Assembly: GCF_023147505.1 (NCBI RefSeq)
Contig: NZ_JAHXPB010000004.1
Coordinates: 248,001-312,000, forward strand
DNA from: Brevundimonas sp. EYE_349
GTDB lineage: Bacteria > Pseudomonadota > Alphaproteobacteria > Caulobacterales > Caulobacteraceae
Direction of reading: 5' to 3'
Length of the DNA: 64,000 nt
The notes beneath the pieces were generated by a model. That model was not told the DNA's origin. It made no database searches and saw only the letters and a list, made by a program, of their open reading frames with translations. Positions 1-64,000 of the stretch are shown piece after piece; within the stretch, counting starts at the first letter, position 1; each line of letters opens with the position of its first letter. Made by a program: the position numbers and the translations under genes.

Positions 1-1
1 T

Positions 2-1468
2 AACGGCGCAGGCAAGAGCACCCTGCTGCGCCTGATCTCGGGCGCCTCGGCGCCGGCCCAGGGGGCGGTGTCTCTTGCCGGGTCGGTCGGGGTTCTGGAT
101 CAGCGCCATGACCCAGCGCCGGACGAGACGGCGGCGCATACGCTGGGCGCCGCCGAGGGGCTGGCGATCATCGAGCGGGTCGTGGCCGGCGAGGGTTCAG
201 CCGACGATCTGGCGAACGCCGACTGGACGCTGGAGGTGCGATTGCACGAGGCGCTGAGCGCCGTCGGACTGGCCGATCTGTCGCTGGATCGGCCGACCGC
301 CAGCCTGAGCGGTGGGGAGCAGACCCGGTTGCGGCTGGCCGGTCTGATGCTGGCGCGACCGGACCTGATCCTGCTTGACGAGCCCACCAATCATCTGGAT
401 GCGGAGGCGCGGGCGTTGGTCGCCGAGGTGATCGGGCGCTGGGACGGCGGGGTCGTGGCGGTCAGCCATGACCGCGACCTGCTGCGCCGGATGGATCGGA
501 TCGTCGAGATGTCGAGCTTGGGCGTGGCGATCTATGGCGGCGGCTATGACCTTTATGCCGAGCGCAAGGCGGTCGAGCGGGAGGCGGCGGCGAGGGGGCT
601 GGACGACGCCGAGCGCGACATGGCCCGCCTGGGCGCCGAGGCGCAGAAGCGGACGGTAACCAAGGCAAGGCGCGACGCGGCGGGCCGACGCAAGGCGGCC
701 AAGGGCGATATGCCCAAGGTCCTGCTGGGCGCGCGCGCCGAGCGGGCCGAGAACAGCGGCGGGCGCGACCGGCTGCTGGCCGTTCGCCAGTCGGAAGAGG
801 CCCAGGCCGCGCTGTCGGCGGCGCGAGAGCGGGTCGATCGGACACGCACCCTGTCGATCCCGATGCCTGCGACGGGTCTGGCGGCCGGCCGCACCGTGTT
901 GGCGCTGGACCGGGCGGCATGGGCGACGCCGCAGGGCCGAGCCGTCGTCGGACCGATCGACCTGAGGATCGTCGGGCCGGAGCGGCTGGCGATCACCGGA
1001 CCGAACGGATCGGGAAAGACGACGTTTCTGCGGCTGATCGTCGGGGATCTGGAGCCGAACGGGGGTTCGGTCGAGCGGCCGGTACGGGCGACACTGCTGG
1101 ATCAAGAGGCGGCGATCCTTGATCGGAACGAGACGCTGGTCGAAGCGTGGCGACGGCTGAACCCCGACGGGTCCGCGAACGACGCCCAGGCGGCGCTGGC
1201 GCGGTTCCTGTTTCGCAATACGGCGGCGCATCGCCGGGTCGGAGACCTGTCAGGCGGCGAGCGGCTGAGAGCGGCGCTGGCCTGCGTCATGACGGGTCCG
1301 ACCCCGCCGAAGTTGCTGGTGCTGGATGAACCCACGAACCATCTGGACCTGGAGTCGGTCGAAGCGGTCGAGGCGGCGTTGAAAGCTTACGACGGAGCGC
1401 TTGTCGTCGTCAGCCATGATGCGGACTTCCTGGCCGCGCTGGAGGTCACGCGCACCCTGGCCCTGTGA
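2..1468 (+). CDS. ABC-F family ATPase, 5' end outside window
   Basis: This is a soluble tandem ATPase of the ABC-F class, whose members act on the ribosome in translation or antibiotic resistance and have no membrane domain. The frame is open from base 2 and the window begins inside the first Walker A motif (NGAGKST), so the true start lies upstream. A GTG at 68 is only an internal codon. The first cassette has LSGGEQTRLRL and LILLDEPTNHLD. A charged linker follows, then the second cassette with GPNGSGKTT, LSGGERLRAAL and LLVLDEPTNHLD. The protein ends soon after the second H-loop, so it lacks the C-terminal coiled coil seen in the other ABC-F protein of this window (61826-63748). The subfamily cannot be fixed from sequence alone. 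Confidence 0.93.
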   Translation, partial: NGAGKSTLLRLISGASAPAQGAVSLAGSVGVLDQRHDPAPDETAAHTLGAAEGLAIIERVVAGEGSADDLANADWTLEVRLHEALSAVGLADLSLDRPTASLSGGEQTRLRLAGLMLARPDLILLDEPTNHLDAEARALVAEVIGRWDGGVVAVSHDRDLLRRMDRIVEMSSLGVAIYGGGYDLYAERKAVEREAAARGLDDAERDMARLGAEAQKRTVTKARRDAAGRRKAAKGDMPKVLLGARAERAENSGGRDRLLAVRQSEEAQAALSAARERVDRTRTLSIPMPATGLAAGRTVLALDRAAWATPQGRAVVGPIDLRIVGPERLAITGPNGSGKTTFLRLIVGDLEPNGGSVERPVRATLLDQEAAILDRNETLVEAWRRLNPDGSANDAQAALARFLFRNTAAHRRVGDLSGGERLRAALACVMTGPTPPKLLVLDEPTNHLDLESVEAVEAALKAYDGALVVVSHDADFLAALEVTRTLAL

Positions 1469-1470
1469 TC

Positions 1471-1591
1471 GGACTTGGACTCCAAGTCAGAAAAAACAGT
1501 CCAACAAGTCCAACTTCTGGGTGGGTTTGAGTTTTCAAAGACCGAACGGATCATCGTCGCGTGGTTTAACCCTATGATAGGTCGATTGACG
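1471..1591. repeat. Intergenic element, copy 1
   Basis: The 205-base gap after the ABC-F gene holds a palindrome (ACTTGGA-C-TCCAAGT, 1473-1487), then aaaaaacagtcca (1491-1503), further GTCCAAC words, and ggtcgattgacg (1580-1591). The last two words recur at 54619 and 54707 with almost the same separation (89 versus 88 bases), although the sequence between them differs. No protein frame looks real here. The function is unknown. Confidence 0.4.
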
Positions 1592-1673
1592 ACGGTCGAG
1601 TTCAAGTCCTTGATCCGTCATGGCTTTACCGACGGAAACAAGATGGCTAAGTCGCAAACGCGACGTTCAGCCG

Positions 1674-3251
1674 TCAGCCCCAGGCTTCCACGGCGCCCTT
1701 GCGGCGGACCATCGAAGGGGTGTTGAGCTGGGTGCGGGGCTCGGCCTCGGCGCGGCCGAACAGCCAGCCCTGGCCGTATTCGACGCCCGCCGTCTTGAGC
1801 TCGTTGGCGACGCGGTCTGTCTCGATCATCTCGGCGATGGTCTCCAGCTTCATCGAGCGGCACAGTTCGACGATGCTATGCAGCATGGCCTTTGAGCGGT
1901 CGTCCGTTTCGATGTCGCGCACGATGGCGCCGTCGATCTTGACCGCGTCGACCGACAGTTTGCGCAGATAGTCGAAGGCGGCGGAGCCGGCGCCGAAGTC
2001 GTCGATACAGACCTTGATCCCGGCTTCGCGCAGGCTGGCCAGACGGCGGTCCGCCGCCTCGATGTCGGCGACGGCCGAGGTTTCGGTGACTTCGACGATC
2101 AGGCGGCGGCGTTCCTCGGGCGCGCCGGCGGTCATGCGCAGCAGCTGTTCGACATAGGTGTCGTCGCCCAGAGAGGCGCCCGAGACGTTGATCGCCATCT
2201 TCAGCAGACCGGCGCCGGGCTGTCGCATCCGTCTCAGCACCTTTTCGGCCACGGCCAGATCGAAGGATTCGATCAGGTCCAACTCTTCGGCCATGCGGAT
2301 GGCGTCGGCAGGGCCGTTATTGCCCTTGAACCGCGCCAGGGCCTCGAAGTGATGGACGGCCCGCGAGTCCAGATGAACGATCGGCTGATAGTGGACCTGG
2401 AATTCGCGCGACTTCACCACGCTGCGGAAGGTTTCAGCGTCGCGGAAGGTGCGTTTCAGCGAGTCCGCGAAGGCGATCTGGGGATTGGCCAGGCCGTCGC
2501 CCTTCAAGCAGCCCTCAATAGCGAAACGCATGGCGCGCAGCACGCACAGAGAATCCGAACCGGGCGGCACGGGCGAGTTGAACGCCTCGGCCCCCAGCGA
2601 CAGCCCTTCGGCGCGGCCCGCCTCGACGATCTCTGCGGCGATGTCGCGGCGGTCATTGGCGGGGCGCAACAGGGCGAAGCGCACAGCCGTCAACTGGGCG
2701 GCGCCCGATCCCTGGATAGCGGCCGATTGCAGGGTGGCCTCGATGCGTCGGTTCAGCCGATCAACCACATCGTCGCCCACGTTCTCCATCCCCTGTATGT
2801 CCAGGAAGGACAGGGCCAGGTCGGGGTTGGCTTCCAGCACGCGTCCTGCATCGGCCAGGAACGCATCCGGGTCCATCAGGGGGCGAGTTTCAAGATCGGC
2901 GACGGCGAAAGCCGGGCCGTCGTAGGAAATGGCGCAGGACACGGCGGGGGCCATCTGCGGCAGGACGAAGGCGCGGAAGGTCGCGCGCCTCACGCGGTCG
3001 GGGCCAGCCGAAACAAGAATGCAGGTTGGCGCGATCCGCACGCCAGCCTTCATCCCCTGCAGGGTCGCCAGGATCGCGGAGCCGTCGTGCAGCAGGTCGG
3101 CAAGCGGCCGCCCGGTCCATGTCGCGCCGGCGTCCTCGCCCGCCGCCGCGCCCGCGCCGATGGCGAAGGCGACGACGCCGTTCGGGGCCACCTCGACCAG
3201 GGTGTCGGCGGATGCGAAGGCCAGGCCAAGAAGACGGGTCGTCAGCGTCAT
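1674..3251 (-). CDS. EAL-domain cyclic-di-GMP phosphodiesterase
   Basis: This 525-residue protein probably hydrolyses cyclic di-GMP. The EAL domain occupies the C-terminal half. It starts near residue 303 with FEALARF, followed by INVSG, VEVTET, CIDDFGAG and VKIDG, then ETIAEMIE and GQGWLFGR, so the metal-binding and catalytic residues look intact. The N-terminal 250 residues may be a degenerate GGDEF-like or sensory region; I see no GGDEF motif and no clear membrane helix. I chose ATG 3251 over the upstream GTG 3269. The gene lies 46 bases downstream of flbY on the same strand, so it is probably the last gene of the flgI operon and may tie c-di-GMP turnover to flagellar assembly or motility. 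Confidence 0.88.
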   Translation of the reverse strand: MTLTTRLLGLAFASADTLVEVAPNGVVAFAIGAGAAAGEDAGATWTGRPLADLLHDGSAILATLQGMKAGVRIAPTCILVSAGPDRVRRATFRAFVLPQMAPAVSCAISYDGPAFAVADLETRPLMDPDAFLADAGRVLEANPDLALSFLDIQGMENVGDDVVDRLNRRIEATLQSAAIQGSGAAQLTAVRFALLRPANDRRDIAAEIVEAGRAEGLSLGAEAFNSPVPPGSDSLCVLRAMRFAIEGCLKGDGLANPQIAFADSLKRTFRDAETFRSVVKSREFQVHYQPIVHLDSRAVHHFEALARFKGNNGPADAIRMAEELDLIESFDLAVAEKVLRRMRQPGAGLLKMAINVSGASLGDDTYVEQLLRMTAGAPEERRRLIVEVTETSAVADIEAADRRLASLREAGIKVCIDDFGAGSAAFDYLRKLSVDAVKIDGAIVRDIETDDRSKAMLHSIVELCRSMKLETIAEMIETDRVANELKTAGVEYGQGWLFGRAEAEPRTQLNTPSMVRRKGAVEAWG

Positions 3252-3297
3252 GAGGCCATGCTGATCCACATGCGCTTAAAAAATCGGCAATGCCCGA

Positions 3298-3735
3298 TCA
3301 GGCCATCCTGTTGAAGGCGACGGCGCGTCCGTCGCCCAGGGCCGCGCGGCCGTCGGCGGCATAGGCGCTGGGCGGCGTGCGGGCGGCTGTGACTTCGGCG
3401 GCGATGGTGCGGACCAGCCCCTCAGAAATCTGGCGCGCCGCCTCGACCGCGCGGGCATGGGCGTTCAGCACGGTGTCGAAGACCCGCGTGGCCTCGACCA
3501 AGGCCTTGCGGTCATCCAAAGGCGCGTCGCGCAGCAGGGCGGGATTGGCCTTCACATGGGCCGTGTCGCGCCGATACAGATTGGCCATCTCTTGGGTCTC
3601 GGCCAGACCGGCCGCGACATCCTGAGGCCGGCGGTCCGCAAAGGCCTGGGTTTCGGCCGACAGCCGATCGGTGAGCCGTTTGGTCAGGACGATCAGCTGG
3701 CGCACGCGCGCCTGGGCCAGTTCGCTGTCGCTCAT
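3298..3735 (-). CDS. flbY: Flagellar protein FlbY
   Basis: This 145-residue, largely helical protein has no signal peptide or membrane helix. It is recognised mainly by position: third gene of the caulobacterial flgI-cheL-flbY cluster, with a start (MSDSELAQARVRQLIVLTKRLT) like that of FlbY. Its molecular role in the basal body is not well defined. It overlaps the upstream cheL gene by 4 bases (3732-3735), which suggests translational coupling. Confidence 0.75.
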   Translation of the reverse strand: MSDSELAQARVRQLIVLTKRLTDRLSAETQAFADRRPQDVAAGLAETQEMANLYRRDTAHVKANPALLRDAPLDDRKALVEATRVFDTVLNAHARAVEAARQISEGLVRTIAAEVTAARTPPSAYAADGRAALGDGRAVAFNRMA

Positions 3736-4034
3736 CGCCGGCCCTCCTGCATCTTCAACATTTCGGACATGACCGGGCCGCTCAGGCCGATCCCGCCGGC
3801 TGCGACGGTGGTCTTGGCCATCTCGTCCAGCATGAAGCTGCGCCAGGTCCCCTCGGCCTGACCCCCGCCGAACAGGCCGTCGGTCGACAGGCCGTCGAAC
3901 ATCGGTTTCAGCATCTGAGAGATGAAGGTGGCCTCGAAGGCCTTGGCGGTTTCCTGTATCTTGTCGCGATTGGCGACCGTGGGCGCGGCGGCGGTCGGAC
4001 GAAGCAGGTCGGCGGAGACGGTCAGGTCGGTCAT
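3732..4034 (-). CDS. cheL: Rod-binding protein CheL / FlgJ N-terminal type
   Basis: This 100-residue protein matches the rod-binding half of FlgJ, which caps or chaperones flagellar rod assembly in the periplasm. It carries the family signature AKAFEATFISQMLKPMF and the later G-x-AEGTWRSFMLDE segment. The muramidase domain of enterobacterial FlgJ is absent, as is usual in alphaproteobacteria, where the gene is called cheL. It lies between flgI (1 base gap) and flbY (4-base overlap) in one operon. Confidence 0.85.
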   Translation of the reverse strand: MTDLTVSADLLRPTAAAPTVANRDKIQETAKAFEATFISQMLKPMFDGLSTDGLFGGGQAEGTWRSFMLDEMAKTTVAAGGIGLSGPVMSEMLKMQEGRR

Positions 4035-4035
4035 G

Positions 4036-5151
4036 TCACATCACCTCGATATCGGCTTGCAGGGCGCCGGCGGCCTTGATGGCCTGCAGGATGCTGATCA
4101 TGTCGCGCGGGCTGACGCCCAGGGCGTTCAGGCCGTTGACCAGGGTGGACAGGTTGGCCCCTCCGCCGACCAGACGCATCTGGGTGCCCAGTTCCTCCTC
4201 GACATTGACCTGGCTTGAGGGGACGACGGCGGTCTGGCCCTGGCTGAAGGGTGCGGGCTGGCTGACGATAGGTTGTTCGTCCACCGATATGGTCAGATTG
4301 CCTTGGGCGATGGCCACGCGAGAGATACGCACGGCGTCGCCCATGACGATGACCCCATTGACCTCGTCGATGATGACCTTGGCCGGTGTGTCGACGCTGA
4401 CCGGCAGGTTCTCGATGCGGCTGATGAAGCCCGCCATGCCCAGCTGGGCCGGCGCGCGCAGGGCGACCACAGTGCCGTTTTCGGCCAGGGCCGCGCCCGG
4501 ATAGGCGGCGTTGACGACGGCGGCGACGCGCTGGGCGGTGGTGAAGTCAGGGTTGCGCAGGTTCAGTCGCACCTCGTTCATGTTCGCCATCTGGAAGCCG
4601 GTCTCGCGTTCGACCAGGGCGCCCGAGGCGATGCGGCCGGCGGTCGGCACCCCGCGCGTGACCGACGAGCCCGATCCGCCCGAGGCCGAGACGGCGCCGG
4701 TCTGAACCGACCCTTGCGCCACCGCATAGACCTGACCATCGGCGCCCTGAAGGCTGGTCACGACCAGCGAGCCGCCCAGCAGGCTTTTCGCGTCGCACAT
4801 GGAGGCGACCGACACGTCGATGCGCGAACCGGGTGTGGCGAAGGCCGGCAGGTCGGCCGTCACCATCACGGCGGCCATGTTCTTGGTGTTGGCGTTGGAG
4901 CCGCGAATATTGACGCCCAGCCGTTCGGTCATGCCTTCCAGAGACTGACGGGTGAAGGGGCAGTTGCGAAGGCTGTCGCCCGTGCCGTTCAGGCCCATGA
5001 CCATGCCGTAGCCGACCAACTGGTTGCCGCGCACGCCCTCGACGGCGGCGATGTCCTTGATGCGCGACTGCATCTGGGCCAGGGCCGGACCGGCCGAAAC
5101 CGTCAGGGCGGCGACGGCGCAGGCGGCAAGGCGGGCAAGCAGATTTTGCAT
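4036..5151 (-). CDS. flgI: Flagellar P-ring protein FlgI
   Basis: FlgI polymerises in the periplasm as the P ring around the flagellar rod. The 371-residue product begins with a Sec signal peptide (MQNLLARLAACAVAAL... ending ALA-QMQ). The conserved mature start RIKDIAAVEGVRGNQLVGYGMV and NGTGDS follow, and the C-terminal VNGLNALGVSPRDMISILQAIK is typical of the family. I prefer ATG 5151 because the GTG at 5166 would put a charged pentapeptide before the signal sequence. It is the first gene of the flgI-cheL-flbY-EAL operon and is divergent from fliX. Confidence 0.96.
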   Translation of the reverse strand: MQNLLARLAACAVAALTVSAGPALAQMQSRIKDIAAVEGVRGNQLVGYGMVMGLNGTGDSLRNCPFTRQSLEGMTERLGVNIRGSNANTKNMAAVMVTADLPAFATPGSRIDVSVASMCDAKSLLGGSLVVTSLQGADGQVYAVAQGSVQTGAVSASGGSGSSVTRGVPTAGRIASGALVERETGFQMANMNEVRLNLRNPDFTTAQRVAAVVNAAYPGAALAENGTVVALRAPAQLGMAGFISRIENLPVSVDTPAKVIIDEVNGVIVMGDAVRISRVAIAQGNLTISVDEQPIVSQPAPFSQGQTAVVPSSQVNVEEELGTQMRLVGGGANLSTLVNGLNALGVSPRDMISILQAIKAAGALQADIEVM

Positions 5152-5335
5152 CGGTCGAACGTCCACGCGGCTTTACGTCCCCCGTTCATGCCAGGATCGT
5201 GCCGTACGATTAACCCAGGGAAATCAACGTGCGGCTTCGCTAGAACGATGAACAGACGGCAGGATTTGCCGGGGCGTTAACTAAACAGTCATCGCGGGGC
5301 GCCATCCATGATCCCATGATGCGGAGCGCGTGGGC
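5152..5335. promoter_or_regulatory. Divergent fliX/flgI promoter region
   Basis: This 184-base gap must hold promoters for both flgI (leftward) and fliX (rightward). It contains TTAACCC at 5210-5216 and TTAAC at 5277-5281, each resembling half of a CtrA box (TTAA-N7-TTAA). Neither is a full site. In Caulobacter this locus is known to be under cell-cycle and flagellar hierarchy control. Confidence 0.35.
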
Positions 5336-5761
5336 ATGAAGGTTGTCGGGCCAAACGGCGTCAGCACGCCGACCAGCACGCGCGCGACGCGATCCGCCAG
5401 CGGCTTTTCGCTGGGCCAAGCGGCCTCTGCCCCAGCGCCGACGGCCGCGACGGCCAGCGCCGCCGCGAGCGGCGTGTCGGACGTCTCGGCCCTGATGGCA
5501 TTGCAGGGGATAGAGGGGCCGCTGGAGCGTCGGCGTCGCGCCATCCGTCGCGGCGGCGGCCTATTGGATCGTCTGGACGAACTGAAACTGGCGCTTCTCA
5601 ATGGTGATGCGGACGAGGCCTCGCTGGATCGACTGGCGCGCAGTCTGCGCGAGGAACGGGCGGATGACGGTGATCCGGGCCTGAACGCCGTGCTGGACCA
5701 GATCGACCTGCGCGCCTCGGTCGAATTGGCAAAGGCGGAAATGCGCCGTCCGCGCGGCTGA
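5336..5761 (+). CDS. fliX: Flagellar assembly regulator FliX
   Basis: FliX couples early flagellar assembly to activity of the sigma-54 activator FlbD in Caulobacter. The 141-residue product starts MKVVGPNGVSTPTST, has a low-complexity Ala/Ser N-terminal stretch, then the conserved helical part (VSALMALQGIEGPLERRRRA and LDRLDELKLALLNGD). ATG 5336 is preceded by GGAG at 5323-5326, so it is favoured over GTG 5330. It is divergent from flgI and followed by dksA, the arrangement known from Caulobacter. Confidence 0.9.
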   Translation: MKVVGPNGVSTPTSTRATRSASGFSLGQAASAPAPTAATASAAASGVSDVSALMALQGIEGPLERRRRAIRRGGGLLDRLDELKLALLNGDADEASLDRLARSLREERADDGDPGLNAVLDQIDLRASVELAKAEMRRPRG

Positions 5762-5940
5762 CGCCGAAAAATCCACAGATGTCAGACGGCTAAGCTTGAA
5801 GGGTGAGTGACATTTGTCACTCTGGCGAGGTCGTTCGCCTTATTTGCATCACGGAATCGAGAACCGCGTTGCCGCGACTCGTCAGGCTGACTATACGGCC
5901 ATCTGCGCCACAGGGGGGCGTGTTAGAGAGCGTGAGATCG

Positions 5941-6375
5941 ATGAACGCTTTGGCGTCCGTTGTGACCGACGAATCCGGCCCATACCGCCCGTCCGACGAC
6001 GAGCCGTTCATGAACGAACGGCAGCAGGCCTATTTCAAGAAGAAGCTGCTGGACTGGAAGGAGGACATCCTTCGCGAGTCCAAGGGCACGGTGGTCAATC
6101 TGAAGGCCGAGACCGAGAACCACCCCGATCTGGTGGACCGGGCCTCGTCCGAATCCGACCGCGCGCTGGAGTTGCGCACCCGTGACCGCCAGCGAAAGTT
6201 GATCTCCAAGATCGACGACGCTCTGCGCCGGATCGAGGACGGTTCCTACGGCTATTGCGAGGACACGGGCGAGCCCATCGGCCTGGGTCGTCTGGAAGCC
6301 CGTCCCACCGCAACCCTGTCGGTCGAGGCCCAGGAACGGCACGAGCGCCGCGAGCGCGTTCACCGCGACGACTGA
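5941..6375 (+). CDS. dksA: RNA polymerase-binding factor DksA
   Basis: DksA binds the RNA polymerase secondary channel and acts with (p)ppGpp on rRNA and amino-acid promoters. The 144-residue product has the coiled-coil region from about residue 25 (FMNERQQAYFKKKLLDWKEDIL) and the C-terminal TraR/DksA domain with GSYGYCEDTGEPIGLGRLEARP. Only one Cys (YGYC) of the classical four-Cys zinc finger is present, so this is the Cys-poor alphaproteobacterial form. I placed the start at ATG 5941; the frame is open to 5803 but the extra N-terminus does not look like the family. Confidence 0.93.
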   Translation: MNALASVVTDESGPYRPSDDEPFMNERQQAYFKKKLLDWKEDILRESKGTVVNLKAETENHPDLVDRASSESDRALELRTRDRQRKLISKIDDALRRIEDGSYGYCEDTGEPIGLGRLEARPTATLSVEAQERHERRERVHRDD

Positions 6376-6400
6376 TCGTCGGCCTGACTGCTCGGCCCGA

Positions 6401-6796
6401 TCAGTCGGACAGGGCGGGCGTCAGATCCGTTCGGCCGAAATCGTCGCCCTTGAACAGCAATGGGGCGTCGCTTTCCTTGGCCAGGGCGTAGGCGAAACAG
6501 TCGCCGAGATTGAGTTTGGCGGCCGTTCGCTTGCCGAAGTCTCGTTCAGCGCTTGCAGCCAAGGATGCCGTTCGCGAGGTGGCTGGGGCGATCCGTATGC
6601 CCAGCTTAGCGACCACGAGATCCAAATCTACTACACCGGGCTCGCCGCGTAGCGACCTAAGACGGGTCGCAGCTTCCCAATAGCCGACAGGAGACAAGAC
6701 TAAGTCTTTTTCGCGCGCCATCATCCGACGGAACACCATGCTTTCCGGCTCTTGGAGAAGCACCGCAACCAAGGCGGAGGCATCCACAACGATCAT
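6401..6796 (-). CDS. VapC-type PIN-domain toxin
   Basis: This is a predicted RNase of the PIN superfamily, the toxin of a type II toxin-antitoxin pair. The 131-residue product begins MIVVDASALVAVLLQE, giving the first catalytic Asp (D5). E41 (VGYWEA), D99 (LNLGDCFAYALA) and D118 (LFKGDDF) complete a standard acidic site, so the toxin appears intact. Its start overlaps the end of the upstream antitoxin by 4 bases. The target RNA cannot be inferred. Confidence 0.9.
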   Translation of the reverse strand: MIVVDASALVAVLLQEPESMVFRRMMAREKDLVLSPVGYWEAATRLRSLRGEPGVVDLDLVVAKLGIRIAPATSRTASLAASAERDFGKRTAAKLNLGDCFAYALAKESDAPLLFKGDDFGRTDLTPALSD

Positions 6797-7056
6797 TTGG
6801 GCAGGCCGTCTTCATCGTAGAGGTCATCGTCGGTAAGCAAGGGGCCGATGATCGGCAGGCTGTTGAAATGCGCCACGATTTCTTCGACGGCTGCGAGCTT
6901 GGCCTCGATCTCGGCCTCGCGTCGGGCAATCAGGCGCTCGTCGCGCTCCCTGACCATGTCTTCGACCAAGTCGGTAATGGACCTGCCTTCCAGGCGCGCT
7001 ATTTCGCGCAACCGCTCCACGACCTCTGGCTTTCTGATCTGTACAGGTGCGTTCAT
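6793..7056 (-). CDS. VapB-type antitoxin
   Basis: This 87-residue product pairs with the downstream VapC toxin. The N-terminal MNAPVQIRKPEVVERLREIARLEG and SITDLVEDMV match the short DNA-binding segment of the Rv0623/PSK-type VapB antitoxins. An acidic, charged helix and a C-terminal tail (LTDDDLYDEDGLPK) probably wrap the toxin active site. I chose ATG 7056; in-frame codons upstream to 7095 look non-coding. A 4-base overlap with vapC supports a two-gene operon, probably autoregulated. Confidence 0.83.
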   Translation of the reverse strand: MNAPVQIRKPEVVERLREIARLEGRSITDLVEDMVRERDERLIARREAEIEAKLAAVEEIVAHFNSLPIIGPLLTDDDLYDEDGLPK

Positions 7057-7160
7057 GATTGGTCGGAATCTATCATGACGACGGCCGCAATCCAACCCGC
7101 GCCTTGACTTCTCCCGGTTGCGGCGCGACCTAGCCGCCTCGCTTTCAAGGTCGTCTTCCC

Positions 7161-8495
7161 ATGTCCGTCAAGGTTCGTTTCGCCCCGTCGCCCACGGGAA
7201 AGCTGCACGTCGGCAATGTCCGCACCGCCTTGGTGAACTGGCTGTTCGCCAAGGGGCAGGGCGGGTCGTTCGTGCTGCGTATCGACGACACCGACCTGGC
7301 TCGCTCTACGCCGGAGTTCGAACAGGGGATCGAGGACGATCTGACCTGGCTGGGCATGCTGTGGGACGAGCGGTACAACCAGTCCAAGCGGTTCGACCGA
7401 TACGAGGAGGCGGCGGAACGGCTGAAGGCTTCCGGCCGGCTGTATCCCGCCTATGAGACGGCCGACGAACTGGACCGTCGTCGCAAGGTGCAGTTGTCGC
7501 GCGGTCTGCCGCCGATCTACGACCGCGCCGCGCTGGACCTGACCGACGACCAGAAGGCCGCCTACGAGGCCGAAGGCCGGCGTCCGCACTGGCGTTTCAA
7601 GCTGGAAGGCAAGCGCGTATCCTGGGAAGACCTGGCGCGCGGCCATGCCGAGGTGGACACCGCCTCCATGTCCGACCCCGTGCTGATCCGCGAGGACGGC
7701 CTGTTCCTCTACACCCTGCCGTCGGTTGTGGACGACATCGACATGGCCATCACCCACATCATTCGGGGCGAGGATCACGTCACCAACACCGGCGCCCAGA
7801 TCGAGATATTCGAGGCGCTTGGGGCGGGTGTCCCCGGCTTCGCCCATATGCCGCTGCTGGTCGGTGCGGATGGCGCCGCCCTGTCCAAGCGTCTGGGATC
7901 GCTGTCGATCAGCGACATGCGCGACCAGGGCTATGAGCCTATCGCCATCACCAGCCACCTGGGTCGGATCGGCACGTCAGATCCGCTGGAGGTCGGCGCA
8001 TCGATCGAGGCGCTGGGCGCGGGCTTCGCCTTCTCCAAGATGGGCCGTTCGCCGGCGCGCTACGACACGGCGGATCTGGACCGCCTGAACGCCCAGGCGC
8101 TGCACGTCATGGATTACGACACGGCCAAGCCTCGGCTTCAGGCGCTGGGCGTGGACCTTGGCGAGACATTCTGGTCCGTGGTGCGAGGCAATCTGAATAA
8201 GTTCGGCGACGTCGTTGAAATGGCGAGAATCGTTCAGGGGCCGATCCAGCCGGTCATCGAGGATGCGGGCTTCATCGACGCGGCCGCTGGTCTGCTGCCG
8301 GACGTGATCGACGAAACGGCCTGGTCGACCTGGACCAATGCGGTGAAGACCGAAACCGGCGCCAAAGGCAAGGCGCTGTTCATGCCGCTGCGTCTGGCGC
8401 TGACGGGACAGGCGCACGGGCCGGACATGGCGGGCTTGGCCCCCCTGATCGGTCGCGAGACCATCCAACGGCGCCTGAGAGGCGAGGCGGCCTAA
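7161..8495 (+). CDS. gltX: Glutamate--tRNA ligase
   Basis: This class I aminoacyl-tRNA synthetase charges tRNA with glutamate in the cytosol. The 444-residue protein has the HIGH-equivalent HVGN near residue 16 (RFAPSPTGKLHVGNVRTAL), the FVLRIDDTD segment, the RGEDHVTNT loop and the KMSKS-equivalent LSKRLGS near residue 240. It is shorter than the roughly 470-residue E. coli enzyme. Many alphaproteobacteria carry two GltX paralogues, and which one this is cannot be told here. The stop codon lies inside an 8-bp inverted repeat (8484-8503). Confidence 0.95.
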   Translation: MSVKVRFAPSPTGKLHVGNVRTALVNWLFAKGQGGSFVLRIDDTDLARSTPEFEQGIEDDLTWLGMLWDERYNQSKRFDRYEEAAERLKASGRLYPAYETADELDRRRKVQLSRGLPPIYDRAALDLTDDQKAAYEAEGRRPHWRFKLEGKRVSWEDLARGHAEVDTASMSDPVLIREDGLFLYTLPSVVDDIDMAITHIIRGEDHVTNTGAQIEIFEALGAGVPGFAHMPLLVGADGAALSKRLGSLSISDMRDQGYEPIAITSHLGRIGTSDPLEVGASIEALGAGFAFSKMGRSPARYDTADLDRLNAQALHVMDYDTAKPRLQALGVDLGETFWSVVRGNLNKFGDVVEMARIVQGPIQPVIEDAGFIDAAAGLLPDVIDETAWSTWTNAVKTETGAKGKALFMPLRLALTGQAHGPDMAGLAPLIGRETIQRRLRGEAA

Positions 8496-8517
8496 GCCGC
8501 CTCAGGCCGCCCCGACA

Positions 8518-8811
8518 TCAGGCGTTGCAGACGGCCAACTCATCGGCGCTGAGGGCGACGCCCTTGTAGGAGAAGGCGGTCACGGGACCGAACTTCTGCA
8601 CCACGCGGCGGCAGGCGCGCGTCGCGGGCTGTTCCGTGCCGCCCGAGGCGATGCAGGCCGCGCCTTCGCAGGACCAGCGCGCGCCGTCGATGATGGTGGC
8701 GCGTGCGGGGGCCTTGGCCGCGTCGGCCAGGGTCAGGCTGGTGGCGGCCGGGGGCTGGGCCATGGCCGGAGCGGCGGCGAAAAGGGCGGCGGCGATAAGC
8801 AGGGCGCGCAT
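8518..8811 (-). CDS. Small secreted protein of unknown function
   Basis: This 97-residue product starts with a clear signal peptide (MRALLIAAALFAAAPAMAQ). The mature part has four Cys (WSCEGAACIASGG, TRACRRV, and AVCNA at the C-terminus), suggesting two disulfides in the periplasm. It resembles short conserved Caulobacterales proteins with no assigned role. It is convergent with gltX across a 22-base gap. Confidence 0.75.
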   Translation of the reverse strand: MRALLIAAALFAAAPAMAQPPAATSLTLADAAKAPARATIIDGARWSCEGAACIASGGTEQPATRACRRVVQKFGPVTAFSYKGVALSADELAVCNA

Positions 8812-8916
8812 GAGAAACTGTCCGATAAGAAGAACGGCGTCGTGCCGCCGCGCCCCAATGTCAGTTTCGGATAAAAACTGTCAATACGTATAGGCGCGAA
8901 TGTAAGCGGCGATCAC

Positions 8917-9522
8917 TTACCGGCGATCATGTTTCTGAGGCTGGGCAGCTTCGGGCGACTGGATCAGCCGCATTGCCTCCTCCACCGTATCGGCGACGGT
9001 CCAGGCGTCCAGGAAGGACGGCGGGGTCATGCCCTCGTCCACACTGTGGCGCATCAGGGCGAAGAAGCCGTCCCAGAAGCCGTTCAGGTTCAGAAAGACG
9101 ACCGGCTTGTGATGCAGGTCCAGCCGCTTCCATGACAGCAGTTCGACCACCTCTTCCAGCGTGCCGATGCCGCCGGGCGCCACGACGAAGGCGTCGGATT
9201 GATCGTACATCAATTGCTTGCGCTCGTGCATCGAGGTGACGACGACGGTTTCGACTTCGTCGAACAGGCGTTCGCGGCTGCGCAGGAAGGCCGGCATGAT
9301 GCCGACGACCCTGCCGCCCGCCTCGTGCGCACCGCGCGCAGACGCGCCCATCAGACCGACGCCGCCGCCGCCATAGACCAACCGCCAGCCCGCCTGAGCG
9401 GTCGCCCGGCCAAAGGCGTAGGCCGCCTCGGTATAGGCGGGATCAGCGGTCTCGGAGGCGCCGCAGAACAGGCAGACGGAAGAGCCGTGGAAGGGCAGAA
9501 ACGAAACGGGGGGCAGGGACAT
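8917..9522 (-). CDS. LOG-family nucleotide phosphoribohydrolase (TIGR00730)
   Basis: Members of this family cleave nucleoside monophosphates to base and ribose 5-phosphate; plant and some bacterial members activate cytokinins. The 201-residue product has the Rossmann start VCLFCGASE, LVYGGGGVGLMG, the SMHERKQ segment and the diagnostic PGGIGTLEEVVE. I set the start at ATG 9522 (MSLPPVSFLPFHG). The frame is open much further upstream, but that stretch is antisense to the lipoprotein gene at 9634. The substrate is unproven. Confidence 0.9.
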   Translation of the reverse strand: MSLPPVSFLPFHGSSVCLFCGASETADPAYTEAAYAFGRATAQAGWRLVYGGGGVGLMGASARGAHEAGGRVVGIMPAFLRSRERLFDEVETVVVTSMHERKQLMYDQSDAFVVAPGGIGTLEEVVELLSWKRLDLHHKPVVFLNLNGFWDGFFALMRHSVDEGMTPPSFLDAWTVADTVEEAMRLIQSPEAAQPQKHDRR

Positions 9523-9633
9523 GGGGCCTCTAACAAAACGAATGCCGGCCTGGCCCATGGCCAAACCGGCGGCGCTCGCGCTAACACCAGCGCGAGCCGC
9601 TGGGTCGCCAGTCCTATATCGTCGAGGCCAAGG

Positions 9634-10383
9634 ATGAAACGTCGGATCAACGTAACGATCGTCGCGGGCCTTGCCGCGTCGGGTCTGGTGCTGTCGGCGT
9701 GTTCGCGCAGCGATGGCGGGGTGGCCGGACCGGCCGGTGCGGAGAAGGCTTCCCCTTGGGTGCGGCCCCCCATGATCGACGGGGTGATGCGCGACGGCGC
9801 CGTGCTGATCGTGCGCGGCGCGGCCGACCCCAACGCCCGCGTGGTGTTGCGGGCGCCGGATGTGGCGGCGGTGGCGGTCAACGCCGATGCGGCGGGGCGT
9901 TTCGAACTCAGACTGCCGCCGCTGCAGGGCGACGTGCGCCTGACGCCGGAGGTCCAGGTAGGCGAGGACGCCGCCATCTCGCCCGAGACGCTGGTGGTTA
10001 TCCAGGGCGGGGCAGGGCCGGTCGCCCTGATCGCCGCAGGCCAACCGACCCTCAGATTGGATGGATCAGGCGTGTTGAATGCGGTCGATTCGGACGGCTC
10101 GACCCTGGTTGTCTCGGGGCCGGCCGGGCCCAAGGCGCCGGTTGTCGCCATCGGCGGCGCGGAAACCAACGCCGCCCCGGCCCCGCGAGGGCAATGGCGG
10201 GCCATGGTCGGCCGAGCGGCGGCCGCCGCCATCACCGTAGACGGTCAGACCTTCGACTATCCGGGCGACGCGGGGGGCGGGGGCTTCGCCATCTCGCGGG
10301 CGGGGCAGGGATGGCGTATCGTATGGCCCGTAGCGCCGGACGGACATCAAAGCGCCTGGCTGCCGGATCGAGCAGGGCGTTAA
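9634..10383 (+). CDS. Predicted lipoprotein of unknown function
   Basis: The 249-residue product starts at an ATG preceded closely by AGG. It has a lipoprotein signal (MKRRINVTIVAGLAASGLVLSAC) whose lipobox LSAC puts the lipidated Cys at residue 23. The rest is Ala/Gly/Val-rich and beta-like (VLIVRGAADPNARVVLRAP, DAAGRFELRLPP), resembling an immunoglobulin-like or bacterial carbohydrate-binding fold, but no catalytic motif is visible. Most likely it is membrane-anchored in the periplasm. Confidence 0.8.
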   Translation: MKRRINVTIVAGLAASGLVLSACSRSDGGVAGPAGAEKASPWVRPPMIDGVMRDGAVLIVRGAADPNARVVLRAPDVAAVAVNADAAGRFELRLPPLQGDVRLTPEVQVGEDAAISPETLVVIQGGAGPVALIAAGQPTLRLDGSGVLNAVDSDGSTLVVSGPAGPKAPVVAIGGAETNAAPAPRGQWRAMVGRAAAAAITVDGQTFDYPGDAGGGGFAISRAGQGWRIVWPVAPDGHQSAWLPDRAGR

Positions 10384-10450
10384 GGCTTGGGAAACCAATT
10401 CGGTTAACGAATGGGGCTCGTCCTCAGGGACGCCATCACCGAACCTTGTT

Positions 10451-10807
10451 TCAGCCCGGCAGCCCCCTGTCGGGCTTCTTTTTACCTTCGCCGTTTTCGG
10501 TGCGGTCGCGGAACAGGGCGGCGCGGGCCAGCAGGATCAGCGTCACCGGCGTGGTCACCGTCAGGAACAGGCCGATCAGGAGTTCCCGCGGCATGAACCG
10601 CCGCTCGGCCGTCGTGAACCAGACGATGGACGCCAGAAGGATCAACGCCATTCCCAGTGTCGCGCCCAGGGTGGGGGCGTGGACCCGCTCGTAAAAAGTC
10701 TTCAACCGCGTCAGACCAACCGCGCCCAGCAGCGACAGGGTCGATCCAGAGAGCGCCAGACCGACGACGACGAATGCGGCCCATGCAGGGACGTCAGCCT
10801 GGATCAT
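10451..10807 (-). CDS. mrpG: Mrp/Pha antiporter subunit G
   Basis: This is the small membrane subunit G of the multisubunit Na+(K+)/H+ antiporter. The 118-residue product has three hydrophobic segments and the family core LLGAVGLTRLKTFYERVHAPTLGATLG. It is the last gene of the operon. ATG 10807 overlaps the stop of mrpF by 4 bases. The C-terminus is basic and charged (RDRTENGEGKKKPDRG). Confidence 0.93.
   Translation of the reverse strand: MIQADVPAWAAFVVVGLALSGSTLSLLGAVGLTRLKTFYERVHAPTLGATLGMALILLASIVWFTTAERRFMPRELLIGLFLTVTTPVTLILLARAALFRDRTENGEGKKKPDRGLPG
10453..10483 (+). terminator. Rho-independent terminator overlapping the end of mrpG
   Basis: AGCCCG (10453-10458) pairs with CGGGCT (10471-10476) and is followed on the + strand by TTCTTTTT. 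It would stop transcripts of the 9634 lipoprotein gene. It lies within the last codons of mrpG on the opposite strand. Confidence 0.65.
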
Positions 10808-11085
10808 TCGATCACCTCGCCGCGCATCAGGAACTTGGCCAGGGCCACGGTGGCGGCGAACCCCAGCATGCCGATGACCAGGGCGGCCTCGAAATAGAGC
10901 TGGCTGCTTGTGCGGATGCCGAACACCACGACCAGAAGCATGCCGTTCAGATAAAGAGTGTCCATGCCCAAGACGCGATCCTGGGCGCGCGGGCCGTGGA
11001 TGATCCGCCACGCCGCCAGGCCCATGGCGCAGACCAGCATCAACTGGGCCAGACCCAGGCCCCAGGTCAGCACCGCCGCCGTCAT
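10804..11085 (-). CDS. mrpF: Mrp/Pha antiporter subunit F
   Basis: Subunit F of the Mrp antiporter is a 93-residue protein with three transmembrane helices. It contains the conserved IIHGPRAQDRVLGMDTLYLNG segment with the DR motif typical of MrpF/PhaF. ATG 11085 overlaps mrpE by 4 bases; longer in-frame starts (to 11139) would run into mrpE. Confidence 0.93.
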   Translation of the reverse strand: MTAAVLTWGLGLAQLMLVCAMGLAAWRIIHGPRAQDRVLGMDTLYLNGMLLVVVFGIRTSSQLYFEAALVIGMLGFAATVALAKFLMRGEVIE

Positions 11086-11570
11086 TCGAAGATCTCCATC
11101 AGTCGGCGCTCGTAGCGGTCCTTGATCAGCCGCACCCATGTTTCCTCGTCCACCAGGTCCAGCACATGCAGCAGCAGGCGGCCCGTGGCGGCTTCATACT
11201 CGACCCACAGGGTGCCGGGCGTCGAGGTGATGATGATGGCCAGCACCGCCAGGCCGTATCGGTCGCGCAAATCCAGCGGAATATGGATGAAGCCGGACGT
11301 GCGCTCATGCCGCCTGCGCCCTAGGATGATCTGCGACACCGCCCAGTTGGAACGCACCACATCGCCGATGACATCGACGGCCAGGCGGATCATGGCGCGT
11401 GGCGACTTCAGCCGCACGCGATCCACGCCCAGCGCCAGCATAACGATCGGCGCCAGCAGGGCCAGCAGCAGCGCCAGCACGAGGGACGGCGGCGCGACCG
11501 AGGCGCTGAGCAGGATCGAGGCGACGAAAAGGCCCAGCGACAGGATAGGGTAGGGCAGGATGCGTCTCAT
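11082..11570 (-). CDS. mrpE: Mrp/Pha antiporter subunit E
   Basis: Subunit E has 162 residues with two N-terminal membrane helices and a soluble C-terminal part. It contains the conserved NWAVSQIILGRRR, FIHIPLDLRDRYGLAVLA and TPGTLWVEYEA segments of MrpE. It overlaps both mrpD and mrpF by 4 bases. Confidence 0.94.
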   Translation of the reverse strand: MRRILPYPILSLGLFVASILLSASVAPPSLVLALLLALLAPIVMLALGVDRVRLKSPRAMIRLAVDVIGDVVRSNWAVSQIILGRRRHERTSGFIHIPLDLRDRYGLAVLAIIITSTPGTLWVEYEAATGRLLLHVLDLVDEETWVRLIKDRYERRLMEIFE

Positions 11571-13162
11571 CGGCCGCCTCCGCCCATGACAGCGTGGATA
11601 TAGCCCTTCGGTTCGGCCAGCCAGGCGGCGGTATGGTCGGTGTAGATCAGGGCGGACCCCGCGAAGACCGCCAACAGAACACAGGCGCCCAGCAGGCCGG
11701 CGACGGCCGTCAGTTCCGCCGCGCCCACCACCGGCGCCGGCGCATCCTCTTCGCGGGTCCAGATGGCTCCGACGCCCAGGCGTGTCAGACCGATCAGGGC
11801 GCCCAGGCTGGAAATGGACAACACCGCCGTTAGCGTCCATTGCGCCGGTCCGCCGACACGCACGAGAGCGTCGATCATCGACAGCTTGCCGACGAAGCCC
11901 GCCAGGGGCGGCATGCCCGCCACCATCAGGGTGCAGATCAGGAAGGCCCCGCCCAGGGCTGCCACCGCCGCCGGAATGACCAAGCCGGGCTCGTTGCGTT
12001 CCTCGTCGTCGAACGGATCGCGATATTCGTCGTCGAAGACGGCGCGGGCCTCGCCCACATCGGCCTCGCGCCCGCGCTGAAGAATCTCGGCCAGCAGGAA
12101 GAGGGCCGCGCAGGCCAGGGTCGATCCAATCAGATAGAAGAGCGCGCCGCTGAGGGCCGCCGTATCGCCGACGCCCAGGATCGCCAGCACGGTGCCGGAA
12201 GAGATCATCACGCCGAAGCCCGCGGCGCGCGACAGGTCACGCGAGGCGATCAGGCCGAAGGTGCCGAACGCGATGGTCGCCAGGCCGCCGGCCATCAGCC
12301 AGGTCAGGCCGAACCCGGCCGAGGCGCCGGCCCCCGCGCCGAACAGCAGCAGGCTGAGGCGGATGACCACATAGACCCCGACCTTGGACAAGATGGCGAA
12401 GACCGCCGCCGACGGCGCGCTGGCGGCCGAATAGGTCGAGGTCAGCCAGAAGCCCAAAGGCCACATGGCGCATTTGATCAGGAAGGCCGTGCCCAGCACC
12501 GCCGCCCCGATGTGGAACAGGCCCAGGTCGGCCGCCGCGATGGCCGGCACGCGCAGCGCCAGATCGGCCATGTTCAGCGTGCCTGTCACCCCGTAGATCA
12601 GGCTGACCCCGATCAAAAACAGCAGGGAGGCGGTTAGATTGACGGCGATATAGATCACGCCCGCCCGCACCCTGGCCTCGCCCGAACCATGCAGGGCCAG
12701 GCCGTACGACGCGGCCAGCATCACCTCGAAGAAGACGAACAGATTGAACAGGTCGCCGGTCAGAAGGGCGCCGTTCACACCCATGATCAGCAGCAGGAAC
12801 AGGGCGTGGAAACGCGGCCCGGCCCGATCCCAACGCGCCAGAGCGAAGATCAGGGCGCAACCGCCCAGAACGCTGGTCAAGGCCACCATCATTGTTGATA
12901 GCCGATCGGCGACCAGAACGATGCCATAGGGCGCGGCCCAAGATCCCAGGCGATAGACCCGCGCCGTGTCGCCGCCGTCCAGGGCGCCGTTGGCGCTTTC
13001 GTGCAGCAGGATCAGGGCCATGACCAGTATGGCCGCCATGGCGGCGAGGCTAAGCACCGCCTTAAGAACGCGGCGGCGCTCGTCGATCAGCAGCATGGCC
13101 GAAGCGATGATCATCGGCAGGACGATGGGGCCGATGATCAGATGAGCGGTCCAGTCGGTCAT
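11567..13162 (-). CDS. mrpD: Mrp/Pha antiporter subunit D
   Basis: This 531-residue polytopic protein is related to NADH dehydrogenase subunits ND2/4/5 and probably forms a proton/cation path. It has about 14 hydrophobic segments. Family motifs include LFNLFVFFEVMLAASYGL, the KCAMWPLGFWL segment with its conserved Lys, and PPLAGFVGKLSM. It overlaps mrpC and mrpE by 4 bases at each end. Confidence 0.96.
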   Translation of the reverse strand: MTDWTAHLIIGPIVLPMIIASAMLLIDERRRVLKAVLSLAAMAAILVMALILLHESANGALDGGDTARVYRLGSWAAPYGIVLVADRLSTMMVALTSVLGGCALIFALARWDRAGPRFHALFLLLIMGVNGALLTGDLFNLFVFFEVMLAASYGLALHGSGEARVRAGVIYIAVNLTASLLFLIGVSLIYGVTGTLNMADLALRVPAIAAADLGLFHIGAAVLGTAFLIKCAMWPLGFWLTSTYSAASAPSAAVFAILSKVGVYVVIRLSLLLFGAGAGASAGFGLTWLMAGGLATIAFGTFGLIASRDLSRAAGFGVMISSGTVLAILGVGDTAALSGALFYLIGSTLACAALFLLAEILQRGREADVGEARAVFDDEYRDPFDDEERNEPGLVIPAAVAALGGAFLICTLMVAGMPPLAGFVGKLSMIDALVRVGGPAQWTLTAVLSISSLGALIGLTRLGVGAIWTREEDAPAPVVGAAELTAVAGLLGACVLLAVFAGSALIYTDHTAAWLAEPKGYIHAVMGGGGR

Positions 13163-13503
13163 GCGTCAGGCTCCTTGCCGTCGACATGGTCGCTGCCGGT
13201 GATGCCGCGCGCCGCCAGGATGACCACCAGGAACAGGGCCGTCAGGGCGAAACTGATGACGATGGCCGTCAGGACCAGCGCCTGGGGCGTCGGATCGGTA
13301 TAGCGCGCAGGATCGGACACCTCGCCTGCCAGCACGGGCGGGGCGCCCGATTTCAGCCGCCCCATGGCGAAGATGAAGACGTTGACCGCATAGGACAGCA
13401 GCGACAGCCCCATGATGACCTGGAAGGTGCGTGGTCGCAGCAGCAGCCATACGCCCGATCCGGCCAGAACGCCGATGGCCAGGGCGAGAACCAGTTCCAT
13501 CAT
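13159..13503 (-). CDS. mrpC: Mrp/Pha antiporter subunit C
   Basis: The 114-residue MrpC is homologous to NuoK. It has three membrane helices and the family segments RTFQVIMGLSLLSYAVNVFIF and DPTPQALVLTAIVISFA. Two consecutive ATG codons occur at the start; the first (13503) overlaps the stop of the mrpAB gene by 4 bases. Confidence 0.95.
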   Translation of the reverse strand: MMELVLALAIGVLAGSGVWLLLRPRTFQVIMGLSLLSYAVNVFIFAMGRLKSGAPPVLAGEVSDPARYTDPTPQALVLTAIVISFALTALFLVVILAARGITGSDHVDGKEPDA

Positions 13504-16418
13504 GACGGCTCTCCCTCCTCGGCGTCTATCTGTTTCGGTTTGCGCAGCGATTGGTGCGCCAGGGCGACCAGGGTCAGGACGGTGGCGCCGACCACCAGCA
13601 CCACGACGCCCAGGTCGAACACCACGGCGCTGGCCAGGGGGACGCGGCCCAGGATCGGCAACTCGGCATACTGGAACCAGGAGGTCAGGAACGGATAGCC
13701 GAACAGCCACGACCCGACGCCGCTGAGCGCCGCGATCACCAGGCCCGCGCCGATCCAGACGATCGGCCGGATCGCCAACCGCTCCTCCACCCAGCGCGCG
13801 CCGGAGGCCATATATTGCAGCACGAAGGCGATCGACAGCGCCACCCCGGCCGCGAACCCGCCGCCCGGCAGGTCATGGCCGCGCAGGAACAGGTGTACGG
13901 CCAGCAGAATGATGAAGGGGAACAGCCAGCGCATCACGACGCGCGGGATCAGCATGGTCTCCTTCAGCGTGTCGCCTTCGGAACGGTCTTGCCGATCCCT
14001 GTCGGCCGCATTCTGAACCCGTTGCTGGCTGGGGCCCGACAGAGTGTCGTCGGCGGGACGGAACCGCCGCAGCAGCGCAAAGACCGTCAGGCCGACGACG
14101 CCCAGCACAGTGATCTCGCCGAAGGTGTCGAAGGCGCGGAAATCGACCAGGATCACGTTGACGATGTTGCGGCCGCCCGCGTCCTTGTAGGCGTGCTCAA
14201 CGAAGAAGCGCGAAATTCCTTCCACCGACGGGCGCGTCATGACCGCATAGGCGATGGCGGCCAGCGCCGTTCCGACGGCTGCGGCGACGATCAGGTCGAT
14301 ACGGCGACGGCGACGCGAACGCTTCTCCATCGCCGGGGGCAGGCGGATGGTCTCCAGCCGCTTTGGCAACCAGCGCAGGCCCAGCAGCAGCAGGACGGTG
14401 GTGACGACCTCGACCAGCAATTGGGTCACGGCCAGGTCTGGCGCGGACAACCAGACGAAGGACAGACAACTGGCCAGACCGGCGCCGCCCATCAGCACGA
14501 CGGCCGCCAGCCGGTGGTATTTGGCCTGCCAGGCCGCCGCGACGGCGCAACTGGCCCCGACCAACCACAGGCCCGCAAAGGCCCAGTTCGCCAGGGTCGG
14601 CGTCGGCATGATCGGCGTAATGATCAGCCCCGCGCCGATCGCGGACAGGCCCCCCGCCAGCAGGGCGACCAGAACGATGGCGCGCAACTGCGGCTGCTGG
14701 CGCGTGGCTCCGAACAGGCGGACAACCGCCGCCGAACCGTTGAACAGGCCGGTCATGCTACGTTCGAACAGCCAGCCGCCATTCAGCCGCTTCCAGCCCC
14801 ACGGTCCGCCGCGCGGATTGGCGTTGATGCGGCCGCCGAACGCCACATACAGAGCCACCCCGCCGCCCAGGGCGATCAAACTCAGCACCAGCGGCAGGTT
14901 GAAGCCGTGCCACAGAGCCAGACTGTAATAGGGCAGGTCAAAGCCGAGGACCGAGACCGCCGCGCTTTTCAGGAACGGCCCGACGGTCACGGCTGGGAAG
15001 ATGCCGACGACCAGGCACAAGGCCACAAGCACCTCGACCGGACGACGCATCCAGGCCGGCGGTTCGTGCGGGACGCGGTCCAGTTCGGTCGGCGGCGGGC
15101 CAAAGAAGGTCGTATGAATAAAACGCAGCGAATACAGAACGCTGAACGCACTAGCCAATGTGGCCAGGGCGGGCAGGACCAGGTTCAGGCCGTGGGTGTT
15201 CACGCTAGCCACCGCCTCCGCCAGGAACATCTCCTTCGACAGGAAGCCGTTCAGCAGAGGCACGCCCGCCATGGCCGCCGCCGCCACCATGGCCAGGGTC
15301 GCGGTGAAGGGCATGAAGCGGAAAAGGCCGCTCAGCTTCCTCATGTCGCGCGTGCCGGCTTCGTGGTCGATGATGCCGGCGGCCATGAAAAGGGACGCCT
15401 TGAAGGTGGCGTGGTTCACGGTGTGGAAGACGGCGGCGATACAGCCCAGCGGACTTCCCAGCCCCAGCAGCAGGACGATCAGGCCCAGATGGCTGATGGT
15501 CGAATAGGCCAACAGGCCCTTCAGATCGTGCTGGAAGATGGCGCACCAGGCGCCGAGCAACAGGGTCGCCAGACCCATGCCGCCGACGATCAGATACCAG
15601 CTCTCGGTTCCCGCAAAGACCGGCCAGAAACGGATCAGCAGGAAGACGCCCGCCTTCACCATGGTCGCCGAATGCAGATAGGCGCTGACCGGCGTGGGCG
15701 CCGCCATCGCGCGCGGCAGCCAGAAGTGGAAGGGGAACTGGGCGCTCTTGGTCATGGCGCCCGCCAGCAGCAGCAGCAGCGCGGGCATATACAGCGGACT
15801 GGCCTGGATCGCCTCTCGCGACGCCAGGACGACATCCAGATCATAGCTGCCGACGATCCGCCCGATCAGGATCATGCCGACCAGCATGGCGATTCCCCCC
15901 GTCGCCGTGACCGTCAGCGCCATGCGCGAGCCTTCGCGCGCCGCCGGATTCTGGTGCCAGTAGCCGATCAGCAGGAAGGAGAAGAGGCTGGTCATCTCCC
16001 AGAAAACGACCAACTGGATCAGGTTGCCGGACAGCACCACACCCTGCATCGCGCCCATGAAGGCCAGCAGGAAGGAGAAGAAGCGCGGCACCGGATCCTT
16101 CGGCGACATGTAATAGCGGGCGTAAAGCACCACCAAGGCGCCGATGCCCAGGATCAGGCTGCTGAACAGCCACGACAGGCCGTCCAGACGCAGCACCAGA
16201 TTGACCCCCAGCGAGGGCAGCCAGGGAATCTCGAACTTCAGCGTCTCCCCATCCTGGAACATCGGCCACAGCGCCGCCAGACACCCCAGGCTGACCAGGG
16301 CCACGATCCAAGACAGGATGGCGGCGGCCGTGCGGGCGTGGCGCGGCAAGCCGGCCGCAGCGATCGCGCCCATGAAGGGCAGGATCAGGATGATCAGAAG
16401 GAGAAAGCTGATGGACAT
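13500..16418 (-). CDS. mrpA: Mrp/Pha antiporter subunit A fused to subunit B
   Basis: The 972-residue product is the fused PhaAB-type subunit common in proteobacteria. The N-terminal 500 residues are NuoL-like, with VVFWEMTSLFSFLLIGYW, the KSAQFPFHFWLPRAM segment carrying the conserved Lys, and FHTVNHATFKASLFM. The last third matches MrpB, with LRGHDLPGGGFAAGVALS. It is the first gene of a seven-subunit operon. The complex exports Na+ or K+ in exchange for H+ and supports pH and salt tolerance. ATG 16418 begins MSISFLLLIILILP. Confidence 0.95.
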   Translation of the reverse strand: MSISFLLLIILILPFMGAIAAAGLPRHARTAAAILSWIVALVSLGCLAALWPMFQDGETLKFEIPWLPSLGVNLVLRLDGLSWLFSSLILGIGALVVLYARYYMSPKDPVPRFFSFLLAFMGAMQGVVLSGNLIQLVVFWEMTSLFSFLLIGYWHQNPAAREGSRMALTVTATGGIAMLVGMILIGRIVGSYDLDVVLASREAIQASPLYMPALLLLLAGAMTKSAQFPFHFWLPRAMAAPTPVSAYLHSATMVKAGVFLLIRFWPVFAGTESWYLIVGGMGLATLLLGAWCAIFQHDLKGLLAYSTISHLGLIVLLLGLGSPLGCIAAVFHTVNHATFKASLFMAAGIIDHEAGTRDMRKLSGLFRFMPFTATLAMVAAAAMAGVPLLNGFLSKEMFLAEAVASVNTHGLNLVLPALATLASAFSVLYSLRFIHTTFFGPPPTELDRVPHEPPAWMRRPVEVLVALCLVVGIFPAVTVGPFLKSAAVSVLGFDLPYYSLALWHGFNLPLVLSLIALGGGVALYVAFGGRINANPRGGPWGWKRLNGGWLFERSMTGLFNGSAAVVRLFGATRQQPQLRAIVLVALLAGGLSAIGAGLIITPIMPTPTLANWAFAGLWLVGASCAVAAAWQAKYHRLAAVVLMGGAGLASCLSFVWLSAPDLAVTQLLVEVVTTVLLLLGLRWLPKRLETIRLPPAMEKRSRRRRRIDLIVAAAVGTALAAIAYAVMTRPSVEGISRFFVEHAYKDAGGRNIVNVILVDFRAFDTFGEITVLGVVGLTVFALLRRFRPADDTLSGPSQQRVQNAADRDRQDRSEGDTLKETMLIPRVVMRWLFPFIILLAVHLFLRGHDLPGGGFAAGVALSIAFVLQYMASGARWVEERLAIRPIVWIGAGLVIAALSGVGSWLFGYPFLTSWFQYAELPILGRVPLASAVVFDLGVVVLVVGATVLTLVALAHQSLRKPKQIDAEEGEPS

Positions 16419-16455
16419 AGAGGCGGCGCGTCTCTCCGGGTGATCGCATGGGGCT

Positions 16456-16480
16456 TTGGCGAACGCTCAAGGTTCGCCAA
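16456..16480. promoter_or_regulatory. Perfect inverted repeat upstream of the mrp operon
   Basis: TTGGCGAAC (16456-16464) and GTTCGCCAA (16472-16480) form 9-bp perfect arms around a 7-base spacer, 38 bases upstream of the mrpA start. It could be an operator or an RNA hairpin in the mrp leader. The rest of the 265-base gap (16419-16684) shows no gene. Confidence 0.45.
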
Positions 16481-16645
16481 GGTTCTCACCTACGGACCGA
16501 AAAGCAGCGCGTCAAAGCGACACCACAGCGCGGCGTGGCGGGGCATCAAGAGGCGTCGAGCCCACATCCGCCAGACAATGCGCGGCTTTGGTCCGACGGT
16601 CTCCGCAAATGAAGAACCGAATACTCAAGCGACTTGAAGGTTTTA

Positions 16646-16675
16646 AGGTCGAGGTTTCGAAACCTGTCGACCTTT
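16646..16675 (-). terminator. Hairpin just 3' of tRNA-Asn
   Basis: AAGGTCGA...CGACCTT arms enclose the palindrome AGGTTTCGAAACCT (16652-16665), giving a long stem with one small bulge. On the minus strand it begins 10 bases beyond the tRNA CCA and is followed by TTAAAACCTT, a weak T tract. It is probably the tRNA-Asn terminator. Confidence 0.5.
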
Positions 16676-16684
16676 ACACCAGAG

Positions 16685-16759
16685 TGGCTCCGCAGGTAGG
16701 ATTCGAACCTACGACCAGCCGATTAACAGTCGGCTGCTCTACCACTGAGCTACTGCGGA
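16685..16759 (-). tRNA. tRNA-Asn (GTT)
   Basis: The minus strand folds as a full cloverleaf. TCCGCAG/CTGCGGA forms the acceptor stem, TAGCTCAGTGGTAGAGC the D arm, and CTGTTAA the anticodon loop with anticodon GTT. The T arm is GTAGGTTCGAATCCTAC. A discriminator G and CCA are encoded (16685-16688). Confidence 0.97.
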
Positions 16760-16808
16760 ACATCTGCTCGGGAGGCGGGCGTATAGCAGCGGGCGTTCCG
16801 ATCTTGCA

Positions 16809-17633
16809 ATGGGAAATCGAACCATCGAGCCGATATTTATCGAAGACCCCGAGGACCCGCGCGTCGCCGCCTATCGCGACATTCGCGAGCGCGATCTGAC
16901 AGGGCGCCAAGGGCTCTTCATCGCGGAAGGGGAGGTGGTGGTTCGTGGTCTAGCGTCCAGCGCCTCGCGGTGTCGGCCCCGGTCGCTGCTGCTGGCGGAG
17001 AAGCGCGTTTCGGCTCTGGACGACGTAATCCGAGCGCTGCCGGCGCATGCGCCGGTCTATGTTGCCCGCCAGGCCGTGCTGGACCGGATCGCCGGGTTCG
17101 AACTTCACCGAGGCATTCTGGCCTTGGGCGAGAAGCCTGCGAGCCCGTCCGTGCAGAGCCTGTTGTCGGACGTGGTGGGGGACGATGTTTTCGTCGTCGC
17201 CAGCGGCATCGGCAATCACGACAATATGGGCGGCCTGTTCCGTAACGCCGCCGCGTTCGGGGCCAAGGCGGTTCTGCTGGATTCGACCTGCTGCGATCCC
17301 TTCTATCGCAAGGCCATCCGGGTGTCGGTCGGGGCGGTCCTGCGCACGCCCTTCGCCGTCGCCGAATCGTCCGAAACTCTGGACGCCCTGGCCCAGGCGG
17401 GCGTCGAAGTGTTGGCCTTGACCCCCTCGGCGGGCGCGCGTCTGGCGGATTATCGTCGCAAGGGGCCGGTCGCGGTGGTGCTGGGATCGGAGGGGCCGGG
17501 GCTGCCCCAGGCGGTGATCGCCCGCTGTCGTCCCATAGGCATCGCCATGGCGGGCGGGTTCGATTCGCTGAATGTCGCCGCGACCAGCGCCGTGGCCCTG
17601 CATCATCTGACGACGACGGCCTTGGAACCGTGA
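16809..17633 (+). CDS. TrmH/SpoU-family RNA 2'-O-methyltransferase
   Basis: This is a SPOUT-class methyltransferase that uses S-adenosylmethionine on rRNA or tRNA ribose. The 274-residue protein has an N-terminal substrate-binding region with FIAEGEVVVRGL and the three SpoU motifs: NMGGLFRNAAAFG near residue 140, VVLGSEGPGL near 220, and SLNVAATSAVALHHL at the C-terminus. The exact target nucleotide cannot be inferred. It lies between two tRNA genes on the opposite strand. Confidence 0.92.
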   Translation: MGNRTIEPIFIEDPEDPRVAAYRDIRERDLTGRQGLFIAEGEVVVRGLASSASRCRPRSLLLAEKRVSALDDVIRALPAHAPVYVARQAVLDRIAGFELHRGILALGEKPASPSVQSLLSDVVGDDVFVVASGIGNHDNMGGLFRNAAAFGAKAVLLDSTCCDPFYRKAIRVSVGAVLRTPFAVAESSETLDALAQAGVEVLALTPSAGARLADYRRKGPVAVVLGSEGPGLPQAVIARCRPIGIAMAGGFDSLNVAATSAVALHHLTTTALEP

Positions 17634-17635
17634 AA

Positions 17636-17661
17636 CGAAAAGGCCGCCCCGAGGGACGGCC
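17636..17661 (-). terminator. Rho-independent terminator of tRNA-Cys
   Basis: GGCCGTCC-ctcg-GGGCGGCC forms a stem with one G-T pair on the minus strand and is followed by TTTTCGTTT. It sits just 3' of tRNA-Cys and just after the stop of the convergent methyltransferase gene, so it may serve both. Confidence 0.75.
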
Positions 17662-17679
17662 TTCGTTGGTCTGTCGCGA

Positions 17680-17753
17680 TGGAGGCCTGACCGGGAATCG
17701 AACCCGGGTGCAAGGATTTGCAGTCCTCTGCGTCACCACTCCGCCATCAGGCC
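17680..17753 (-). tRNA. tRNA-Cys (GCA)
   Basis: On the minus strand GGCCTGA pairs with TCAGGCC as acceptor stem. The anticodon loop CTGCAAA carries GCA, the T arm is CCGGGTTCGATTCCCGG, and discriminator T plus CCA are encoded at 17680-17683. Confidence 0.97.
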
Positions 17754-17887
17754 GCTTTTTGTCCCCGATTTCTCGGGGGCGGTCATCGCGAGGGGCGTTC
17801 GCTATCAGATCGGATTGTCCGCTGCAACGCACGGAACTATAAGCGCGCGAGTTTTCCTCCCGGATTATCGTTGAAGGCTGCCCACAG

Positions 17888-18517
17888 ATGGATTTCACCG
17901 CCGAGCGCAAGGCTATGGTCGACTCGCAGGTGCGGGTGAACGACGTGACGGATCGCGCGATTCACCTGGCCATGATGGCCGTGCCGCGCGAGCAGTACTG
18001 CGCCCCGGATCGCGCCTTCGCCGCCTATTCCGAAGAGGCCCTAGCCATCGCCGGGGATCGCCGTCTGATGCCGGCCCGCGACGTGGCCAAGCTGTTGCAG
18101 GCCGCTGATGCGCGCGAGGGCGAGAAGGCCCTGGCCATCGCCGCCCCCTATGCCGCCGCCCTTTTGGCCCGCATGGGCTTGGCCGTCACGGCGCAGGAAT
18201 CAGGCGAGGCGGTGTTCGGCGTGGTCGGCGAAGCCCTGGCCGCTGAAGGCGTCGCGACGGCGGTTCAGCCGCTTTCGCAGCCGACCGGCGAGAACTGGGA
18301 TCTGATTGTTTCCGAGGGTGGAATCCAGGCCCTGCCCGATTCGTGGGGCGCCGCCCTGCGGCCCGGCGGGCGGATCGTGGTGGTGGAACGTCGCGGCGCC
18401 ATCGGCAAGGCGGCCCTGTTCGTCAAGACGCCCGAGGGACTGTCGCGGCGTGAACTGTTCGATTCGTCGCCGGCGGTCCTTGCCGAGTTGACGCCGGCGC
18501 CTACCTTCGCGCTGTAG
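17888..18517 (+). CDS. Protein-L-isoaspartate methyltransferase-like protein, motif I degenerate
   Basis: The 209-residue product follows the Pcm/PIMT layout. The N-terminal SQVRVNDVTDRAIHLAMMAVPREQYC and the LMPARDVAKLLQA segment match the family, and the later LRPGGRIVVVE is motif IV-like. The glycine-rich SAM-binding motif I (usually E/D-x-G-x-G-x-G) reads ALAIAAPYAAALLA here, without the glycines, so activity is doubtful. It lies 137 bases upstream of the tolC-like gene on the same strand, a pairing seen in related genomes. Confidence 0.8.
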   Translation: MDFTAERKAMVDSQVRVNDVTDRAIHLAMMAVPREQYCAPDRAFAAYSEEALAIAGDRRLMPARDVAKLLQAADAREGEKALAIAAPYAAALLARMGLAVTAQESGEAVFGVVGEALAAEGVATAVQPLSQPTGENWDLIVSEGGIQALPDSWGAALRPGGRIVVVERRGAIGKAALFVKTPEGLSRRELFDSSPAVLAELTPAPTFAL

Positions 18518-18654
18518 AAACATGATCGGTGGGGCGACGGATCGCGCGACCGCAACCGTGAAGAAAACTTAACTGGCGTGTGGTTCAGTCAGGCCGCAGT
18601 TACGCTTGAGAAAACATTCGGGCGTTCTTTCGGGGCGTCGGGCAAGGACGGACA

Positions 18655-20190
18655 ATGTTGAAACGCTCGCGTGTGCTGGCTTCGGCCGCAGTGGTCGCCG
18701 TGATGACCGGCCTGGGCGCGCCGGCCTGGGCCGAGACGCTTCAGGACGCCATCGCCCTGGCCTATCGCACCAATCCCAACCTTCTGGCCCAGCGCGCCAA
18801 TCAGCGGGCCCTGGACGAATCGGTGGTCCAGGCGCGTTCGGGCCTGCGGCCGACGCTCAGCGCCTCGGCCGGCGTGGACTATACGCGCAGCGATTTCCCC
18901 GCCGTGACCCAGTTCGTCGATACAAATGGGGACGGCATCCCGGACACCCAGATTTCGACCAAATCGTCCGAGACCCAAGGCGCCAATCTTGGCGTCAGCG
19001 TCAGCCAGAGCCTGTGGACCGGCGGCCGCACCGCCCGCGCCATCGACCAGGCGCAGGCCGGCGTGCTGGCTGGCCGCGAGAATCTGCGCCAGATCGAACA
19101 ATCGGTCATGCTGTCGGTCATCCAGGCCTATGTGAACGTGACCCGCGACATGGAGATCCTGCGCATCCGCCAGGAGAACCTCAGCGTCCTGCAACGCCAG
19201 CTGGAAGAGACCAGCGCCCGCTTCGAAGTGGGAGAGATCACACGCACCGACGTCGCCCAGGCCGAGGCGTCCCAGGCCCAGTCCGAGGCCGATCTGGCCA
19301 ACGCCCAGGCCCAGTTGGCCACGTCGCGCGCCGCCTACGCCGCCGTGGTCGGTCAGTCGCCGACCGATCTGGAGGCCGCGCCGACCCTGCCGGCCGTGCC
19401 GACCGACTTCGATGTCGCCATGGAGACGGCGCTGCAACGCAATCCGAGCGTCCTGGCCGCCACCTATCAGCTTCAGGGAGCCGAGGCCGCCGTCGCCGCC
19501 GCCCGCTCGGAATATATGCCGTCGCTGCGCGCCACCGCCTCCTACGGCGGATCGTCCAACGATCTGGGTGATTTGGGCCAGCTGGCCGACCGTCGCAGCT
19601 TCACCGCCGGCGCCACCCTGTCGGTGCCCCTGTTCACCGGCGGACTGAACCAGTCCCGCGTCGCCCAGGCGCTGGAGCGCGCCAACGCAGCCCAGATGGC
19701 CATCGAGGGCGAACGTCGAACCGTGCTGCAGAACGTCAGCTCGGCCTATGCTCAGGTTCTGTCGACCCGCGCCAATGTGACGGCCGGGACTGAGGCTGTG
19801 CGCGCCGCATCCGTCGCCGCCGAGGGCGTCCGTCAGGAGGCGCAGGTCGGCCTGCGCACCACGCTGGACGTCCTGAACCAGGAAGTGACGCTGCGCGCGT
19901 CACAGACCGCCGTCGCCAGCGCCCGCGCCGCCGAATATGTCGCGCGCGCCTCGCTGCTCGCCGCCATGGGCCAGCTGGAAGGGCCGGCGCTGAACCCGAC
20001 CGTCGAGGTCTATGACCCTGTGACCAACTATGATCGCGTCAAGGGTCGCGGCGGCCTGCCGTGGGATGGCGTTATTGAAACGCTGGACCGCGTGGCCTCG
20101 CCGCCCATCGTCGGGGCCGTGGACGCGCCTGACGCGCCCATCGACGCCCAGTTGAAGGGCGAGGTCGTTCGCACCGCCCCCCGGAACTGA
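18655..20190 (+). CDS. TolC-family outer membrane efflux/secretion protein
   Basis: This is the outer-membrane channel of type I secretion or RND efflux machines. The 511-residue product has a signal peptide ending PAWA-ETLQDAIALAYRTNP, the typical first helix of TolC. Two OEP repeats follow, with long helical hairpins (EVGEITRTDVAQAEASQAQSEADLA in the first, VGLRTTLDVLNQEVTL in the second) and short beta-strand loops. There is no lipobox. In Caulobacter, homologues (RsaF) serve S-layer secretion, but no type I ABC partner is present here. Confidence 0.93.
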   Translation: MLKRSRVLASAAVVAVMTGLGAPAWAETLQDAIALAYRTNPNLLAQRANQRALDESVVQARSGLRPTLSASAGVDYTRSDFPAVTQFVDTNGDGIPDTQISTKSSETQGANLGVSVSQSLWTGGRTARAIDQAQAGVLAGRENLRQIEQSVMLSVIQAYVNVTRDMEILRIRQENLSVLQRQLEETSARFEVGEITRTDVAQAEASQAQSEADLANAQAQLATSRAAYAAVVGQSPTDLEAAPTLPAVPTDFDVAMETALQRNPSVLAATYQLQGAEAAVAAARSEYMPSLRATASYGGSSNDLGDLGQLADRRSFTAGATLSVPLFTGGLNQSRVAQALERANAAQMAIEGERRTVLQNVSSAYAQVLSTRANVTAGTEAVRAASVAAEGVRQEAQVGLRTTLDVLNQEVTLRASQTAVASARAAEYVARASLLAAMGQLEGPALNPTVEVYDPVTNYDRVKGRGGLPWDGVIETLDRVASPPIVGAVDAPDAPIDAQLKGEVVRTAPRN

Positions 20191-20363
20191 TCCTTAGCGG
20201 ACCACGAACCGGCCGCTGCGAACGCGCCCGTTGATTCAATCGGGCGAAGATGCGACGACAACACATAGATTCCAGACGATCCGTCGTCTGGCGTCGTCCC
20301 GTTCGCGGCGCGCGGATCGTTCCGTGAGCCAGTTTCTTCCCAGGCCACGCCCAAGGTTGCGCC

Positions 20364-20960
20364 ATGACCGATCAGTCCGCCCAGGAACCGACCATGGAAG
20401 AGATCCTGGCGTCGATTCGCCGGATCATCTCCGAAGACGAGGCCCCGGCCGAAACCCCGGCCGCCGCCGCGACGCCTGAGATCGAGGCCCAGCCTGAACC
20501 CGCGCCCCAGCCCGCAGCGGCGCAGGCCGTCTTCGCCGCCCCGTTCGAGCCCGAACCGACCTCGTCGGTGGAGGACGACGTGCTGGAGCTGACCGACCGT
20601 TACGACGCGGCCCCGGTCGAGACGATCGGCGACCTGGATGTGACGCCGACCGAAACCTATCAGCCGCCGGAGCCCCCCGCGCAGCCGGCGCGGGAACAGG
20701 CCTACGACACCCTGGTCGGCGAAAGCGCCGCCGCCAGCGCCGCCTCGGCCTTCGCCGGCCTGGCCGCCAGCTTCAAGAAGCCGGAACCCGCGCCCGCCGC
20801 CTCGACCGGCGATCTGCCCTTCGTCAGCGGCAATACGGTGGAGGCCATGGTCGCCGAAATGTTGCGGCCCCTGCTGAAGGATTGGCTGGACGCCAATCTG
20901 CCGGCCATCGTTGAGGCCCAGGTACGTAAGGAAGTCGAACGCATCGCGCGCAGCGCCTAG
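20364..20960 (+). CDS. popZ: Polar organizing protein PopZ
   Basis: PopZ self-assembles at cell poles and anchors ParB-parS in Caulobacter. The 198-residue product has the three-part build: an N-terminal partner-binding helix ([17 protein letters not shown]), a Pro/Glu/Ala-rich disordered linker (residues 25-130), and C-terminal helices for assembly ([19 protein letters not shown] and [18 protein letters not shown]). It is immediately upstream of valS, as in Caulobacter. Confidence 0.95.
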
Positions 20961-20990
20961 CCCTTCGCCTCAACCCAGACTAATCCGAGG

Positions 20991-21018
20991 GGCGGCTCCG
21001 AAAAGGGGCCGCCTTTCT
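20991..21018 (+). terminator. Rho-independent terminator after popZ
   Basis: GGCGGCTCC-gaaaa-GGGGCCGCC (20991-21013) makes a 9-bp stem with one T-G pair, followed by TTTCT. It lies between popZ and the valS start at 21037. Confidence 0.7.
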
Positions 21019-21036
21019 GCATTCCGAGATACCCAA

Positions 21037-23769
21037 ATGCTTGAGAAGACCTTCGAACCCCAGGCCGCCGAGCCCCGCCTTTACGCCCAGTGGGAAGAGA
21101 GCGGCCTTTTCGCGCCCCGCACGGAAGGGGAGGCGGGCGCCTATTCGATCGTCATTCCGCCGCCGAATGTGACGGGCAGCCTGCATATCGGCCATGCGCT
21201 GAACAATACGCTGCAGGACATCCTGGCCCGCTATCACCGGATGAAGGGCAAGGCGGTGCTGTGGCTGCCCGGCACAGACCACGCCGGCATCGCCACCCAG
21301 ATGGTGGTCGAGCGTCAACTGGGCGCGGCCGGCAACATCGGCCGCCGCGACATGGGCCGCGACGCCTTCATCGAGAAGATCTGGGAATGGAAGGCCGAGA
21401 GCGGCGGCACCATCGTGCGCCAGCTGCGCCGCCTGGGCGCATCGTGCGACTGGTCGCGCGAGCGGTTCACCCTGGACGAAGGGCTGAACGCCGCCGTCCG
21501 CAAGGTCTTCGTGCAGCTGCACAAGGAGGGCCTGATCTACCGCGACAAGCGGCTGGTGAACTGGGACCCGCATTTCCAGACGGCGATTTCCGATCTGGAA
21601 GTCGAACAGCGCGAGATGGACGGCGCCTATTGGCACTTCGCCTATCCGCTCGCCGACGGCGTGACCTATGAACACCCGGTCGCCTTCGACGAGGACGGCA
21701 AGGCGCCGGAATGGGAAACGCGCGACTTCATCGTCGTGGCGACGACCCGGCCGGAAACGATGCTGGGCGACACAGGCGTGGCGGTGCATCCTGAGGACGA
21801 ACGCTATGCCGGTCTGGTCGGCAAGTTCGTAACCCTGCCCATCGTCGGCCGTCGCATCCCCATCGTCGCCGACGATTACGCCGATCCGACCAAGGGCTCG
21901 GGCGCGGTCAAGATCACGCCTGCGCATGATTTCAACGACTTCGGCGTGGGCAAGCGCGCGGGTCTGCCGTCGCTGAACATTCTGGATGCGTTTGGCCGCG
22001 TCACCGACGCCGACACGCCGGACGTGCCCTCGGACTATGTGGGTCAGGACCGCTTCGCCGCGCGCAAGGCCATCGTCGCCCGCGCCGAGGAAGAGGGCTG
22101 GCTGCGCGAGATCGAGAAGACCAAACACGTCGTCCCGCACGGCGACCGCTCGGGCGTGGTAATCGAGCCGTGGCTGACGGACCAGTGGTACGTCGACGCC
22201 AAGGTCCTGGCCCAGCCTGCGCTGAAGGCGGTGGAGCAGGGCGATACGGTGTTTGAGCCGAAGTCGTACGAAAAGATCTATTTCGAATGGCTGCGCAATA
22301 TCGAGCCCTGGTGCATTTCGCGCCAGCTCTGGTGGGGCCACCGCATCCCGGCCTGGTACGGCCCGAACGGCGAAATCTATGTCGCCGAAACGGAAGAGGA
22401 CGCCCGCGAACAGGCGATGGCGGACTATGATTCCGAGGTCGCTCTGACCCAGGACGAGGACGTTCTGGATACCTGGTTCTCCTCGGCCCTGTGGCCGTTC
22501 TCGACCATGGGCTGGCCCGAGAAGACCGAGGATCTGGAGCGGTTCTATCCGACCAGCGATCTGGTAACGGCGGCGGACATCATCTTCTTCTGGGTCGCCC
22601 GGATGATGATGATGGGCCTGCACTTCATGGACGGCGAGGTTCCGTTCAAGCGGGTCATCATCAATGGTCTGGTCCGCGACGAGAAGGGCCAGAAGATGTC
22701 GAAGTCCAAGGGCAACGTCATCGACCCGCTGGGCATCATCGACGAGCTGGGCGCCGACCCCTTGCGCTTCACCATGGCCATCCTGTCGGGCACGCGCGAC
22801 ATCAAGCTGTCCAAGCAACGCATTGAGGGATACCGCAACTTCGGCACCAAGCTGTGGAACGCCGCGCGCTTCAGCCAGATGAACGAGGCGCGCCGCGTCG
22901 AAGGCTTTGATCCCGCGACCGTCGAGCAGACGATCAACCGCTGGATTCGCGGCGAACTGACCAAGGCCGAACGCGCCGTGTCCGACGCCATCGAAGGCGG
23001 GCGGTTCGACGATGCGGCGGGCGCGCTGTATCGCTTTGTCTGGAACGTCTTCTGCGACTGGTATCTGGAACTGGCCAAGCCAGTGTTCCAGGGATCGGAC
23101 GAGGCCGCCAAGGCGGAGACGCGCGCCATGACGGCCTGGACGCTGGATCAGACGCTGAAGCTGTTGCATCCGGTCATGCCGTTCATCACCGAGGAGCTTT
23201 GGGCCGAACTGGGCAAGGAAGGTCCGGCGCGCGAGACCCTGCTGATCGGCGCCGAATGGCCCGTTCTGCCGGACGCCTTCATCGACGCTTCGGCACAGTC
23301 CGAGATCGGCTGGCTGGTCGATCTGATCGGTGAAATCCGGGGGCTGCGCGCCGAAATGAACGTACCGCCGTCGGCCAAGCCGCCGTTGGCCTTCGTTGCG
23401 CCCGATGCTGTTACGGCCGAGCGGATCGCCCGTCATCGCGACCTGATCCTGACCCTGGGCCGCGTGTCCGAGGTCGGTTCGGCCGATGCGGCGCCGACCG
23501 GCGCCGTGACCTTCGTGTCCGGCGCCTCGACCGTCGCCCTGTCGCTGGCGGGCGTCATCGACCTGACCGTTGAACGGGCGCGTCTGGAGAAGGAGATCGC
23601 CGCCTTCGACAGCGACATCGGCCATGTGAACAAGAAACTGGGCAATCCCAACTTCGTCTCGCGCGCCGCGCCGGACGTGGTGGAGGAACAGCGCGCCAAA
23701 CTGGCCGAAGCCGAGGCTGGCAAGGCCAAGCTGCAGGCGGCCCTGGCCCGCCTCAGCGAGATCGGGTGA
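21037..23769 (+). CDS. valS: Valine--tRNA ligase
   Basis: This class I synthetase charges tRNA-Val and edits threonine mischarging. The 910-residue protein has [18 protein letters not shown] (HIGH near residue 50), the editing domain with [17 protein letters not shown], and [12 protein letters not shown] near residue 552. It also has a C-terminal anticodon-binding region and the ValS coiled coil ([24 protein letters not shown]). ATG 21037 (MLEKTFEP) follows the popZ terminator; the frame is open further upstream but overlaps popZ. Confidence 0.97.
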
Positions 23770-24497
23770 AATCCCGCATCGACCAGCTGCTCGTCTCGCG
23801 CGGGCTGTTCGACACCCGCGCCCGCGCCCGCGCCGCCATCGAGGCGGGGCGGGTCAGGGCGGATGGTCGCCTCGTCGCCAAGCCGTCCGAACAGATCGCC
23901 GAAGACGCCGATATCCAGGCCGAACCGGCCCATCGCTGGGTGGGGCGGGGCGCCTTGAAGCTGGATCACGCCCTGGCCCTGTGGCCGGTGGCGGTCGAGG
24001 GGCGCACGGTGCTGGACGTCGGGGCCTCCACCGGCGGCTTCACCGAGGTCTGTCTGAACCGCAGTGCAGTGCAAGTTTTCGCGGTCGATGTCGGAACGGG
24101 CCAGCTTCATCCAAAGGTCGCCGCCGACCCCCGCGTCGTGAACCTGGAGCGGACCGACGCCCGCGACCTGACCCCCGAACTGATCCCCGTGGCGCCGTCG
24201 CTGATCGTCTGCGACGCCAGCTTCATCAGCCTGTCCAAGGTTCTGCCCGCCGCCCTGGCTCTGGCCGGGCCGGGCGCGGACCTGATCACCTTGGTCAAAC
24301 CCCAGTTCGAGGGCGATGGCCCCAGGTCGGTCGGCAAGAAGGGCGTGGTCAAGGATCCGGCCGCTCATGCCGCCGCTGTGCAGCGCGTACGTGATTGGCT
24401 GGAAGACCTGGGCTGGGCGGTTCAGGCCGTGACCGACAGCCCCATCACGGGCGGCGACGGCAATATCGAATTCCTGCTCTGGGCCGTGCGCCACTGA
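23766..24497 (+). CDS. tlyA: TlyA-family rRNA 2'-O-methyltransferase
   Basis: TlyA proteins have an S4 RNA-binding domain and an FtsJ-like methyltransferase domain and methylate ribose in 16S/23S rRNA; the hemolysin name is historical. The 243-residue product starts with the S4 domain ([22 protein letters not shown]), then [11 protein letters not shown], motif [15 protein letters not shown] near residue 80, and KPQFEG. It begins at a GTG overlapping the valS stop by 4 bases (GTGA), which implies translational coupling. Confidence 0.92.
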
Positions 24498-24517
24498 TCC
24501 GACGCGCGTTTCCCCCA

Positions 24518-24552
24518 GAAGAGAAACCGCCGGAGGACTGATCCTCCGGCGG
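24518..24552 (-). terminator. Rho-independent terminator between convergent genes
   Basis: CCGCCGGAGGA (24527-24537) and TCCTCCGGCGG (24542-24552) form an 11-bp perfect stem with a 4-base loop. On the minus strand it is followed by TTTCTCTT, so it best fits the gene at 24590; tlyA converges on it from the other side. Confidence 0.7.
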
Positions 24553-24589
24553 CTCCCGTCACATCGTCGATCGACAGGGGGGCTGAAAA

Positions 24590-25255
24590 TTAATCGACGA
24601 CGCGATAGCGGCCATACTGGTCGGGGCAGGTGCGGACGTAGCGCGTGTCCGTGCGACCATCGGGCAGACGGATCTGGCTTTCGGCCAGGCGGCATCCGTC
24701 GGAGTTGCGATAGGAGTCGACCGGCCGAGAGCGGTCGTCGTAGTAGCCGCCGCTGTCATAGGCGTAGTCCGAACGACGGTCGTAGTCGTCGTAGCGATAG
24801 CCCTGATCGCCCGTATAGCGGTTGTCATAGTAGCCGTAGGTCGGTTGGCTGTACCCCTGGTTGTAATAGCCGCTGGAGCCATAGCTGCTTTGATAGGTGC
24901 GGCAGGCGTCGGAGCTGGAACGGCCGACCTGAGAGCCAACCACGGCTCCGAGCACGCCGCCCAGAATGCTGCCCTCAGTGCGACGACCGCGCGCGGCCAA
25001 CTGCGACCCGATAACGGCGCCCGCGCCGCCGCCGATCACCGCCCCGGCGCCCGTGCGGCCCTGACGCTCACGCGAGCAGGGGTCGTAGGAGGGGTAGCCG
25101 CGCCCGTAGTTATACGAAGGCGCATAGGCGCCGGTGCCGTAGTTCTGGCTGTAGCCATAGCCATAATAATTCTGAGCCGAAGCCGCCATCGGGGCGGCGG
25201 TGACGCCGAGCGCCAGGGCGGCTGCGGCGGCGAGCGAAGACTTGGAGAGACGCAT
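24590..25255 (-). CDS. Secreted Tyr-rich glycine-zipper protein
   Basis: The 221-residue product has a signal peptide (MRLSKSSLAAAAALALGVTAAPMAASA-QNYYG). It continues with a Tyr/Gly/Asn-rich stretch and a glycine-zipper 2TM-like segment (AVIGGGAGAVIGSQLAARGRRTEGSILGGVLGAVVGSQVG, residues 72-110). A repetitive Tyr/Asp/Ser region and a small Cys-containing C-terminal domain follow. Glycine-zipper proteins insert in or lie against membranes. The function is unknown; a surface or envelope role is an inference. Confidence 0.8.
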   Translation of the reverse strand: MRLSKSSLAAAAALALGVTAAPMAASAQNYYGYGYSQNYGTGAYAPSYNYGRGYPSYDPCSRERQGRTGAGAVIGGGAGAVIGSQLAARGRRTEGSILGGVLGAVVGSQVGRSSSDACRTYQSSYGSSGYYNQGYSQPTYGYYDNRYTGDQGYRYDDYDRRSDYAYDSGGYYDDRSRPVDSYRNSDGCRLAESQIRLPDGRTDTRYVRTCPDQYGRYRVVD

Positions 25256-25456
25256 TTTTCAACCCTTCCGAGGACCGAACGATTTCCGTCAACGGTTAAC
25301 GGCAAGCCTCGTGTCTCGTTGCAGTCCGATTTAAGACAGCAAAGCTGAACGGCATTTGAGCGGTCTGTTCATCTTCGTTCATCTTTCAGGCGAGTGGACG
25401 GGCGTTGATCCTGGCGCGACTTGAGCGGTCTTTCGGCGGCGGCTAGAAGCCCTGCG

Positions 25457-26701
25457 ATGGAGACTTTCACGATCGACCGCGTCGGCGGCCAGGGCGACGG
25501 CGTCGCCCGCACGCCCGCGGGCCCCGTGTTCGCCAGCCTGGCCTTGCCCGGTGAGACGGTGCGCGGCCAACTCGTGGACGGTCGGTTGGAAGGCGTGGAG
25601 ATCGTCACCCCCAGCCCGGATCGGATTGCGCCGGTCTCGCCCCAGTACGGCGACTGCGGCGGCTGTTCGCTGCAGCATTGGGCCGAACAGCCCTATCTGA
25701 ACTGGAAGCGCGATCAGGTCCGGCTGGCCTTGGCCCGCGAACGGATCGAGACGGAGGTCGAGGCGACCATCGCCACGCCGCCGGGCAGCCGCCGCCGCGT
25801 GGCCCTGCACGCCCGTCGCGATGCGGATGGCCGCGTCGTGCTGGGGTTCAAGGCGCGGCGGTCCTGGCGACTGGTCGAGGTCATGGCCTGTCCCGTGGCG
25901 GACGCCCGCATCGTTCAGGCCATTCCCGCCCTGACGCAGGTGGCGGCGGCCTTCTTCGAACATCCCAAATCCGCCCCGACGCTGCACGTCACCTGGACCC
26001 TTGCCGGGCTGGACGTCGATGTGACGGGGGTGGAGCGGCGATCGGGCGGCGGCCTGTCCGCCGACGCGCGCGCCCAGGCGGTTCAGGCCGCGCACCGGGC
26101 CGACCTGGCGCGACTGAGCCTGGCGGGCGAAACCCTGGTGATGGCGCGCCAGCCGATGGTGGCTTTCGGACCGGCGACGGTCGCCCTGCCGGCCGGCGGT
26201 TTCCTGCAGGCGGCGCCGCCGGCCGAACTGGCCATGACATCGCGCGCGGTCGCGGCGGTGAAGGGGGCCAAGAAGGTCGCGGACCTGTTCTGCGGGGCGG
26301 GAACCTTCACCTTCCCCCTGGCGACGGTCGCCCCGGTGATCGCCGCCGATGCGTCAAGGCCCGGCATCGACGCCCTGAAGTCCGCCGTGGGTTCGGCCAA
26401 GGGCATGAAGGCGATCACGGCAGAGGCGCGCGATCTGTTCCGCCGCCCGATGACGCCCTATGACCTGAAGGGGTGCGACGCCATCGTGTTCGACCCGCCC
26501 CGCGCCGGCGCCGTCGAACAGACAGCCCAGATCGCCACGACCAAGGCGGCCGTCGTCGTGGGGGTGTCGTGCAATCCCCAGACCTTCGCGCGCGACGCCC
26601 GCGTCCTGATCGACGCCGGGTTCCGGCTGGAGACGGTCACGCCCATCGACCAGTTCCTGTGGTCCGCCCACGTTGAACTGGTCGGCGTTTTCACCCGATA
26701 G
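25457..26701 (+). CDS. RlmD/TrmA-family RNA uracil C5-methyltransferase
   Basis: This is predicted to make 5-methyluridine in 23S rRNA or tRNA. The 414-residue protein has an N-terminal TRAM-like domain (ETFTIDRVGGQGDGVAR), motif I VADLFCGAGTFTFPLA near residue 275, VFDPPRAG, the catalytic Cys in GVSCNPQTFARD, and C-terminal PIDQFLWSAHVELV. The Fe-S cluster site is unusual. CGGC near residue 70 and ACPVAD near 150 are present, but the expected first Cys of C-x5-C-x2-C is Ser (SPQYGDCGGC). ATG 25457 is the first start giving the TRAM domain. Confidence 0.88.
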   Translation: METFTIDRVGGQGDGVARTPAGPVFASLALPGETVRGQLVDGRLEGVEIVTPSPDRIAPVSPQYGDCGGCSLQHWAEQPYLNWKRDQVRLALARERIETEVEATIATPPGSRRRVALHARRDADGRVVLGFKARRSWRLVEVMACPVADARIVQAIPALTQVAAAFFEHPKSAPTLHVTWTLAGLDVDVTGVERRSGGGLSADARAQAVQAAHRADLARLSLAGETLVMARQPMVAFGPATVALPAGGFLQAAPPAELAMTSRAVAAVKGAKKVADLFCGAGTFTFPLATVAPVIAADASRPGIDALKSAVGSAKGMKAITAEARDLFRRPMTPYDLKGCDAIVFDPPRAGAVEQTAQIATTKAAVVVGVSCNPQTFARDARVLIDAGFRLETVTPIDQFLWSAHVELVGVFTR

Positions 26702-26708
26702 GACGATC

Positions 26709-27122
26709 ATGACCGAGATGACCGACGACCTTGTAGAGGAAGATGGCGGCGGCTTCGACGCCGACGACTGGGGACGGTTGAAGGCCTTCACCGGGGCGGT
26801 CGCGACGCTGGAGGACGTGCAGGCGCGCCGCGCCATCTTTGCGCTGGGCGACACCGACGATCCACGCCCCATCGCCATGGACCTGCCGCAGCCGGTGATC
26901 TGGTGGGACGAGGACGGCGAACAGGCGGCCGTCGCGGTCCAGGCCGAAAGCCACCTGGGCGCCGACGGTGAAGAGATGGAGGTCTTGGGCCTGATCCTGC
27001 CGGACGGGGAGGGGGCGGTGGCCCTGATGGAGGATGTCGATCTGGTCGACGACAGCGATCCCACCTGGCGCGATCTGGTGACCCGCGCCATCGATCTCTC
27101 GGACGCCGACGACCACGGCTAG
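26709..27122 (+). CDS. Acidic protein of unknown function
   Basis: The 137-residue product is very acidic (roughly a quarter Asp plus Glu) and has no membrane segment or signal peptide. Recognisable pieces include PQPVIWWDEDGEQ and GLILPDGEGAVALMEDVD. It starts 7 bases after the RNA methyltransferase stop and is probably co-transcribed with it. I recognise no domain. Confidence 0.65.
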   Translation: MTEMTDDLVEEDGGGFDADDWGRLKAFTGAVATLEDVQARRAIFALGDTDDPRPIAMDLPQPVIWWDEDGEQAAVAVQAESHLGADGEEMEVLGLILPDGEGAVALMEDVDLVDDSDPTWRDLVTRAIDLSDADDHG

Positions 27123-27236
27123 GCGATATTCGGCCCTAAACCGTCAGTCCGGGGCGTCCGTAGGACGAACCTGGAATCAGCGGGGCACGCTACGGCGCTG
27201 AACGTGTCGAGCAACGACTCTGTAGTCCTATTGAAC

Positions 27237-28070
27237 CTAGTTCAAAGCGGCCGCGACCCGACCGGCGAAGTCGGGCTGGTCGGGAATGTCGCCATGGTCG
27301 GCGCGCGGGAAGACCAGGCGCCGGACATCCACACCGCGCGCCTCCAAATCCCTGGCCAGGTTGCGGCTCAGCGCGGGCGGCAGGGTCTGGTCGCGCCCGG
27401 CCTCCAGCACCACGACCCGCCCCAGATAGCCGTCCAGCGTGGCCGGCACGTCGATGGCGGCCAGGGTGTCGGCCATCTGGACGCGGATCAGGGGCCGCCA
27501 CAGCCCCAGCATCTGGTCCACGGCCGCGCGGTCGGTCGGCGTCGTGGCCTCCAGCACGACGGCGTCGGCGCGAATGAGGCGTGCGGCATCCGCGCACACC
27601 GGACCGCCCAGCGAGTGGCCCCAGGCGATCAGCCGGCGTCCCTCCGCATCAGCCTGGGCGCGGGCGCTGGCCGCGATGACCTCTCCGGCGGCGCGGTAGC
27701 TGGCGAAATCGGCTTGACCCGGCGTGTCGCCCGATCCGGGATAGTCGAACATCAGCACGTCGCCGAACGGCGCAAGTTCGCGCGAGACCGCCGCCCCGTT
27801 GACGCCGCGCCGAAACAGGTTGCCGCCGCAGTACAGAATCAAGGGCGCATCCGGCCGGCCGGTCCTGACCCGCGTCGCGGCGACCGCCCCGCCGGAATAG
27901 GGCAGGGACAGGGTCTCGCCGCCCGCCACCGCGGGGCCGGGCGTCAGAACCATCTTCTCGGCCCTCACACGCGCGTCAGGATAGAAGAACTGGCCCTCGG
28001 GCACCTCCACGGTGACGCAGCCGGCAAGAAGAGCGGCCGTGCCGACGAGCGTCGATAGACGTTTGATCAT
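27237..28070 (-). CDS. Alpha/beta-hydrolase lipoprotein
   Basis: The 277-residue product starts MIKRLSTLVGTAALLAGC, a lipoprotein signal with lipobox LAGC. The mature part is an alpha/beta hydrolase with an oxyanion region LILYCGGN, the nucleophile elbow GHSLGG, a late Asp (EAGRDQTLPP) and the final His (FPRADHGDIP), so the triad appears complete. Substrates are unknown; a periplasmic esterase or peptidase is likely. I chose ATG 28070 over 28082 because it places the signal peptide directly at the N-terminus. Confidence 0.85.
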   Translation of the reverse strand: MIKRLSTLVGTAALLAGCVTVEVPEGQFFYPDARVRAEKMVLTPGPAVAGGETLSLPYSGGAVAATRVRTGRPDAPLILYCGGNLFRRGVNGAAVSRELAPFGDVLMFDYPGSGDTPGQADFASYRAAGEVIAASARAQADAEGRRLIAWGHSLGGPVCADAARLIRADAVVLEATTPTDRAAVDQMLGLWRPLIRVQMADTLAAIDVPATLDGYLGRVVVLEAGRDQTLPPALSRNLARDLEARGVDVRRLVFPRADHGDIPDQPDFAGRVAAALN

Positions 28071-28113
28071 GCCATTCCCCAAGGACGAGGGACGCTAAAC
28101 CCAAGCGTGGCCT

Positions 28114-29211
28114 TTAGGCAATCCTGACTTCGGGGGCGGCCTGCGGCAGGTCGAACAAATCCATCTGCGGGCGGGCGTCGGCGGGCACACGGAACTGCGT
28201 CTCGTCCAGCAGACGGTGAGGCGTATCCAGACCATAGCGTTTGACCGCCGCCTTGAAGCGCGCGCCGATCAGTTCGGCGACCGGGCCCGTGCCCTTCATC
28301 CGCTGAGACCAGTCGGCGTCATAATCCTTTCCGCCCCGCGTCTGCCGGATCAGCGACATGACCCGCGCGGCCCGATCCGGGCGGGCGTCGGCCAGCCATT
28401 CGCGGAACAGATCCTTGATCTCGAGCGGGAGGCGCAGCGTCACATACATGGCGCGCGTCGCGCCCGCCTTGGCGGCAGCTTCGAGAATCGATTCCAATTC
28501 GTGGTCGTTCAGGCCGGGAATGACCGGAGCGAACCCCACGCCGACCGGACAGCCCGCCTCGGCCAATCTGGAAATGGCCTCCAGCCGTTTGGCGGGGGTG
28601 GAGGCGCGCGGCTCCATCGCGCGGGCCAGTCCGCGATCCAGGGTGGTGATGGAGACGAAGGCCGAGGCCAGGCCCGCCTTGCCCATCGGTCCCAGGATGT
28701 CGGCGTCGCGCCCGATCAGCACCGACTTGGTGATGATGCTGAACGGATGGTTGAACCGCTGCATCACCTCCAGGATCGAACGGGTCGATCCCAGTTCACG
28801 CTCGATCGGCTGATAGGGGTCTGTGTTGCCGCCTATGTGGATTCGCTTGCATCGGTATCGGGGTGCGAGGAAGGCCTGTTCCAGCAGACGTGCGGCCTGG
28901 GGCTTGAAGAAGATGCGGCTCTCGAAATCCAGGCCCGGGGATAGGCCCATCCAGGCATGGGACGGACGGGCGTAACAGTAGATGCAGCCATGTTCGCAAC
29001 CTTTGTACGGGTTGATGGAGCGGTCGAATCCGATGTCCGGGCTGTCGTTCCGGGCGATGATCGTGCGAGCGTGTTCCGGCGTGAGGGTGGTGCGCAGGGG
29101 CGCGGCCTCGGCGTCGTCGCGCGTCCAGCCGTCGTCGAACGACAGGTGCTGCTCAGGTTCGTAGCGGCCGGTGGCATTCGAACGCGCGCCTCTTCCCTTG
29201 GCGGTTTCCAT
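28114..29211 (-). CDS. Radical SAM protein, spore-photoproduct-lyase-like (PA0069 family)
   Basis: The 365-residue protein has the radical SAM cysteine motif GCEHGCIYCYAR (C-x3-C-x2-C), preceded by SINPYKG and followed by HIGGNTDPYQPIE, as in the SplB-related PA0069 group. SplB repairs UV-induced thymine dimers by radical chemistry; for this subgroup no reaction is proven to my knowledge. A perfect SOS-type box lies 25 bases upstream of ATG 29211, so a DNA-damage role is plausible. Confidence 0.9.
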   Translation of the reverse strand: METAKGRGARSNATGRYEPEQHLSFDDGWTRDDAEAAPLRTTLTPEHARTIIARNDSPDIGFDRSINPYKGCEHGCIYCYARPSHAWMGLSPGLDFESRIFFKPQAARLLEQAFLAPRYRCKRIHIGGNTDPYQPIERELGSTRSILEVMQRFNHPFSIITKSVLIGRDADILGPMGKAGLASAFVSITTLDRGLARAMEPRASTPAKRLEAISRLAEAGCPVGVGFAPVIPGLNDHELESILEAAAKAGATRAMYVTLRLPLEIKDLFREWLADARPDRAARVMSLIRQTRGGKDYDADWSQRMKGTGPVAELIGARFKAAVKRYGLDTPHRLLDETQFRVPADARPQMDLFDLPQAAPEVRIA

Positions 29212-29235
29212 GGGAAGGATGATGCTTCATCAATC

Positions 29236-29250
29236 GGAACAAAGCAAGAA
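29236..29250 (-). promoter_or_regulatory. LexA (SOS) box upstream of radical SAM gene
   Basis: The minus strand reads GTTC-ttgcttt-GTTC, an exact match to the alphaproteobacterial LexA direct-repeat consensus GTTC-N7-GTTC. It ends 25 bases before the ATG at 29211, a normal operator distance. Confidence 0.7.
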
Positions 29251-29276
29251 CATTTGTCCCTGCTCGTTCGTATGGA

Positions 29277-30758
29277 TCAGTCGGGGCCGATGACCATGCA
29301 GGTCACGCGCCGTTCGGCCAGGGCCTCGCAGGCGCCCTTGGCGGCCGTCTCCGTCAGGCCGGTGAAGCGCGAACGATACCAGTCGCCGGCGGTCTGGACG
29401 TTGCGCTCGGCGCTGGCGAACTGGGCGCGGAAGCGACGATTCAGCTCAGTCAGCCAGTCGTTGGCGACTTTCTCGTCGCGAAAGGCGCCGACCTGAACGG
29501 CCCAGCGTCCGGCGGGCGCGCGGGCGGCCGTGCGCGCCGATTCCCGTGCAGGCGCCGGGGGCGTGGCGCGACGCGGCGTGGTCGAAGGGGCGATGGTCGC
29601 GCTCGCCGGCGCGCCGTTCAAGGAGGCGGTGACGTTATGCGGCGCGCGCGCATTCGTCGCGGCGGCCTGACCGGCGGCCTGGACGGTCGCCGCCGCGCGC
29701 TGGCTGGCCGCGCGTTCGGACGGCGCCGGCGTTACGCGGGTCGGCGGAACGGCCGGCGCTGGGGCGGCCGTATAGGCGACGGCGGTGGAGCCTGGGGCCT
29801 CGCCATCCTCGTCGTCGCGGATCGAGGCGTAAGCGATGGGCGCGTCGCCGGTCGCGGACTCCCCGCCCACGCCGAAGCCGCGCTGCTCGAAGAATGTCTG
29901 GGCGACCTGGATCCGTTCGCCCTGCGCCCGCCGGCGCTCGACCTCGAATCCGGTGTCCATCAGTTCGGCGACATGGGCGTTGCGGCTGGCCGTCGAACGA
30001 CCGCCCAGGACGATGGTGATGAGGCGACGCCCGTCGCGCACCGCCGAGGCCGCCAGATTGTAGCCCGAGGCGTTGGTGTAGCCGGTCTTCATCCCGTCAT
30101 AGCCGCGTCCCGTCGGCAGCAGGCCGTTGGTGTTGCGATAGTTGCGGCCGTTATAGGCCCAGTCGTGCAGACCGAAGTAGCTGTAATACTGAGGGAAGTC
30201 GCGCATGATGGCCCGCGCCAGGATGGCTTGGTCACGCGCCGAGGTCAGCTGGCGCGCATCGGGCAGGCCGTTGGCGGTGACATAGCGGGTCTGGGTCATG
30301 CCCAGCTGTTCCGCCTTCATCGTCATCATATTGGTGAAGCGCGCCTCGGACCCGCCGATATGCTCCCCGATGGCCAAGGCCATGTCGTTGGCCGATCGGA
30401 CGGCGGTGGCGCGCATGGCGTTGTCCAGGGTGATGGTCTGACCCGCCGCCAGACCCAGTTTCGATGGCGGCTGGGATGCAGCGCGCGGCGAGATGGTCAA
30501 TACGTCGTTCAGGTTCGCCTTGCCCTGCGACAGCGCTTCGAACGTCAGATACAGGGTCATCATCTTGGTCAGGGACGCCGGGTAGCGACGGCTGTCGGCA
30601 TGACGCGCGAACAGCACCTCTCCGGTCGCCGCATCGATCACGATGGCGGCATAGCGACTGCTTTCCTGAGACTGGGCCACGATCGGGCGGACATTGACGC
30701 CCAGCACCAGCGAGGCGGCCAGGAGGGCGAAAAGGCCGCGGCGGAGGAAGGCGATCAT
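29277..30758 (-). CDS. D-alanyl-D-alanine carboxypeptidase with SPOR domain
   Basis: This low-molecular-mass penicillin-binding protein (DacA/PBP5-like) trims the terminal D-Ala of peptidoglycan stem peptides in the periplasm. The 493-residue product has a signal peptide, SxxK in PASLTKMM near residue 57, SxN in RSANDMA, and KTG in GMKTGYTNASG near residue 224. A Pro/Ala-rich linker leads to a C-terminal SPOR domain (GRWAVQVGAFRDEKVANDW), which binds denuded septal glycan, suggesting action at the division site. ATG 30758 is chosen because the frame's upstream part lacks a signal peptide. Confidence 0.94.
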   Translation of the reverse strand: MIAFLRRGLFALLAASLVLGVNVRPIVAQSQESSRYAAIVIDAATGEVLFARHADSRRYPASLTKMMTLYLTFEALSQGKANLNDVLTISPRAASQPPSKLGLAAGQTITLDNAMRATAVRSANDMALAIGEHIGGSEARFTNMMTMKAEQLGMTQTRYVTANGLPDARQLTSARDQAILARAIMRDFPQYYSYFGLHDWAYNGRNYRNTNGLLPTGRGYDGMKTGYTNASGYNLAASAVRDGRRLITIVLGGRSTASRNAHVAELMDTGFEVERRRAQGERIQVAQTFFEQRGFGVGGESATGDAPIAYASIRDDEDGEAPGSTAVAYTAAPAPAVPPTRVTPAPSERAASQRAAATVQAAGQAAATNARAPHNVTASLNGAPASATIAPSTTPRRATPPAPARESARTAARAPAGRWAVQVGAFRDEKVANDWLTELNRRFRAQFASAERNVQTAGDWYRSRFTGLTETAAKGACEALAERRVTCMVIGPD

Positions 30759-31063
30759 GGGTGATACAACCCTTTGGTAATCAAGCCCTTGGCGAGCAGG
30801 GTGCGGCAGGCCCCCCGGCCGACGCGACGAAAGGGTTAGCATAGGAACCTGGGGTTTCATGGTGGTTAACCGCCCGTCAACGCGAATTTGAACCGTCTAT
30901 CGGGGTTATGCCTATCAGCTTATCGGCGATCACATTGTGCAGCGCACAATGCGGCCTTGCATTCCTTTCGCACTTGCAGCATATTGTGGTTCTGCGAGGG
31001 TTCGCCTCGCGTCAGATTTTCCGCACCGCCGCCCCCGGGCGGGCAAACACCGGAGAGACGATC
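30759..31063. promoter_or_regulatory. Intergenic region before phasin with palindrome
   Basis: This 305-base gap separates the divergent carboxypeptidase and phasin genes and holds no convincing gene. A perfect inverted repeat ATTGTGC-agc-GCACAAT lies at 30934-30950. Its TGC-N3-GCA core resembles the CTGC-N3/4-GCAG type of site bound by PhaR, the repressor of phasin genes. A GTTAACC word near 30865 may be half of a CtrA box. GGAGAG precedes the phasin start. Confidence 0.45.
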
Positions 31064-31555
31064 ATGGCCGACGCCGCCGAGACGATGAAGAAGACCGCCG
31101 ATCAAGCCGCCGCCGCCACCGCTTCGGCCGGCGCCAGGGTCAAGGCCCAGGCCGAGACCCTGCAGGCCGCCGGAACCCAGGCCTTCCGCGAAGGCATCGA
31201 CAAGTCGGTCGCCTCGCTGGGCGAGCTGAACGCCCACGGCAAGAAGAACCTGGACGCCATGGTCGAGTCGGCCACCGTCGCCCAAAAGGGCGCCGAGGCC
31301 CTGTCGCAACAGGCTCTGGGCTTCGCCAAGACCTCCTGGGAAGACGGCGTCGCCGCCTCCAAGGAACTGTCGACCGCCCGCTCGGTGCAGGAGTTCTTCG
31401 AACTGCAGACCGCCTGGGCCAAGAAGTCCATGGAACGCTACGTCGCCGAAATGACCAAGACGAACGAGATCGTCGCCGCCACGGTCAAGGACAGCCTGAA
31501 GCCGCTCAACGAGCGCGTCACCGCCTCGGTCGAAAGCTTCCAGGCCGCACGCTAA
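31064..31555 (+). CDS. Phasin family protein
   Basis: Phasins coat polyhydroxyalkanoate granules. The 163-residue product is almost wholly helical and Ala/Lys/Glu-rich. It has the Phasin_2 pattern: ELNAHGKKNLDAMVESATVAQKGAEAL, then SVQEFFELQTAWAKKSMERYV and SLKPLNERV. The ATG at 31064 is preceded by GGAGAG. The gene stands alone between a palindrome-containing promoter region and a strong terminator. No PHA synthase is in the window. Confidence 0.9.
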   Translation: MADAAETMKKTADQAAAATASAGARVKAQAETLQAAGTQAFREGIDKSVASLGELNAHGKKNLDAMVESATVAQKGAEALSQQALGFAKTSWEDGVAASKELSTARSVQEFFELQTAWAKKSMERYVAEMTKTNEIVAATVKDSLKPLNERVTASVESFQAAR

Positions 31556-31577
31556 GTCGCAGCGACCCTGTAGATCG

Positions 31578-31611
31578 AAAAGGCCCCGGAGTTCGCTCCG
31601 GGGCCTTTTTT
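31578..31611 (+). terminator. Strong rho-independent terminator after phasin
   Basis: AAAAGGCCCCGGA (31578-31590) and TCCGGGGCCTTTTTT (31597-31611) pair perfectly around GTTCGC. The T tract makes it effective for the phasin transcript. Confidence 0.9.
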
Positions 31612-31723
31612 CGTTCGGCATCCGTGATTTGCCATTCACGCAATCCGTGACTGGACGCCGCTTCAAATCAGGCCATCATTCCCTATCTGTTAGCCAAGAC
31701 GACTCCCCGATTACGGAACACGA

Positions 31724-32053
31724 ATGCCCATACAAAGGCCCGGCGAGACGGGCGGCGGTCAAGGAACCGCCGTCGTCACCGAAACCAAGCCGAAACTTCA
31801 GAAGCCCTCGCTGTATCGGGTGCTGATCCTGAACGACGATTATTCGCCGATGGAGTTCGTCGTCTATGTGCTGGAGCGGTTCTTCCAGAAGAGCCGCGAG
31901 GAAGCGACCCGCATCATGCTGCATGTGCACCAGCATGGCGTGGGGGTCTGCGGCGTCTTCACCTATGAGGTCGCCGAGACCAAGGTCGCGCAGGTCATCG
32001 AGACGGCGCGTCGCCACCAGCACCCTCTGCAATGCACGATGGAAAAGGACTGA
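31724..32053 (+). CDS. clpS: ClpS adaptor protein
   Basis: ClpS binds N-degron substrates and delivers them to ClpAP. The 109-residue product has a flexible N-terminus and the ClpS core: [24 protein letters not shown] with its conserved [31 protein letters not shown], and a C-terminal [10 protein letters not shown]. It lies 13 bases upstream of clpA on the same strand, so the adaptor and its unfoldase are co-expressed. Confidence 0.96.
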
Positions 32054-32066
32054 GAGGAGCCTCCCG

Positions 32067-34373
<2,307 letters not shown>

Positions 34374-34398
34374 TCGCCAGCAGGCAACGAAAGGACAG

Positions 34399-34427
34399 GC
34401 CCGGACGTCGCCGTCCGGGCTTTTTTT
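34399..34427 (+). terminator. Rho-independent terminator after clpA
   Basis: GCCCGGACG-tcgc-CGTCCGGGC forms a 9-bp perfect stem followed by seven T residues, 25 bases after the clpA stop. Confidence 0.92.
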
Positions 34428-34476
34428 GTTTCCCAGATTGTTGTGGAACTTGGTGGGTGGGGGTGGGGGGTGTGCA

Positions 34477-35283
34477 ATGAACCTGAAGGTCGTGAGGGCC
34501 TTGATCGTGGCAGCGTCGGTCTTGGCCGTTCTTGTCATCGTCATAGCCGTCTGGTTTCAGGGTTTCCGATTTAATGGCGACGTGATCTTCCTGGTCATCT
34601 TCGCGATCTGCCTTTTGGCGGCAGACCGGACCTACGACTGGGTTTCGAAGCGATCTCCCAGCCGCATAGGCGCCTATTCGTCGGCGGCGACAGTCCTGAT
34701 GATCTGCGCCTTCGTGTCTGCGGAGTTGATGATTCGTCTGAATATCGACAACCGCGCCTCGATCTATCGATGGATGGCCGGCTTGGGGCTGGTGACGACT
34801 GTCGCCTGGGTGGCTTTCGATCTGATGTGGCGGGGAAGGCTTGATTCGTCCGACAGGTGGATCAAGCCCACGGCCATTGCAGCAGCGATCTTGGTGGTTT
34901 TTGCGTCGCTCTGGGCGGGTTTCACCGTCCCGGTCGTCAGGGTAGGCCGTGTCACGGCTGATGACTGCGCCTTGATGGCTCAGGCTTTGAAGGAATTTTC
35001 GCCGGAGGGCGTGGCCGGCGGCATGCGTCTGGAGGCGAAGGCGAACTGCGATTGGCGCTCTTTTGGACTTCCTGAGCCGGGCGTCGATCAGGGGTATCCT
35101 ATCGGAGATTTTCACCCGTGGTTTTCTGTCGAACCCCCGACCTATTCGCTGTTCAGAACACGCGCAGCGCTGTCGGTCGGTCAGGAGTGGATCATGCTGG
35201 GCGGCGGGGGCCAGACCTGCTTCTATACTCGAACGCTCAAGGGATGGCGAAATAGCCGCTGCGAAGAGAGCTGGATCAGCTGA
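34477..35283 (+). CDS. Orphan membrane protein of unknown function
   Basis: The 268-residue product has four predicted membrane helices in its first half (VVRALIVAASVLAVLVIVIAV, VIFLVIFAICLLAA, AATVLMICAFVSAELMI, and one near residue 130-155) and a soluble C-terminal half with four Cys (VTADDCALM, KANCDWRSFG, GGQTCFY, NSRCEESW). The base composition is less GC-rich at third positions than in neighbouring genes, which may mean recent acquisition. It has no same-strand partner. I recognise no family. Confidence 0.7.
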   Translation: MNLKVVRALIVAASVLAVLVIVIAVWFQGFRFNGDVIFLVIFAICLLAADRTYDWVSKRSPSRIGAYSSAATVLMICAFVSAELMIRLNIDNRASIYRWMAGLGLVTTVAWVAFDLMWRGRLDSSDRWIKPTAIAAAILVVFASLWAGFTVPVVRVGRVTADDCALMAQALKEFSPEGVAGGMRLEAKANCDWRSFGLPEPGVDQGYPIGDFHPWFSVEPPTYSLFRTRAALSVGQEWIMLGGGGQTCFYTRTLKGWRNSRCEESWIS

Positions 35284-35286
35284 CCG

Positions 35287-36432
35287 CTAGGCCTGTTTGA
35301 ACGGCGACAATTCGGCCGTCATCGCGACCCTCTGTTCCTCGACCGCCGGACCTTCGCGCTCCAGATAGCGGGCGACGGGGTCGCGCAGGGCGGGGTCGGC
35401 GATGAAATGGGCGGAATAGACGGGGGAGGGCAGATAGCCGCGCGCGATCTTGTGTTCGCCTTGCGCGCCCGCCTCGACGCGGGACAGGCCCCGTGAAATG
35501 GCGAAGTCGATGGCCTGATAGTAGCACAGCTCGAAATGCAGGAAGGGCACGTCCTCAAGCGCTCCCCACTGACGGCCATAGAGGGCGTCGCGACCGATGA
35601 AGTTCAGGGCGCCGGCGATGGGCGCGCCGTCGCGAAACGCCATGACCAGGGCGATCCGGTCGGCCATCGTCGCCCCGATGCGGTCGAAGAAGTCGCGCGT
35701 CAGATAGGGCCGACCCCATTTTCGCGAGCCGGTGTCCATATAGAAGGCGAAGAAGGCGTCCCAATGGGCAGGTTCGATCTGGGCGCCGGTCAGGATGCGG
35801 ATATCGAGACACGCCTGGGCCTCGCGCCGCTCGCGCCGGATCGACTTGCGGCGATTGGACGACAGGGCGGCCAGGAAGTCGTCGAAGGTTTGATAGCCCT
35901 CGTTGCGCCAGATGAACTGGATGTCCTGGCGCGGCAGCAGGCCGGCTTGGGTCATGGCCTCCCACTCCGGCGCGGTGGGGAAGTTGACGTGCAGGGACGA
36001 GACGCCCAGCCTTTCCACCAGCGTCAGGGCGCCTTGCAGCAGGGCCTGGCGCACGGTCGCGGCGTCGGCGTCCGGGTGGTTCAGGAAGCGCGGTCCGGTC
36101 GCGGGCGTGAACGGCACGGCGCACAGCAGCTTGGGATAGTAACGGCCGCCGGCCCGCTCATAGGCGTCGGCCCAGCTGTGGTCGAAGACATATTCGCCCT
36201 GGCTGTCGCCCTTCAGATAGAGGGGCGTCACGCCCAGCACCGCGTTGTCGCCATCGCGCAGCGCCAGATGTCGCGGGGCCCAGCCCTGGCGCGGCGTGGC
36301 GCTGTCGGACGCCTCGCAGGCGTGCAGGAAGTCGTAGGACACGAAAGGATCGCCGGTCGGACGCGCGCAGGCGTCCCAGGCCTCGCGGCCGATGTCGGCG
36401 ATCCCGTCGTGAACCGAGATTTGAAAGATCAG
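35287..36432 (-). CDS. GNAT-fold protein of the peptidoglycan-recognition/FemAB-like group, probable CTG start
   Basis: The 381-residue product belongs to the DUF482 group (GNAT/FemAB-like acyl- or aminoacyl-transferases). Characteristic parts are ARPTGDPFVSYDFLHACE, VFDHSWADAYERAGG, YYPKLLCAVPFTPATGPR, SSLHVNFPT and HFELCYYQAIDFAI. A GTG at 36342 would begin inside the conserved SYDFLHA region and cannot be the real start. The reading frame continues to CTG 36432 (IFQISVHDGIADIGREAWDACARP follows it), which overlaps the ridA stop as CTGA and has GGAG five bases upstream. No ATG or GTG lies in frame between. The substrate is unknown. Confidence 0.85.
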   Translation of the reverse strand: MIFQISVHDGIADIGREAWDACARPTGDPFVSYDFLHACEASDSATPRQGWAPRHLALRDGDNAVLGVTPLYLKGDSQGEYVFDHSWADAYERAGGRYYPKLLCAVPFTPATGPRFLNHPDADAATVRQALLQGALTLVERLGVSSLHVNFPTAPEWEAMTQAGLLPRQDIQFIWRNEGYQTFDDFLAALSSNRRKSIRRERREAQACLDIRILTGAQIEPAHWDAFFAFYMDTGSRKWGRPYLTRDFFDRIGATMADRIALVMAFRDGAPIAGALNFIGRDALYGRQWGALEDVPFLHFELCYYQAIDFAISRGLSRVEAGAQGEHKIARGYLPSPVYSAHFIADPALRDPVARYLEREGPAVEEQRVAMTAELSPFKQA

Positions 36433-36887
36433 CGGATCTCCACGATCGCGTCGATCTCGACAGCGAAGCCCAGCGGCAGCTTATAGACCCCCACGGCCGA
36501 ACGAGCGTGTTTGCCGGCCTCGCCAAAGACCTGGACCATCAGGTCCGAGCAGCCGTTGATGACGGCGGGGATGGCTTCGAACTCAGGACCCGCCTGCACG
36601 AAGGCGCCCAGTTTGACGATGCGGACGACGCGCTCCAGGTCGCCATCGACGGCGGCCTTGATCTGGGCGATCAGGTTGATGCCGCACAGGCGGGCGGCCA
36701 CGACAGCCTGTTCCGGGGTCACATCGACGCCGACCGTGCCCTTGATCCCGCCATTGGCGTCGTTCGACAGCTGGCCCGAAATGGTGATCTGGTTGCCGGA
36801 GCGGACGAAGGACACATAGCTGGCGACCGGCTTGGCCGGTTCCGGAAGGGTAATGCCGAGTTCGGCGATGCGGGCTTCAACGGTCAT
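36429..36887 (-). CDS. RidA-family enamine/imine deaminase
   Basis: RidA-type proteins hydrolyse reactive enamines and imines made by PLP enzymes. The 152-residue product is longer than canonical RidA (about 128). It has YVSFVRSGNQITISGQLSND, CGINLIAQIKAAVDGDLERVVRIVKLGAFV and the trimer-interface end SAVGVYKLPLGFAVEIDAIVEI. The conserved Arg that anchors the substrate is probably in HARSAVGV. This looks like the YjgH/TdcF-like long subgroup. Its stop overlaps the start of the GNAT gene. Confidence 0.9.
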   Translation of the reverse strand: MTVEARIAELGITLPEPAKPVASYVSFVRSGNQITISGQLSNDANGGIKGTVGVDVTPEQAVVAARLCGINLIAQIKAAVDGDLERVVRIVKLGAFVQAGPEFEAIPAVINGCSDLMVQVFGEAGKHARSAVGVYKLPLGFAVEIDAIVEIR

Positions 36888-36984
36888 GGGGGCTCCTTTT
36901 ATCTGGTCGCGGGTTTAGCGTGCGGCAAGGGCGGCGTCACCCGTTCGGCGGGCTTTAAAGGTTCGCCAACTGCTGTGTGCGACG

Positions 36985-37899
36985 TTGGCGAACATGGATA
37001 TGCACCTGACGCCCGATGTCGCCGCCTTCCAGGCCGTGCTGGACAGGCTCTCTCCCGAGGACCACGCCCGTGTGGACGCGGCCTTGGCGCCCGCCGCCGC
37101 CAAGGCCGCGGAGGCCGCGCCGCACTGGGATTTCGAGGCGCCAGCCAAGGCGGTCGATCAGGTGCTGGGGGCGGATGCGTCCAACGACGTGCGACGCGGG
37201 CTGGTGGCGGCGTGGACGCTGCAACTGCCCGACCGTGTGCGGACGATGAGCCTGCCTGCCGAGGTGATGGCCCTCTATCCGTATTGGGTCGACCAGTTGG
37301 CGGCCTTCCTTAGCAAGGCCGAGGGCGATTATGAGTTCGATCACTGGTCCAAGGATGTGCGGTTCTCGCTGGCGCTCAGCGTGCCTGCGGCCAAAAGTCA
37401 GGTGATCGACCTGAGCTCGCCGGTTGGGCCGGGCCAGATCATCACCCATGTGCGCCAGGGCTGGGGTCTGAAGCCGCTGTTCCGATATCTTGCGGCGGGG
37501 GCGAAGAGGGAGGCGTGGCTGGAGGTGCATACCGAAAGCCGCTGGCTGCGCGGCTTCAACGAGGAGGGCTGGAATGCGGCCTGGGCCACGGCGGCCGAAC
37601 TGTGCCGCGCGCGCCCCGAACTCGCGGGCATGATCGGCTCCAGCTGGTTCTACGATCCGCCCCTGACCGAGATCAGCCCGCGTCTGGCCCACCTGCGACT
37701 GAACCCTCTGAACGGCGGCGCCTTCATGGTGCATCAGGGCCCGGCGCCGATCCACACCGAACGGGCAGGTACAGCTTCGCCGTCGAGGAAGGCGCTGATC
37801 GACAGTGGCGAATACACCGCGCGGTCGTGGTTGATGATCTGGCCGAGGAAAGAGCTGATCGCCTGGGCGGATCGGCGCAAGGCCGGAGGCGTCGCCTGA
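36985..37899 (+). CDS. Conserved protein of unknown function
   Basis: The 304-residue product has no signal peptide or membrane helix. Notable parts are the Trp-rich HWDFEAPAKAVDQVLG, LYPYWVDQLAAFL, SPVGPGQIITHVRQGWGLKPLFRYL, EVHTESRWLRGFNEEGW and MIGSSWFYDPPLTEISPRLAHLRL. The last two recall conserved bacterial proteins with no assigned function. It is the first gene of a pair with the small membrane protein at 37896, whose start overlaps this stop. Confidence 0.7.
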   Translation: MANMDMHLTPDVAAFQAVLDRLSPEDHARVDAALAPAAAKAAEAAPHWDFEAPAKAVDQVLGADASNDVRRGLVAAWTLQLPDRVRTMSLPAEVMALYPYWVDQLAAFLSKAEGDYEFDHWSKDVRFSLALSVPAAKSQVIDLSSPVGPGQIITHVRQGWGLKPLFRYLAAGAKREAWLEVHTESRWLRGFNEEGWNAAWATAAELCRARPELAGMIGSSWFYDPPLTEISPRLAHLRLNPLNGGAFMVHQGPAPIHTERAGTASPSRKALIDSGEYTARSWLMIWPRKELIAWADRRKAGGVA

Positions 37900-38222
37900 C
37901 CCTGAAGCCACGACGCCCCAAGGTCCTGTCGGCCAATCTCTGGCTTATCGGCCCGCTGTTCGTCGGCGTCCTGCTGAACGCCGTCATAAGGCCGGTGATG
38001 GCCGACCGATTAGGGGGTGAACAGGTCGTGACCGGGGCCGGCGTGCGGGGCCGAGACGTGCATTGGGTGTTCGATGCGCCGACCCAAGGCGAACACCCGC
38101 TGGCCACGGTGTTTCTGGGATGGTCACACGGCCAGATTGCCTTGGTCGCGCTGGCGGCCGCTGTGGTGCTCGGACTGGGGGAATGGTCCATCGGGCTGTT
38201 GAGAAGGCGAGGAAAAGGCTGA
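37896..38222 (+). CDS. Small membrane protein, probable CTG start
   Basis: The 108-residue product has two membrane helices (LWLIGPLFVGVLLNAVI near residue 15, and IALVALAAAVVLGLGEWSI near 85) separated by a polar loop of about 50 residues. No ATG occurs until residue 32. CTG at 37896 overlaps the stop of the upstream gene as CTGA and has GGAGG six bases before it. A GTG near 37827 is the only upstream alternative and lacks a Shine-Dalgarno. Partner and function are unknown. Confidence 0.6.
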   Translation: MTLKPRRPKVLSANLWLIGPLFVGVLLNAVIRPVMADRLGGEQVVTGAGVRGRDVHWVFDAPTQGEHPLATVFLGWSHGQIALVALAAAVVLGLGEWSIGLLRRRGKG

Positions 38223-38253
38223 CCGGCCTGCGGCGCGGCCTCAGTTCAGCGAT

Positions 38254-38994
38254 TCAGGTCGTCGCCAGCCGCCATGCCGCCGCAACCGGCTGAATGTCCA
38301 GGTTTGCCGCCTTGGCCAGGCGGATCAGACGATCGATGTCCTCTAGCCGGCATCCATAGGGCGTCGGGGCGTCGCTGACGTCATGGCCATAGGCGATCAG
38401 CCAACTCTTTGACTCCGCCGTCTGCTCTATCAGTTTCTCCAGATCATAGCCCGGCAGGCGGCGGCTCTCGAGACCGATGGCCTGCAACAGATTACGGTCC
38501 GCAGTTCCTGTGTTGACGCCATCGCGCACCCCGCGTCCGCACAGGAACCGGCGGTCGATCACTGGCTTGGCCGTCCGCGCGCAGTCGCCGAACGGATAGG
38601 CGAAGGTCTGCATTTCATAACCATTCAGCCGCTCGGCCACCCAGGCGGCGTTGCGCGCCAGGCTGGCGTCCAGTTCGGCCGGCGACAGGGTCAGGGTCGA
38701 GACGTGTTCGTAGGTATGGCAGCCGACCTCATGCCCCGCCGCGTGCAGGGCCTGCAGATGCTCGACCTCGAACTGAGGCAGGTCCAGGTTCCGCCCGCCC
38801 GCCAGACCGCCGCACACATAATAGGTCGCCTTGACGCCATGCTGGGCCAGAATGGGTCCGGCCTCTGTCCAGGCGCTGGCGGGGATGTCATCGAACGACA
38901 GGCTCAGAACCCCGCGCGCCGGTCGGATATCGACGGGGCGGACGTCCAGATAGCGGCCGGCGCGGCGGCGCATCTTGTCGATGAAGGCTCTCAT
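38254..38994 (-). CDS. Polysaccharide deacetylase family protein
   Basis: This NodB-homology protein is predicted to remove N- or O-acetyl groups from a glycan. The 246-residue product has LSLSFDDIPAS (catalytic Asp pair), GHEVGCHTYEHVSTL with the metal-binding H-x3-H, FAYPFGD, and a late LIAYGHDVSD with the catalytic His. There is no signal peptide; the N-terminus is basic (MRAFIDKMRRRAGRYLD), so it may work in the cytoplasm or be exported another way. Confidence 0.9.
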   Translation of the reverse strand: MRAFIDKMRRRAGRYLDVRPVDIRPARGVLSLSFDDIPASAWTEAGPILAQHGVKATYYVCGGLAGGRNLDLPQFEVEHLQALHAAGHEVGCHTYEHVSTLTLSPAELDASLARNAAWVAERLNGYEMQTFAYPFGDCARTAKPVIDRRFLCGRGVRDGVNTGTADRNLLQAIGLESRRLPGYDLEKLIEQTAESKSWLIAYGHDVSDAPTPYGCRLEDIDRLIRLAKAANLDIQPVAAAWRLATT

Positions 38995-39031
38995 GACCGG
39001 CCTTATCCCACAGCCGCCTTAAGGTCGGGTT

Positions 39032-40327
39032 TCAGACGGTGACAGGTTGCGCCGTTACGCCGCGCACGCCGAAGACGCGGCGATAGCGTTCGATCTCGGC
39101 CGGATCGCCCACGGCTTTTTCAGGATTGTCCGACAGTTTGACAGCGGGTCGCCCCCCGGCCTCGGCCACCTTGCAGACCAGAGAAATAGGCTCCAGTTCA
39201 GGCGCGAAGGCGGGCGAGCAGTCGCGGAAGTCATTGGTCAGATTGGTGCCCCAGCCGAAGCTGAGACGGGCGCGACCGTGGAAGTGCGCGTGGGTCGCCT
39301 CGATGCTGTCGATGTCCATGCCGTCCGAGAAGATCAGCAGCTTCTCCTTCGGATCGCGCCCATGCGCTGTCCACCAGCCGATCAACCGCTCGCCGGCGGG
39401 AATGGGCGGGGCGGAATCGGGACGGAAGCCGGTCCAGTCGGCCACCCATTCCGGCGCCTGATCCAGAAAGGCCTCGGTGCCGAAGGCGTCGGGCAGGACG
39501 ATCAGCAGATTGCCCGCATAATGTCTGCGCCACTCGTCCAGCACGGCGTAAGGGACCTGGGCCAAGGCCGCGTCGTCGGGCGCCAGGGCGGCCAGCACCA
39601 TCGGCAGCTCGTGGCCATTGGTGCCGATGGCCTCCAGATCGTTCTCCATGGCGTGCAGCACGTTCGATGTGCCGATGAAGGACCGGCCCAGACCCTCCTT
39701 CAGGGCCTGAATGCACCAGCGTTGCCACAGGAAACCGTGCCGTCGCCGGGTGCCGAAGTCCGAAAGGGCAAGATCGGGCAGGAGCCGCAACCGCTCCACC
39801 TTGGACCAAAGCCGGGTCTTGGCGCGCGAATACAGGATGTCCAGTTCGAAGCGACCCAGCCGCTGCATCCCGACCCGGCAGCGCAACTCGTTCAGGATGG
39901 CCAGCGCCGGGATTTCCCACAGCGTCACCTCGGCCCAGGCGCCGGAGAAGGTCAGCACATACTGACCATCCTGAACCGACAGATCGTATTCCGGCAATTG
40001 GTAGTCGGTCAGCCATGCGATGAAATCCGGCGAGAAGATCTGCTTCACCCCATAGAAGCTGTTGCCCGCCAGCCAGACCAACTCCTTGTTGGTGAAGCGC
40101 AGGGTGCGGGCGTGATCCAACTGTTCGCGCAGGGCCGCGATGTCGACTTCTTCGGCCAGACGCACGGTCTTGGTGCGGTTGATGACCTGGAAGGTGACCG
40201 GCCCGTCGCGATGCTCGCGCCAGATCATCTGCAGCATCAGCAGCTTGTAGAAGTCGGTGTCCAGCAGGCTGCGGACGATCGGGTCCAGGCGAAAGCCGTG
40301 GTCATAGGCGCGTTTGGCGAGATCCAT
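39032..40327 (-). CDS. pncB: Nicotinate phosphoribosyltransferase
   Basis: PncB converts nicotinate and PRPP to nicotinate mononucleotide in NAD salvage. The 431-residue protein has [20 protein letters not shown] at the N-terminus, the [27 protein letters not shown] segment with the phosphorylatable His, and [34 protein letters not shown], the ribose-phosphate binding region. Length and motifs match the E. coli-type enzyme. Confidence 0.96.
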
Positions 40328-40382
40328 GACGGCATTTGAGCCGATGGGACCGGGGAGTGCACGTTTTTTCCGCCTCTTCCTC

Positions 40383-40489
40383 CGTCATCCTCGGGCTTGA
40401 CCCGAGGATCGGATGTTGGACGGACTGTGCGTCAGTTCGGGCGCAATGCGGCGGAAACCCCGGTCCTCGGGTCAAGCCCGAGAATGACG
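40383..40489. repeat. Inverted-pair intergenic repeat, REP-like
   Basis: Left arm CGTCATCCTCGGGCTTGACC... (40383-40409) and right arm TCCTCGGGTCAAGCCCGAG... (40464-40489) are near-perfect inverted copies around about 54 bases. Each arm is itself partly palindromic (CTCGGGCTTGACCCGAG). This resembles the short intergenic repeats common in alphaproteobacteria. It lies in the divergent gap between dinB and pncB. Confidence 0.75.
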
Positions 40490-40503
40490 AGGCGGGGATC
40501 TCT

Positions 40504-41766
40504 TCACCCCTTCAGCGCCCGCCCCGCCACCACGGCGTCCTTGCCGAACTTCTCACGCAGCACGTCGATGGCGCGTTCGGTCTTCAGGGCGCGGGTCTCG
40601 GGTGTCTGGAACAGGCCGGCGGGCGCGTCCTCCGCGTCCTGAACATCGGCCATGCCGATGCCGATCAGGCGATAGGGGCGGCCCAGTTCCGGTTTCAACA
40701 GGTCCCGCCCGGCGGCGAACAGGGCGCGCGCGGTCTGGACCGGATCGGGCAGGGTGATGCGGCGGGTCACGATCTTGAAATCCGCGCGCCGCAGCTTCAG
40801 CACCAGGACACGACTGGCCACCCCGTCGCGGCGGGCCTTGGACGCCAGCTTCTCGCACAGCGGCCACAGCTCGGCCTCCAGCGCCTCGGCCGACGTCAGG
40901 TCTTCGTTGAAGGTGGTCTCGGCGCTCATCCCCTTGCGGTCCCGCTCGGGGTTCACGGCGCGGGCGTCGCGGGCGTAGGCCAGGTCGTGCAGGCGCAAAC
41001 CCGATTCGCCGTAGCGTTTGACCAGATCGCGCACGTCCGCCCGCGCCAGGTCGCCGATGGTGGAATAGCCGTCGCTGCGCAACGCCTTGCCGAACACCGG
41101 GCCGACGCCGGGCAGGGCGGTGACGGGGCGGGGCGCCAGCAGGCTTTGCGCATTCGCCGTCCCCACGACGGAGAAGCCGCGCGGCTTATCCATCTCCGAC
41201 GCCATCTTGGCCAGGAAGCGGTTGGGCGCCAGGCCGATGGACACGGTCAGGCCGGTCGCCTCCTCAATCCGCTTCTGAAACCGGATCAACTGCAGCGCGG
41301 GCGGCCCGCCGTTCAGTCGTTCGGTTCCCGACAGATCGACCCAGGCCTCGTCCAGCGACAGCGGCTGGATCAGCGGCGTCAGTTGTCCCAAGGCGCCCAG
41401 GATACGTTGGGATTCGAAGACGTATTTCGTGAAGTCGGGCCGGATGACCACGGCCTCCGGGCAGGCCTTCAGCGCCTTGAACATCGGCATGGCCGAGCCG
41501 ACGCCGTACTGGCGCGCGACATAGCAGGCGGTGGACACAACGCCGCGCTTGCCTCCGCCGACGATAACCGGCTTGTCACGCAGTTCCGGCCGGTCGCGCT
41601 TCTCGACCGAGGCGTAGAAGGCGTCGCAATCCATGTGGGCGATGGACAGCTGGTCCAGTTCGGGATCGGCGACAATCCGTCGCGATCCGCACGCCGGACA
41701 TCGGCCATCCGGCGGCCCGGCGGGGTCTTCGCCGGTCCAAAGGCAGTCGCGACATATGGCCTTCAT
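40504..41766 (-). CDS. dinB: DNA polymerase IV (Y-family) with N-terminal zinc ribbon
   Basis: This error-prone translesion polymerase has 420 residues. An N-terminal zinc-ribbon-like extension (CRDC...CPACGSRR), frequent in rhizobial and caulobacterial DinB, precedes the palm domain with [15 protein letters not shown] and [11 protein letters not shown], which hold the catalytic acidic residues. The HhH region ([12 protein letters not shown]) and the little-finger domain follow. I used ATG 41766 (MKAICRDC). No GTTC-N7-GTTC LexA box is visible upstream. Confidence 0.95.
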
Positions 41767-41774
41767 GGCCACGC

Positions 41775-41789
41775 TTAAGGTCTCCGTAA
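41775..41789 (+). promoter_or_regulatory. Candidate CtrA box upstream of divK
   Basis: TTAA-ggtctcc-GTAA matches the CtrA consensus TTAA-N7-TTAA with one mismatch, about 90 bases before the divK start. CtrA regulation of divK is known in Caulobacter. A further AACTTAAG word is at 41806. Confidence 0.45.
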
Positions 41790-41878
41790 GTTTGGCTTCA
41801 CCCCAACTTAAGACTGCCCGCCTACGAATGCGACCAACGAGGCGTCCCGCGTCAGAGGGGCGCGCAGGTCAGGTGATG

Positions 41879-42244
41879 ATGTCCAAGAAAGTCCTCATCG
41901 TCGAGGATAACGAGCTGAACATGAAGCTGTTTCATGATCTGCTCGATTCCCAGGGCTATGAGACCCTGCAGACCCGTGAAGGGCTGCAGGCGCTCGCCCT
42001 GGCCCGCGCCCATCACCCCGACCTGATCCTGATGGACATCCAGCTGCCGGAAATCTCGGGGCTGGAAGTCACCAAATGGCTGAAGGACGACGAGGAACTG
42101 AACCACATCCCCGTCATCGCCGTGACCGCCTTCGCTATGAAGGGCGATGAGGAGCGGATCCGCCAGGGCGGCTGCGAGGCCTATATCTCCAAGCCGATCT
42201 CGGTCATGCATTTCCTCGACACAATCCGGCAGCACCTGGGATGA
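41879..42244 (+). CDS. divK: Single-domain response regulator DivK
   Basis: DivK is the cell-cycle and polarity regulator phosphorylated by PleC/DivJ; it acts through DivL and CckA on CtrA. The 121-residue receiver domain starts [20 protein letters not shown] with phosphoacceptor D53 ([13 protein letters not shown]) and switch/Lys residues in VTAFAMKG and YISKPIS. The sequence is close to Caulobacter DivK. A tandem ATG at 41876 is an alternative start. The stop overlaps pleD by 4 bases. Confidence 0.95.
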
Positions 42245-43602
42245 GCGCGCGCATCCTCGTGGTCGACGACGTGGACGTGAACGTCCGCCTGCTGGAAGCC
42301 AAGCTGACGGTTGAATATTACGACGCCCTGACCTGCAACGACGGGGTCACGGCCTTGGCTCTGGCGGCTGAGCATCAGCCGGACCTGATCCTGCTGGACG
42401 TCATGATGCCCGGCATGGACGGGTTCGAGACCTGCCGACGGCTGAAGGCTGAGGCTGCGACCCGCCACATCCCGGTCGTGCTGGTCACCGCCCTGGACGG
42501 GCGTCAGGACCGTATTCGCGGGCTGGAGGCGGGCGCCGACGACTTCCTGACCAAACCCATCGACGACGTGATCCTGTTCGCGCGGGTCAAGTCGCTGACC
42601 CGGCTGAAACAGGTGATGGACGAACTGCGCGAGCGCGAGGAAAGCGGCCGGCGCCTGGGCGTCGATTCTGACGGAGCGACCCGGCTGCGCAGCGAGGGCG
42701 GCCGCGTGCTGATCGTGGACGATGACCTGCGACAGGCCGAGAAGATCGCACATGAACTGGGTTCGGAACACCGCGTCACCATCGAATCCAACCCGGATGC
42801 GGCCCTGGCGGCGGCGCGCGGCGTGTTGGACCTGATCATCGTCAATGTGGCGGCGACCAGCTTCGACGGTCTGCGGATCGTGGCCCAGGCCAAGTCGGGC
42901 GACGCCCGCCGAGCGCCGATCCTGGCCATAGTCGATGCAGCCGAACGGCCGCGCATGGTCAAGGCGTTGGAGCTGGGCGCCGCCGACATCCTGCCGCGCC
43001 CAATCGACACCGAGGAACTGTCGGCGCGGGTCCGCACCCAGATCCGCCGCAAACGCTACACCGACTTCCTGCGTCATAAGCTGGACAGCAGCATGGAGAT
43101 GGCCGTCACGGACGCCCTGACCGGCCTGCATAACCGGCGCTACATGACCGGCCAGCTGCAGGCCCTGGTAGGCCGTGCGGCCCAGGGCGGCGCCCAGGTG
43201 GCGGTGCTGGTCCTGGACATCGACCACTTCAAGTCGGTCAACGACGGCTTCGGCCACGATGCCGGCGACGAGGTGCTGGTCGAGTTCGCCGTGCGCCTGG
43301 CCACCAACGTCCGCGCCGTGGATCTGCCGTGCCGCATGGGCGGCGAGGAGTTCGTCGTCGTCATGCCGGGCGCTAGTCTGGAGGACGCGGGCCGTGTCGC
43401 CGAACGCATCCGCCGCGATGTCGCCTCCGCCCCGTTCCGGGTCATGGGCGGCAAGGAGCAGATCACCATCACCATCTCGATCGGCGTGGCCGCCACGGTC
43501 GGCGACGGCGACACGCCCGAAGGTCTGCTGAAACGCGCCGATGAAGGGGTCTATGAGGCCAAGGCCGCCGGCCGCAATCGGGTGATCGCCCGCGCGGCCT
43601 GA
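42241..43602 (+). CDS. pleD: Response regulator / diguanylate cyclase PleD
   Basis: PleD makes cyclic di-GMP when phosphorylated and drives the swarmer-to-stalked transition. The 453-residue product has REC1 with phosphoacceptor D53 ([13 protein letters not shown]), a degenerate REC2 (residues 150-270, [12 protein letters not shown] with Asn where Asp is expected), and a GGDEF domain with active-site GGEEF (367-371) and the inhibitory I-site RAVD (358-361). This is the architecture of Caulobacter PleD. It starts at ATGA overlapping divK. Confidence 0.97.
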
Positions 43603-43615
43603 GGTCAGGCCCCGA

Positions 43616-43651
43616 CAACGAAAAACGCCCGGCTGGAGACCAGCCGGGCGT
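43616..43651 (-). terminator. Rho-independent terminator of rpmG
   Basis: ACGCCCGGCTGG (43625-43636) pairs with CCAGCCGGGCGT (43640-43651) around a 3-base loop. On the minus strand it is followed by TTTTTCGTTG. It lies 26 bases after the rpmG stop and 14 after the pleD stop. Confidence 0.85.
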
Positions 43652-43676
43652 CCTCGATTTTCAGCCGATCAAGTGC

Positions 43677-43844
43677 TTACTTGATCTTGCCTTCCTTGAA
43701 CTCGACGTGCTTACGCACGACGGGGTCGTACTTCTTGACGACCATCTTCTCGGTCATGGTGCGGGCGTTCTTCTTGGTGACGTAGAAGAAGCCGGTGTCG
43801 GCCGTGGAGTTCAGGCGGATCTTGATGGAAGCCGGTTTGGCCAT
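43677..43844 (-). CDS. rpmG: 50S ribosomal protein L33
   Basis: This 55-residue ribosomal protein reads [20 protein letters not shown] and continues [20 protein letters not shown] to VEFKEGKIK, the standard L33 sequence. It lacks the CxxC pairs of the zinc-binding form, so it is the zinc-independent type. It follows the divK-pleD locus in convergent orientation and ends before a strong terminator. Confidence 0.97.
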
Positions 43845-43970
43845 CGGAATTACCTCTGCGACGGCGAAAGCCGCTTAAAATAAGAGGCGCGGAACATACT
43901 CAGGATCGCCCCAAAGTCAACGGGCGCGATGACGCGTTGATGGGGCGGGGCGCACATATAGTCTGACCGC

Positions 43971-44537
43971 ATGAAAATCGCATCCCTGCTGGCCGCTGCG
44001 GCCCTGATCTCCCTCGCGTCCGCCGGCGTGGCGGCCGCGTCTCCCGCGCCGGCGCAGCACGATTTCCTGGCGCGGTTGAACGCCCTGTGCGGCCAGCGAT
44101 TCGAAGGCCGTGTCGTCACCACCGACGCCGCCGACGCCAGGTTCGCCAGCGAGCGGCTGATCATGCACGTCCGCGACTGTTCGTCGGACGAGGTGCGCAT
44201 TCCCTTCGCCGTGGGGGCGGATCGTTCGCGGACCTGGGTCGTGACGAAGATGGGCGCCGGTCTGCGGCTGAAGCACGACCATCGGCACGCCGACGGAACA
44301 ACCGACGTGCTGCACTGGTACGGCGGCGACACGGCCAACGCCGGCACGGCCGAGCGGCAGGAGTTCCCGGTGGACGCCGAATCTGTCGCTCTGTTCAACG
44401 CCAATGACGCGGCGGTCTCGACCACCAATGTCTGGGCGATGGAGGTCTATCCCGACCGGATGTTCGCCTATGAACTGCGCCGCCCCAACCGCCATTTCCG
44501 CGTCGAGTTCGACCTGAGCAAGCCGATCGCGGACTAA
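43971..44537 (+). CDS. Secreted protein of unknown function
   Basis: The 188-residue product has a signal peptide (MKIASLLAAAALISLASAGVAAASPAPA). The mature part has ARLNALCGQRFEGRVV, IMHVRDCSSDEVRIPFAVG, RTWVVTKMGAGLRLKHDHRHADGTTDVLHWYGG, and a final YELRRPNRHFRVEFDLSKPI. Two Cys may form a disulfide. The pattern resembles conserved periplasmic proteins of Caulobacterales and sphingomonads with no assigned function. It stands alone on its strand. Confidence 0.82.
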   Translation: MKIASLLAAAALISLASAGVAAASPAPAQHDFLARLNALCGQRFEGRVVTTDAADARFASERLIMHVRDCSSDEVRIPFAVGADRSRTWVVTKMGAGLRLKHDHRHADGTTDVLHWYGGDTANAGTAERQEFPVDAESVALFNANDAAVSTTNVWAMEVYPDRMFAYELRRPNRHFRVEFDLSKPIAD

Positions 44538-44539
44538 GG

Positions 44540-44869
44540 TCAGATGGCGCGCCAGGCCTGAAGCGGCCGCACCGTGGCGCAGGCCGGGCCGCCGTTCCGG
44601 GCGCGGCCGGGCAGGATGATCTCCAGCACACGTCCCTGACGCGCCTGGGTCAGCATATCGGCGGAAATGTCGTGAACGTCGATCTTGGCGCGGCGGCTCC
44701 ATTCGCTGGCGTGCTGACCAGCCGAGGTTCCGATGGCGATATAGACGAACCGCCGCGTCGACCCCTCGCGCCGCACGAAGGGGCCGGTCAGGCGGCCGTC
44801 GTCGGACAGGGTGATCGGCGCGTCGAAACTGATCGGGCCGTCGCCGGCGATGCGCGCCCCCACCGGCAT
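44540..44869 (-). CDS. DUF5990-like protein, N-terminus possibly lost
   Basis: The 109-residue product has SFDAPITL, GRLTGPFVRREGSTRRFVYIAIGTSAGQHASEWSRRAK and the end RNGGPACATVRPLQAWR, which I associate with the DUF5990 family. Family members carry further N-terminal residues including an SLQDK-like segment. Here PYSLQDKAN is encoded directly upstream in the same frame, right after the stop of the Nudix gene. Either the start is ATG 44869 (AAGG six bases before) with a shortened N-terminus, or the domain is translated with the Nudix protein by readthrough. Confidence 0.65.
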   Translation of the reverse strand: MPVGARIAGDGPISFDAPITLSDDGRLTGPFVRREGSTRRFVYIAIGTSAGQHASEWSRRAKIDVHDISADMLTQARQGRVLEIILPGRARNGGPACATVRPLQAWRAI

Positions 44870-44896
44870 ATTGGCCTTGTCTTGCAGGCTGTAGGG

Positions 44897-45607
44897 TCAG
44901 TCCCTGTGTTCGACGCGGTGCTGTCCGTGCGCCATACGCACGAAGGGCAGGGGACGGTTCGGCTGCGTCAATCGTTCGGCCAACTCTCCCAGCACGAATC
45001 GGGTGATGGCCGGCAGGTCCAGCGCGCGCGCCTGATCCAGCGGCAGCCAGGCGATCTCGTCCAGTTCGCCCGATCCCGCCGTCGGCTCGGGCGTCAGCAG
45101 GGCCTCGGCCTGCGCCATGAAGAAACGCGCGTCGAACCGACGTGCGCGGCCAGGCGGGGTGATGGCGCGCGCGATATAGGACAGGACCGACAGATCGGGC
45201 AGGGCGCCCGCCTGCCGATACTCGCGCCACGGTCCGGCGACGCTGGCTGACGGCGCGGGCCGACCCAGGATCAGACCCGTCTCCTCGAATGTCTCGCGCA
45301 CGGCGGTCAGGGCCAGGGCTCGCGCGCGGCGCGCGGGCAACTCGATCTCCAGCCTCCGCGCGACGTCGGACGACAGATCGCCCGTCGAGGCGGCGGTGAA
45401 GTCGCTGCGGTCGATCCGCCCGCCCGGAAACACCCATTTCGACGCCATGAACACATGACCGGGCGCGCGACGCCCCATCAGCACCTCGGGCCGCGACCCG
45501 CCCCGCGTCAGGATCAGGGTCGCAGCGTCCTTGGGCCTCTGCCGCACGCCTGTCACGCGCGGCGCGTCGGCCAGGTCCTGAGTGGCGTCGAAGGGGGCGG
45601 CAGACAT
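44897..45607 (-). CDS. Nudix hydrolase, NUDT19-like
   Basis: Nudix proteins cleave nucleoside diphosphates linked to another moiety. The 236-residue product has DAATLILTRGG and VLMGRRAPGHVFMASKWVFPGGRID, then after an insertion ALTAVRETFEETGLIL, which completes the box. The long gap between GG and RETFEETG and the ASKWVFPGG stretch are typical of the NUDT7/19 coenzyme-A-type branch. The stop TGA is followed in frame by the DUF5990 domain. Confidence 0.88.
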   Translation of the reverse strand: MSAAPFDATQDLADAPRVTGVRQRPKDAATLILTRGGSRPEVLMGRRAPGHVFMASKWVFPGGRIDRSDFTAASTGDLSSDVARRLEIELPARRARALALTAVRETFEETGLILGRPAPSASVAGPWREYRQAGALPDLSVLSYIARAITPPGRARRFDARFFMAQAEALLTPEPTAGSGELDEIAWLPLDQARALDLPAITRFVLGELAERLTQPNRPLPFVRMAHGQHRVEHRD

Positions 45608-45665
45608 GCCCGATCAATGAACCGGGACGAAAGATGGGGCAAGCCGCCTGACCTCCCGGCGGACG

Positions 45666-46460
45666 TCAGTCTCTGCGCCGCCAGTACGCGACATAGGTCC
45701 CCGCTTCCTGCTCGTCGGGCCGGTAGCCGAAGCGATGAGTGACCGATGTCAGGCGAATCTTTTCGTCCGACGGTCGCAGTGTCAGGAAGGCGGCCATCAG
45801 TCGGTCGCGGTCCGCGTTCGAAAGGTTCGGACGGGTTTCGCCCGACACCTCGCAGAGGGTAGACGCGCAGGTGACCTTTACGGACGTAATGTCTTCGTCG
45901 AAGGCGGATACATCGTGATAGCCCTGTGAAAGCGCCTGTTCGGCTCGTGGCGACCAGGCTGCGTCTCGAGGGCCGTTCGCCACCTCGGCCTCAAGGACTT
46001 CCGGATCAGGGCGCGTCTGGCGTTCCGGCGCGTTCTGGGCAGACAAGGTTGTCGGCGCCGGATTCGGCTCAGTGGGCGACTTCGCGGTCTCATAAGACAG
46101 CAGGCTGGCGGCGAGCAGGGCGGCGGTGATCATGATCGGTCTCCAACGTCGGGTGAGGAACGCGCGGCCCAGAGGCGGCGCGTCGGGACGCGGAGGCTTT
46201 GAGGCGTCTGTCGGGAGCGGCGCCAGATCGATTAAATCGTCACGATTTTCTTGGGCGACCAACAGGCGGGCGATTTCACGACTGGAGCCGATGCCGGTCT
46301 TGCGTCGTGCGGACCGGAAACGTTCGTTCACCGCCAGTTCGGACAGCCCCTTCAGGACGGCGATGGACTTGGCCGTGTGGCCCTGCCCAAGAAGGATCAG
46401 CAGTTCGCGCTCGGCTGCGTTCAGGCGAGCGAGTGCGGCGTCGAAAGGCTGATCCTTCAT
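45666..46460 (-). CDS. Membrane-anchored LuxR-type HTH protein
   Basis: The 264-residue product has an N-terminal GerE/LuxR-like HTH (LNAAERELLILLGQGHTAKSIAVLKGLSELAVNERFRSARRKTGI, residues 12-58), a linker, one membrane helix (PIMITAALLAASLLSYETA, near residue 110), and a C-terminal domain probably in the periplasm. That domain has two Cys (VTCASTLCEVSGE) and a short beta-like fold. There is no receiver or autoinducer domain. The layout suggests transmembrane signalling like ToxR/CadC but with a different HTH. I set the start at ATG 46460 because the earlier ATG lies in the adjacent repeat. Confidence 0.78.
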   Translation of the reverse strand: MKDQPFDAALARLNAAERELLILLGQGHTAKSIAVLKGLSELAVNERFRSARRKTGIGSSREIARLLVAQENRDDLIDLAPLPTDASKPPRPDAPPLGRAFLTRRWRPIMITAALLAASLLSYETAKSPTEPNPAPTTLSAQNAPERQTRPDPEVLEAEVANGPRDAAWSPRAEQALSQGYHDVSAFDEDITSVKVTCASTLCEVSGETRPNLSNADRDRLMAAFLTLRPSDEKIRLTSVTHRFGYRPDEQEAGTYVAYWRRRD

Positions 46461-46461
46461 C

Positions 46462-46590
46462 CCGCTCATCCCGGCGAAACCCGGGACCCAGTGCTTTCGT
46501 TCGCACCGGCGGTCGGGATTGGCGTTTGTGTCTCGCGACCAGCGCTCTTCGCCCGCAGACCTGGGTCCCGGCTTTCGCCGGGATGAGCGG
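46462..46590. repeat. Inverted-pair intergenic repeat, REP-like (second type)
   Basis: Left arm CCGCTCATCCCGGCGAAA... (46462-46491) and right arm CTGGGTCCCGGCTTTCGCCG... (46561-46590) are inverted copies with 29 of 30 bases matching, around about 69 bases. This type (GCCGGGACCCAG) is frequent in alphaproteobacterial genomes. It lies between the HTH gene and rnr. Confidence 0.8.
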
Positions 46591-46599
46591 ATGTTGGGG

Positions 46600-48909
46600 T
46601 CACTTCCGCTTGCCCTTGCGGACGCCTTTCAGGCCGCCGGACGGCTTGGCGCCGTTGCGGGGCTTGGGGCCGCCGGGGCGGTTCTTGCCGCGCATCGGCG
46701 GGCCGTCGCCGCCCCGCCCGCGCACGCCATAGCGCGGGGCCGCAGCGTTGGGATCGCGAGGTTCCGGTTCGCTGAGCATCTCGAAGACCAGACCGCCGGT
46801 GACGGGCGTGGCCTCGCGCAGCTTGACCTCGACCATCCGGCCCAGGGTGAAGCGCTTGCCGGTGCGTTCGCCGACCAGGGCGTGGGCGCGGTCGTCGTGG
46901 GTGAAATATTCGCTGCCCAACGTCGAGACCGGGACCAGACCATCCGCGCCCGTGTCCTCCAGTCGGATGAACAGGCCGAAGCGGGTGACGCCGGTGATGC
47001 GCCCGGCGAAGGTCGCGCCGATATGCTCCTCAAGGAAGGCGGCGATATAGCGGTCCATGGCGTCGCGTTCGGCGGCCATCGAGCGGCGCTCGGTCGTCGT
47101 CACCTGTTCGGCGATGGCGGGCAGTTCGGCGATTTCGCGGTCGGTCAGCCCATCCTTGCCCAGGTTCAGAGCGCGGATCAGGCCCCGGTGCACGATCAGA
47201 TCGGAGTAACGTCGGATCGGCGAGGTGAAGTGGGCGTAGCGGTCCAGGTTCAGGCCGAAGTGGCCCACGTTCTCGGGGCTGTAGATCGCCTGCATCTGGG
47301 TGCGCAGCACGACCTCGTTGACGACATCGGCGTGTTCGGTGTCGCGCGTCTCGTCCAGCAGCTTGTTGAACCGTTTGGTCGTGCCCGGCTCGCCCTTGTT
47401 CCACGGCTTGCCGATGGTCGACAGGAAGTCGGCCAGATTGAAGATCTTCTCCTGACTGGGCGCGTCGTGGATGCGGTAAATGAGCGGGGTCTTCTTCTGC
47501 TCCAGCGTCTCGGCGGCGCAGACGTTGGCCTGGATCATCATCTCCTCGATCAGCCGGTGCGCCTCCAGCGAGGTGCGCTTCTCGATAGAGGCGATGCCGC
47601 CGTCCGGCGCCATGCGGATGCGGCGTTCGGCGGATTCGATCTGCAGGGGGCTGCGCTTGAGGCGACCCTTCAGCATGGCGTGATAGGCGTTCCACAGCGG
47701 ATAGAGGATGGCCTCCATGATCGGGCCGGTCGTGTCGTCGGTCTGGCCATCAATGGCGGCCTGGGCCTGTTCGTAAGACAGTTTGGCGTGCGACCGCATC
47801 AGGCCGCGCACGAACCTGTGGCCCGTCTTGCGGCCATCCTTGTCGAAGACCATCCGCACGGCCAGGCAGGCGCGGTTCTCGCCCTCCTTCAGGCTGCACA
47901 GGCCGTTCGACAGCACCTCCGGCAGCATCGGCTCCACGCGGTCGGGGAAATAGGTCGAGTTGCCTTTTTCGCGCGCCTCGCGGTCCAGTTGAGAGCCGGG
48001 GCGGACATAGGCGGCGACGTCTGCGATGGCGACCCAGACGATCCAGCCGCTAGGGTTCTTTGGATCTTCGTCGCGCACCGCATAGACCGCGTCGTCATGG
48101 TCGCGCGCATCGGCGGGGTCGATGGTGATGAAGGGAACCTCGCGCAGGTCCTCGCGGCCCTTCAGCGTCGGCAGTTCCTGATCCTCGGCTTCGCGCTCGA
48201 CCGCCTCGGAGAAGCCGGTGGGGATGCTGTGGGCGTAGATGGCGATCAGTGAGGCGGCGCGAGGATCGTCCTCCTTGCCGATATGCTCCAGGATCTTGCC
48301 GCGCTTGGGGCCATAGCGGTGGTCGCCCTTTTCGATGGCGGCCAGGACCAGATCGCCGTCGCGTAAGCTCCCGGACTGGGCCTGGGGCACCAGCAGGACG
48401 TCCTTGGAGCGGCGGTCGACCGGCTCCACGCGGGTTTCGCGCGCCGATTTGCGGATGACGCCCAGGACGCGGTTTATGCCGATATCCAACTTCTTGATCA
48501 GGCGGGCTTCCCAGCCTTCGGCGCCGCGCTGGAACTTGACCAGCAGTCGGTCGCCCAGGCCGGGGGCGGCCTTGGTCTTGTCGGGGATCAGCAGGGCGTG
48601 GGGGGCGTCGGGGCTGGCCTCGACCAGGCGCACGTGCAGTTCGCCGTCGCCGTCACGCTCGATCACATCGGCGACGCCGACGGGGGGCAGGGCGCCGGCT
48701 TCGGAAAAGCCCTTGCGGCCGCGCTTGCCCAGCCGGCCTTCGGCTTCAAGCTCGCGGATCATTTCGCGCAGGGCCCGGCGGTCGCCGCCCTTCAGTCCGA
48801 AGTGGCGCGCGATATCGGTCTTCTCGGCCGATCCGGCCTCGCGCAGGAAGGCGACGAGGGTGTCTTTGTCGGGGAGACCGGCGGGCGGTCTCTTGGATGA
48901 TTTGGTCAT
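46600..48909 (-). CDS. rnr: Ribonuclease R
   Basis: RNase R is a 3'-5' exoribonuclease that degrades structured RNA and aids rRNA and tmRNA quality control. The 769-residue product has an N-terminal winged-helix domain, cold-shock domains, the RNB catalytic domain with FITIDPADARDHDDAVYA (metal-binding Asp cluster) and AHFTSPIRRYSDLIVHR, then an S1 domain (FAGRITGVTRFGLFIRL) and a basic Gly/Lys/Pro-rich tail. The frame is open far upstream, but MTKSSKRPPAGLPDK at 48909 gives the normal N-terminus. Confidence 0.96.
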   Translation of the reverse strand: MTKSSKRPPAGLPDKDTLVAFLREAGSAEKTDIARHFGLKGGDRRALREMIRELEAEGRLGKRGRKGFSEAGALPPVGVADVIERDGDGELHVRLVEASPDAPHALLIPDKTKAAPGLGDRLLVKFQRGAEGWEARLIKKLDIGINRVLGVIRKSARETRVEPVDRRSKDVLLVPQAQSGSLRDGDLVLAAIEKGDHRYGPKRGKILEHIGKEDDPRAASLIAIYAHSIPTGFSEAVEREAEDQELPTLKGREDLREVPFITIDPADARDHDDAVYAVRDEDPKNPSGWIVWVAIADVAAYVRPGSQLDREAREKGNSTYFPDRVEPMLPEVLSNGLCSLKEGENRACLAVRMVFDKDGRKTGHRFVRGLMRSHAKLSYEQAQAAIDGQTDDTTGPIMEAILYPLWNAYHAMLKGRLKRSPLQIESAERRIRMAPDGGIASIEKRTSLEAHRLIEEMMIQANVCAAETLEQKKTPLIYRIHDAPSQEKIFNLADFLSTIGKPWNKGEPGTTKRFNKLLDETRDTEHADVVNEVVLRTQMQAIYSPENVGHFGLNLDRYAHFTSPIRRYSDLIVHRGLIRALNLGKDGLTDREIAELPAIAEQVTTTERRSMAAERDAMDRYIAAFLEEHIGATFAGRITGVTRFGLFIRLEDTGADGLVPVSTLGSEYFTHDDRAHALVGERTGKRFTLGRMVEVKLREATPVTGGLVFEMLSEPEPRDPNAAAPRYGVRGRGGDGPPMRGKNRPGGPKPRNGAKPSGGLKGVRKGKRK

Positions 48910-48942
48910 TAGGTCTTTACGTAGCGCGGAACCGCGCGTTTG

Positions 48943-48966
48943 GGTCAAATCTTGCGTGATTTGACC
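48943..48966. promoter_or_regulatory. 9-bp inverted repeat between rnr and cystathionine beta-synthase
   Basis: GGTCAAATC (48943-48951) and GATTTGACC (48958-48966) are perfect inverted arms with a 6-base spacer, 49 bases upstream of the CBS start and 34 upstream of rnr. A second small dyad (GCGCGG-aa-CCGCGC) lies at 48924. It is an operator candidate; the regulator is unknown. Confidence 0.5.
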
Positions 48967-49014
48967 GGGTGGATGTGGGGCTTCAGCTTCCGCCGATCCC
49001 GAATGGAGTCTTCG

Positions 49015-50415
49015 ATGTCCCTCAACGCCCCCGCCCTGAGCGCGACCGTATCGTCGCCGCTGGATCTGATCGGCAAGACGCCGATGGTGGAGGTGACGAA
49101 GATCGACACCGGGAAATGCCGCCTGCTGCTCAAGCTGGAGTCCCAGAACCCCGGCGGCTCGATCAAGGACCGGATCGCGATCGAGATGCTGGACGCCGCC
49201 GAACGGGAAGGCTGGCTGAAGGAAGGTGGAACCATCGTCGAGGCGACGGCCGGCAATACGGGCCTGGCTCTGACGCTGGTCGGCCGCGCAAGGGGATATA
49301 AGGTGCTTCTGGTCATCCCGGACAAGATGTCCAAGGAAAAGATCCAGCATCTCAGGGCTATGGGCGCCGATGTTCGCCTGACGCGTTCGGATGTCCCGCA
49401 CGGCCACCCGGAATATTACACCGATATGGCCGAGCGCCTGTCGCAGGCCATCCCCGGCGCCTATTACGTCAATCAGTTCGCCAACCAATCGAACGCCGAG
49501 GCCCATGTGAAGACGACAGGGCCGGAGATTTGGGAACAGACGGGCGGCGACATCGACGCCTTCGTCGCCGGCATCGGTTCGGGCGGCACCATCACCGGCA
49601 CGGCCCGGTATCTGAAAAGCGTCGGCTCCAAGGCCGAGATCATCCTGGCCGATCCGGTCGGTTCGACCCTGGCGGGCATCGTCAACGACGGCGTGCCGGG
49701 GCCGGAGGGCGGCTATACCGTTGAAGGCATTGGTCAGAATTTCGTGCCCGACACGGCGGACATGAGCTTGATCGACAGGGCCTATTCCATCCCTGACGTC
49801 GAGGCCATCGCCACGGCGCGCGAACTGTTGCTGAAGGAAGGGATTCTGGCGGGGTCGTCGTCGGGCACCCTGATCGCCGCCGCCGTGCGCTGGTGCCGAG
49901 AGCAGACCGAGGCCAAGACCTGCGTCACATTCGTCTGCGACACAGGCGCCAAATATCTGTCCAAGGTCTATAACGACGCCTGGCTGGCGGATCAGGGTCT
50001 GGGCGAGCGGGAAATCCACGGCGACCTGTCGGACCTGATCAACCGCAAATACGACAAGGGCGACGTGGTCGTCGCCGGCCCCGGCGACACCCTGGACACC
50101 GCCTTCAAGCGGATGAAGGGCGCGGACGTGTCGCAACTGCCGATCATAGAGGACGGCCGTCTGGTCGGCATCCTGGACGAAAGCGATCTGATCCAGGTCA
50201 TGAACACCGACGAGATCACGCGCAAGGAGCGGTTCGCCAAGCCGGTGTCCTCGGCCATGACGCGCGATCTGGACACGGTTCAGGTGAAGGAGCCGCTGGA
50301 CGCCCTGATCCCCGTCTTCGACCGCGACCGCGTGGCCATCGTGCTGGACGGCGAAAAGTTCGTCGGCCTGATCACGCGCACCGACCTGATCAACCACCTC
50401 AGCCTGAATCGCTAA
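49015..50415 (+). CDS. Cystathionine beta-synthase
   Basis: This PLP enzyme condenses serine with homocysteine to cystathionine. The 466-residue product has the fold-type II core with the PLP Lys in GGSIKDRIA, the substrate loop EATAGNTG, and the phosphate-binding GSGGTITGTARYL. The C-terminus has two CBS domains (VSQLPIIEDGRLVGILDESDL and VAIVLDGEKFVGLITRTDL) that usually bind adenosine ligands. There is no heme domain. ATG 49015 has GGAG seven bases upstream. It forms an operon with the next gene 4 bases on. Confidence 0.93.
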   Translation: MSLNAPALSATVSSPLDLIGKTPMVEVTKIDTGKCRLLLKLESQNPGGSIKDRIAIEMLDAAEREGWLKEGGTIVEATAGNTGLALTLVGRARGYKVLLVIPDKMSKEKIQHLRAMGADVRLTRSDVPHGHPEYYTDMAERLSQAIPGAYYVNQFANQSNAEAHVKTTGPEIWEQTGGDIDAFVAGIGSGGTITGTARYLKSVGSKAEIILADPVGSTLAGIVNDGVPGPEGGYTVEGIGQNFVPDTADMSLIDRAYSIPDVEAIATARELLLKEGILAGSSSGTLIAAAVRWCREQTEAKTCVTFVCDTGAKYLSKVYNDAWLADQGLGEREIHGDLSDLINRKYDKGDVVVAGPGDTLDTAFKRMKGADVSQLPIIEDGRLVGILDESDLIQVMNTDEITRKERFAKPVSSAMTRDLDTVQVKEPLDALIPVFDRDRVAIVLDGEKFVGLITRTDLINHLSLNR

Positions 50416-50419
50416 GCCC

Positions 50420-51583
50420 ATGTCTGACAAGAAGAACAGCAAAGGGTTTTCGACCCGCGCCATCCATGCCGGACAGCATCCCGACCCGACGACGGGCGCG
50501 GTGATGACGCCGATCTACGCCACCTCGACCTATGCCCAGGAAAGCCCAGGCGTGAACAAGGGTTACGAATACGCGCGCGGGAAGAATCCGACGCGCGAGG
50601 CGTTCGAGGCCTGTATCGCGGACCTGGAGGGCGGCACGCACGGGTTCGGCTTCGGCTCGGGCATGGCGGCGACGTCGACGGCGCTGGAACTGCTGGACGC
50701 GGGCGATCATATCGTTACAGGCGACGACCTGTACGGCGGTTCGTGGCGGCTGTTCGAGCGGGTGCGGCGGCGCACCATGGGTCTGGATTTCGCCTATGTG
50801 GACCTGAGCGACATCGCGGCGGTCGAGGCGGCGATCACGCCCAGGACGAAGATGCTGTGGGTCGAGACGCCCACCAATCCGCTGATGAAGCTGGCCGACA
50901 TCGCCGCCCTGTCGAAAGTGGCCAAGGCGCACGGGCTGCTGCTGATCGTGGACAACACCTTCGCCACCCCCTTCTGCCAGCAGCCGCTGAGCCTGGGGGC
51001 CGATGTGGTGATGCATTCGGCGACCAAATATCTGAACGGCCATTCGGACATCATCGGCGGGGTGCTGGCGACCGCAGACGCTGAGCTGGCGACGCGGATC
51101 AAGTTCCTGCAGAACTCTGTCGGCGGGATCATGGGGCCGTTCGACGCCTTCCTGGCCAATCGCGGCCTGAAGACCCTGGCGCTCAGGATGAAGGCGCATT
51201 GCGAAAACGCCCTGACCGTGGCGCGCTGGCTGGAGACGCGGGCGGGCATCGCCAGGGTCATCTATCCCGGCCTGATCGCCCACCCGCAGCATGAACTGGC
51301 CGCGCGCCAGATGCACGGCGGCTTCGGCGGCATGGTGACGGTCATCCTGGATGGCGATCTGGAGCGCACCAAGCGCGTGCTGGAGCGGGTTCAGGTGTTC
51401 ACCCTGGCGGAATCGCTGGGCGGCGTCGAAAGCCTGGTGAACCACCCGGCGATCATGACCCACGCCTCGGTCCCCAAGGAGGTCCGCGAGGCGGGGGGCG
51501 TGAGCGACAACCTGTTCCGCCTGTCAGTCGGCGTGGAGAACGTCGAGGACCTGATCGCGGACCTGGATCAAGCGCTGGGCTGA
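50420..51583 (+). CDS. Cystathionine gamma-lyase / gamma-synthase family enzyme
   Basis: This 387-residue Cys/Met-metabolism PLP enzyme has TRAIHAGQHPDPTTGAVMTPIY, the YARGKNPTREAFE tetramer motif, VETPTNPLMKL, and the PLP Lys in VMHSATKYLNGHSD. Placed directly after cystathionine beta-synthase, it most likely cleaves cystathionine to cysteine (reverse transsulfuration), but gamma-synthase activity cannot be excluded by sequence. Its 3' end overlaps the convergent thioesterase gene by 16 bases. Confidence 0.93.
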   Translation: MSDKKNSKGFSTRAIHAGQHPDPTTGAVMTPIYATSTYAQESPGVNKGYEYARGKNPTREAFEACIADLEGGTHGFGFGSGMAATSTALELLDAGDHIVTGDDLYGGSWRLFERVRRRTMGLDFAYVDLSDIAAVEAAITPRTKMLWVETPTNPLMKLADIAALSKVAKAHGLLLIVDNTFATPFCQQPLSLGADVVMHSATKYLNGHSDIIGGVLATADAELATRIKFLQNSVGGIMGPFDAFLANRGLKTLALRMKAHCENALTVARWLETRAGIARVIYPGLIAHPQHELAARQMHGGFGGMVTVILDGDLERTKRVLERVQVFTLAESLGGVESLVNHPAIMTHASVPKEVREAGGVSDNLFRLSVGVENVEDLIADLDQALG

Positions 51584-52038
51584 CCCCCGGCGTCGTCCAT
51601 CCTGAGGGCGACGAATCTGCCTTCGAAACGGCCCGCGGCCTGACCGTTCTCGGTCAAGGTCGCGGCGACTGTGATCCGCGCCTTGCCCTTGCGGTTGAAC
51701 AGGGCGAGGAAGCGCGACCAGTTGTCGGGATCGGCCAGCACGGCGGTGGACTGGAACGCGCTTGCGATAGGCTGGTCATAGTGGACGGTGTTGGATTGGA
51801 TCACCAGTCGCGCCGTCAGCCCCTCGGCCTTCAGTTTCGTATGTACCAGCGACCAAGCCGACAGGATGGCCAGGGCCGAGGCGCTGCCGCCGAAGACCGT
51901 GTCACGATGGTTGATGTTGGGGGCCAGCGGCGCCTGCAGCGTCAGAGCGTCGGCATCGACCGTCATGACCTCGACCTGCATCGCCTGGGACAGCGGGATA
52001 TGATCGCGGAGGTAGGATTGAAGGGCGTCATTGGTCAT
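51568..52038 (-). CDS. YiiD/PaaI-like thioesterase domain protein
   Basis: The 156-residue product has a hot-dog fold pattern: LQSYLRDHIPLSQAMQVEV, LTLQAPLAPNINHRDTVFGGSASALAILSAW and VIQSNTVHYDQPI. The NHRDTVFGGS stretch is the YiiD C-terminal thioesterase signature. It probably hydrolyses an acyl-CoA or ACP thioester, substrate unknown. ATG 52038 is preceded by AAGGAAGG, so longer in-frame starts are rejected. Confidence 0.88.
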   Translation of the reverse strand: MTNDALQSYLRDHIPLSQAMQVEVMTVDADALTLQAPLAPNINHRDTVFGGSASALAILSAWSLVHTKLKAEGLTARLVIQSNTVHYDQPIASAFQSTAVLADPDNWSRFLALFNRKGKARITVAATLTENGQAAGRFEGRFVALRMDDAGGQPSA

Positions 52039-52595
52039 GACGCCTTCCTTAGCAACTGCCTTCGGGACGCGGCCAGCCCTCAGCCCGCCAGGACGGTCTG
52101 GTGGCCGGTGACGGGCGGCAGCTTCTTCTCGGGGGCGGGGCGTTTCACTGGCGCCTTTGCGGGCTTGGGCAGGGCGGCACGGCGATCTCGACGTCAATGA
52201 TCGGGGGGATGTCGCTGGCGGCCATCACCTGGGTCAAGGGGCCGTGTTCCACCAGGCGGCGTTGGCGCGCAGGTTGGTGAGCTCGCCGTCGAAGGCGATG
52301 ACGCCGGCCTTTTCGGGGCTAGGCGCGTTCGCGTTGGACGCCTGGAGCGTGTCCGTGGACAAAGACATCCTGCCGCCGTCATGTGGCGCGATGAAGCCGC
52401 AGCCTTTGGTGGGATTGCAACATTTAGCAGAGCCGGTAGCCATCTCGACACGTCCGTCTGGCGTTGGCCGCAGGCAGGGAACCCTGGTCGGCCGGTCGGG
52501 TCTGAATTGGATCGGCTTTGGGACCTCGGTGCGTGACAAGAGCAGCGGCGTTACGCTGAGAGGGATCGACACGCCCCCGTTCTGCAAGGGTGGCG
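52039..52595. other. Decayed intergenic region
   Basis: In these 557 bases I find no intact gene apart from the broken cold-shock remnant at 52319-52443. On the minus strand, fragments in different frames read like real protein (for example PLTQVMAASDIPPIIDVEI, and further on PVKRPAPEKKLPPVTGHQTV ending at a stop near 52081) but are separated by frameshifts. I could not assign the source gene. Confidence 0.45.
52319..52443 (-). pseudogene. Broken CspA-type cold-shock gene
   Basis: Starting at ATG 52443 the frame reads MATGSAKCCNPTKGCGFIAPHDGGR, clearly a cold-shock domain start (usually MATGTVKWFNPTKGFGFI). One base later the next frame gives DVFVH, the RNP2 motif, then stops at TAG 52321-52319. 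So a one-base deletion after GG(A)AG broke the gene. The RNA-contact aromatics W and F are also replaced by Cys. The original frame happens to stay open to 52234, but that tail is not cold-shock-like. Confidence 0.7.
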
Positions 52596-53306
52596 TCAGA
52601 AGTCGTAGGACACCTTGGCGACCAGGGCCTGTTTGTACTGTTCGCCAAAGGTGTCGGCGTCGGTGTCGTGATAGCGGACATCGAGCGACAGGGCGTTGGT
52701 CAGGGCGTAGGTCACGCCGGCGTTCCAGCCGGTGTAGTCGGGTCCGCCCGTCTGGTCGCGCCGCCCCACCGCCGCCGCGCCGTTCAGCCGGGGGGTGAAG
52801 TCCCAGCCGATCTGGCCCTCGATCCAGGTGAAGGATTGGGTCGAGCCGGCGGCGTCGGGCGAATATTGGACCTGCAGTCGGGCGCTGGCCGGGCCGATGG
52901 AGCGGCTGATGTTGCCGGTCAACTCCCAGGCGTCCTCGTCATAGCCGCGCTCGGCGCCCAGGCGGTTCTTGTAGGCCAGGTTGACGTCGAACTGATAGCC
53001 GAAGGCCTCGGGCTGATAGCCGATGACGAACTCGGCCTCGACATTCGAGCCGCCCGACTGGACGGTCTCGAAGCCGGGGCCGGCGTAGAACAGGCCGTCC
53101 GCGCTCTGCCACGTCGCCGAGCCGAAGGCGTAGCCGTCATTGCCGGACTTCGACGCATTTTTGGACCGATTGTCCGTGCCGGCGCCCAGTTCGAACGACC
53201 AGGCGTCCCTCCACGACGGAGCCGAGGCGGTTTGGGCCGCCGCCGGTGCAGCCAGCGCGGCGGTGACGGCGACGGCGGCGAACATGGGGGCGGCGGTGCG
53301 GATCAT
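52596..53306 (-). CDS. TorF-family putative porin
   Basis: The 236-residue product has a signal peptide (MIRTAAPMFAAVAVTAALAAPAAA-QTA) and alternating amphipathic beta-strands through the mature part (FVIGYQPEAFGYQFDVNLAYKNR, SARLQVQYSPDAA, GWNAGVTYALTNALSLDVRYHD). It ends in the outer-membrane insertion signal VSYDF. The pattern fits the TorF/Gcw_chp small porin group. Substrate is unknown. Confidence 0.87.
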   Translation of the reverse strand: MIRTAAPMFAAVAVTAALAAPAAAQTASAPSWRDAWSFELGAGTDNRSKNASKSGNDGYAFGSATWQSADGLFYAGPGFETVQSGGSNVEAEFVIGYQPEAFGYQFDVNLAYKNRLGAERGYDEDAWELTGNISRSIGPASARLQVQYSPDAAGSTQSFTWIEGQIGWDFTPRLNGAAAVGRRDQTGGPDYTGWNAGVTYALTNALSLDVRYHDTDADTFGEQYKQALVAKVSYDF

Positions 53307-53341
53307 GACGGCTCCAACGCGCGAAATGCGGTTCGGCGCCT

Positions 53342-54280
53342 TTAACGTGCTCCGGTCTTGATGGCGAATTGATCCGTGGCCTGAGCGAACTCTTGTCGCA
53401 GGCGCGCCACCAGTTCGGCGGTCGGCAGGACGTCGTGGATGGCGCCCGCCCCCTGGCCCGCCGACCAGACGGTTTTCCAGGCCTTGGCCTCGGCGCCCAT
53501 GTCCAGCTTGTGGTCCGGCAGTTGCTTGGGGTCGACGCCGTTCTCGATCAGCGACTTGCTCATGAAGTTGGCCGGAATGCCGGAGACGGCGGGCGTATGG
53601 ACGATGTCGGTCGAGCCGCTGTCGATGATCATCTGCTTGTAGGCAGGGACGGCCATCGCCTCGTTCGTATTGATGAAGCGGGTGCCCATATAGGCGAAGT
53701 CGGCGCCCAGCATCAGGGCGGCGGCCACGTCCTGACCCGTCGACAGGGCGCCCGAGAGAATGATCGTGCCCTCGAAGAAGCTGCGGACCTCATTAACCAG
53801 GGCGAACGGGTTGATGATGCCCGCGTGGCCGCCGGCGCCGTTGGCCACCAGGATCAGGCCGTCAACGCCCGCCTCGGCCGCCTTTCGCGCATGGCGGATG
53901 TTGGCGATGTCGTGGAAGACCTGACCGCCATAGCCATGCACCGCATCGACCACGTCGCGCACGGCGCCCAAGGAGGTGATGATCAGCGGCACCTTCTCCT
54001 CGACCGACACCTCCAGATCGGCCATCAGCCGGGGATTGGTCTGGTGCACGATGTGGTTGACGCCGAAGGCGGCGGCCTCTGGCCTCAGCCGCGATTTGAT
54101 GTCCTGGACCCACTCGCGATAGCCCTCGGTCGTGCGCTGGTTCAGCGAGGGGAAGGTGCCGATCACCCCGGCGTTGCACGCCTCGACCACCAGGTCCGGC
54201 CCCGAGACCAGGAACATGGGCGCCGAGATGATCGGCAGGGTCAGACCTTTTTGCAGCGAGGTGGGAATGGCCACGGGCAT
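53342..54280 (-). CDS. Nitronate monooxygenase-like flavoprotein
   Basis: This FMN-dependent TIM-barrel protein belongs to the 2-nitropropane dioxygenase / enoyl-reductase group. The 312-residue product has LPIISAPMFLVSGPDLV, ANGAGGHAGI in the phosphate- and flavin-binding region, LSGALSTGQDVAAALMLGADFAYMGTRFINTNEA, and a GIPANFM segment. Whether it oxidises nitronates or reduces an enoyl or other substrate cannot be decided. Confidence 0.9.
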   Translation of the reverse strand: MPVAIPTSLQKGLTLPIISAPMFLVSGPDLVVEACNAGVIGTFPSLNQRTTEGYREWVQDIKSRLRPEAAAFGVNHIVHQTNPRLMADLEVSVEEKVPLIITSLGAVRDVVDAVHGYGGQVFHDIANIRHARKAAEAGVDGLILVANGAGGHAGIINPFALVNEVRSFFEGTIILSGALSTGQDVAAALMLGADFAYMGTRFINTNEAMAVPAYKQMIIDSGSTDIVHTPAVSGIPANFMSKSLIENGVDPKQLPDHKLDMGAEAKAWKTVWSAGQGAGAIHDVLPTAELVARLRQEFAQATDQFAIKTGAR

Positions 54281-54835
54281 CTCCTTGGTTTTCTTTCGCT
54301 ACGCTTAGCGGGCTATTGCGGGGGAAGGCAATCGTCAGCGCGGCGGTGCGTTGAAAGGCACGCCGACCGTGAAGGTCCGGTCCTCGTCGCTTGGGCCGAG
54401 ACTTGCCGGATCCAGCCGGCCGCGCTGCACGACGTGGATGCCGGCCTGTCCAAGACCGAGCCCTGCTGTCATCGGTGGTCCAATCTAGATTTGAGACATG
54501 AGCGCGAAAAACAGGGTCTCAATCGTCTGAAGTCGGGTGGTCGTGAAATTGCACTGCACTCGGGAAGGGCGTGCAAAGTCCAAGGGCGTGCAATTGTGCG
54601 GGTGAAGTTGGACTTGGAAAAAAACAGTCCAGCGAGTTCAAGTGGGTCCAACCCTTCGTCCTGCTGTTCGAAACGGCGCATTATACGGGCGTTTGCGGGG
54701 GCGGTCGGTCGATTGACGCTGCCTGGCATAAAGACGTTGAAACGGCGACTGAAGTTGTCGAGAGATAGGATGGATGGGGTGTCTTTAGTCTTCGCTAGAT
54801 GCGGGAGGATTTTCAGACGCGCCGCAAGGGCCTAA
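54281..54835. other. Gene-poor intergenic region
   Basis: This 555-base gap lies between the divergent nitronate monooxygenase and queF genes. A 45-codon minus-strand frame (54335-54472, MTAGLGLGQAGIHVVQRGRL...) may be a gene remnant, but I recognise nothing in it. The repeat-like element at 54605-54718 is listed separately. The queF promoter must lie at the right end. Confidence 0.4.
54605..54718. repeat. Intergenic element, copy 2
   Basis: AGTTGGACTTGG, then aaaaaacagtcca (54619-54631), GGGTCCAACCC near 54644, and ggtcgattgacg (54707-54718) repeat the arrangement seen at 1471-1591. The two shared words of 12-13 bases stand 88 bases apart here and 89 there, but the middle has diverged. Confidence 0.4.
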
Positions 54836-54844
54836 ATGCCCGGC

Positions 54845-55306
54845 ATGACCCACTACACCGACAATCTGAGCCAGCTCGGCGCCCAGACCGCCGCACCGAC
54901 CAGCCCCGAGACCGCCGTGCTGGAGCGGGTGCCGAACCCGCACGCGGACACGCTCTATCTGGCCCGGTTCACGGCGCCCGAGTTCACCAGCCTGTGCCCG
55001 GTGACCGGCCAGCCGGACTTCGCCCACATCGTCATCGACTATGCGCCGGGCGACTGGCTGGTCGAATCCAAGAGCCTGAAGCTGTACCTGACCAGTTTCC
55101 GCAACCACGGCGCCTTCCACGAGGATTGCACCGTCGCCATCGGCCGCAGGCTGGCGGACCTGCTCGCTCCGAAATGGCTGCGGATCGGCGGATACTGGTA
55201 TCCGCGCGGCGGCATTCCCATCGACGTCTTCTGGCAGACGGGGGCGGCGCCTGAGGGACTGTGGCTGCCGGATCAGGGCGTGCCGACCTATCGCGGCCGA
55301 GGCTGA
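54845..55306 (+). CDS. queF: NADPH-dependent 7-cyano-7-deazaguanine reductase
   Basis: QueF reduces preQ0 to preQ1 in queuosine biosynthesis. The 153-residue product is the short, single-domain type I form. It has [14 protein letters not shown] with the catalytic Cys and the diagnostic [20 protein letters not shown] motif, which contacts NADPH and the substrate. The start may be ATG 54845 (MTHYTDNL) or 54836; both give the same domain. No preQ1 riboswitch is obvious upstream, and no other queuosine gene is in the window. Confidence 0.94.
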
Positions 55307-55310
55307 CCGA

Positions 55311-56432
55311 TCAGGACGGCTGAGAGCCGGGCGCGAGCCTGTCGGCGCAGGCGGTGAATGTGGCTAGAAGCCCCTGCGGCGTATAGCGCACATCGGCGCC
55401 TCCGGTGCCGAACAGCCCGCGTTCGATCAGTTTGGACCCGAAGCCGCGCCGGGCGGGCGGTTCGGCCGCCGGTCCGCCGACTTCGCGCCAGTTCAGCACG
55501 ACATGGTCGCCATCCAACCGCCAGTCGATTTCGACCCGGCCGTTAGGGGTGGAGGCCGCGCCGTGCTTCAGGGCATTGGTGGCCATCTCGTGCATCAGCA
55601 TGGTGATCGACTGAGCCGAGCGGTCGGACACCGAAAAGGCCGGACCGTTCAGGCTGAAGCTTTCTCCCGGCAACACATTGGCCAGGGCGTTCGAGACCAG
55701 GACGGACAGATCGGCGCTCTGCCAGTTCTGTTCGGTCAGGGCGCTGTGGGCGGCGCCCAGGGCCATCAGGCGATCCTCGAACACCTGGATGCGGTCGCGA
55801 TCCAGCCCCTTCAGGCTTTGCCGGCCGATGGCCTGAACCATGGCCAGGGTGTTCTTCAGCCGGTGGGTCGTCTCGGCCGCAAGGATGGCGTTGTGATCCT
55901 CGGCCTGCAGGCGGGCGGCGTCGGCCAAAACCCGGCTGGTAGTCTCATTGGTGAAGATGAACAGGCCGTCGATGCCGCCTTCGGCGTTCAGCACGCGCGA
56001 ATAGGAGAAGGTCCACCAGGTGTCGGCCAGACCCCGGTCTGTGGCCAGTTTCCACGGCAGGTCGATGAACCGGCGGCTGCGGCCGGCGAAGGCCTCGTCG
56101 ATGATCGGCTTGGCCTGTTCCCATCCGTCGGCCCAGACCTCGATGAAGGCCGATCCCATGGCCCAGCCGAGGCGCGGACCCAGCAAGGGAAAATAGGTTT
56201 CGTTGAAGAAGAACCATAGTTCCGTCTCGCCCCAGGCCAGGATCATCGATTCGGGCGAATTCAGCACCAGGCTGAGCGCGGTCTTGAGCGCCGGCGGCCA
56301 GTCCTGAGGCGGGCCCAGGGGGTGGTCGGACCAGTCGCGATCAAGGATCAACCGCGTCGCCGCCCCTCCGCCCGCGAGAAACCGCAGCGAAGGCTCCAGA
56401 GGCGCGGCGGTCGGGGGCTCGGCTGGCGACAT
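55311..56432 (-). CDS. HWE-family sensor histidine kinase with PAS domain
   Basis: The 373-residue product has no membrane helix. A PAS-like region (DWSDHPLGPPQDWPPALKTALSLVLNSPES, FFFNETYFPLLGPRLGWAMG) is followed by the HWE kinase core: phosphoacceptor His in ETTHRLKNTLAMVQAIGRQ, the N-box HEMATNALKHGA, and the WxE motif in LNWREVGGP. The terminal RRGFGSKLIERGL is the typical ATP-lid end. HWE kinases often control general stress or light responses. No cognate regulator lies next to it. Confidence 0.93.
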   Translation of the reverse strand: MSPAEPPTAAPLEPSLRFLAGGGAATRLILDRDWSDHPLGPPQDWPPALKTALSLVLNSPESMILAWGETELWFFFNETYFPLLGPRLGWAMGSAFIEVWADGWEQAKPIIDEAFAGRSRRFIDLPWKLATDRGLADTWWTFSYSRVLNAEGGIDGLFIFTNETTSRVLADAARLQAEDHNAILAAETTHRLKNTLAMVQAIGRQSLKGLDRDRIQVFEDRLMALGAAHSALTEQNWQSADLSVLVSNALANVLPGESFSLNGPAFSVSDRSAQSITMLMHEMATNALKHGAASTPNGRVEIDWRLDGDHVVLNWREVGGPAAEPPARRGFGSKLIERGLFGTGGADVRYTPQGLLATFTACADRLAPGSQPS

Positions 56433-56499
56433 GTCTTTGTGACTTATGGAGGAAACCGTCGCCTTAGCAAGGACTTCCGCGCGCGCCGGACCGGCGGCC

Positions 56500-57162
56500 C
56501 TAACGGCTCTCCAGAGCCCCGCGCATCACGGCGGACTTGCGGCTCATGCGGGCCTTGAGCAGGCGGTAGGCGACGGCCACGATCAGGATGGCCAGGGCGA
56601 CGGCGCCGATCAGCAGGGTGGGGCCGTGGGCCTCGCTGAGCAGTTCCATCCGCGCCAGCCCCTGCGCGGCCAGATACCCCGGCGCCAGCATGGCCAGCAC
56701 CCAGACGACGCCAGAGGTGACATTGCCGAACTGAAAGGCGCGCTGACGCATCCTGAGCATCCCCAACGTCAGCGGCACGAAGGCGCGCAAGGGGCCGAAG
56801 AAACGGCCCACGAAGATCGACATGACGCCGTAGCGACGGCAGTAAAGGCGCGTCCAGGCGATGCGGCGACGGTGGGCCTTGAACATCGGGCGCTGCAGGA
56901 ACCGCACGCCAAGGCGCCGTCCGGCCCAGTAGGAGACGGCGTCGCCGATCACCGCGCCGATGACGCAGCCGACGATGACATTGACGGGGTCCAGCACCCC
57001 GGCCGCGATCAGGCCGCCCGCCGCGACCAGAAGGCCGGTGGCGGGCACGAAGGCGCCGATGACGGCCAGCGACTCGAAGAAGGTGACCAGGCCCAACAGG
57101 ACGCCGGCCCACATATGGTTGCGGGCGATGAAGTCGCCCACGGCTTGCAACAGGGAATCCAT
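56500..57162 (-). CDS. DedA-family membrane protein
   Basis: DedA proteins are inner-membrane proteins thought to flip undecaprenyl phosphate or other lipids and support membrane homeostasis. The 220-residue product has FFESLAVIGAFVPATGLLVAAGG, DAVSYWAGRRLG and GRFFGPLRAFVPLTLGM, the conserved re-entrant and Arg-containing motifs. About five hydrophobic segments are seen, and a basic C-terminus follows. Confidence 0.92.
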   Translation of the reverse strand: MDSLLQAVGDFIARNHMWAGVLLGLVTFFESLAVIGAFVPATGLLVAAGGLIAAGVLDPVNVIVGCVIGAVIGDAVSYWAGRRLGVRFLQRPMFKAHRRRIAWTRLYCRRYGVMSIFVGRFFGPLRAFVPLTLGMLRMRQRAFQFGNVTSGVVWVLAMLAPGYLAAQGLARMELLSEAHGPTLLIGAVALAILIVAVAYRLLKARMSRKSAVMRGALESR

Positions 57163-57236
57163 ACGAAGGCCTTGGGGGAGAAAGGCGGGGTCGGTCGAGA
57201 GGTCGAACCGACGCAGGGCGACCTTATGTCACCGGC

Positions 57237-57830
57237 TTACGGCAGGCGTGTGACCTTGGTCGACATATCCGGGCGCGGTCGCTCCAGCGCCGGTTCGTCC
57301 AGCGTGCCGATGTGGATGAAGCCCGCGACGCTCTCGTTCTCGCTGACCCCGAACAGGGGCAGGGCCTGCGGATCGTAGCTGTACCAGTCGGTGATCCAGC
57401 TGGCGCAATAGCCGAAGCCGCCGGCCGCGTGCTCCAGGTTCATGCACACCGCCCCGGCCGACAACTGCTGCTCCCAGATCGGCTTGGCGTTGGGGACGGG
57501 GGTGGAGACGACTAGGATGGTGACGGGCGCGGCGGTCAGCTTGGCCAGCACCGCCTGGTCCTTGGCCGGGCCGTTCCTCAGCTCGACCAGCACCGCCAGC
57601 TTGCCCGCGATCTCGGCGCGCGACTGAGGCCCCAGGACCACGAAGCGCCAGGGAAACAGCTTGCCGTGATCGGGCGTGCGGGCGCCCAGGGCCAGGATGT
57701 GATCCAGTTCGGCCGGCGACGGGCCGGGCGCGACCAGCGCCTGGGCCGGGGCCGAGCGGCGCTGGGCCAGCCGATCCAGGAAAGCCTTGGACGGAACGGG
57801 CGGGGGAAGGGGCTCGTTTAGCGCGGTCAT
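57237..57830 (-). CDS. Nitroreductase family protein, YdjA-like
   Basis: This FMN-dependent NAD(P)H oxidoreductase has 197 residues. It has LDRLAQRRSAPAQALV, GARTPDHGKLFPWRFVVL and the cofactor-contact region SAGAVCMNLEHAAGGFGYCASWITDW, then ENESVAGFIHIGT. It is the short YdjA type that binds FMN at the dimer interface. The natural substrate is unknown. Confidence 0.9.
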   Translation of the reverse strand: MTALNEPLPPPVPSKAFLDRLAQRRSAPAQALVAPGPSPAELDHILALGARTPDHGKLFPWRFVVLGPQSRAEIAGKLAVLVELRNGPAKDQAVLAKLTAAPVTILVVSTPVPNAKPIWEQQLSAGAVCMNLEHAAGGFGYCASWITDWYSYDPQALPLFGVSENESVAGFIHIGTLDEPALERPRPDMSTKVTRLP

Positions 57831-57875
57831 GCCGTCTAGCTAGGCTTTCGACCGCCCATCCGCCATAGGTCGTCC

Positions 57876-58505
57876 ATGCGCAATTCCGATGAACCGAAAT
57901 GGGCCGAGGGTCTGGCCAAGCCGCCGGCCTGGCGCAGCGACGGAACCGAGACGGTGTTCGACAGCCCGTGGATGGCCCTGACGCGGCACCCGGCGACGGC
58001 GCCGACGGGGATGAAGGCCGACTACGCCGTGGTGCGGTTCAAGAATGTGGGGACCGGCGTCCTGCCCGTGCATGACGACGGGACCGTGACCCTGGTGGGC
58101 CAGCAGCGGTTCGCCCTGGCCAACTATAGCTGGGAAATGCCCGAGGGCGGAGCGCCGCTTGACGAAGACCCGTTCGACGGCGTGCGGCGCGAACTGGCCG
58201 AGGAGGCAGGGCTGCGCGCCGAACACTGGGCGCCGGCGCTGAAGGTCGAGATGTCCAACTCCATCACCGATGAGATCGGCATGACCTGGATCGCCTGGGG
58301 CCTGTCGCCCGCCCCGACGGCGCCCGATCCGACCGAAGTGATCGCCGTGGTTCGCGTGCCGTTCCAGGATCTGCTGGACGAGATCGGGCGGGGGACGGTG
58401 CGCGACGGGCTGACGGTGGCGACGGCCTACAGGGCCTACCATATGGCGATGGTCGGCGAACTGCCCCAGGCGCTGGCGCAGGCCATGCTGAGGCGGGTAG
58501 GATGA
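57876..58505 (+). CDS. Nudix hydrolase, ADP-ribose pyrophosphatase-like
   Basis: The 209-residue product has the complete Nudix box EGGAPLDEDPFDGVRRELAEEAGL, preceded by a beta region GVLPVHDDGTVTLVGQQRFALANYSWEMPEGG as in the ADPRase/NudF group. Its stop overlaps an ATG of the cysE frame (ATGA at 58502), so the two genes are probably one transcript. Confidence 0.88.
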   Translation: MRNSDEPKWAEGLAKPPAWRSDGTETVFDSPWMALTRHPATAPTGMKADYAVVRFKNVGTGVLPVHDDGTVTLVGQQRFALANYSWEMPEGGAPLDEDPFDGVRRELAEEAGLRAEHWAPALKVEMSNSITDEIGMTWIAWGLSPAPTAPDPTEVIAVVRVPFQDLLDEIGRGTVRDGLTVATAYRAYHMAMVGELPQALAQAMLRRVG

Positions 58506-58522
58506 GCGCGAAGGAGCCGGTC

Positions 58523-59350
58523 ATGGCCAAGCTTGAAGTCGTCGCGGAAAACGAAACCGAAAGCGTGTGGCGCCAGCTGCGCGCCTCGGCCGAGGCCGCC
58601 TCGCGCGAGGAACCGCAACTCGGTTCGCAGATGAATGCGGTGATCCTGTCGCACGACGACCTAGCCGGCGCGCTCAGCTTCCAGATCGCACGCAAGCTGG
58701 CGGACGGCGAAATGAGCGCCATGTCGGTGCGCGAGGTCTGCCTGTCGGCGTTCAAGGCCGATCCGTCGATCGTCGAGGCGGCGGAAGCGGACCTGCAGGC
58801 CGTGGCCGAACGCGACCCGGCGATCCGCAACCTGTTGCAGCCGTTCCTGTATTTCAAGGGTTTCCAGGCCTTGCAGGGCTGGCGCGTGGCGCACTGGCTT
58901 TGGGGGCAGGGACGCGAGACCTTGGCCTTCCACTTCCAGAGCCGGATTTCGGAGCTGTTCCAGTTGGACATCCACCCGGCCGCGCGGCTGGGCAAGGGGC
59001 TGTTCCTGGACCATGGCACCGGCATCGTCATCGGCGAGACGGCGGTGGTCGGCGACGACGTATCCATGCTGCACAACGTCACCTTGGGCGGGACGGGGGC
59101 CGAGCGCGGCGACCGCCACCCCAAGATCGGCAAGGGCGTGCTGCTGGGCGCGGGGGCCAAGGTGCTGGGCAATATACACATCGGCGACTACGCCAAGGTG
59201 GCGTCCGGCTCGGTGGTGCTGAAGGCGGTGCCCACCGGCTGCACCGTGGCGGGCGTGCCCGCGCGTCTGGTCAACTGCCCCACCGGGGCCGAGCCGGCGC
59301 GGACCATGGATCACACCCTGGCCGACGTGGTCTATGACTTCGTGATCTGA
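58523..59350 (+). CDS. cysE: Serine O-acetyltransferase
   Basis: CysE makes O-acetylserine, the first committed step of cysteine synthesis. The 275-residue product has the helical N-domain, then left-handed beta-helix hexapeptide repeats: DIHPAARLGKGLFLDHGTGIVIGETAVVGDDVSMLHNVTLGGTG (catalytic His), then GAGAKVLGNIHIGDYAKVASGSVV and VAGVPARLV. ATG 58523 has AAGGAG six bases upstream and is preferred to ATG 58502, which overlaps the Nudix stop. The C-terminal tail ends in Ile (DFVI), the end that contacts CysK. Confidence 0.95.
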   Translation: MAKLEVVAENETESVWRQLRASAEAASREEPQLGSQMNAVILSHDDLAGALSFQIARKLADGEMSAMSVREVCLSAFKADPSIVEAAEADLQAVAERDPAIRNLLQPFLYFKGFQALQGWRVAHWLWGQGRETLAFHFQSRISELFQLDIHPAARLGKGLFLDHGTGIVIGETAVVGDDVSMLHNVTLGGTGAERGDRHPKIGKGVLLGAGAKVLGNIHIGDYAKVASGSVVLKAVPTGCTVAGVPARLVNCPTGAEPARTMDHTLADVVYDFVI

Positions 59351-59357
59351 GCGGGCG

Positions 59358-59501
59358 TCAGCCGTGCGGCGACGCCGGCCCGTGATGGAACAGGGCCATG
59401 GCCGTCATGGCGCAGGCCAGGACGACCGGCGAGGCCAGAAGCGCCCGCCGACAGCGGTGAGCGATATAAAGCGCTTCGCCGACCATGATCGACAACAGCA
59501 T
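59358..59501 (-). CDS. Possible small membrane protein
   Basis: This 47-codon frame reads MLLSIMVGEALYIAHRCRRA, then LLASPVVLACAMTAMALF as a probable membrane helix, and ends HHGPASPHG. A GGGGGAAA stretch precedes the ATG. It lies in a 342-base gap (59351-59692) that otherwise shows no gene. It could be real or chance. Confidence 0.35.
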   Translation of the reverse strand: MLLSIMVGEALYIAHRCRRALLASPVVLACAMTAMALFHHGPASPHG

Positions 59502-59692
59502 CTGCGTTTCCCCCGAAACGAACGGTGACACTTATCTGACGTCGCCGCGCGTCGGGGGCCGTAAAGGAAAATGAACGACGCCGCACATTTTCCGTTCAGC
59601 CGGTCGCGGGTGTGGAAAATGACGGGCGGCGGTTCCCCTGACCCCCGGACTTCTCTAGGGTCCGCCGCCAATCCAAGACCATGAGGCCATCC

Positions 59693-59902
59693 GTGAAAGA
59701 CACCGACCTGAAGCGCATCGAGGGCCACCTCAAGCGCACCTTCAACACCGGCGGCATCATCGTGAAGGCCCGCCCCAAGCAAAACGATTCGGCCGAGGTC
59801 TATGTCGGCGATGAGTTCATCGGCATCGTCTTCGAGGACGAGGACGAGGAAGGCTCCTTCATGTTCGAAATGGCCATCCTGGCCGAAGACCTCCCGGACT
59901 GA
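59693..59902 (+). CDS. DUF3126 family protein
   Basis: The 69-residue product reads MKDTDLKRIEGHLKRTFNTG, then IIVKARPKQNDSAEVYVGDEFIG and FMFEMAILAEDL, the conserved DUF3126 pattern found across alphaproteobacteria. The function is unknown. I prefer GTG 59693, which matches the family start and has GAGG six bases upstream, to ATG 59681. Confidence 0.88.
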   Translation: MKDTDLKRIEGHLKRTFNTGGIIVKARPKQNDSAEVYVGDEFIGIVFEDEDEEGSFMFEMAILAEDLPD

Positions 59903-59926
59903 GACGACGATAGGCTCGCCTGACCT

Positions 59927-60727
59927 TCAGCCCGCGTGGGCGATGAAGGTCAGGGTGTGGGTGTAGCTGCGATAGGGCGTCGGCGCGCCCGCCGGGGCGG
60001 CGATGCGGTGACGCACCTGGGTCATATAGGCGCCCGGTTCGGCGACCCTGAGCGTGATCCGGCCCGAGGCGTCGGTGCGGGTTTCGGTCTCGATCTTGCG
60101 GCCGTCGTACTGGCCCGCCTCGCGAAAGACGGTCACGTCGCCGCCCGCGACCGGCTGGCCGTCGAACAGCAGGCGGAAGGGCGCGTCCTCGCCCGCCACG
60201 ATGTCGCCGGGCTGTATCAGGGGCTGAAGCTCCAGCCCATGGCCCGAGGGTTTCAGCGCCGCGTCGTCGGGCGCGCCGCGCACCACATAGACGTCGGCGA
60301 CCGTGATGCTCTGCACATCGACCAGTTCGGCCCCGGGCGGGGGCGGCGCGTCCTCCTCGCCCACCATCTTCCAGCCGGATGGCGTCTGATACATCTTGGC
60401 GGCCCGCCCCTCGCGCGCGCCGGACGACAGGCGATACAGACCGTCCACCGGCGTCGGCGCCTCGAACACCGTCAGGTCGCGCAGATAGGTGACGGTGGTG
60501 ATCGGCGTGTCGCCGTTCGGCCCGACCACGTGGAAATGGTCGGAGCGCATGACAACCTCGGCGTTGAACACATCCTCGGTAAAGGCCGCCTCGACCGTTA
60601 CATGGTCGCGGTTGGTCGCGTCGAAGACGTTCGGCCGCAGATAGGGCGAGTGGGCCTGGGCGGCGCCGGCGCCCCATGCGGCGAGCAGGCTGGCCAGCAG
60701 GCTGGCGTGAAGGATGGGTCTTGTCAT
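59927..60727 (-). CDS. DUF4198 domain periplasmic protein
   Basis: The 266-residue product has a signal peptide (MTRPILHASLLASLLAAWGAGAAQA) and the mature start HSPYLRPNVFDATNRDHVTVEAAF. It continues with an all-beta domain and a transthyretin-like end (DASGRITLRVAEPGAYMTQVRH), the DUF4198 pattern. His residues at the mature N-terminus and in SDHFHVVGP may bind metal; some DUF4198 proteins are linked to nickel or cobalt uptake. A strong dyad lies 29-57 bases upstream of the start. Confidence 0.88.
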   Translation of the reverse strand: MTRPILHASLLASLLAAWGAGAAQAHSPYLRPNVFDATNRDHVTVEAAFTEDVFNAEVVMRSDHFHVVGPNGDTPITTVTYLRDLTVFEAPTPVDGLYRLSSGAREGRAAKMYQTPSGWKMVGEEDAPPPPGAELVDVQSITVADVYVVRGAPDDAALKPSGHGLELQPLIQPGDIVAGEDAPFRLLFDGQPVAGGDVTVFREAGQYDGRKIETETRTDASGRITLRVAEPGAYMTQVRHRIAAPAGAPTPYRSYTHTLTFIAHAG

Positions 60728-60755
60728 GCTCGGCCTCTTGCGTCCGTTCAATCAT

Positions 60756-60784
60756 ATAATATTGCGAGGCGTTTGCAATATTAT
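60756..60784. promoter_or_regulatory. 10-bp inverted repeat upstream of DUF4198 gene
   Basis: ATAATATTGC (60756-60765) and GCAATATTAT (60775-60784) are perfect arms with a 9-base spacer (gaggcgttt). The AT-rich arms stand out in GC-rich DNA. The inner TTGC-N9-GCAA matches the shape of the actinobacterial nickel regulator Nur box (TTGCAA-N5-TTGCAA). It is probably the operator of a metal-responsive repressor. Confidence 0.6.
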
Positions 60785-60849
60785 GGCCTTGCGTGAAACG
60801 ACGATGTGCGGCCAGGCTGAGCGTCCGTGAAACACCGATCGAGGTCGCC

Positions 60850-61551
60850 ATGCCCGTGAAAACCGTCGCCGAATTCGTCGCCGCCTACAGAGAGAAGGAC
60901 GTCAGCCCGGACGCCTTTGAACTGGAAAACGCCTATCTGCTTGAGGTTCGGCTGAACGGATCTGTCTGGGCCAAGTCCGGCGCCATGGTCGCGCGCACGG
61001 GCCAGGTGAAGTTCACGCGCCAGGGTCTGATGGAGCAGGGCCTGGGCAACCTGCTGAAGAAGGCCGTCAGCGGCGAGGGCATGGTCCTGATGAAGATGGA
61101 GGGCCAGGGCCGCGTCTATCTGGCCGACACGGGCAAGAAGATCACTCTGCTGCGGCTGGATAACGAGACCATCTTCGTCAACGGCAACGACGTGCTGGCG
61201 CTGGAGACGGGGATCAGCAACCAGATCACCATGATGAAGCGGGTCGCGGGGATGATGTCCGGGGGTCTGTTCAACGTGAAGTTGAGCGGAAGCGGGATCG
61301 TGGCCATCACCTCCCACTACGACCCGCTGATCCTGAAGGTCAGCGCGGCGACCGGCCCGGTCTTCACCGACCCCAACGCCACCGTGGCCTGGTCAGGCAG
61401 CCTGTCGCCGGAAATCGCCACCGACATCTCGCTGAAGACCCTGGTCGGACGCGGCTCGGGCGAGAGCATCCAAATGAAGTTCGCCGGCGAGGGCTGGGTC
61501 GTGGTCCAGCCCTACGAGGAAACCTATATGCAGGCCAACAGCGGCGGCTGA
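60850..61551 (+). CDS. AIM24 family protein
   Basis: AIM24-like proteins share a beta-barrel/helix fold with a mitochondrial inner-membrane homologue; the bacterial role is unknown. The 233-residue product has VRLNGSVWAKSGAMVARTGQVKF, GQGRVYLADTGKKITLLRLD, IFVNGNDVLALE and MKRVAGMMSGGLFNVKLSGSGIVAI. ATG 60850 has GAGG five bases upstream, so the longer frame from 60793 is rejected. Confidence 0.92.
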   Translation: MPVKTVAEFVAAYREKDVSPDAFELENAYLLEVRLNGSVWAKSGAMVARTGQVKFTRQGLMEQGLGNLLKKAVSGEGMVLMKMEGQGRVYLADTGKKITLLRLDNETIFVNGNDVLALETGISNQITMMKRVAGMMSGGLFNVKLSGSGIVAITSHYDPLILKVSAATGPVFTDPNATVAWSGSLSPEIATDISLKTLVGRGSGESIQMKFAGEGWVVVQPYEETYMQANSGG

Positions 61552-61586
61552 GGCGATGGGGCGGGGTGGCGTGACGCGCCCCGCCG

Positions 61587-61829
61587 TCACTCCGCGCGTT
61601 CCAGCCCCGCGATGGCTTCGCCGATGTCGTCGGCCTTCTTCTTCAGCACGGCCTGGGCGTCATAGAGGGCGCGGTTGTAGAAGAAGGGGCCGATCTCGCG
61701 GGCGAGGAAGTCGATCAGCATCTCGGCTGGAAGATCGCGCAGTTCGACGTCCAACTCGTCCCGGAAATAGGGGCGCAGCTTCGCCGTGACGGCGGCGACC
61801 TCCTCGCGGCTGAAGCGGATGGGCGTCAT
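61587..61829 (-). CDS. DUF2164 family protein
   Basis: This 80-residue protein reads MTPIRFSREEVAAVTAKLRPYFRDELDVE, then LPAEMLIDFLAREIGPFFYNRALYDAQAVLKKK, the conserved DUF2164 pattern. The function is unknown. It overlaps the upstream ABC-F gene by 4 bases and is probably translated with it. Confidence 0.9.
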   Translation of the reverse strand: MTPIRFSREEVAAVTAKLRPYFRDELDVELRDLPAEMLIDFLAREIGPFFYNRALYDAQAVLKKKADDIGEAIAGLERAE

Positions 61830-63748
61830 GCGACCTCGGCCAGGGCTTCCTCCGCCGCGACCCAGGCGGCCTCGGCGGCGGCCAGATCGGCCTCGGTCTT
61901 GGCGCGGGCGCGGGTCAGGCCTTCCAGGGCTTTTGGATTGCTGACCGAGGCGGAAGCCATGTCGTCGTCGATGCGGGCGATCTCGGCGGTCAGGCGGGTC
62001 ATGGTCTCCTCGGCCTTCTTCACCGCATGACGCAGCGTCGAGGGGGAAGGGCCTGATCGTTTTTTGTTGCTCCTATCGCTCGCGCCGCCGCCTTTCGAAG
62101 AATTGGCGCTCGCTGCTTGAGGGGCGCCCGCGGCGGATTTGGCTTCGTCCTTCTTGATCTGGCTGGGCTTGGCGATGGCCTGTTTGGCGCGGTCCAGGAC
62201 GAACTTGGCGTAGTCGTCCATGTCGCCGTCGAACGGCTTCACCGTGCCGTCGGCGGCCAGCCACAGCCGGTCGGCCACCATTTCCATCAATGAACGGTCG
62301 TGGGTGATCAGGATGACGGCGCCGGTGTAGTCGTTCAGCGCATCCAGCAGGGCGCGGCGGCTGTCGATGTCCAGGTGGTTGGTCGGTTCGTCGAGGATCA
62401 GGACGTGAGGCGCGTCCATCGCCACCATGTTCAGCAGCAGGCGCGCGCGTTCGCCGCCCGACAGGCTGTCGACCGTGGTCTCCTGCTTCTCATAGCCCAG
62501 GCCGAACTGGGCCAGTTTGGAGCGGCGGGCGCTTTCGGGCGCGTCCGGCATGGCGCGGCGGACGATCTCCAGCGGCGTGTCGGTGGGGTCCATCGCCTCG
62601 ATCTGGTGCTGGTGGAACCAGCCGACCTTCATCTTCTTGTCGCGGTGCAGTTCCCCCTCCGACACGTTCAGGGCGCCGGCGATCATCTTGGCGAAGGTCG
62701 ACTTGCCCGCGCCGTTGACGCCCAGCAGGCCGATCCGGTCGTCCAGATCCATCCGCAGGTTCAGGTTCCGCAGGATCGGCTTGCCGGTCTCATAGCCGAC
62801 ATTGGCCCGCTCCAGCCGGATCAGGGGCGGGGCCAGCGGGCGCGGCGGCGAGGGCAGGGTGAAGGGGGCGACCCGTTCCTCGATGGTGGTGGCGACCGGC
62901 TGCATCTTCTCCAGCCGCTTCATGCGCGACTGGGCCTGAGCGGCCTTGGAGGCCTTGGCCTTGAACCGATCCACGAAGGCCTGAAGGTGGGCGCGTTCGG
63001 CGTCCTGCTTGGCCTTGGCCGACAGCTGCAACCGGGCCTTTTCCGCCCGGGCCTTTTCGAAGGCGTCGTAGTTGCCGGTGTAGAGGGTCAGGGTGTGGTT
63101 CGCGAGGTGCAGAATATGGGTGCAGACCTCGTTCAGCATTTCCCGGTCGTGGGAGATGATCAGGGCCGTGTGCGGGTATTTCTTCAGCCGCGCCTCCAGC
63201 CACAGGGCGCCTTCCAGATCGAGGTAGTTGGTCGGTTCGTCCAGCAGCAGCATGTCCGGTTCGGCGAACAGGGCGGCGGCCAGGGCCACGCGCATCCGCC
63301 AACCGCCCGAGAACTCCGACATCGGCCGGGCCTGGTTCTCCTGATCGAAGCCCAGGCCGACCAGGATTTCGGCGGCGCGGGCGGGCGCGGCGTCGGCGTC
63401 GATCTCGATCAGGCGCGACCAGATCTCGCCCATCTCCTCCGGTTCCGCCGTCTCCAGCCGACCCAGCAGGGTGTGGCGCTCGACGTCGGCCTCCAGAATG
63501 GTGTCGATGACGCTGACGGGGGTGGCCGGGTGTTCCTGATCGACGGAGCCGATCCGTGCGGTCTTGGGCAGGCTGATCTCGTCGCCATTGGCGTTCAATT
63601 CGCCCAGGATCAGCTTGAACAGCGTGGATTTGCCGATGCCGTTGCGCCCCACCAGACCGACCTTGGCGCCGGGCGGCAGGCTGACGGAGGCGTCGACGAG
63701 GAATTTGCGGCCCCAGGCGTTGAAGGTCAGGTCGGTGATCTGGAGCAT
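61826..63748 (-). CDS. ABC-F family ATPase with C-terminal coiled coil, Uup/YheS-like
   Basis: The 640-residue protein has two ABC cassettes. The first has GRNGIGKSTLF, FSGGWRMRVALA and LLLDEPTNYLDLEGALWLE. The linker is charged, and the second has GVNGAGKSTFAKM, LSGGERARLLLN and LILDEPTNHLDIDS. A Lys/Ala/Ser-rich stretch then leads to a coiled coil (HAVKKAEETMTRLTAEIARIDDDM and on), as in Uup-type translation factors. ATG 63748 (MLQITDLTFNAWGRKF) is the usual ABC-F start; the longer frame upstream runs through the divergent antitoxin operator. Confidence 0.93.
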   Translation of the reverse strand: MLQITDLTFNAWGRKFLVDASVSLPPGAKVGLVGRNGIGKSTLFKLILGELNANGDEISLPKTARIGSVDQEHPATPVSVIDTILEADVERHTLLGRLETAEPEEMGEIWSRLIEIDADAAPARAAEILVGLGFDQENQARPMSEFSGGWRMRVALAAALFAEPDMLLLDEPTNYLDLEGALWLEARLKKYPHTALIISHDREMLNEVCTHILHLANHTLTLYTGNYDAFEKARAEKARLQLSAKAKQDAERAHLQAFVDRFKAKASKAAQAQSRMKRLEKMQPVATTIEERVAPFTLPSPPRPLAPPLIRLERANVGYETGKPILRNLNLRMDLDDRIGLLGVNGAGKSTFAKMIAGALNVSEGELHRDKKMKVGWFHQHQIEAMDPTDTPLEIVRRAMPDAPESARRSKLAQFGLGYEKQETTVDSLSGGERARLLLNMVAMDAPHVLILDEPTNHLDIDSRRALLDALNDYTGAVILITHDRSLMEMVADRLWLAADGTVKPFDGDMDDYAKFVLDRAKQAIAKPSQIKKDEAKSAAGAPQAASANSSKGGGASDRSNKKRSGPSPSTLRHAVKKAEETMTRLTAEIARIDDDMASASVSNPKALEGLTRARAKTEADLAAAEAAWVAAEEALAEVA

Positions 63749-63767
63749 GGTCGGCGCATGGACTTTC

Positions 63768-63795
63768 TGACTGGTCATCTCTATATGACCAGTCA
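63768..63795. promoter_or_regulatory. 11-bp operator dyad at the antitoxin start codon
   Basis: TGACTGGTCAT (63768-63778) and ATGACCAGTCA (63785-63795) are perfect arms with a 6-base spacer. The right arm ends on the first base of the antitoxin ATG. This placement fits autorepression by the antitoxin or toxin-antitoxin complex. Confidence 0.7.
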
Positions 63796-64000
63796 TGACG
63801 TATGATCTTGTAAGCGGCGAGGTCGTCATAACGGCGACGGAGTTCAAGGCCAAGTGTCTGGACCTTTTGGACCGCGTGAACTCGGGCGCTGTGAAGAAGG
63901 TTCACATCACTAAACGGGGCAAGGAGGCTGCCGTTCTGGTTGCTCCAGAAGCAGCGGCCGAAGAGCCTTGGAATCCCCACAGCATGTTCGGGAGCATGAA
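63795..64000 (+). CDS. Phd/YefM-type antitoxin, cut by window end
   Basis: The visible 68 codons read MTYDLVSGEVVITATEFKAK, then CLDLLDRVNSGAVKKVHITKRGKEAAVLV and EPWNPHSMFGSM. The TEFKAKCLDLLD and HITKRGKEAAVLV parts are the Phd/YefM DNA-binding fold of type II antitoxins. The gene runs off the window. A toxin, commonly PIN or RelE/Doc type, is expected just beyond. Its start codon is embedded in a perfect operator dyad. Confidence 0.85.
   Translation, partial: MTYDLVSGEVVITATEFKAKCLDLLDRVNSGAVKKVHITKRGKEAAVLVAPEAAAEEPWNPHSMFGSM

Follow-up and report, generated by a model that had tools for sequence, protein, structure and literature searches.

Does the short direct repeat in front of an uncharacterised radical SAM gene of Brevundimonas sp. 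EYE_349 place this gene under the control of LexA, and what would the enzyme then contribute to the DNA-damage response? The question goes back to a sequence-only reading of the window, i.e. the whole stretch of 64,000 nucleotides analyzed here, in which a GTTC-N7-GTTC repeat had been noted 25 bases before the start of the gene and taken as the LexA box of alphaproteobacteria. The repeat was confirmed on the minus strand. It is separated by 25 bases (29212-29236) from the ATG of the radical SAM gene, whose first base is 29211, and is held by the 65-base gap (29212-29276) between the preceding carboxypeptidase gene and the radical SAM start. The features of the locus are as follows:

29237-29251, minus strand: LexA (SOS) box GTTCTTGCTTTGTTC, a GTTC-N7-GTTC direct repeat (from sequence and conservation)
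29242-29247, minus strand: putative -35 element TTGCTT within the box spacer (proposed from spacer conservation)
29219-29224, minus strand: putative -10 element CATCAT, 17 bases past the -35 element (weak signal)
28114-29211, minus strand: PA0069 family radical SAM gene, 365 residues (from reading frame and family profile)
29277-30860, minus strand: upstream neighbour, D-alanyl-D-alanine carboxypeptidase with SPOR domain (Pfam PF00768 and PF05036)

The D-alanyl-D-alanine carboxypeptidase gene is outside the SOS unit, and an alpha/beta hydrolase gene comes after the radical SAM gene in the window.

The box and its conservation

Judged alone, a single match to the box is weak evidence and not significant. 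GTTC-N7-GTTC was found four times in the 64-kb window versus 1.76 matches expected, a number which was reached by 11 of 100 shuffles, and genome-wide 148 matches were counted versus 49 for the reversed pattern. The other matches in the window, located on the plus strand at 30989-31003, 46326-46340 and 58350-58364, have GC-richer spacers and look like chance occurrences. The genome encodes lexA (187.1 bits, cut-off 110.95) as well as recA (569.3 bits), and exact boxes are present upstream of its own recA, lexA and uvrA genes.

The box was judged by its conservation across relatives, with controls, which is what lifts it above a chance match. The PA0069 family is present in 57 of 61 genus genomes; matches exceed the family cut-off in 143 of the 289 genomes of the class and in 111 of the 299 of the phylum. 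In the genus, 51 loci were examined (50 relatives and the window; six genomes in which the match was partial or lay at an edge were left out) and the exact box was found upstream in all 51. Outside the genus, the class set comprised loci from 130 of the 140 genomes over the family cut-off (30 and 100), and 111 of these 130 loci carry the exact box in either orientation within 250 bases upstream. The reversed pattern occurs in 3/130 of these regions, and the box itself in 1/130 when a comparable stretch within the gene is inspected. The assignment as an alphaproteobacterial LexA box, against which a lack of conservation in relatives would have spoken, is thus supported. Similar counts were obtained for the alphaproteobacterial loci from the phylum search (27/28 with box after removal of one duplicate; reversed pattern 3/29 before removal) and for the named loci (67/80, these being the best-scoring 80 of 591, with species that may overlap the other sets). 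With four named Brevundimonas loci added, the genus count is 54 of 55. The exception, L252, stems from a Brevundimonas metagenome-assembled genome: the radical SAM match (about 985-2309) is split near the cluster motif and about 270 bases longer than in the relatives, as if by insertion or misassembly, and the box lies further up.

A weight matrix derived from these boxes, circular for its 109 training loci, gave 123 of the 130 class upstream regions a higher score than any of 390 gene-interior windows. Of the 21 loci in which the forward strand has no exact box, 14 also pass (2 with an exact box in the opposite orientation). Seven upstream regions score under the best gene-interior window, and one of them, L128, offers only 30 upstream bases. 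Loss of LexA as the cause of missing boxes was rejected: of the genomes whose locus shows no exact box within 200 bases, 22/22 encode lexA.

For comparison, known SOS genes and gyrA were inspected within about 260 bases, a range that misses boxes further upstream and possibly undercounts recA and uvrA. The box was found at 11/30 recA, 20/25 lexA and 0/28 gyrA genes; for uvrA it was present in one orientation in 6/29 and in the other in 2/29 cases. A lexA match is shown by 33 of the 41 control genomes, and the fair comparison is that of genomes shared with the radical SAM gene. There, the radical SAM box is present in 15/16 genomes versus 7/16 for recA, in 16/18 versus 8/18 for uvrA and in 15/17 versus 16/17 for lexA and 0/17 for gyrA. 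In the genomes compared, a nearby LexA box at the radical SAM gene is as regular as at lexA itself and commoner than at recA or uvrA.

In the other classes of the phylum, probably gammaproteobacteria including the former betaproteobacteria, all 39 loci over the family cut-off were analyzed. The alphaproteobacterial box was found in 0/39 of them. CTGT-N8-ACAG, the LexA box of E. coli, is located upstream in 28/39 loci (control pattern 0/39). L213, one of the 11 loci without an exact CTGT box, has the site TTAGTAATAATACTA, which agrees with the Xanthomonas box, TTAG-N6-TACTA. PA0069 itself is reportedly part of the LexA regulon of Pseudomonas aeruginosa. LexA-type control is kept while the type of box changes, which is hard to explain without a function. 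The box thus recurs at this gene in the majority of the relatives examined, and on this ground the uncharacterised radical SAM enzyme is very probably part of the DNA-damage response, as far as this can be read from genome sequences.

A second motif was observed in part of the genus. In 9 of 55 loci GAAC is positioned 8 bases ahead of the box (GAACAAAT in 8 of these), so that a palindromic GAAC-N4-GTTC, the form of the Gram-positive LexA box, is fused to the direct repeat GTTC-N7-GTTC. The two joined motifs may form an extended operator. At the corresponding position ahead of the box (29252-29259, minus strand) the window reads GGACAAAT.

The enzyme, its fold and its gene neighbourhood

The protein matches the PA0069 family profile NF033668 with 499 bits (cut-off 360) over model positions 1-348 of 348, so the family named in the sequence-only reading was correct. 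The Rv2578c family (NF038135) is related in sequence, yet the protein remains far below its cut-off (188.6 bits over 47-291, cut-off 430), and Pfam gave Radical_SAM only. The cluster motif CEHGCIYC is located at residues 72-79 (Cys 72, 76 and 79), and CxxxCxxC is present in all 329 family loci.

An AlphaFold2 model was built from 35 sequences (mean pLDDT 77.9; cluster loop 68-96 below 50) and compared with solved structures. Foldseek placed spore photoproduct lyase (4fhc) first with E 3.7e-7, a TM-score of 0.45 and an rmsd of 8.2, followed by NifB with E 7.8e-7. VIA-align also gave the lyase (4k9r) first, with Z 15.7 over 245 residues and an rmsd of 3.6, followed by NifB (Z 13.9), lipoyl synthase (13.1), TYW1 (11.9) and viperin (11.5). 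The sequence kinship is weak: a profile comparison with the lyase aligned 62 columns at a probability of 19.8, and the lyase was absent from the results of two sequence searches of solved structures, one run with the protein alone and one with its profile, so that only the fold search yielded it.

Among solved structures, the predicted fold is thereby closest to the lyase; the catalytic cysteine of the lyase is a different matter. In the 4fhc chain Cys140, the hydrogen donor of spore photoproduct lyase, is embedded in FEAACTSD, where the PA0069 family has TDPYQP. This motif was found in 327 of 329 loci and was used, rather than a full alignment, to set the register of the cysteine; the residue three positions before its Asp is T, G, A, S, I, V or M and never Cys in the 327 loci. 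Furthermore, 55 of the 329 loci encode only the three cluster cysteines. From these sequences, the PA0069 family seems to have no counterpart of the catalytic cysteine, and the enzyme seems to use a lyase-like barrel without the known hydrogen-transfer route of the lyase. Of the kinship to SplB that had been proposed, the predicted fold therefore stands; the chemistry of SplB cannot be transferred from it, because no counterpart of the hydrogen-donor cysteine was found.

The sequence-only reading had further argued that LexA control would favour a function in DNA repair, and this is supported by the conserved box together with the fold. An enzyme which is LexA-controlled but modifies RNA, a nucleotide or a protein in the damage response, instead of repairing DNA, is rather unlikely, albeit the most serious alternative. 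It would fit the lyase cysteine without counterpart and the RNA-, protein- and cofactor-modifying radical SAM enzymes that come close behind in the structure list; on the other hand, the lyase ranks first in both structure comparisons, and neighbours from DNA metabolism are frequent in other alphaproteobacteria, though this may just be conserved gene order.

These neighbours were analyzed for 73 loci (72 named loci and the window). In 27 of them rnhB (RNase HII, PF01351) comes next on the same strand, as in L259, L262, L290, L295, L301, L305, L313, L316 and L328; by their titles the 27 loci belong mainly to Hyphomicrobiales and unplaced alphaproteobacterial bins. The box is located ahead of the radical SAM gene in 25/27 cases and between both genes in none, and the gap between the genes amounts to 60 bases or less in 13/27 (uncorrected gene calls). 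A CcrM-like N6-adenine DNA methyltransferase with RAMA domain, a MutY-like glycosylase and a uracil-DNA glycosylase also recur nearby. It is possible that the radical SAM gene and rnhB form an SOS-induced RNase HII unit in such genomes; the window does not have this gene order.

Mobile elements were searched as well. Phage matches amounted to 9 records, all below 60% identity; one of them covers at least 80% of the query, with an identity of 26.7%. These distant matches include records of the Acidianus two-tailed virus and contigs of phages from human faeces. For plasmids 73 records were found, and the 12 matches listed are large alphaproteobacterial replicons.

Promoter geometry and proposed mechanism

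In the spacer of the box, 5 of 7 bases are invariant across the 51 genus loci, with rare exceptions (GTTCTTG[C/A/T]TTTGTTC), and the consensus of 53 class loci with a picked start 36-42 bases from the box reads T-GTTCTTGNTTTGTTC-T. To judge from this consensus, TTGNTT within the box can take the role of a -35 element; 17 bases further on there is a loose TA---T hexamer, and after about 7 more bases the start codon. The -10 signal is weak, since at least four of six positions of TATAAT were matched in 15-19% of loci at offsets 26-27 and in at most 10% elsewhere. The orientation of the box is strongly biased in the class loci (106 one way, 2 opposite), as expected if an embedded -35 element fixes it, and recA and lexA boxes mostly have the opposite orientation (2 versus 9 and 3 versus 18, respectively). 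On the coding strand these recA and lexA boxes (L329-L383) mostly read GAAC-N7-GAAC (9/11 and 18/21).

The distance between box and start codon is similarly constrained. At 37-41 bases past the start of the box, an in-frame start codon is present in 53 of the 54 boxed loci of the genus and in 126 of the 198 other alphaproteobacterial loci with a forward box (198 of 228 non-genus loci have one), compared to 7-18 of 198 loci for each of ten other 5-base bins. In the 126 non-genus loci this codon is ATG in 122 and GTG in 4 cases. In the remaining 72 boxed loci a start codon is absent from this distance, and for several Rhizobiaceae the picked start is 149-180 bases from the box. By a crude rule, Shine-Dalgarno (SD)-like sequences precede 1/52 genus and 8/75 other picked starts at 37-41 bases, and 23/124 starts at other distances. 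No start codon was found at 37-41 bases from the boxes of recA (0/30), lexA (0/25) or uvrA (0/29). In the window's own genome a box and an ATG at equal spacing occur elsewhere in 15 matches (reversed pattern 1), and the TTGCTTT spacer is found, among these box and ATG matches, only at the window's site.

Because of the fixed spacing, the preference for ATG and the few SD-like sites, the geometry suggests that the mRNA of the radical SAM gene is leaderless or nearly so and gated by LexA. Alternatively, LexA control could be real and the mRNA could have an ordinary leader, the fixed distance from box to ATG resulting, for example, from a compact promoter with a start slightly upstream. We consider this unlikely, somewhat more so than a function outside DNA repair: the weak -10 match speaks in its favour, whereas the predominance of ATG at 37-41 bases, the scarcity of SD-like sequences and the absence of this spacing from the recA, lexA and uvrA boxes oppose it. 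According to PMC4117421, leaderless mRNAs are common in Caulobacter, where 375 have been mapped, and their translation is about as efficient as that of other mRNAs. The main texts of start-site papers on Sinorhizobium and Bradyrhizobium do not name the gene, and the promoter layout, with a -35-like element in the box and a start codon at 37-41 bases, was not found in the literature searched.

Taken together, a LexA-repressed promoter, a leaderless or nearly leaderless mRNA and an enzyme with a lyase-like barrel acting on a damage product form a model that we regard as likely as a whole; LexA binding, induction, the promoter elements, the leaderless start and the substrate are the parts that we infer. 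In the undamaged cell, LexA on GTTC-N7-GTTC would cover the -35 element inside the box. After RecA has triggered the self-cleavage of LexA, RNA polymerase would transcribe the gene, the transcript would begin at or a few bases from the ATG and the enzyme would be made. It would most likely act on a DNA lesion or another nucleic-acid damage product, by means of a 5'-deoxyadenosyl radical within a lyase-like barrel and without the cysteine that serves the lyase as hydrogen donor. The locus would then be a clear-cut example of a probably leaderless gene that is gated by LexA.

A wider reading is doubtful and put forward as speculation: PA0069 enzymes may belong to the core of the SOS response of proteobacteria and reverse, by light-independent radical chemistry and with a hydrogen donor different from the lyase cysteine, some lesion that is not the spore photoproduct, such as a cross-link or a dimer that blocks replication. 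The mRNA would be leaderless and gated by LexA, and in many Hyphomicrobiales the gene would form an SOS unit with rnhB.

Comparison with known systems

The closest solved structural relative, spore photoproduct lyase (4fhc, 4k9r and mutants), shares with the PA0069 family the CxxxCxxC cluster and a Tyr before the last cluster Cys. It differs by a structural-alignment identity of only 12-15%, by Cys140, for which no counterpart was found in the family, and by the TDPYQP motif that the family has in its place. It is improbable that the enzyme is a true spore photoproduct lyase, reversing 5-thyminyl-5,6-dihydrothymine in a non-sporulating bacterium. The cysteine was not found, neither at the motif-aligned residue nor, in the 55 loci with cluster cysteines only, elsewhere in the protein, and the spore photoproduct arises mainly in the dry DNA of spores. 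This assignment would agree with the predicted fold and with a LexA-prediction paper of 2012, in which splB was read in this way (PMC3323433). A chance box in front of a gene outside the SOS regulon is very improbable, for the many genome and window matches that might suggest it are outweighed by the controlled conservation in genus and class, on which this reading was rejected, and by the second type of LexA box that other classes carry.

LexA control of such a gene is already in print. In their passages on splB, Sanchez-Alberola et al. (2012) predicted its control by LexA in alpha- and betaproteobacteria, inferred a function from the divergent boxes and did not see this control in the gammaproteobacteria studied (PMC3323433). 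The splB gene described there resembles the PA0069 gene in being SplB-like, in its LexA box and in LexA motifs that differ by class, a likeness by description. The CTGT box in our other-class loci, which are probably gammaproteobacterial, contrasts with the reported gammaproteobacterial absence; in GTDB, beta lineages are placed within that class. The 2012 work dealt with species with several chromosomes, in contrast to the single family followed here across the class with controls and promoter layout.

Related cases are found further afield. In Streptomyces venezuelae the radical SAM gene vnz_31145 is listed as 19.97-fold up with mitomycin C and as LexA-bound (PMC9380542). According to PMC7739468, a radical SAM gene belongs to the SOS regulon both in Gram-positive bacteria, as part of its core, and in Balneolaeota; for the Bacteroidetes regulon, SplB (COG1533) is named in PMC8565304. 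According to a passage in PMC3765255, gene neighbourhood ties SplB-like radical SAM genes to SOS factors. As described in these sources, vnz_31145 and the PA0069 gene are alike as radical SAM genes linked to LexA and differ in phylum and box, and the Gram-positive, Balneolaeota and Bacteroidetes genes are alike in LexA-type control and differ in box type. Closer to the window, the main text of a 2025 paper on the Caulobacter regulon, its 47-gene table not included, contains neither 'radical SAM' nor 'photolyase'; PA0069 is named in the literature, in one paper for its use in chromosome tagging.

Against this background, and with respect to the literature searched, the class-wide counts for one family with controls, the geometry that suggests a LexA-gated leaderless gene and the evidence for a missing lyase cysteine are new. 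They point to an uncharacterised, probable SOS enzyme that seems to lack the cysteine used in catalysis by its nearest relative among solved structures, and thereby to a part of the response open to direct tests in ordinary laboratory strains.
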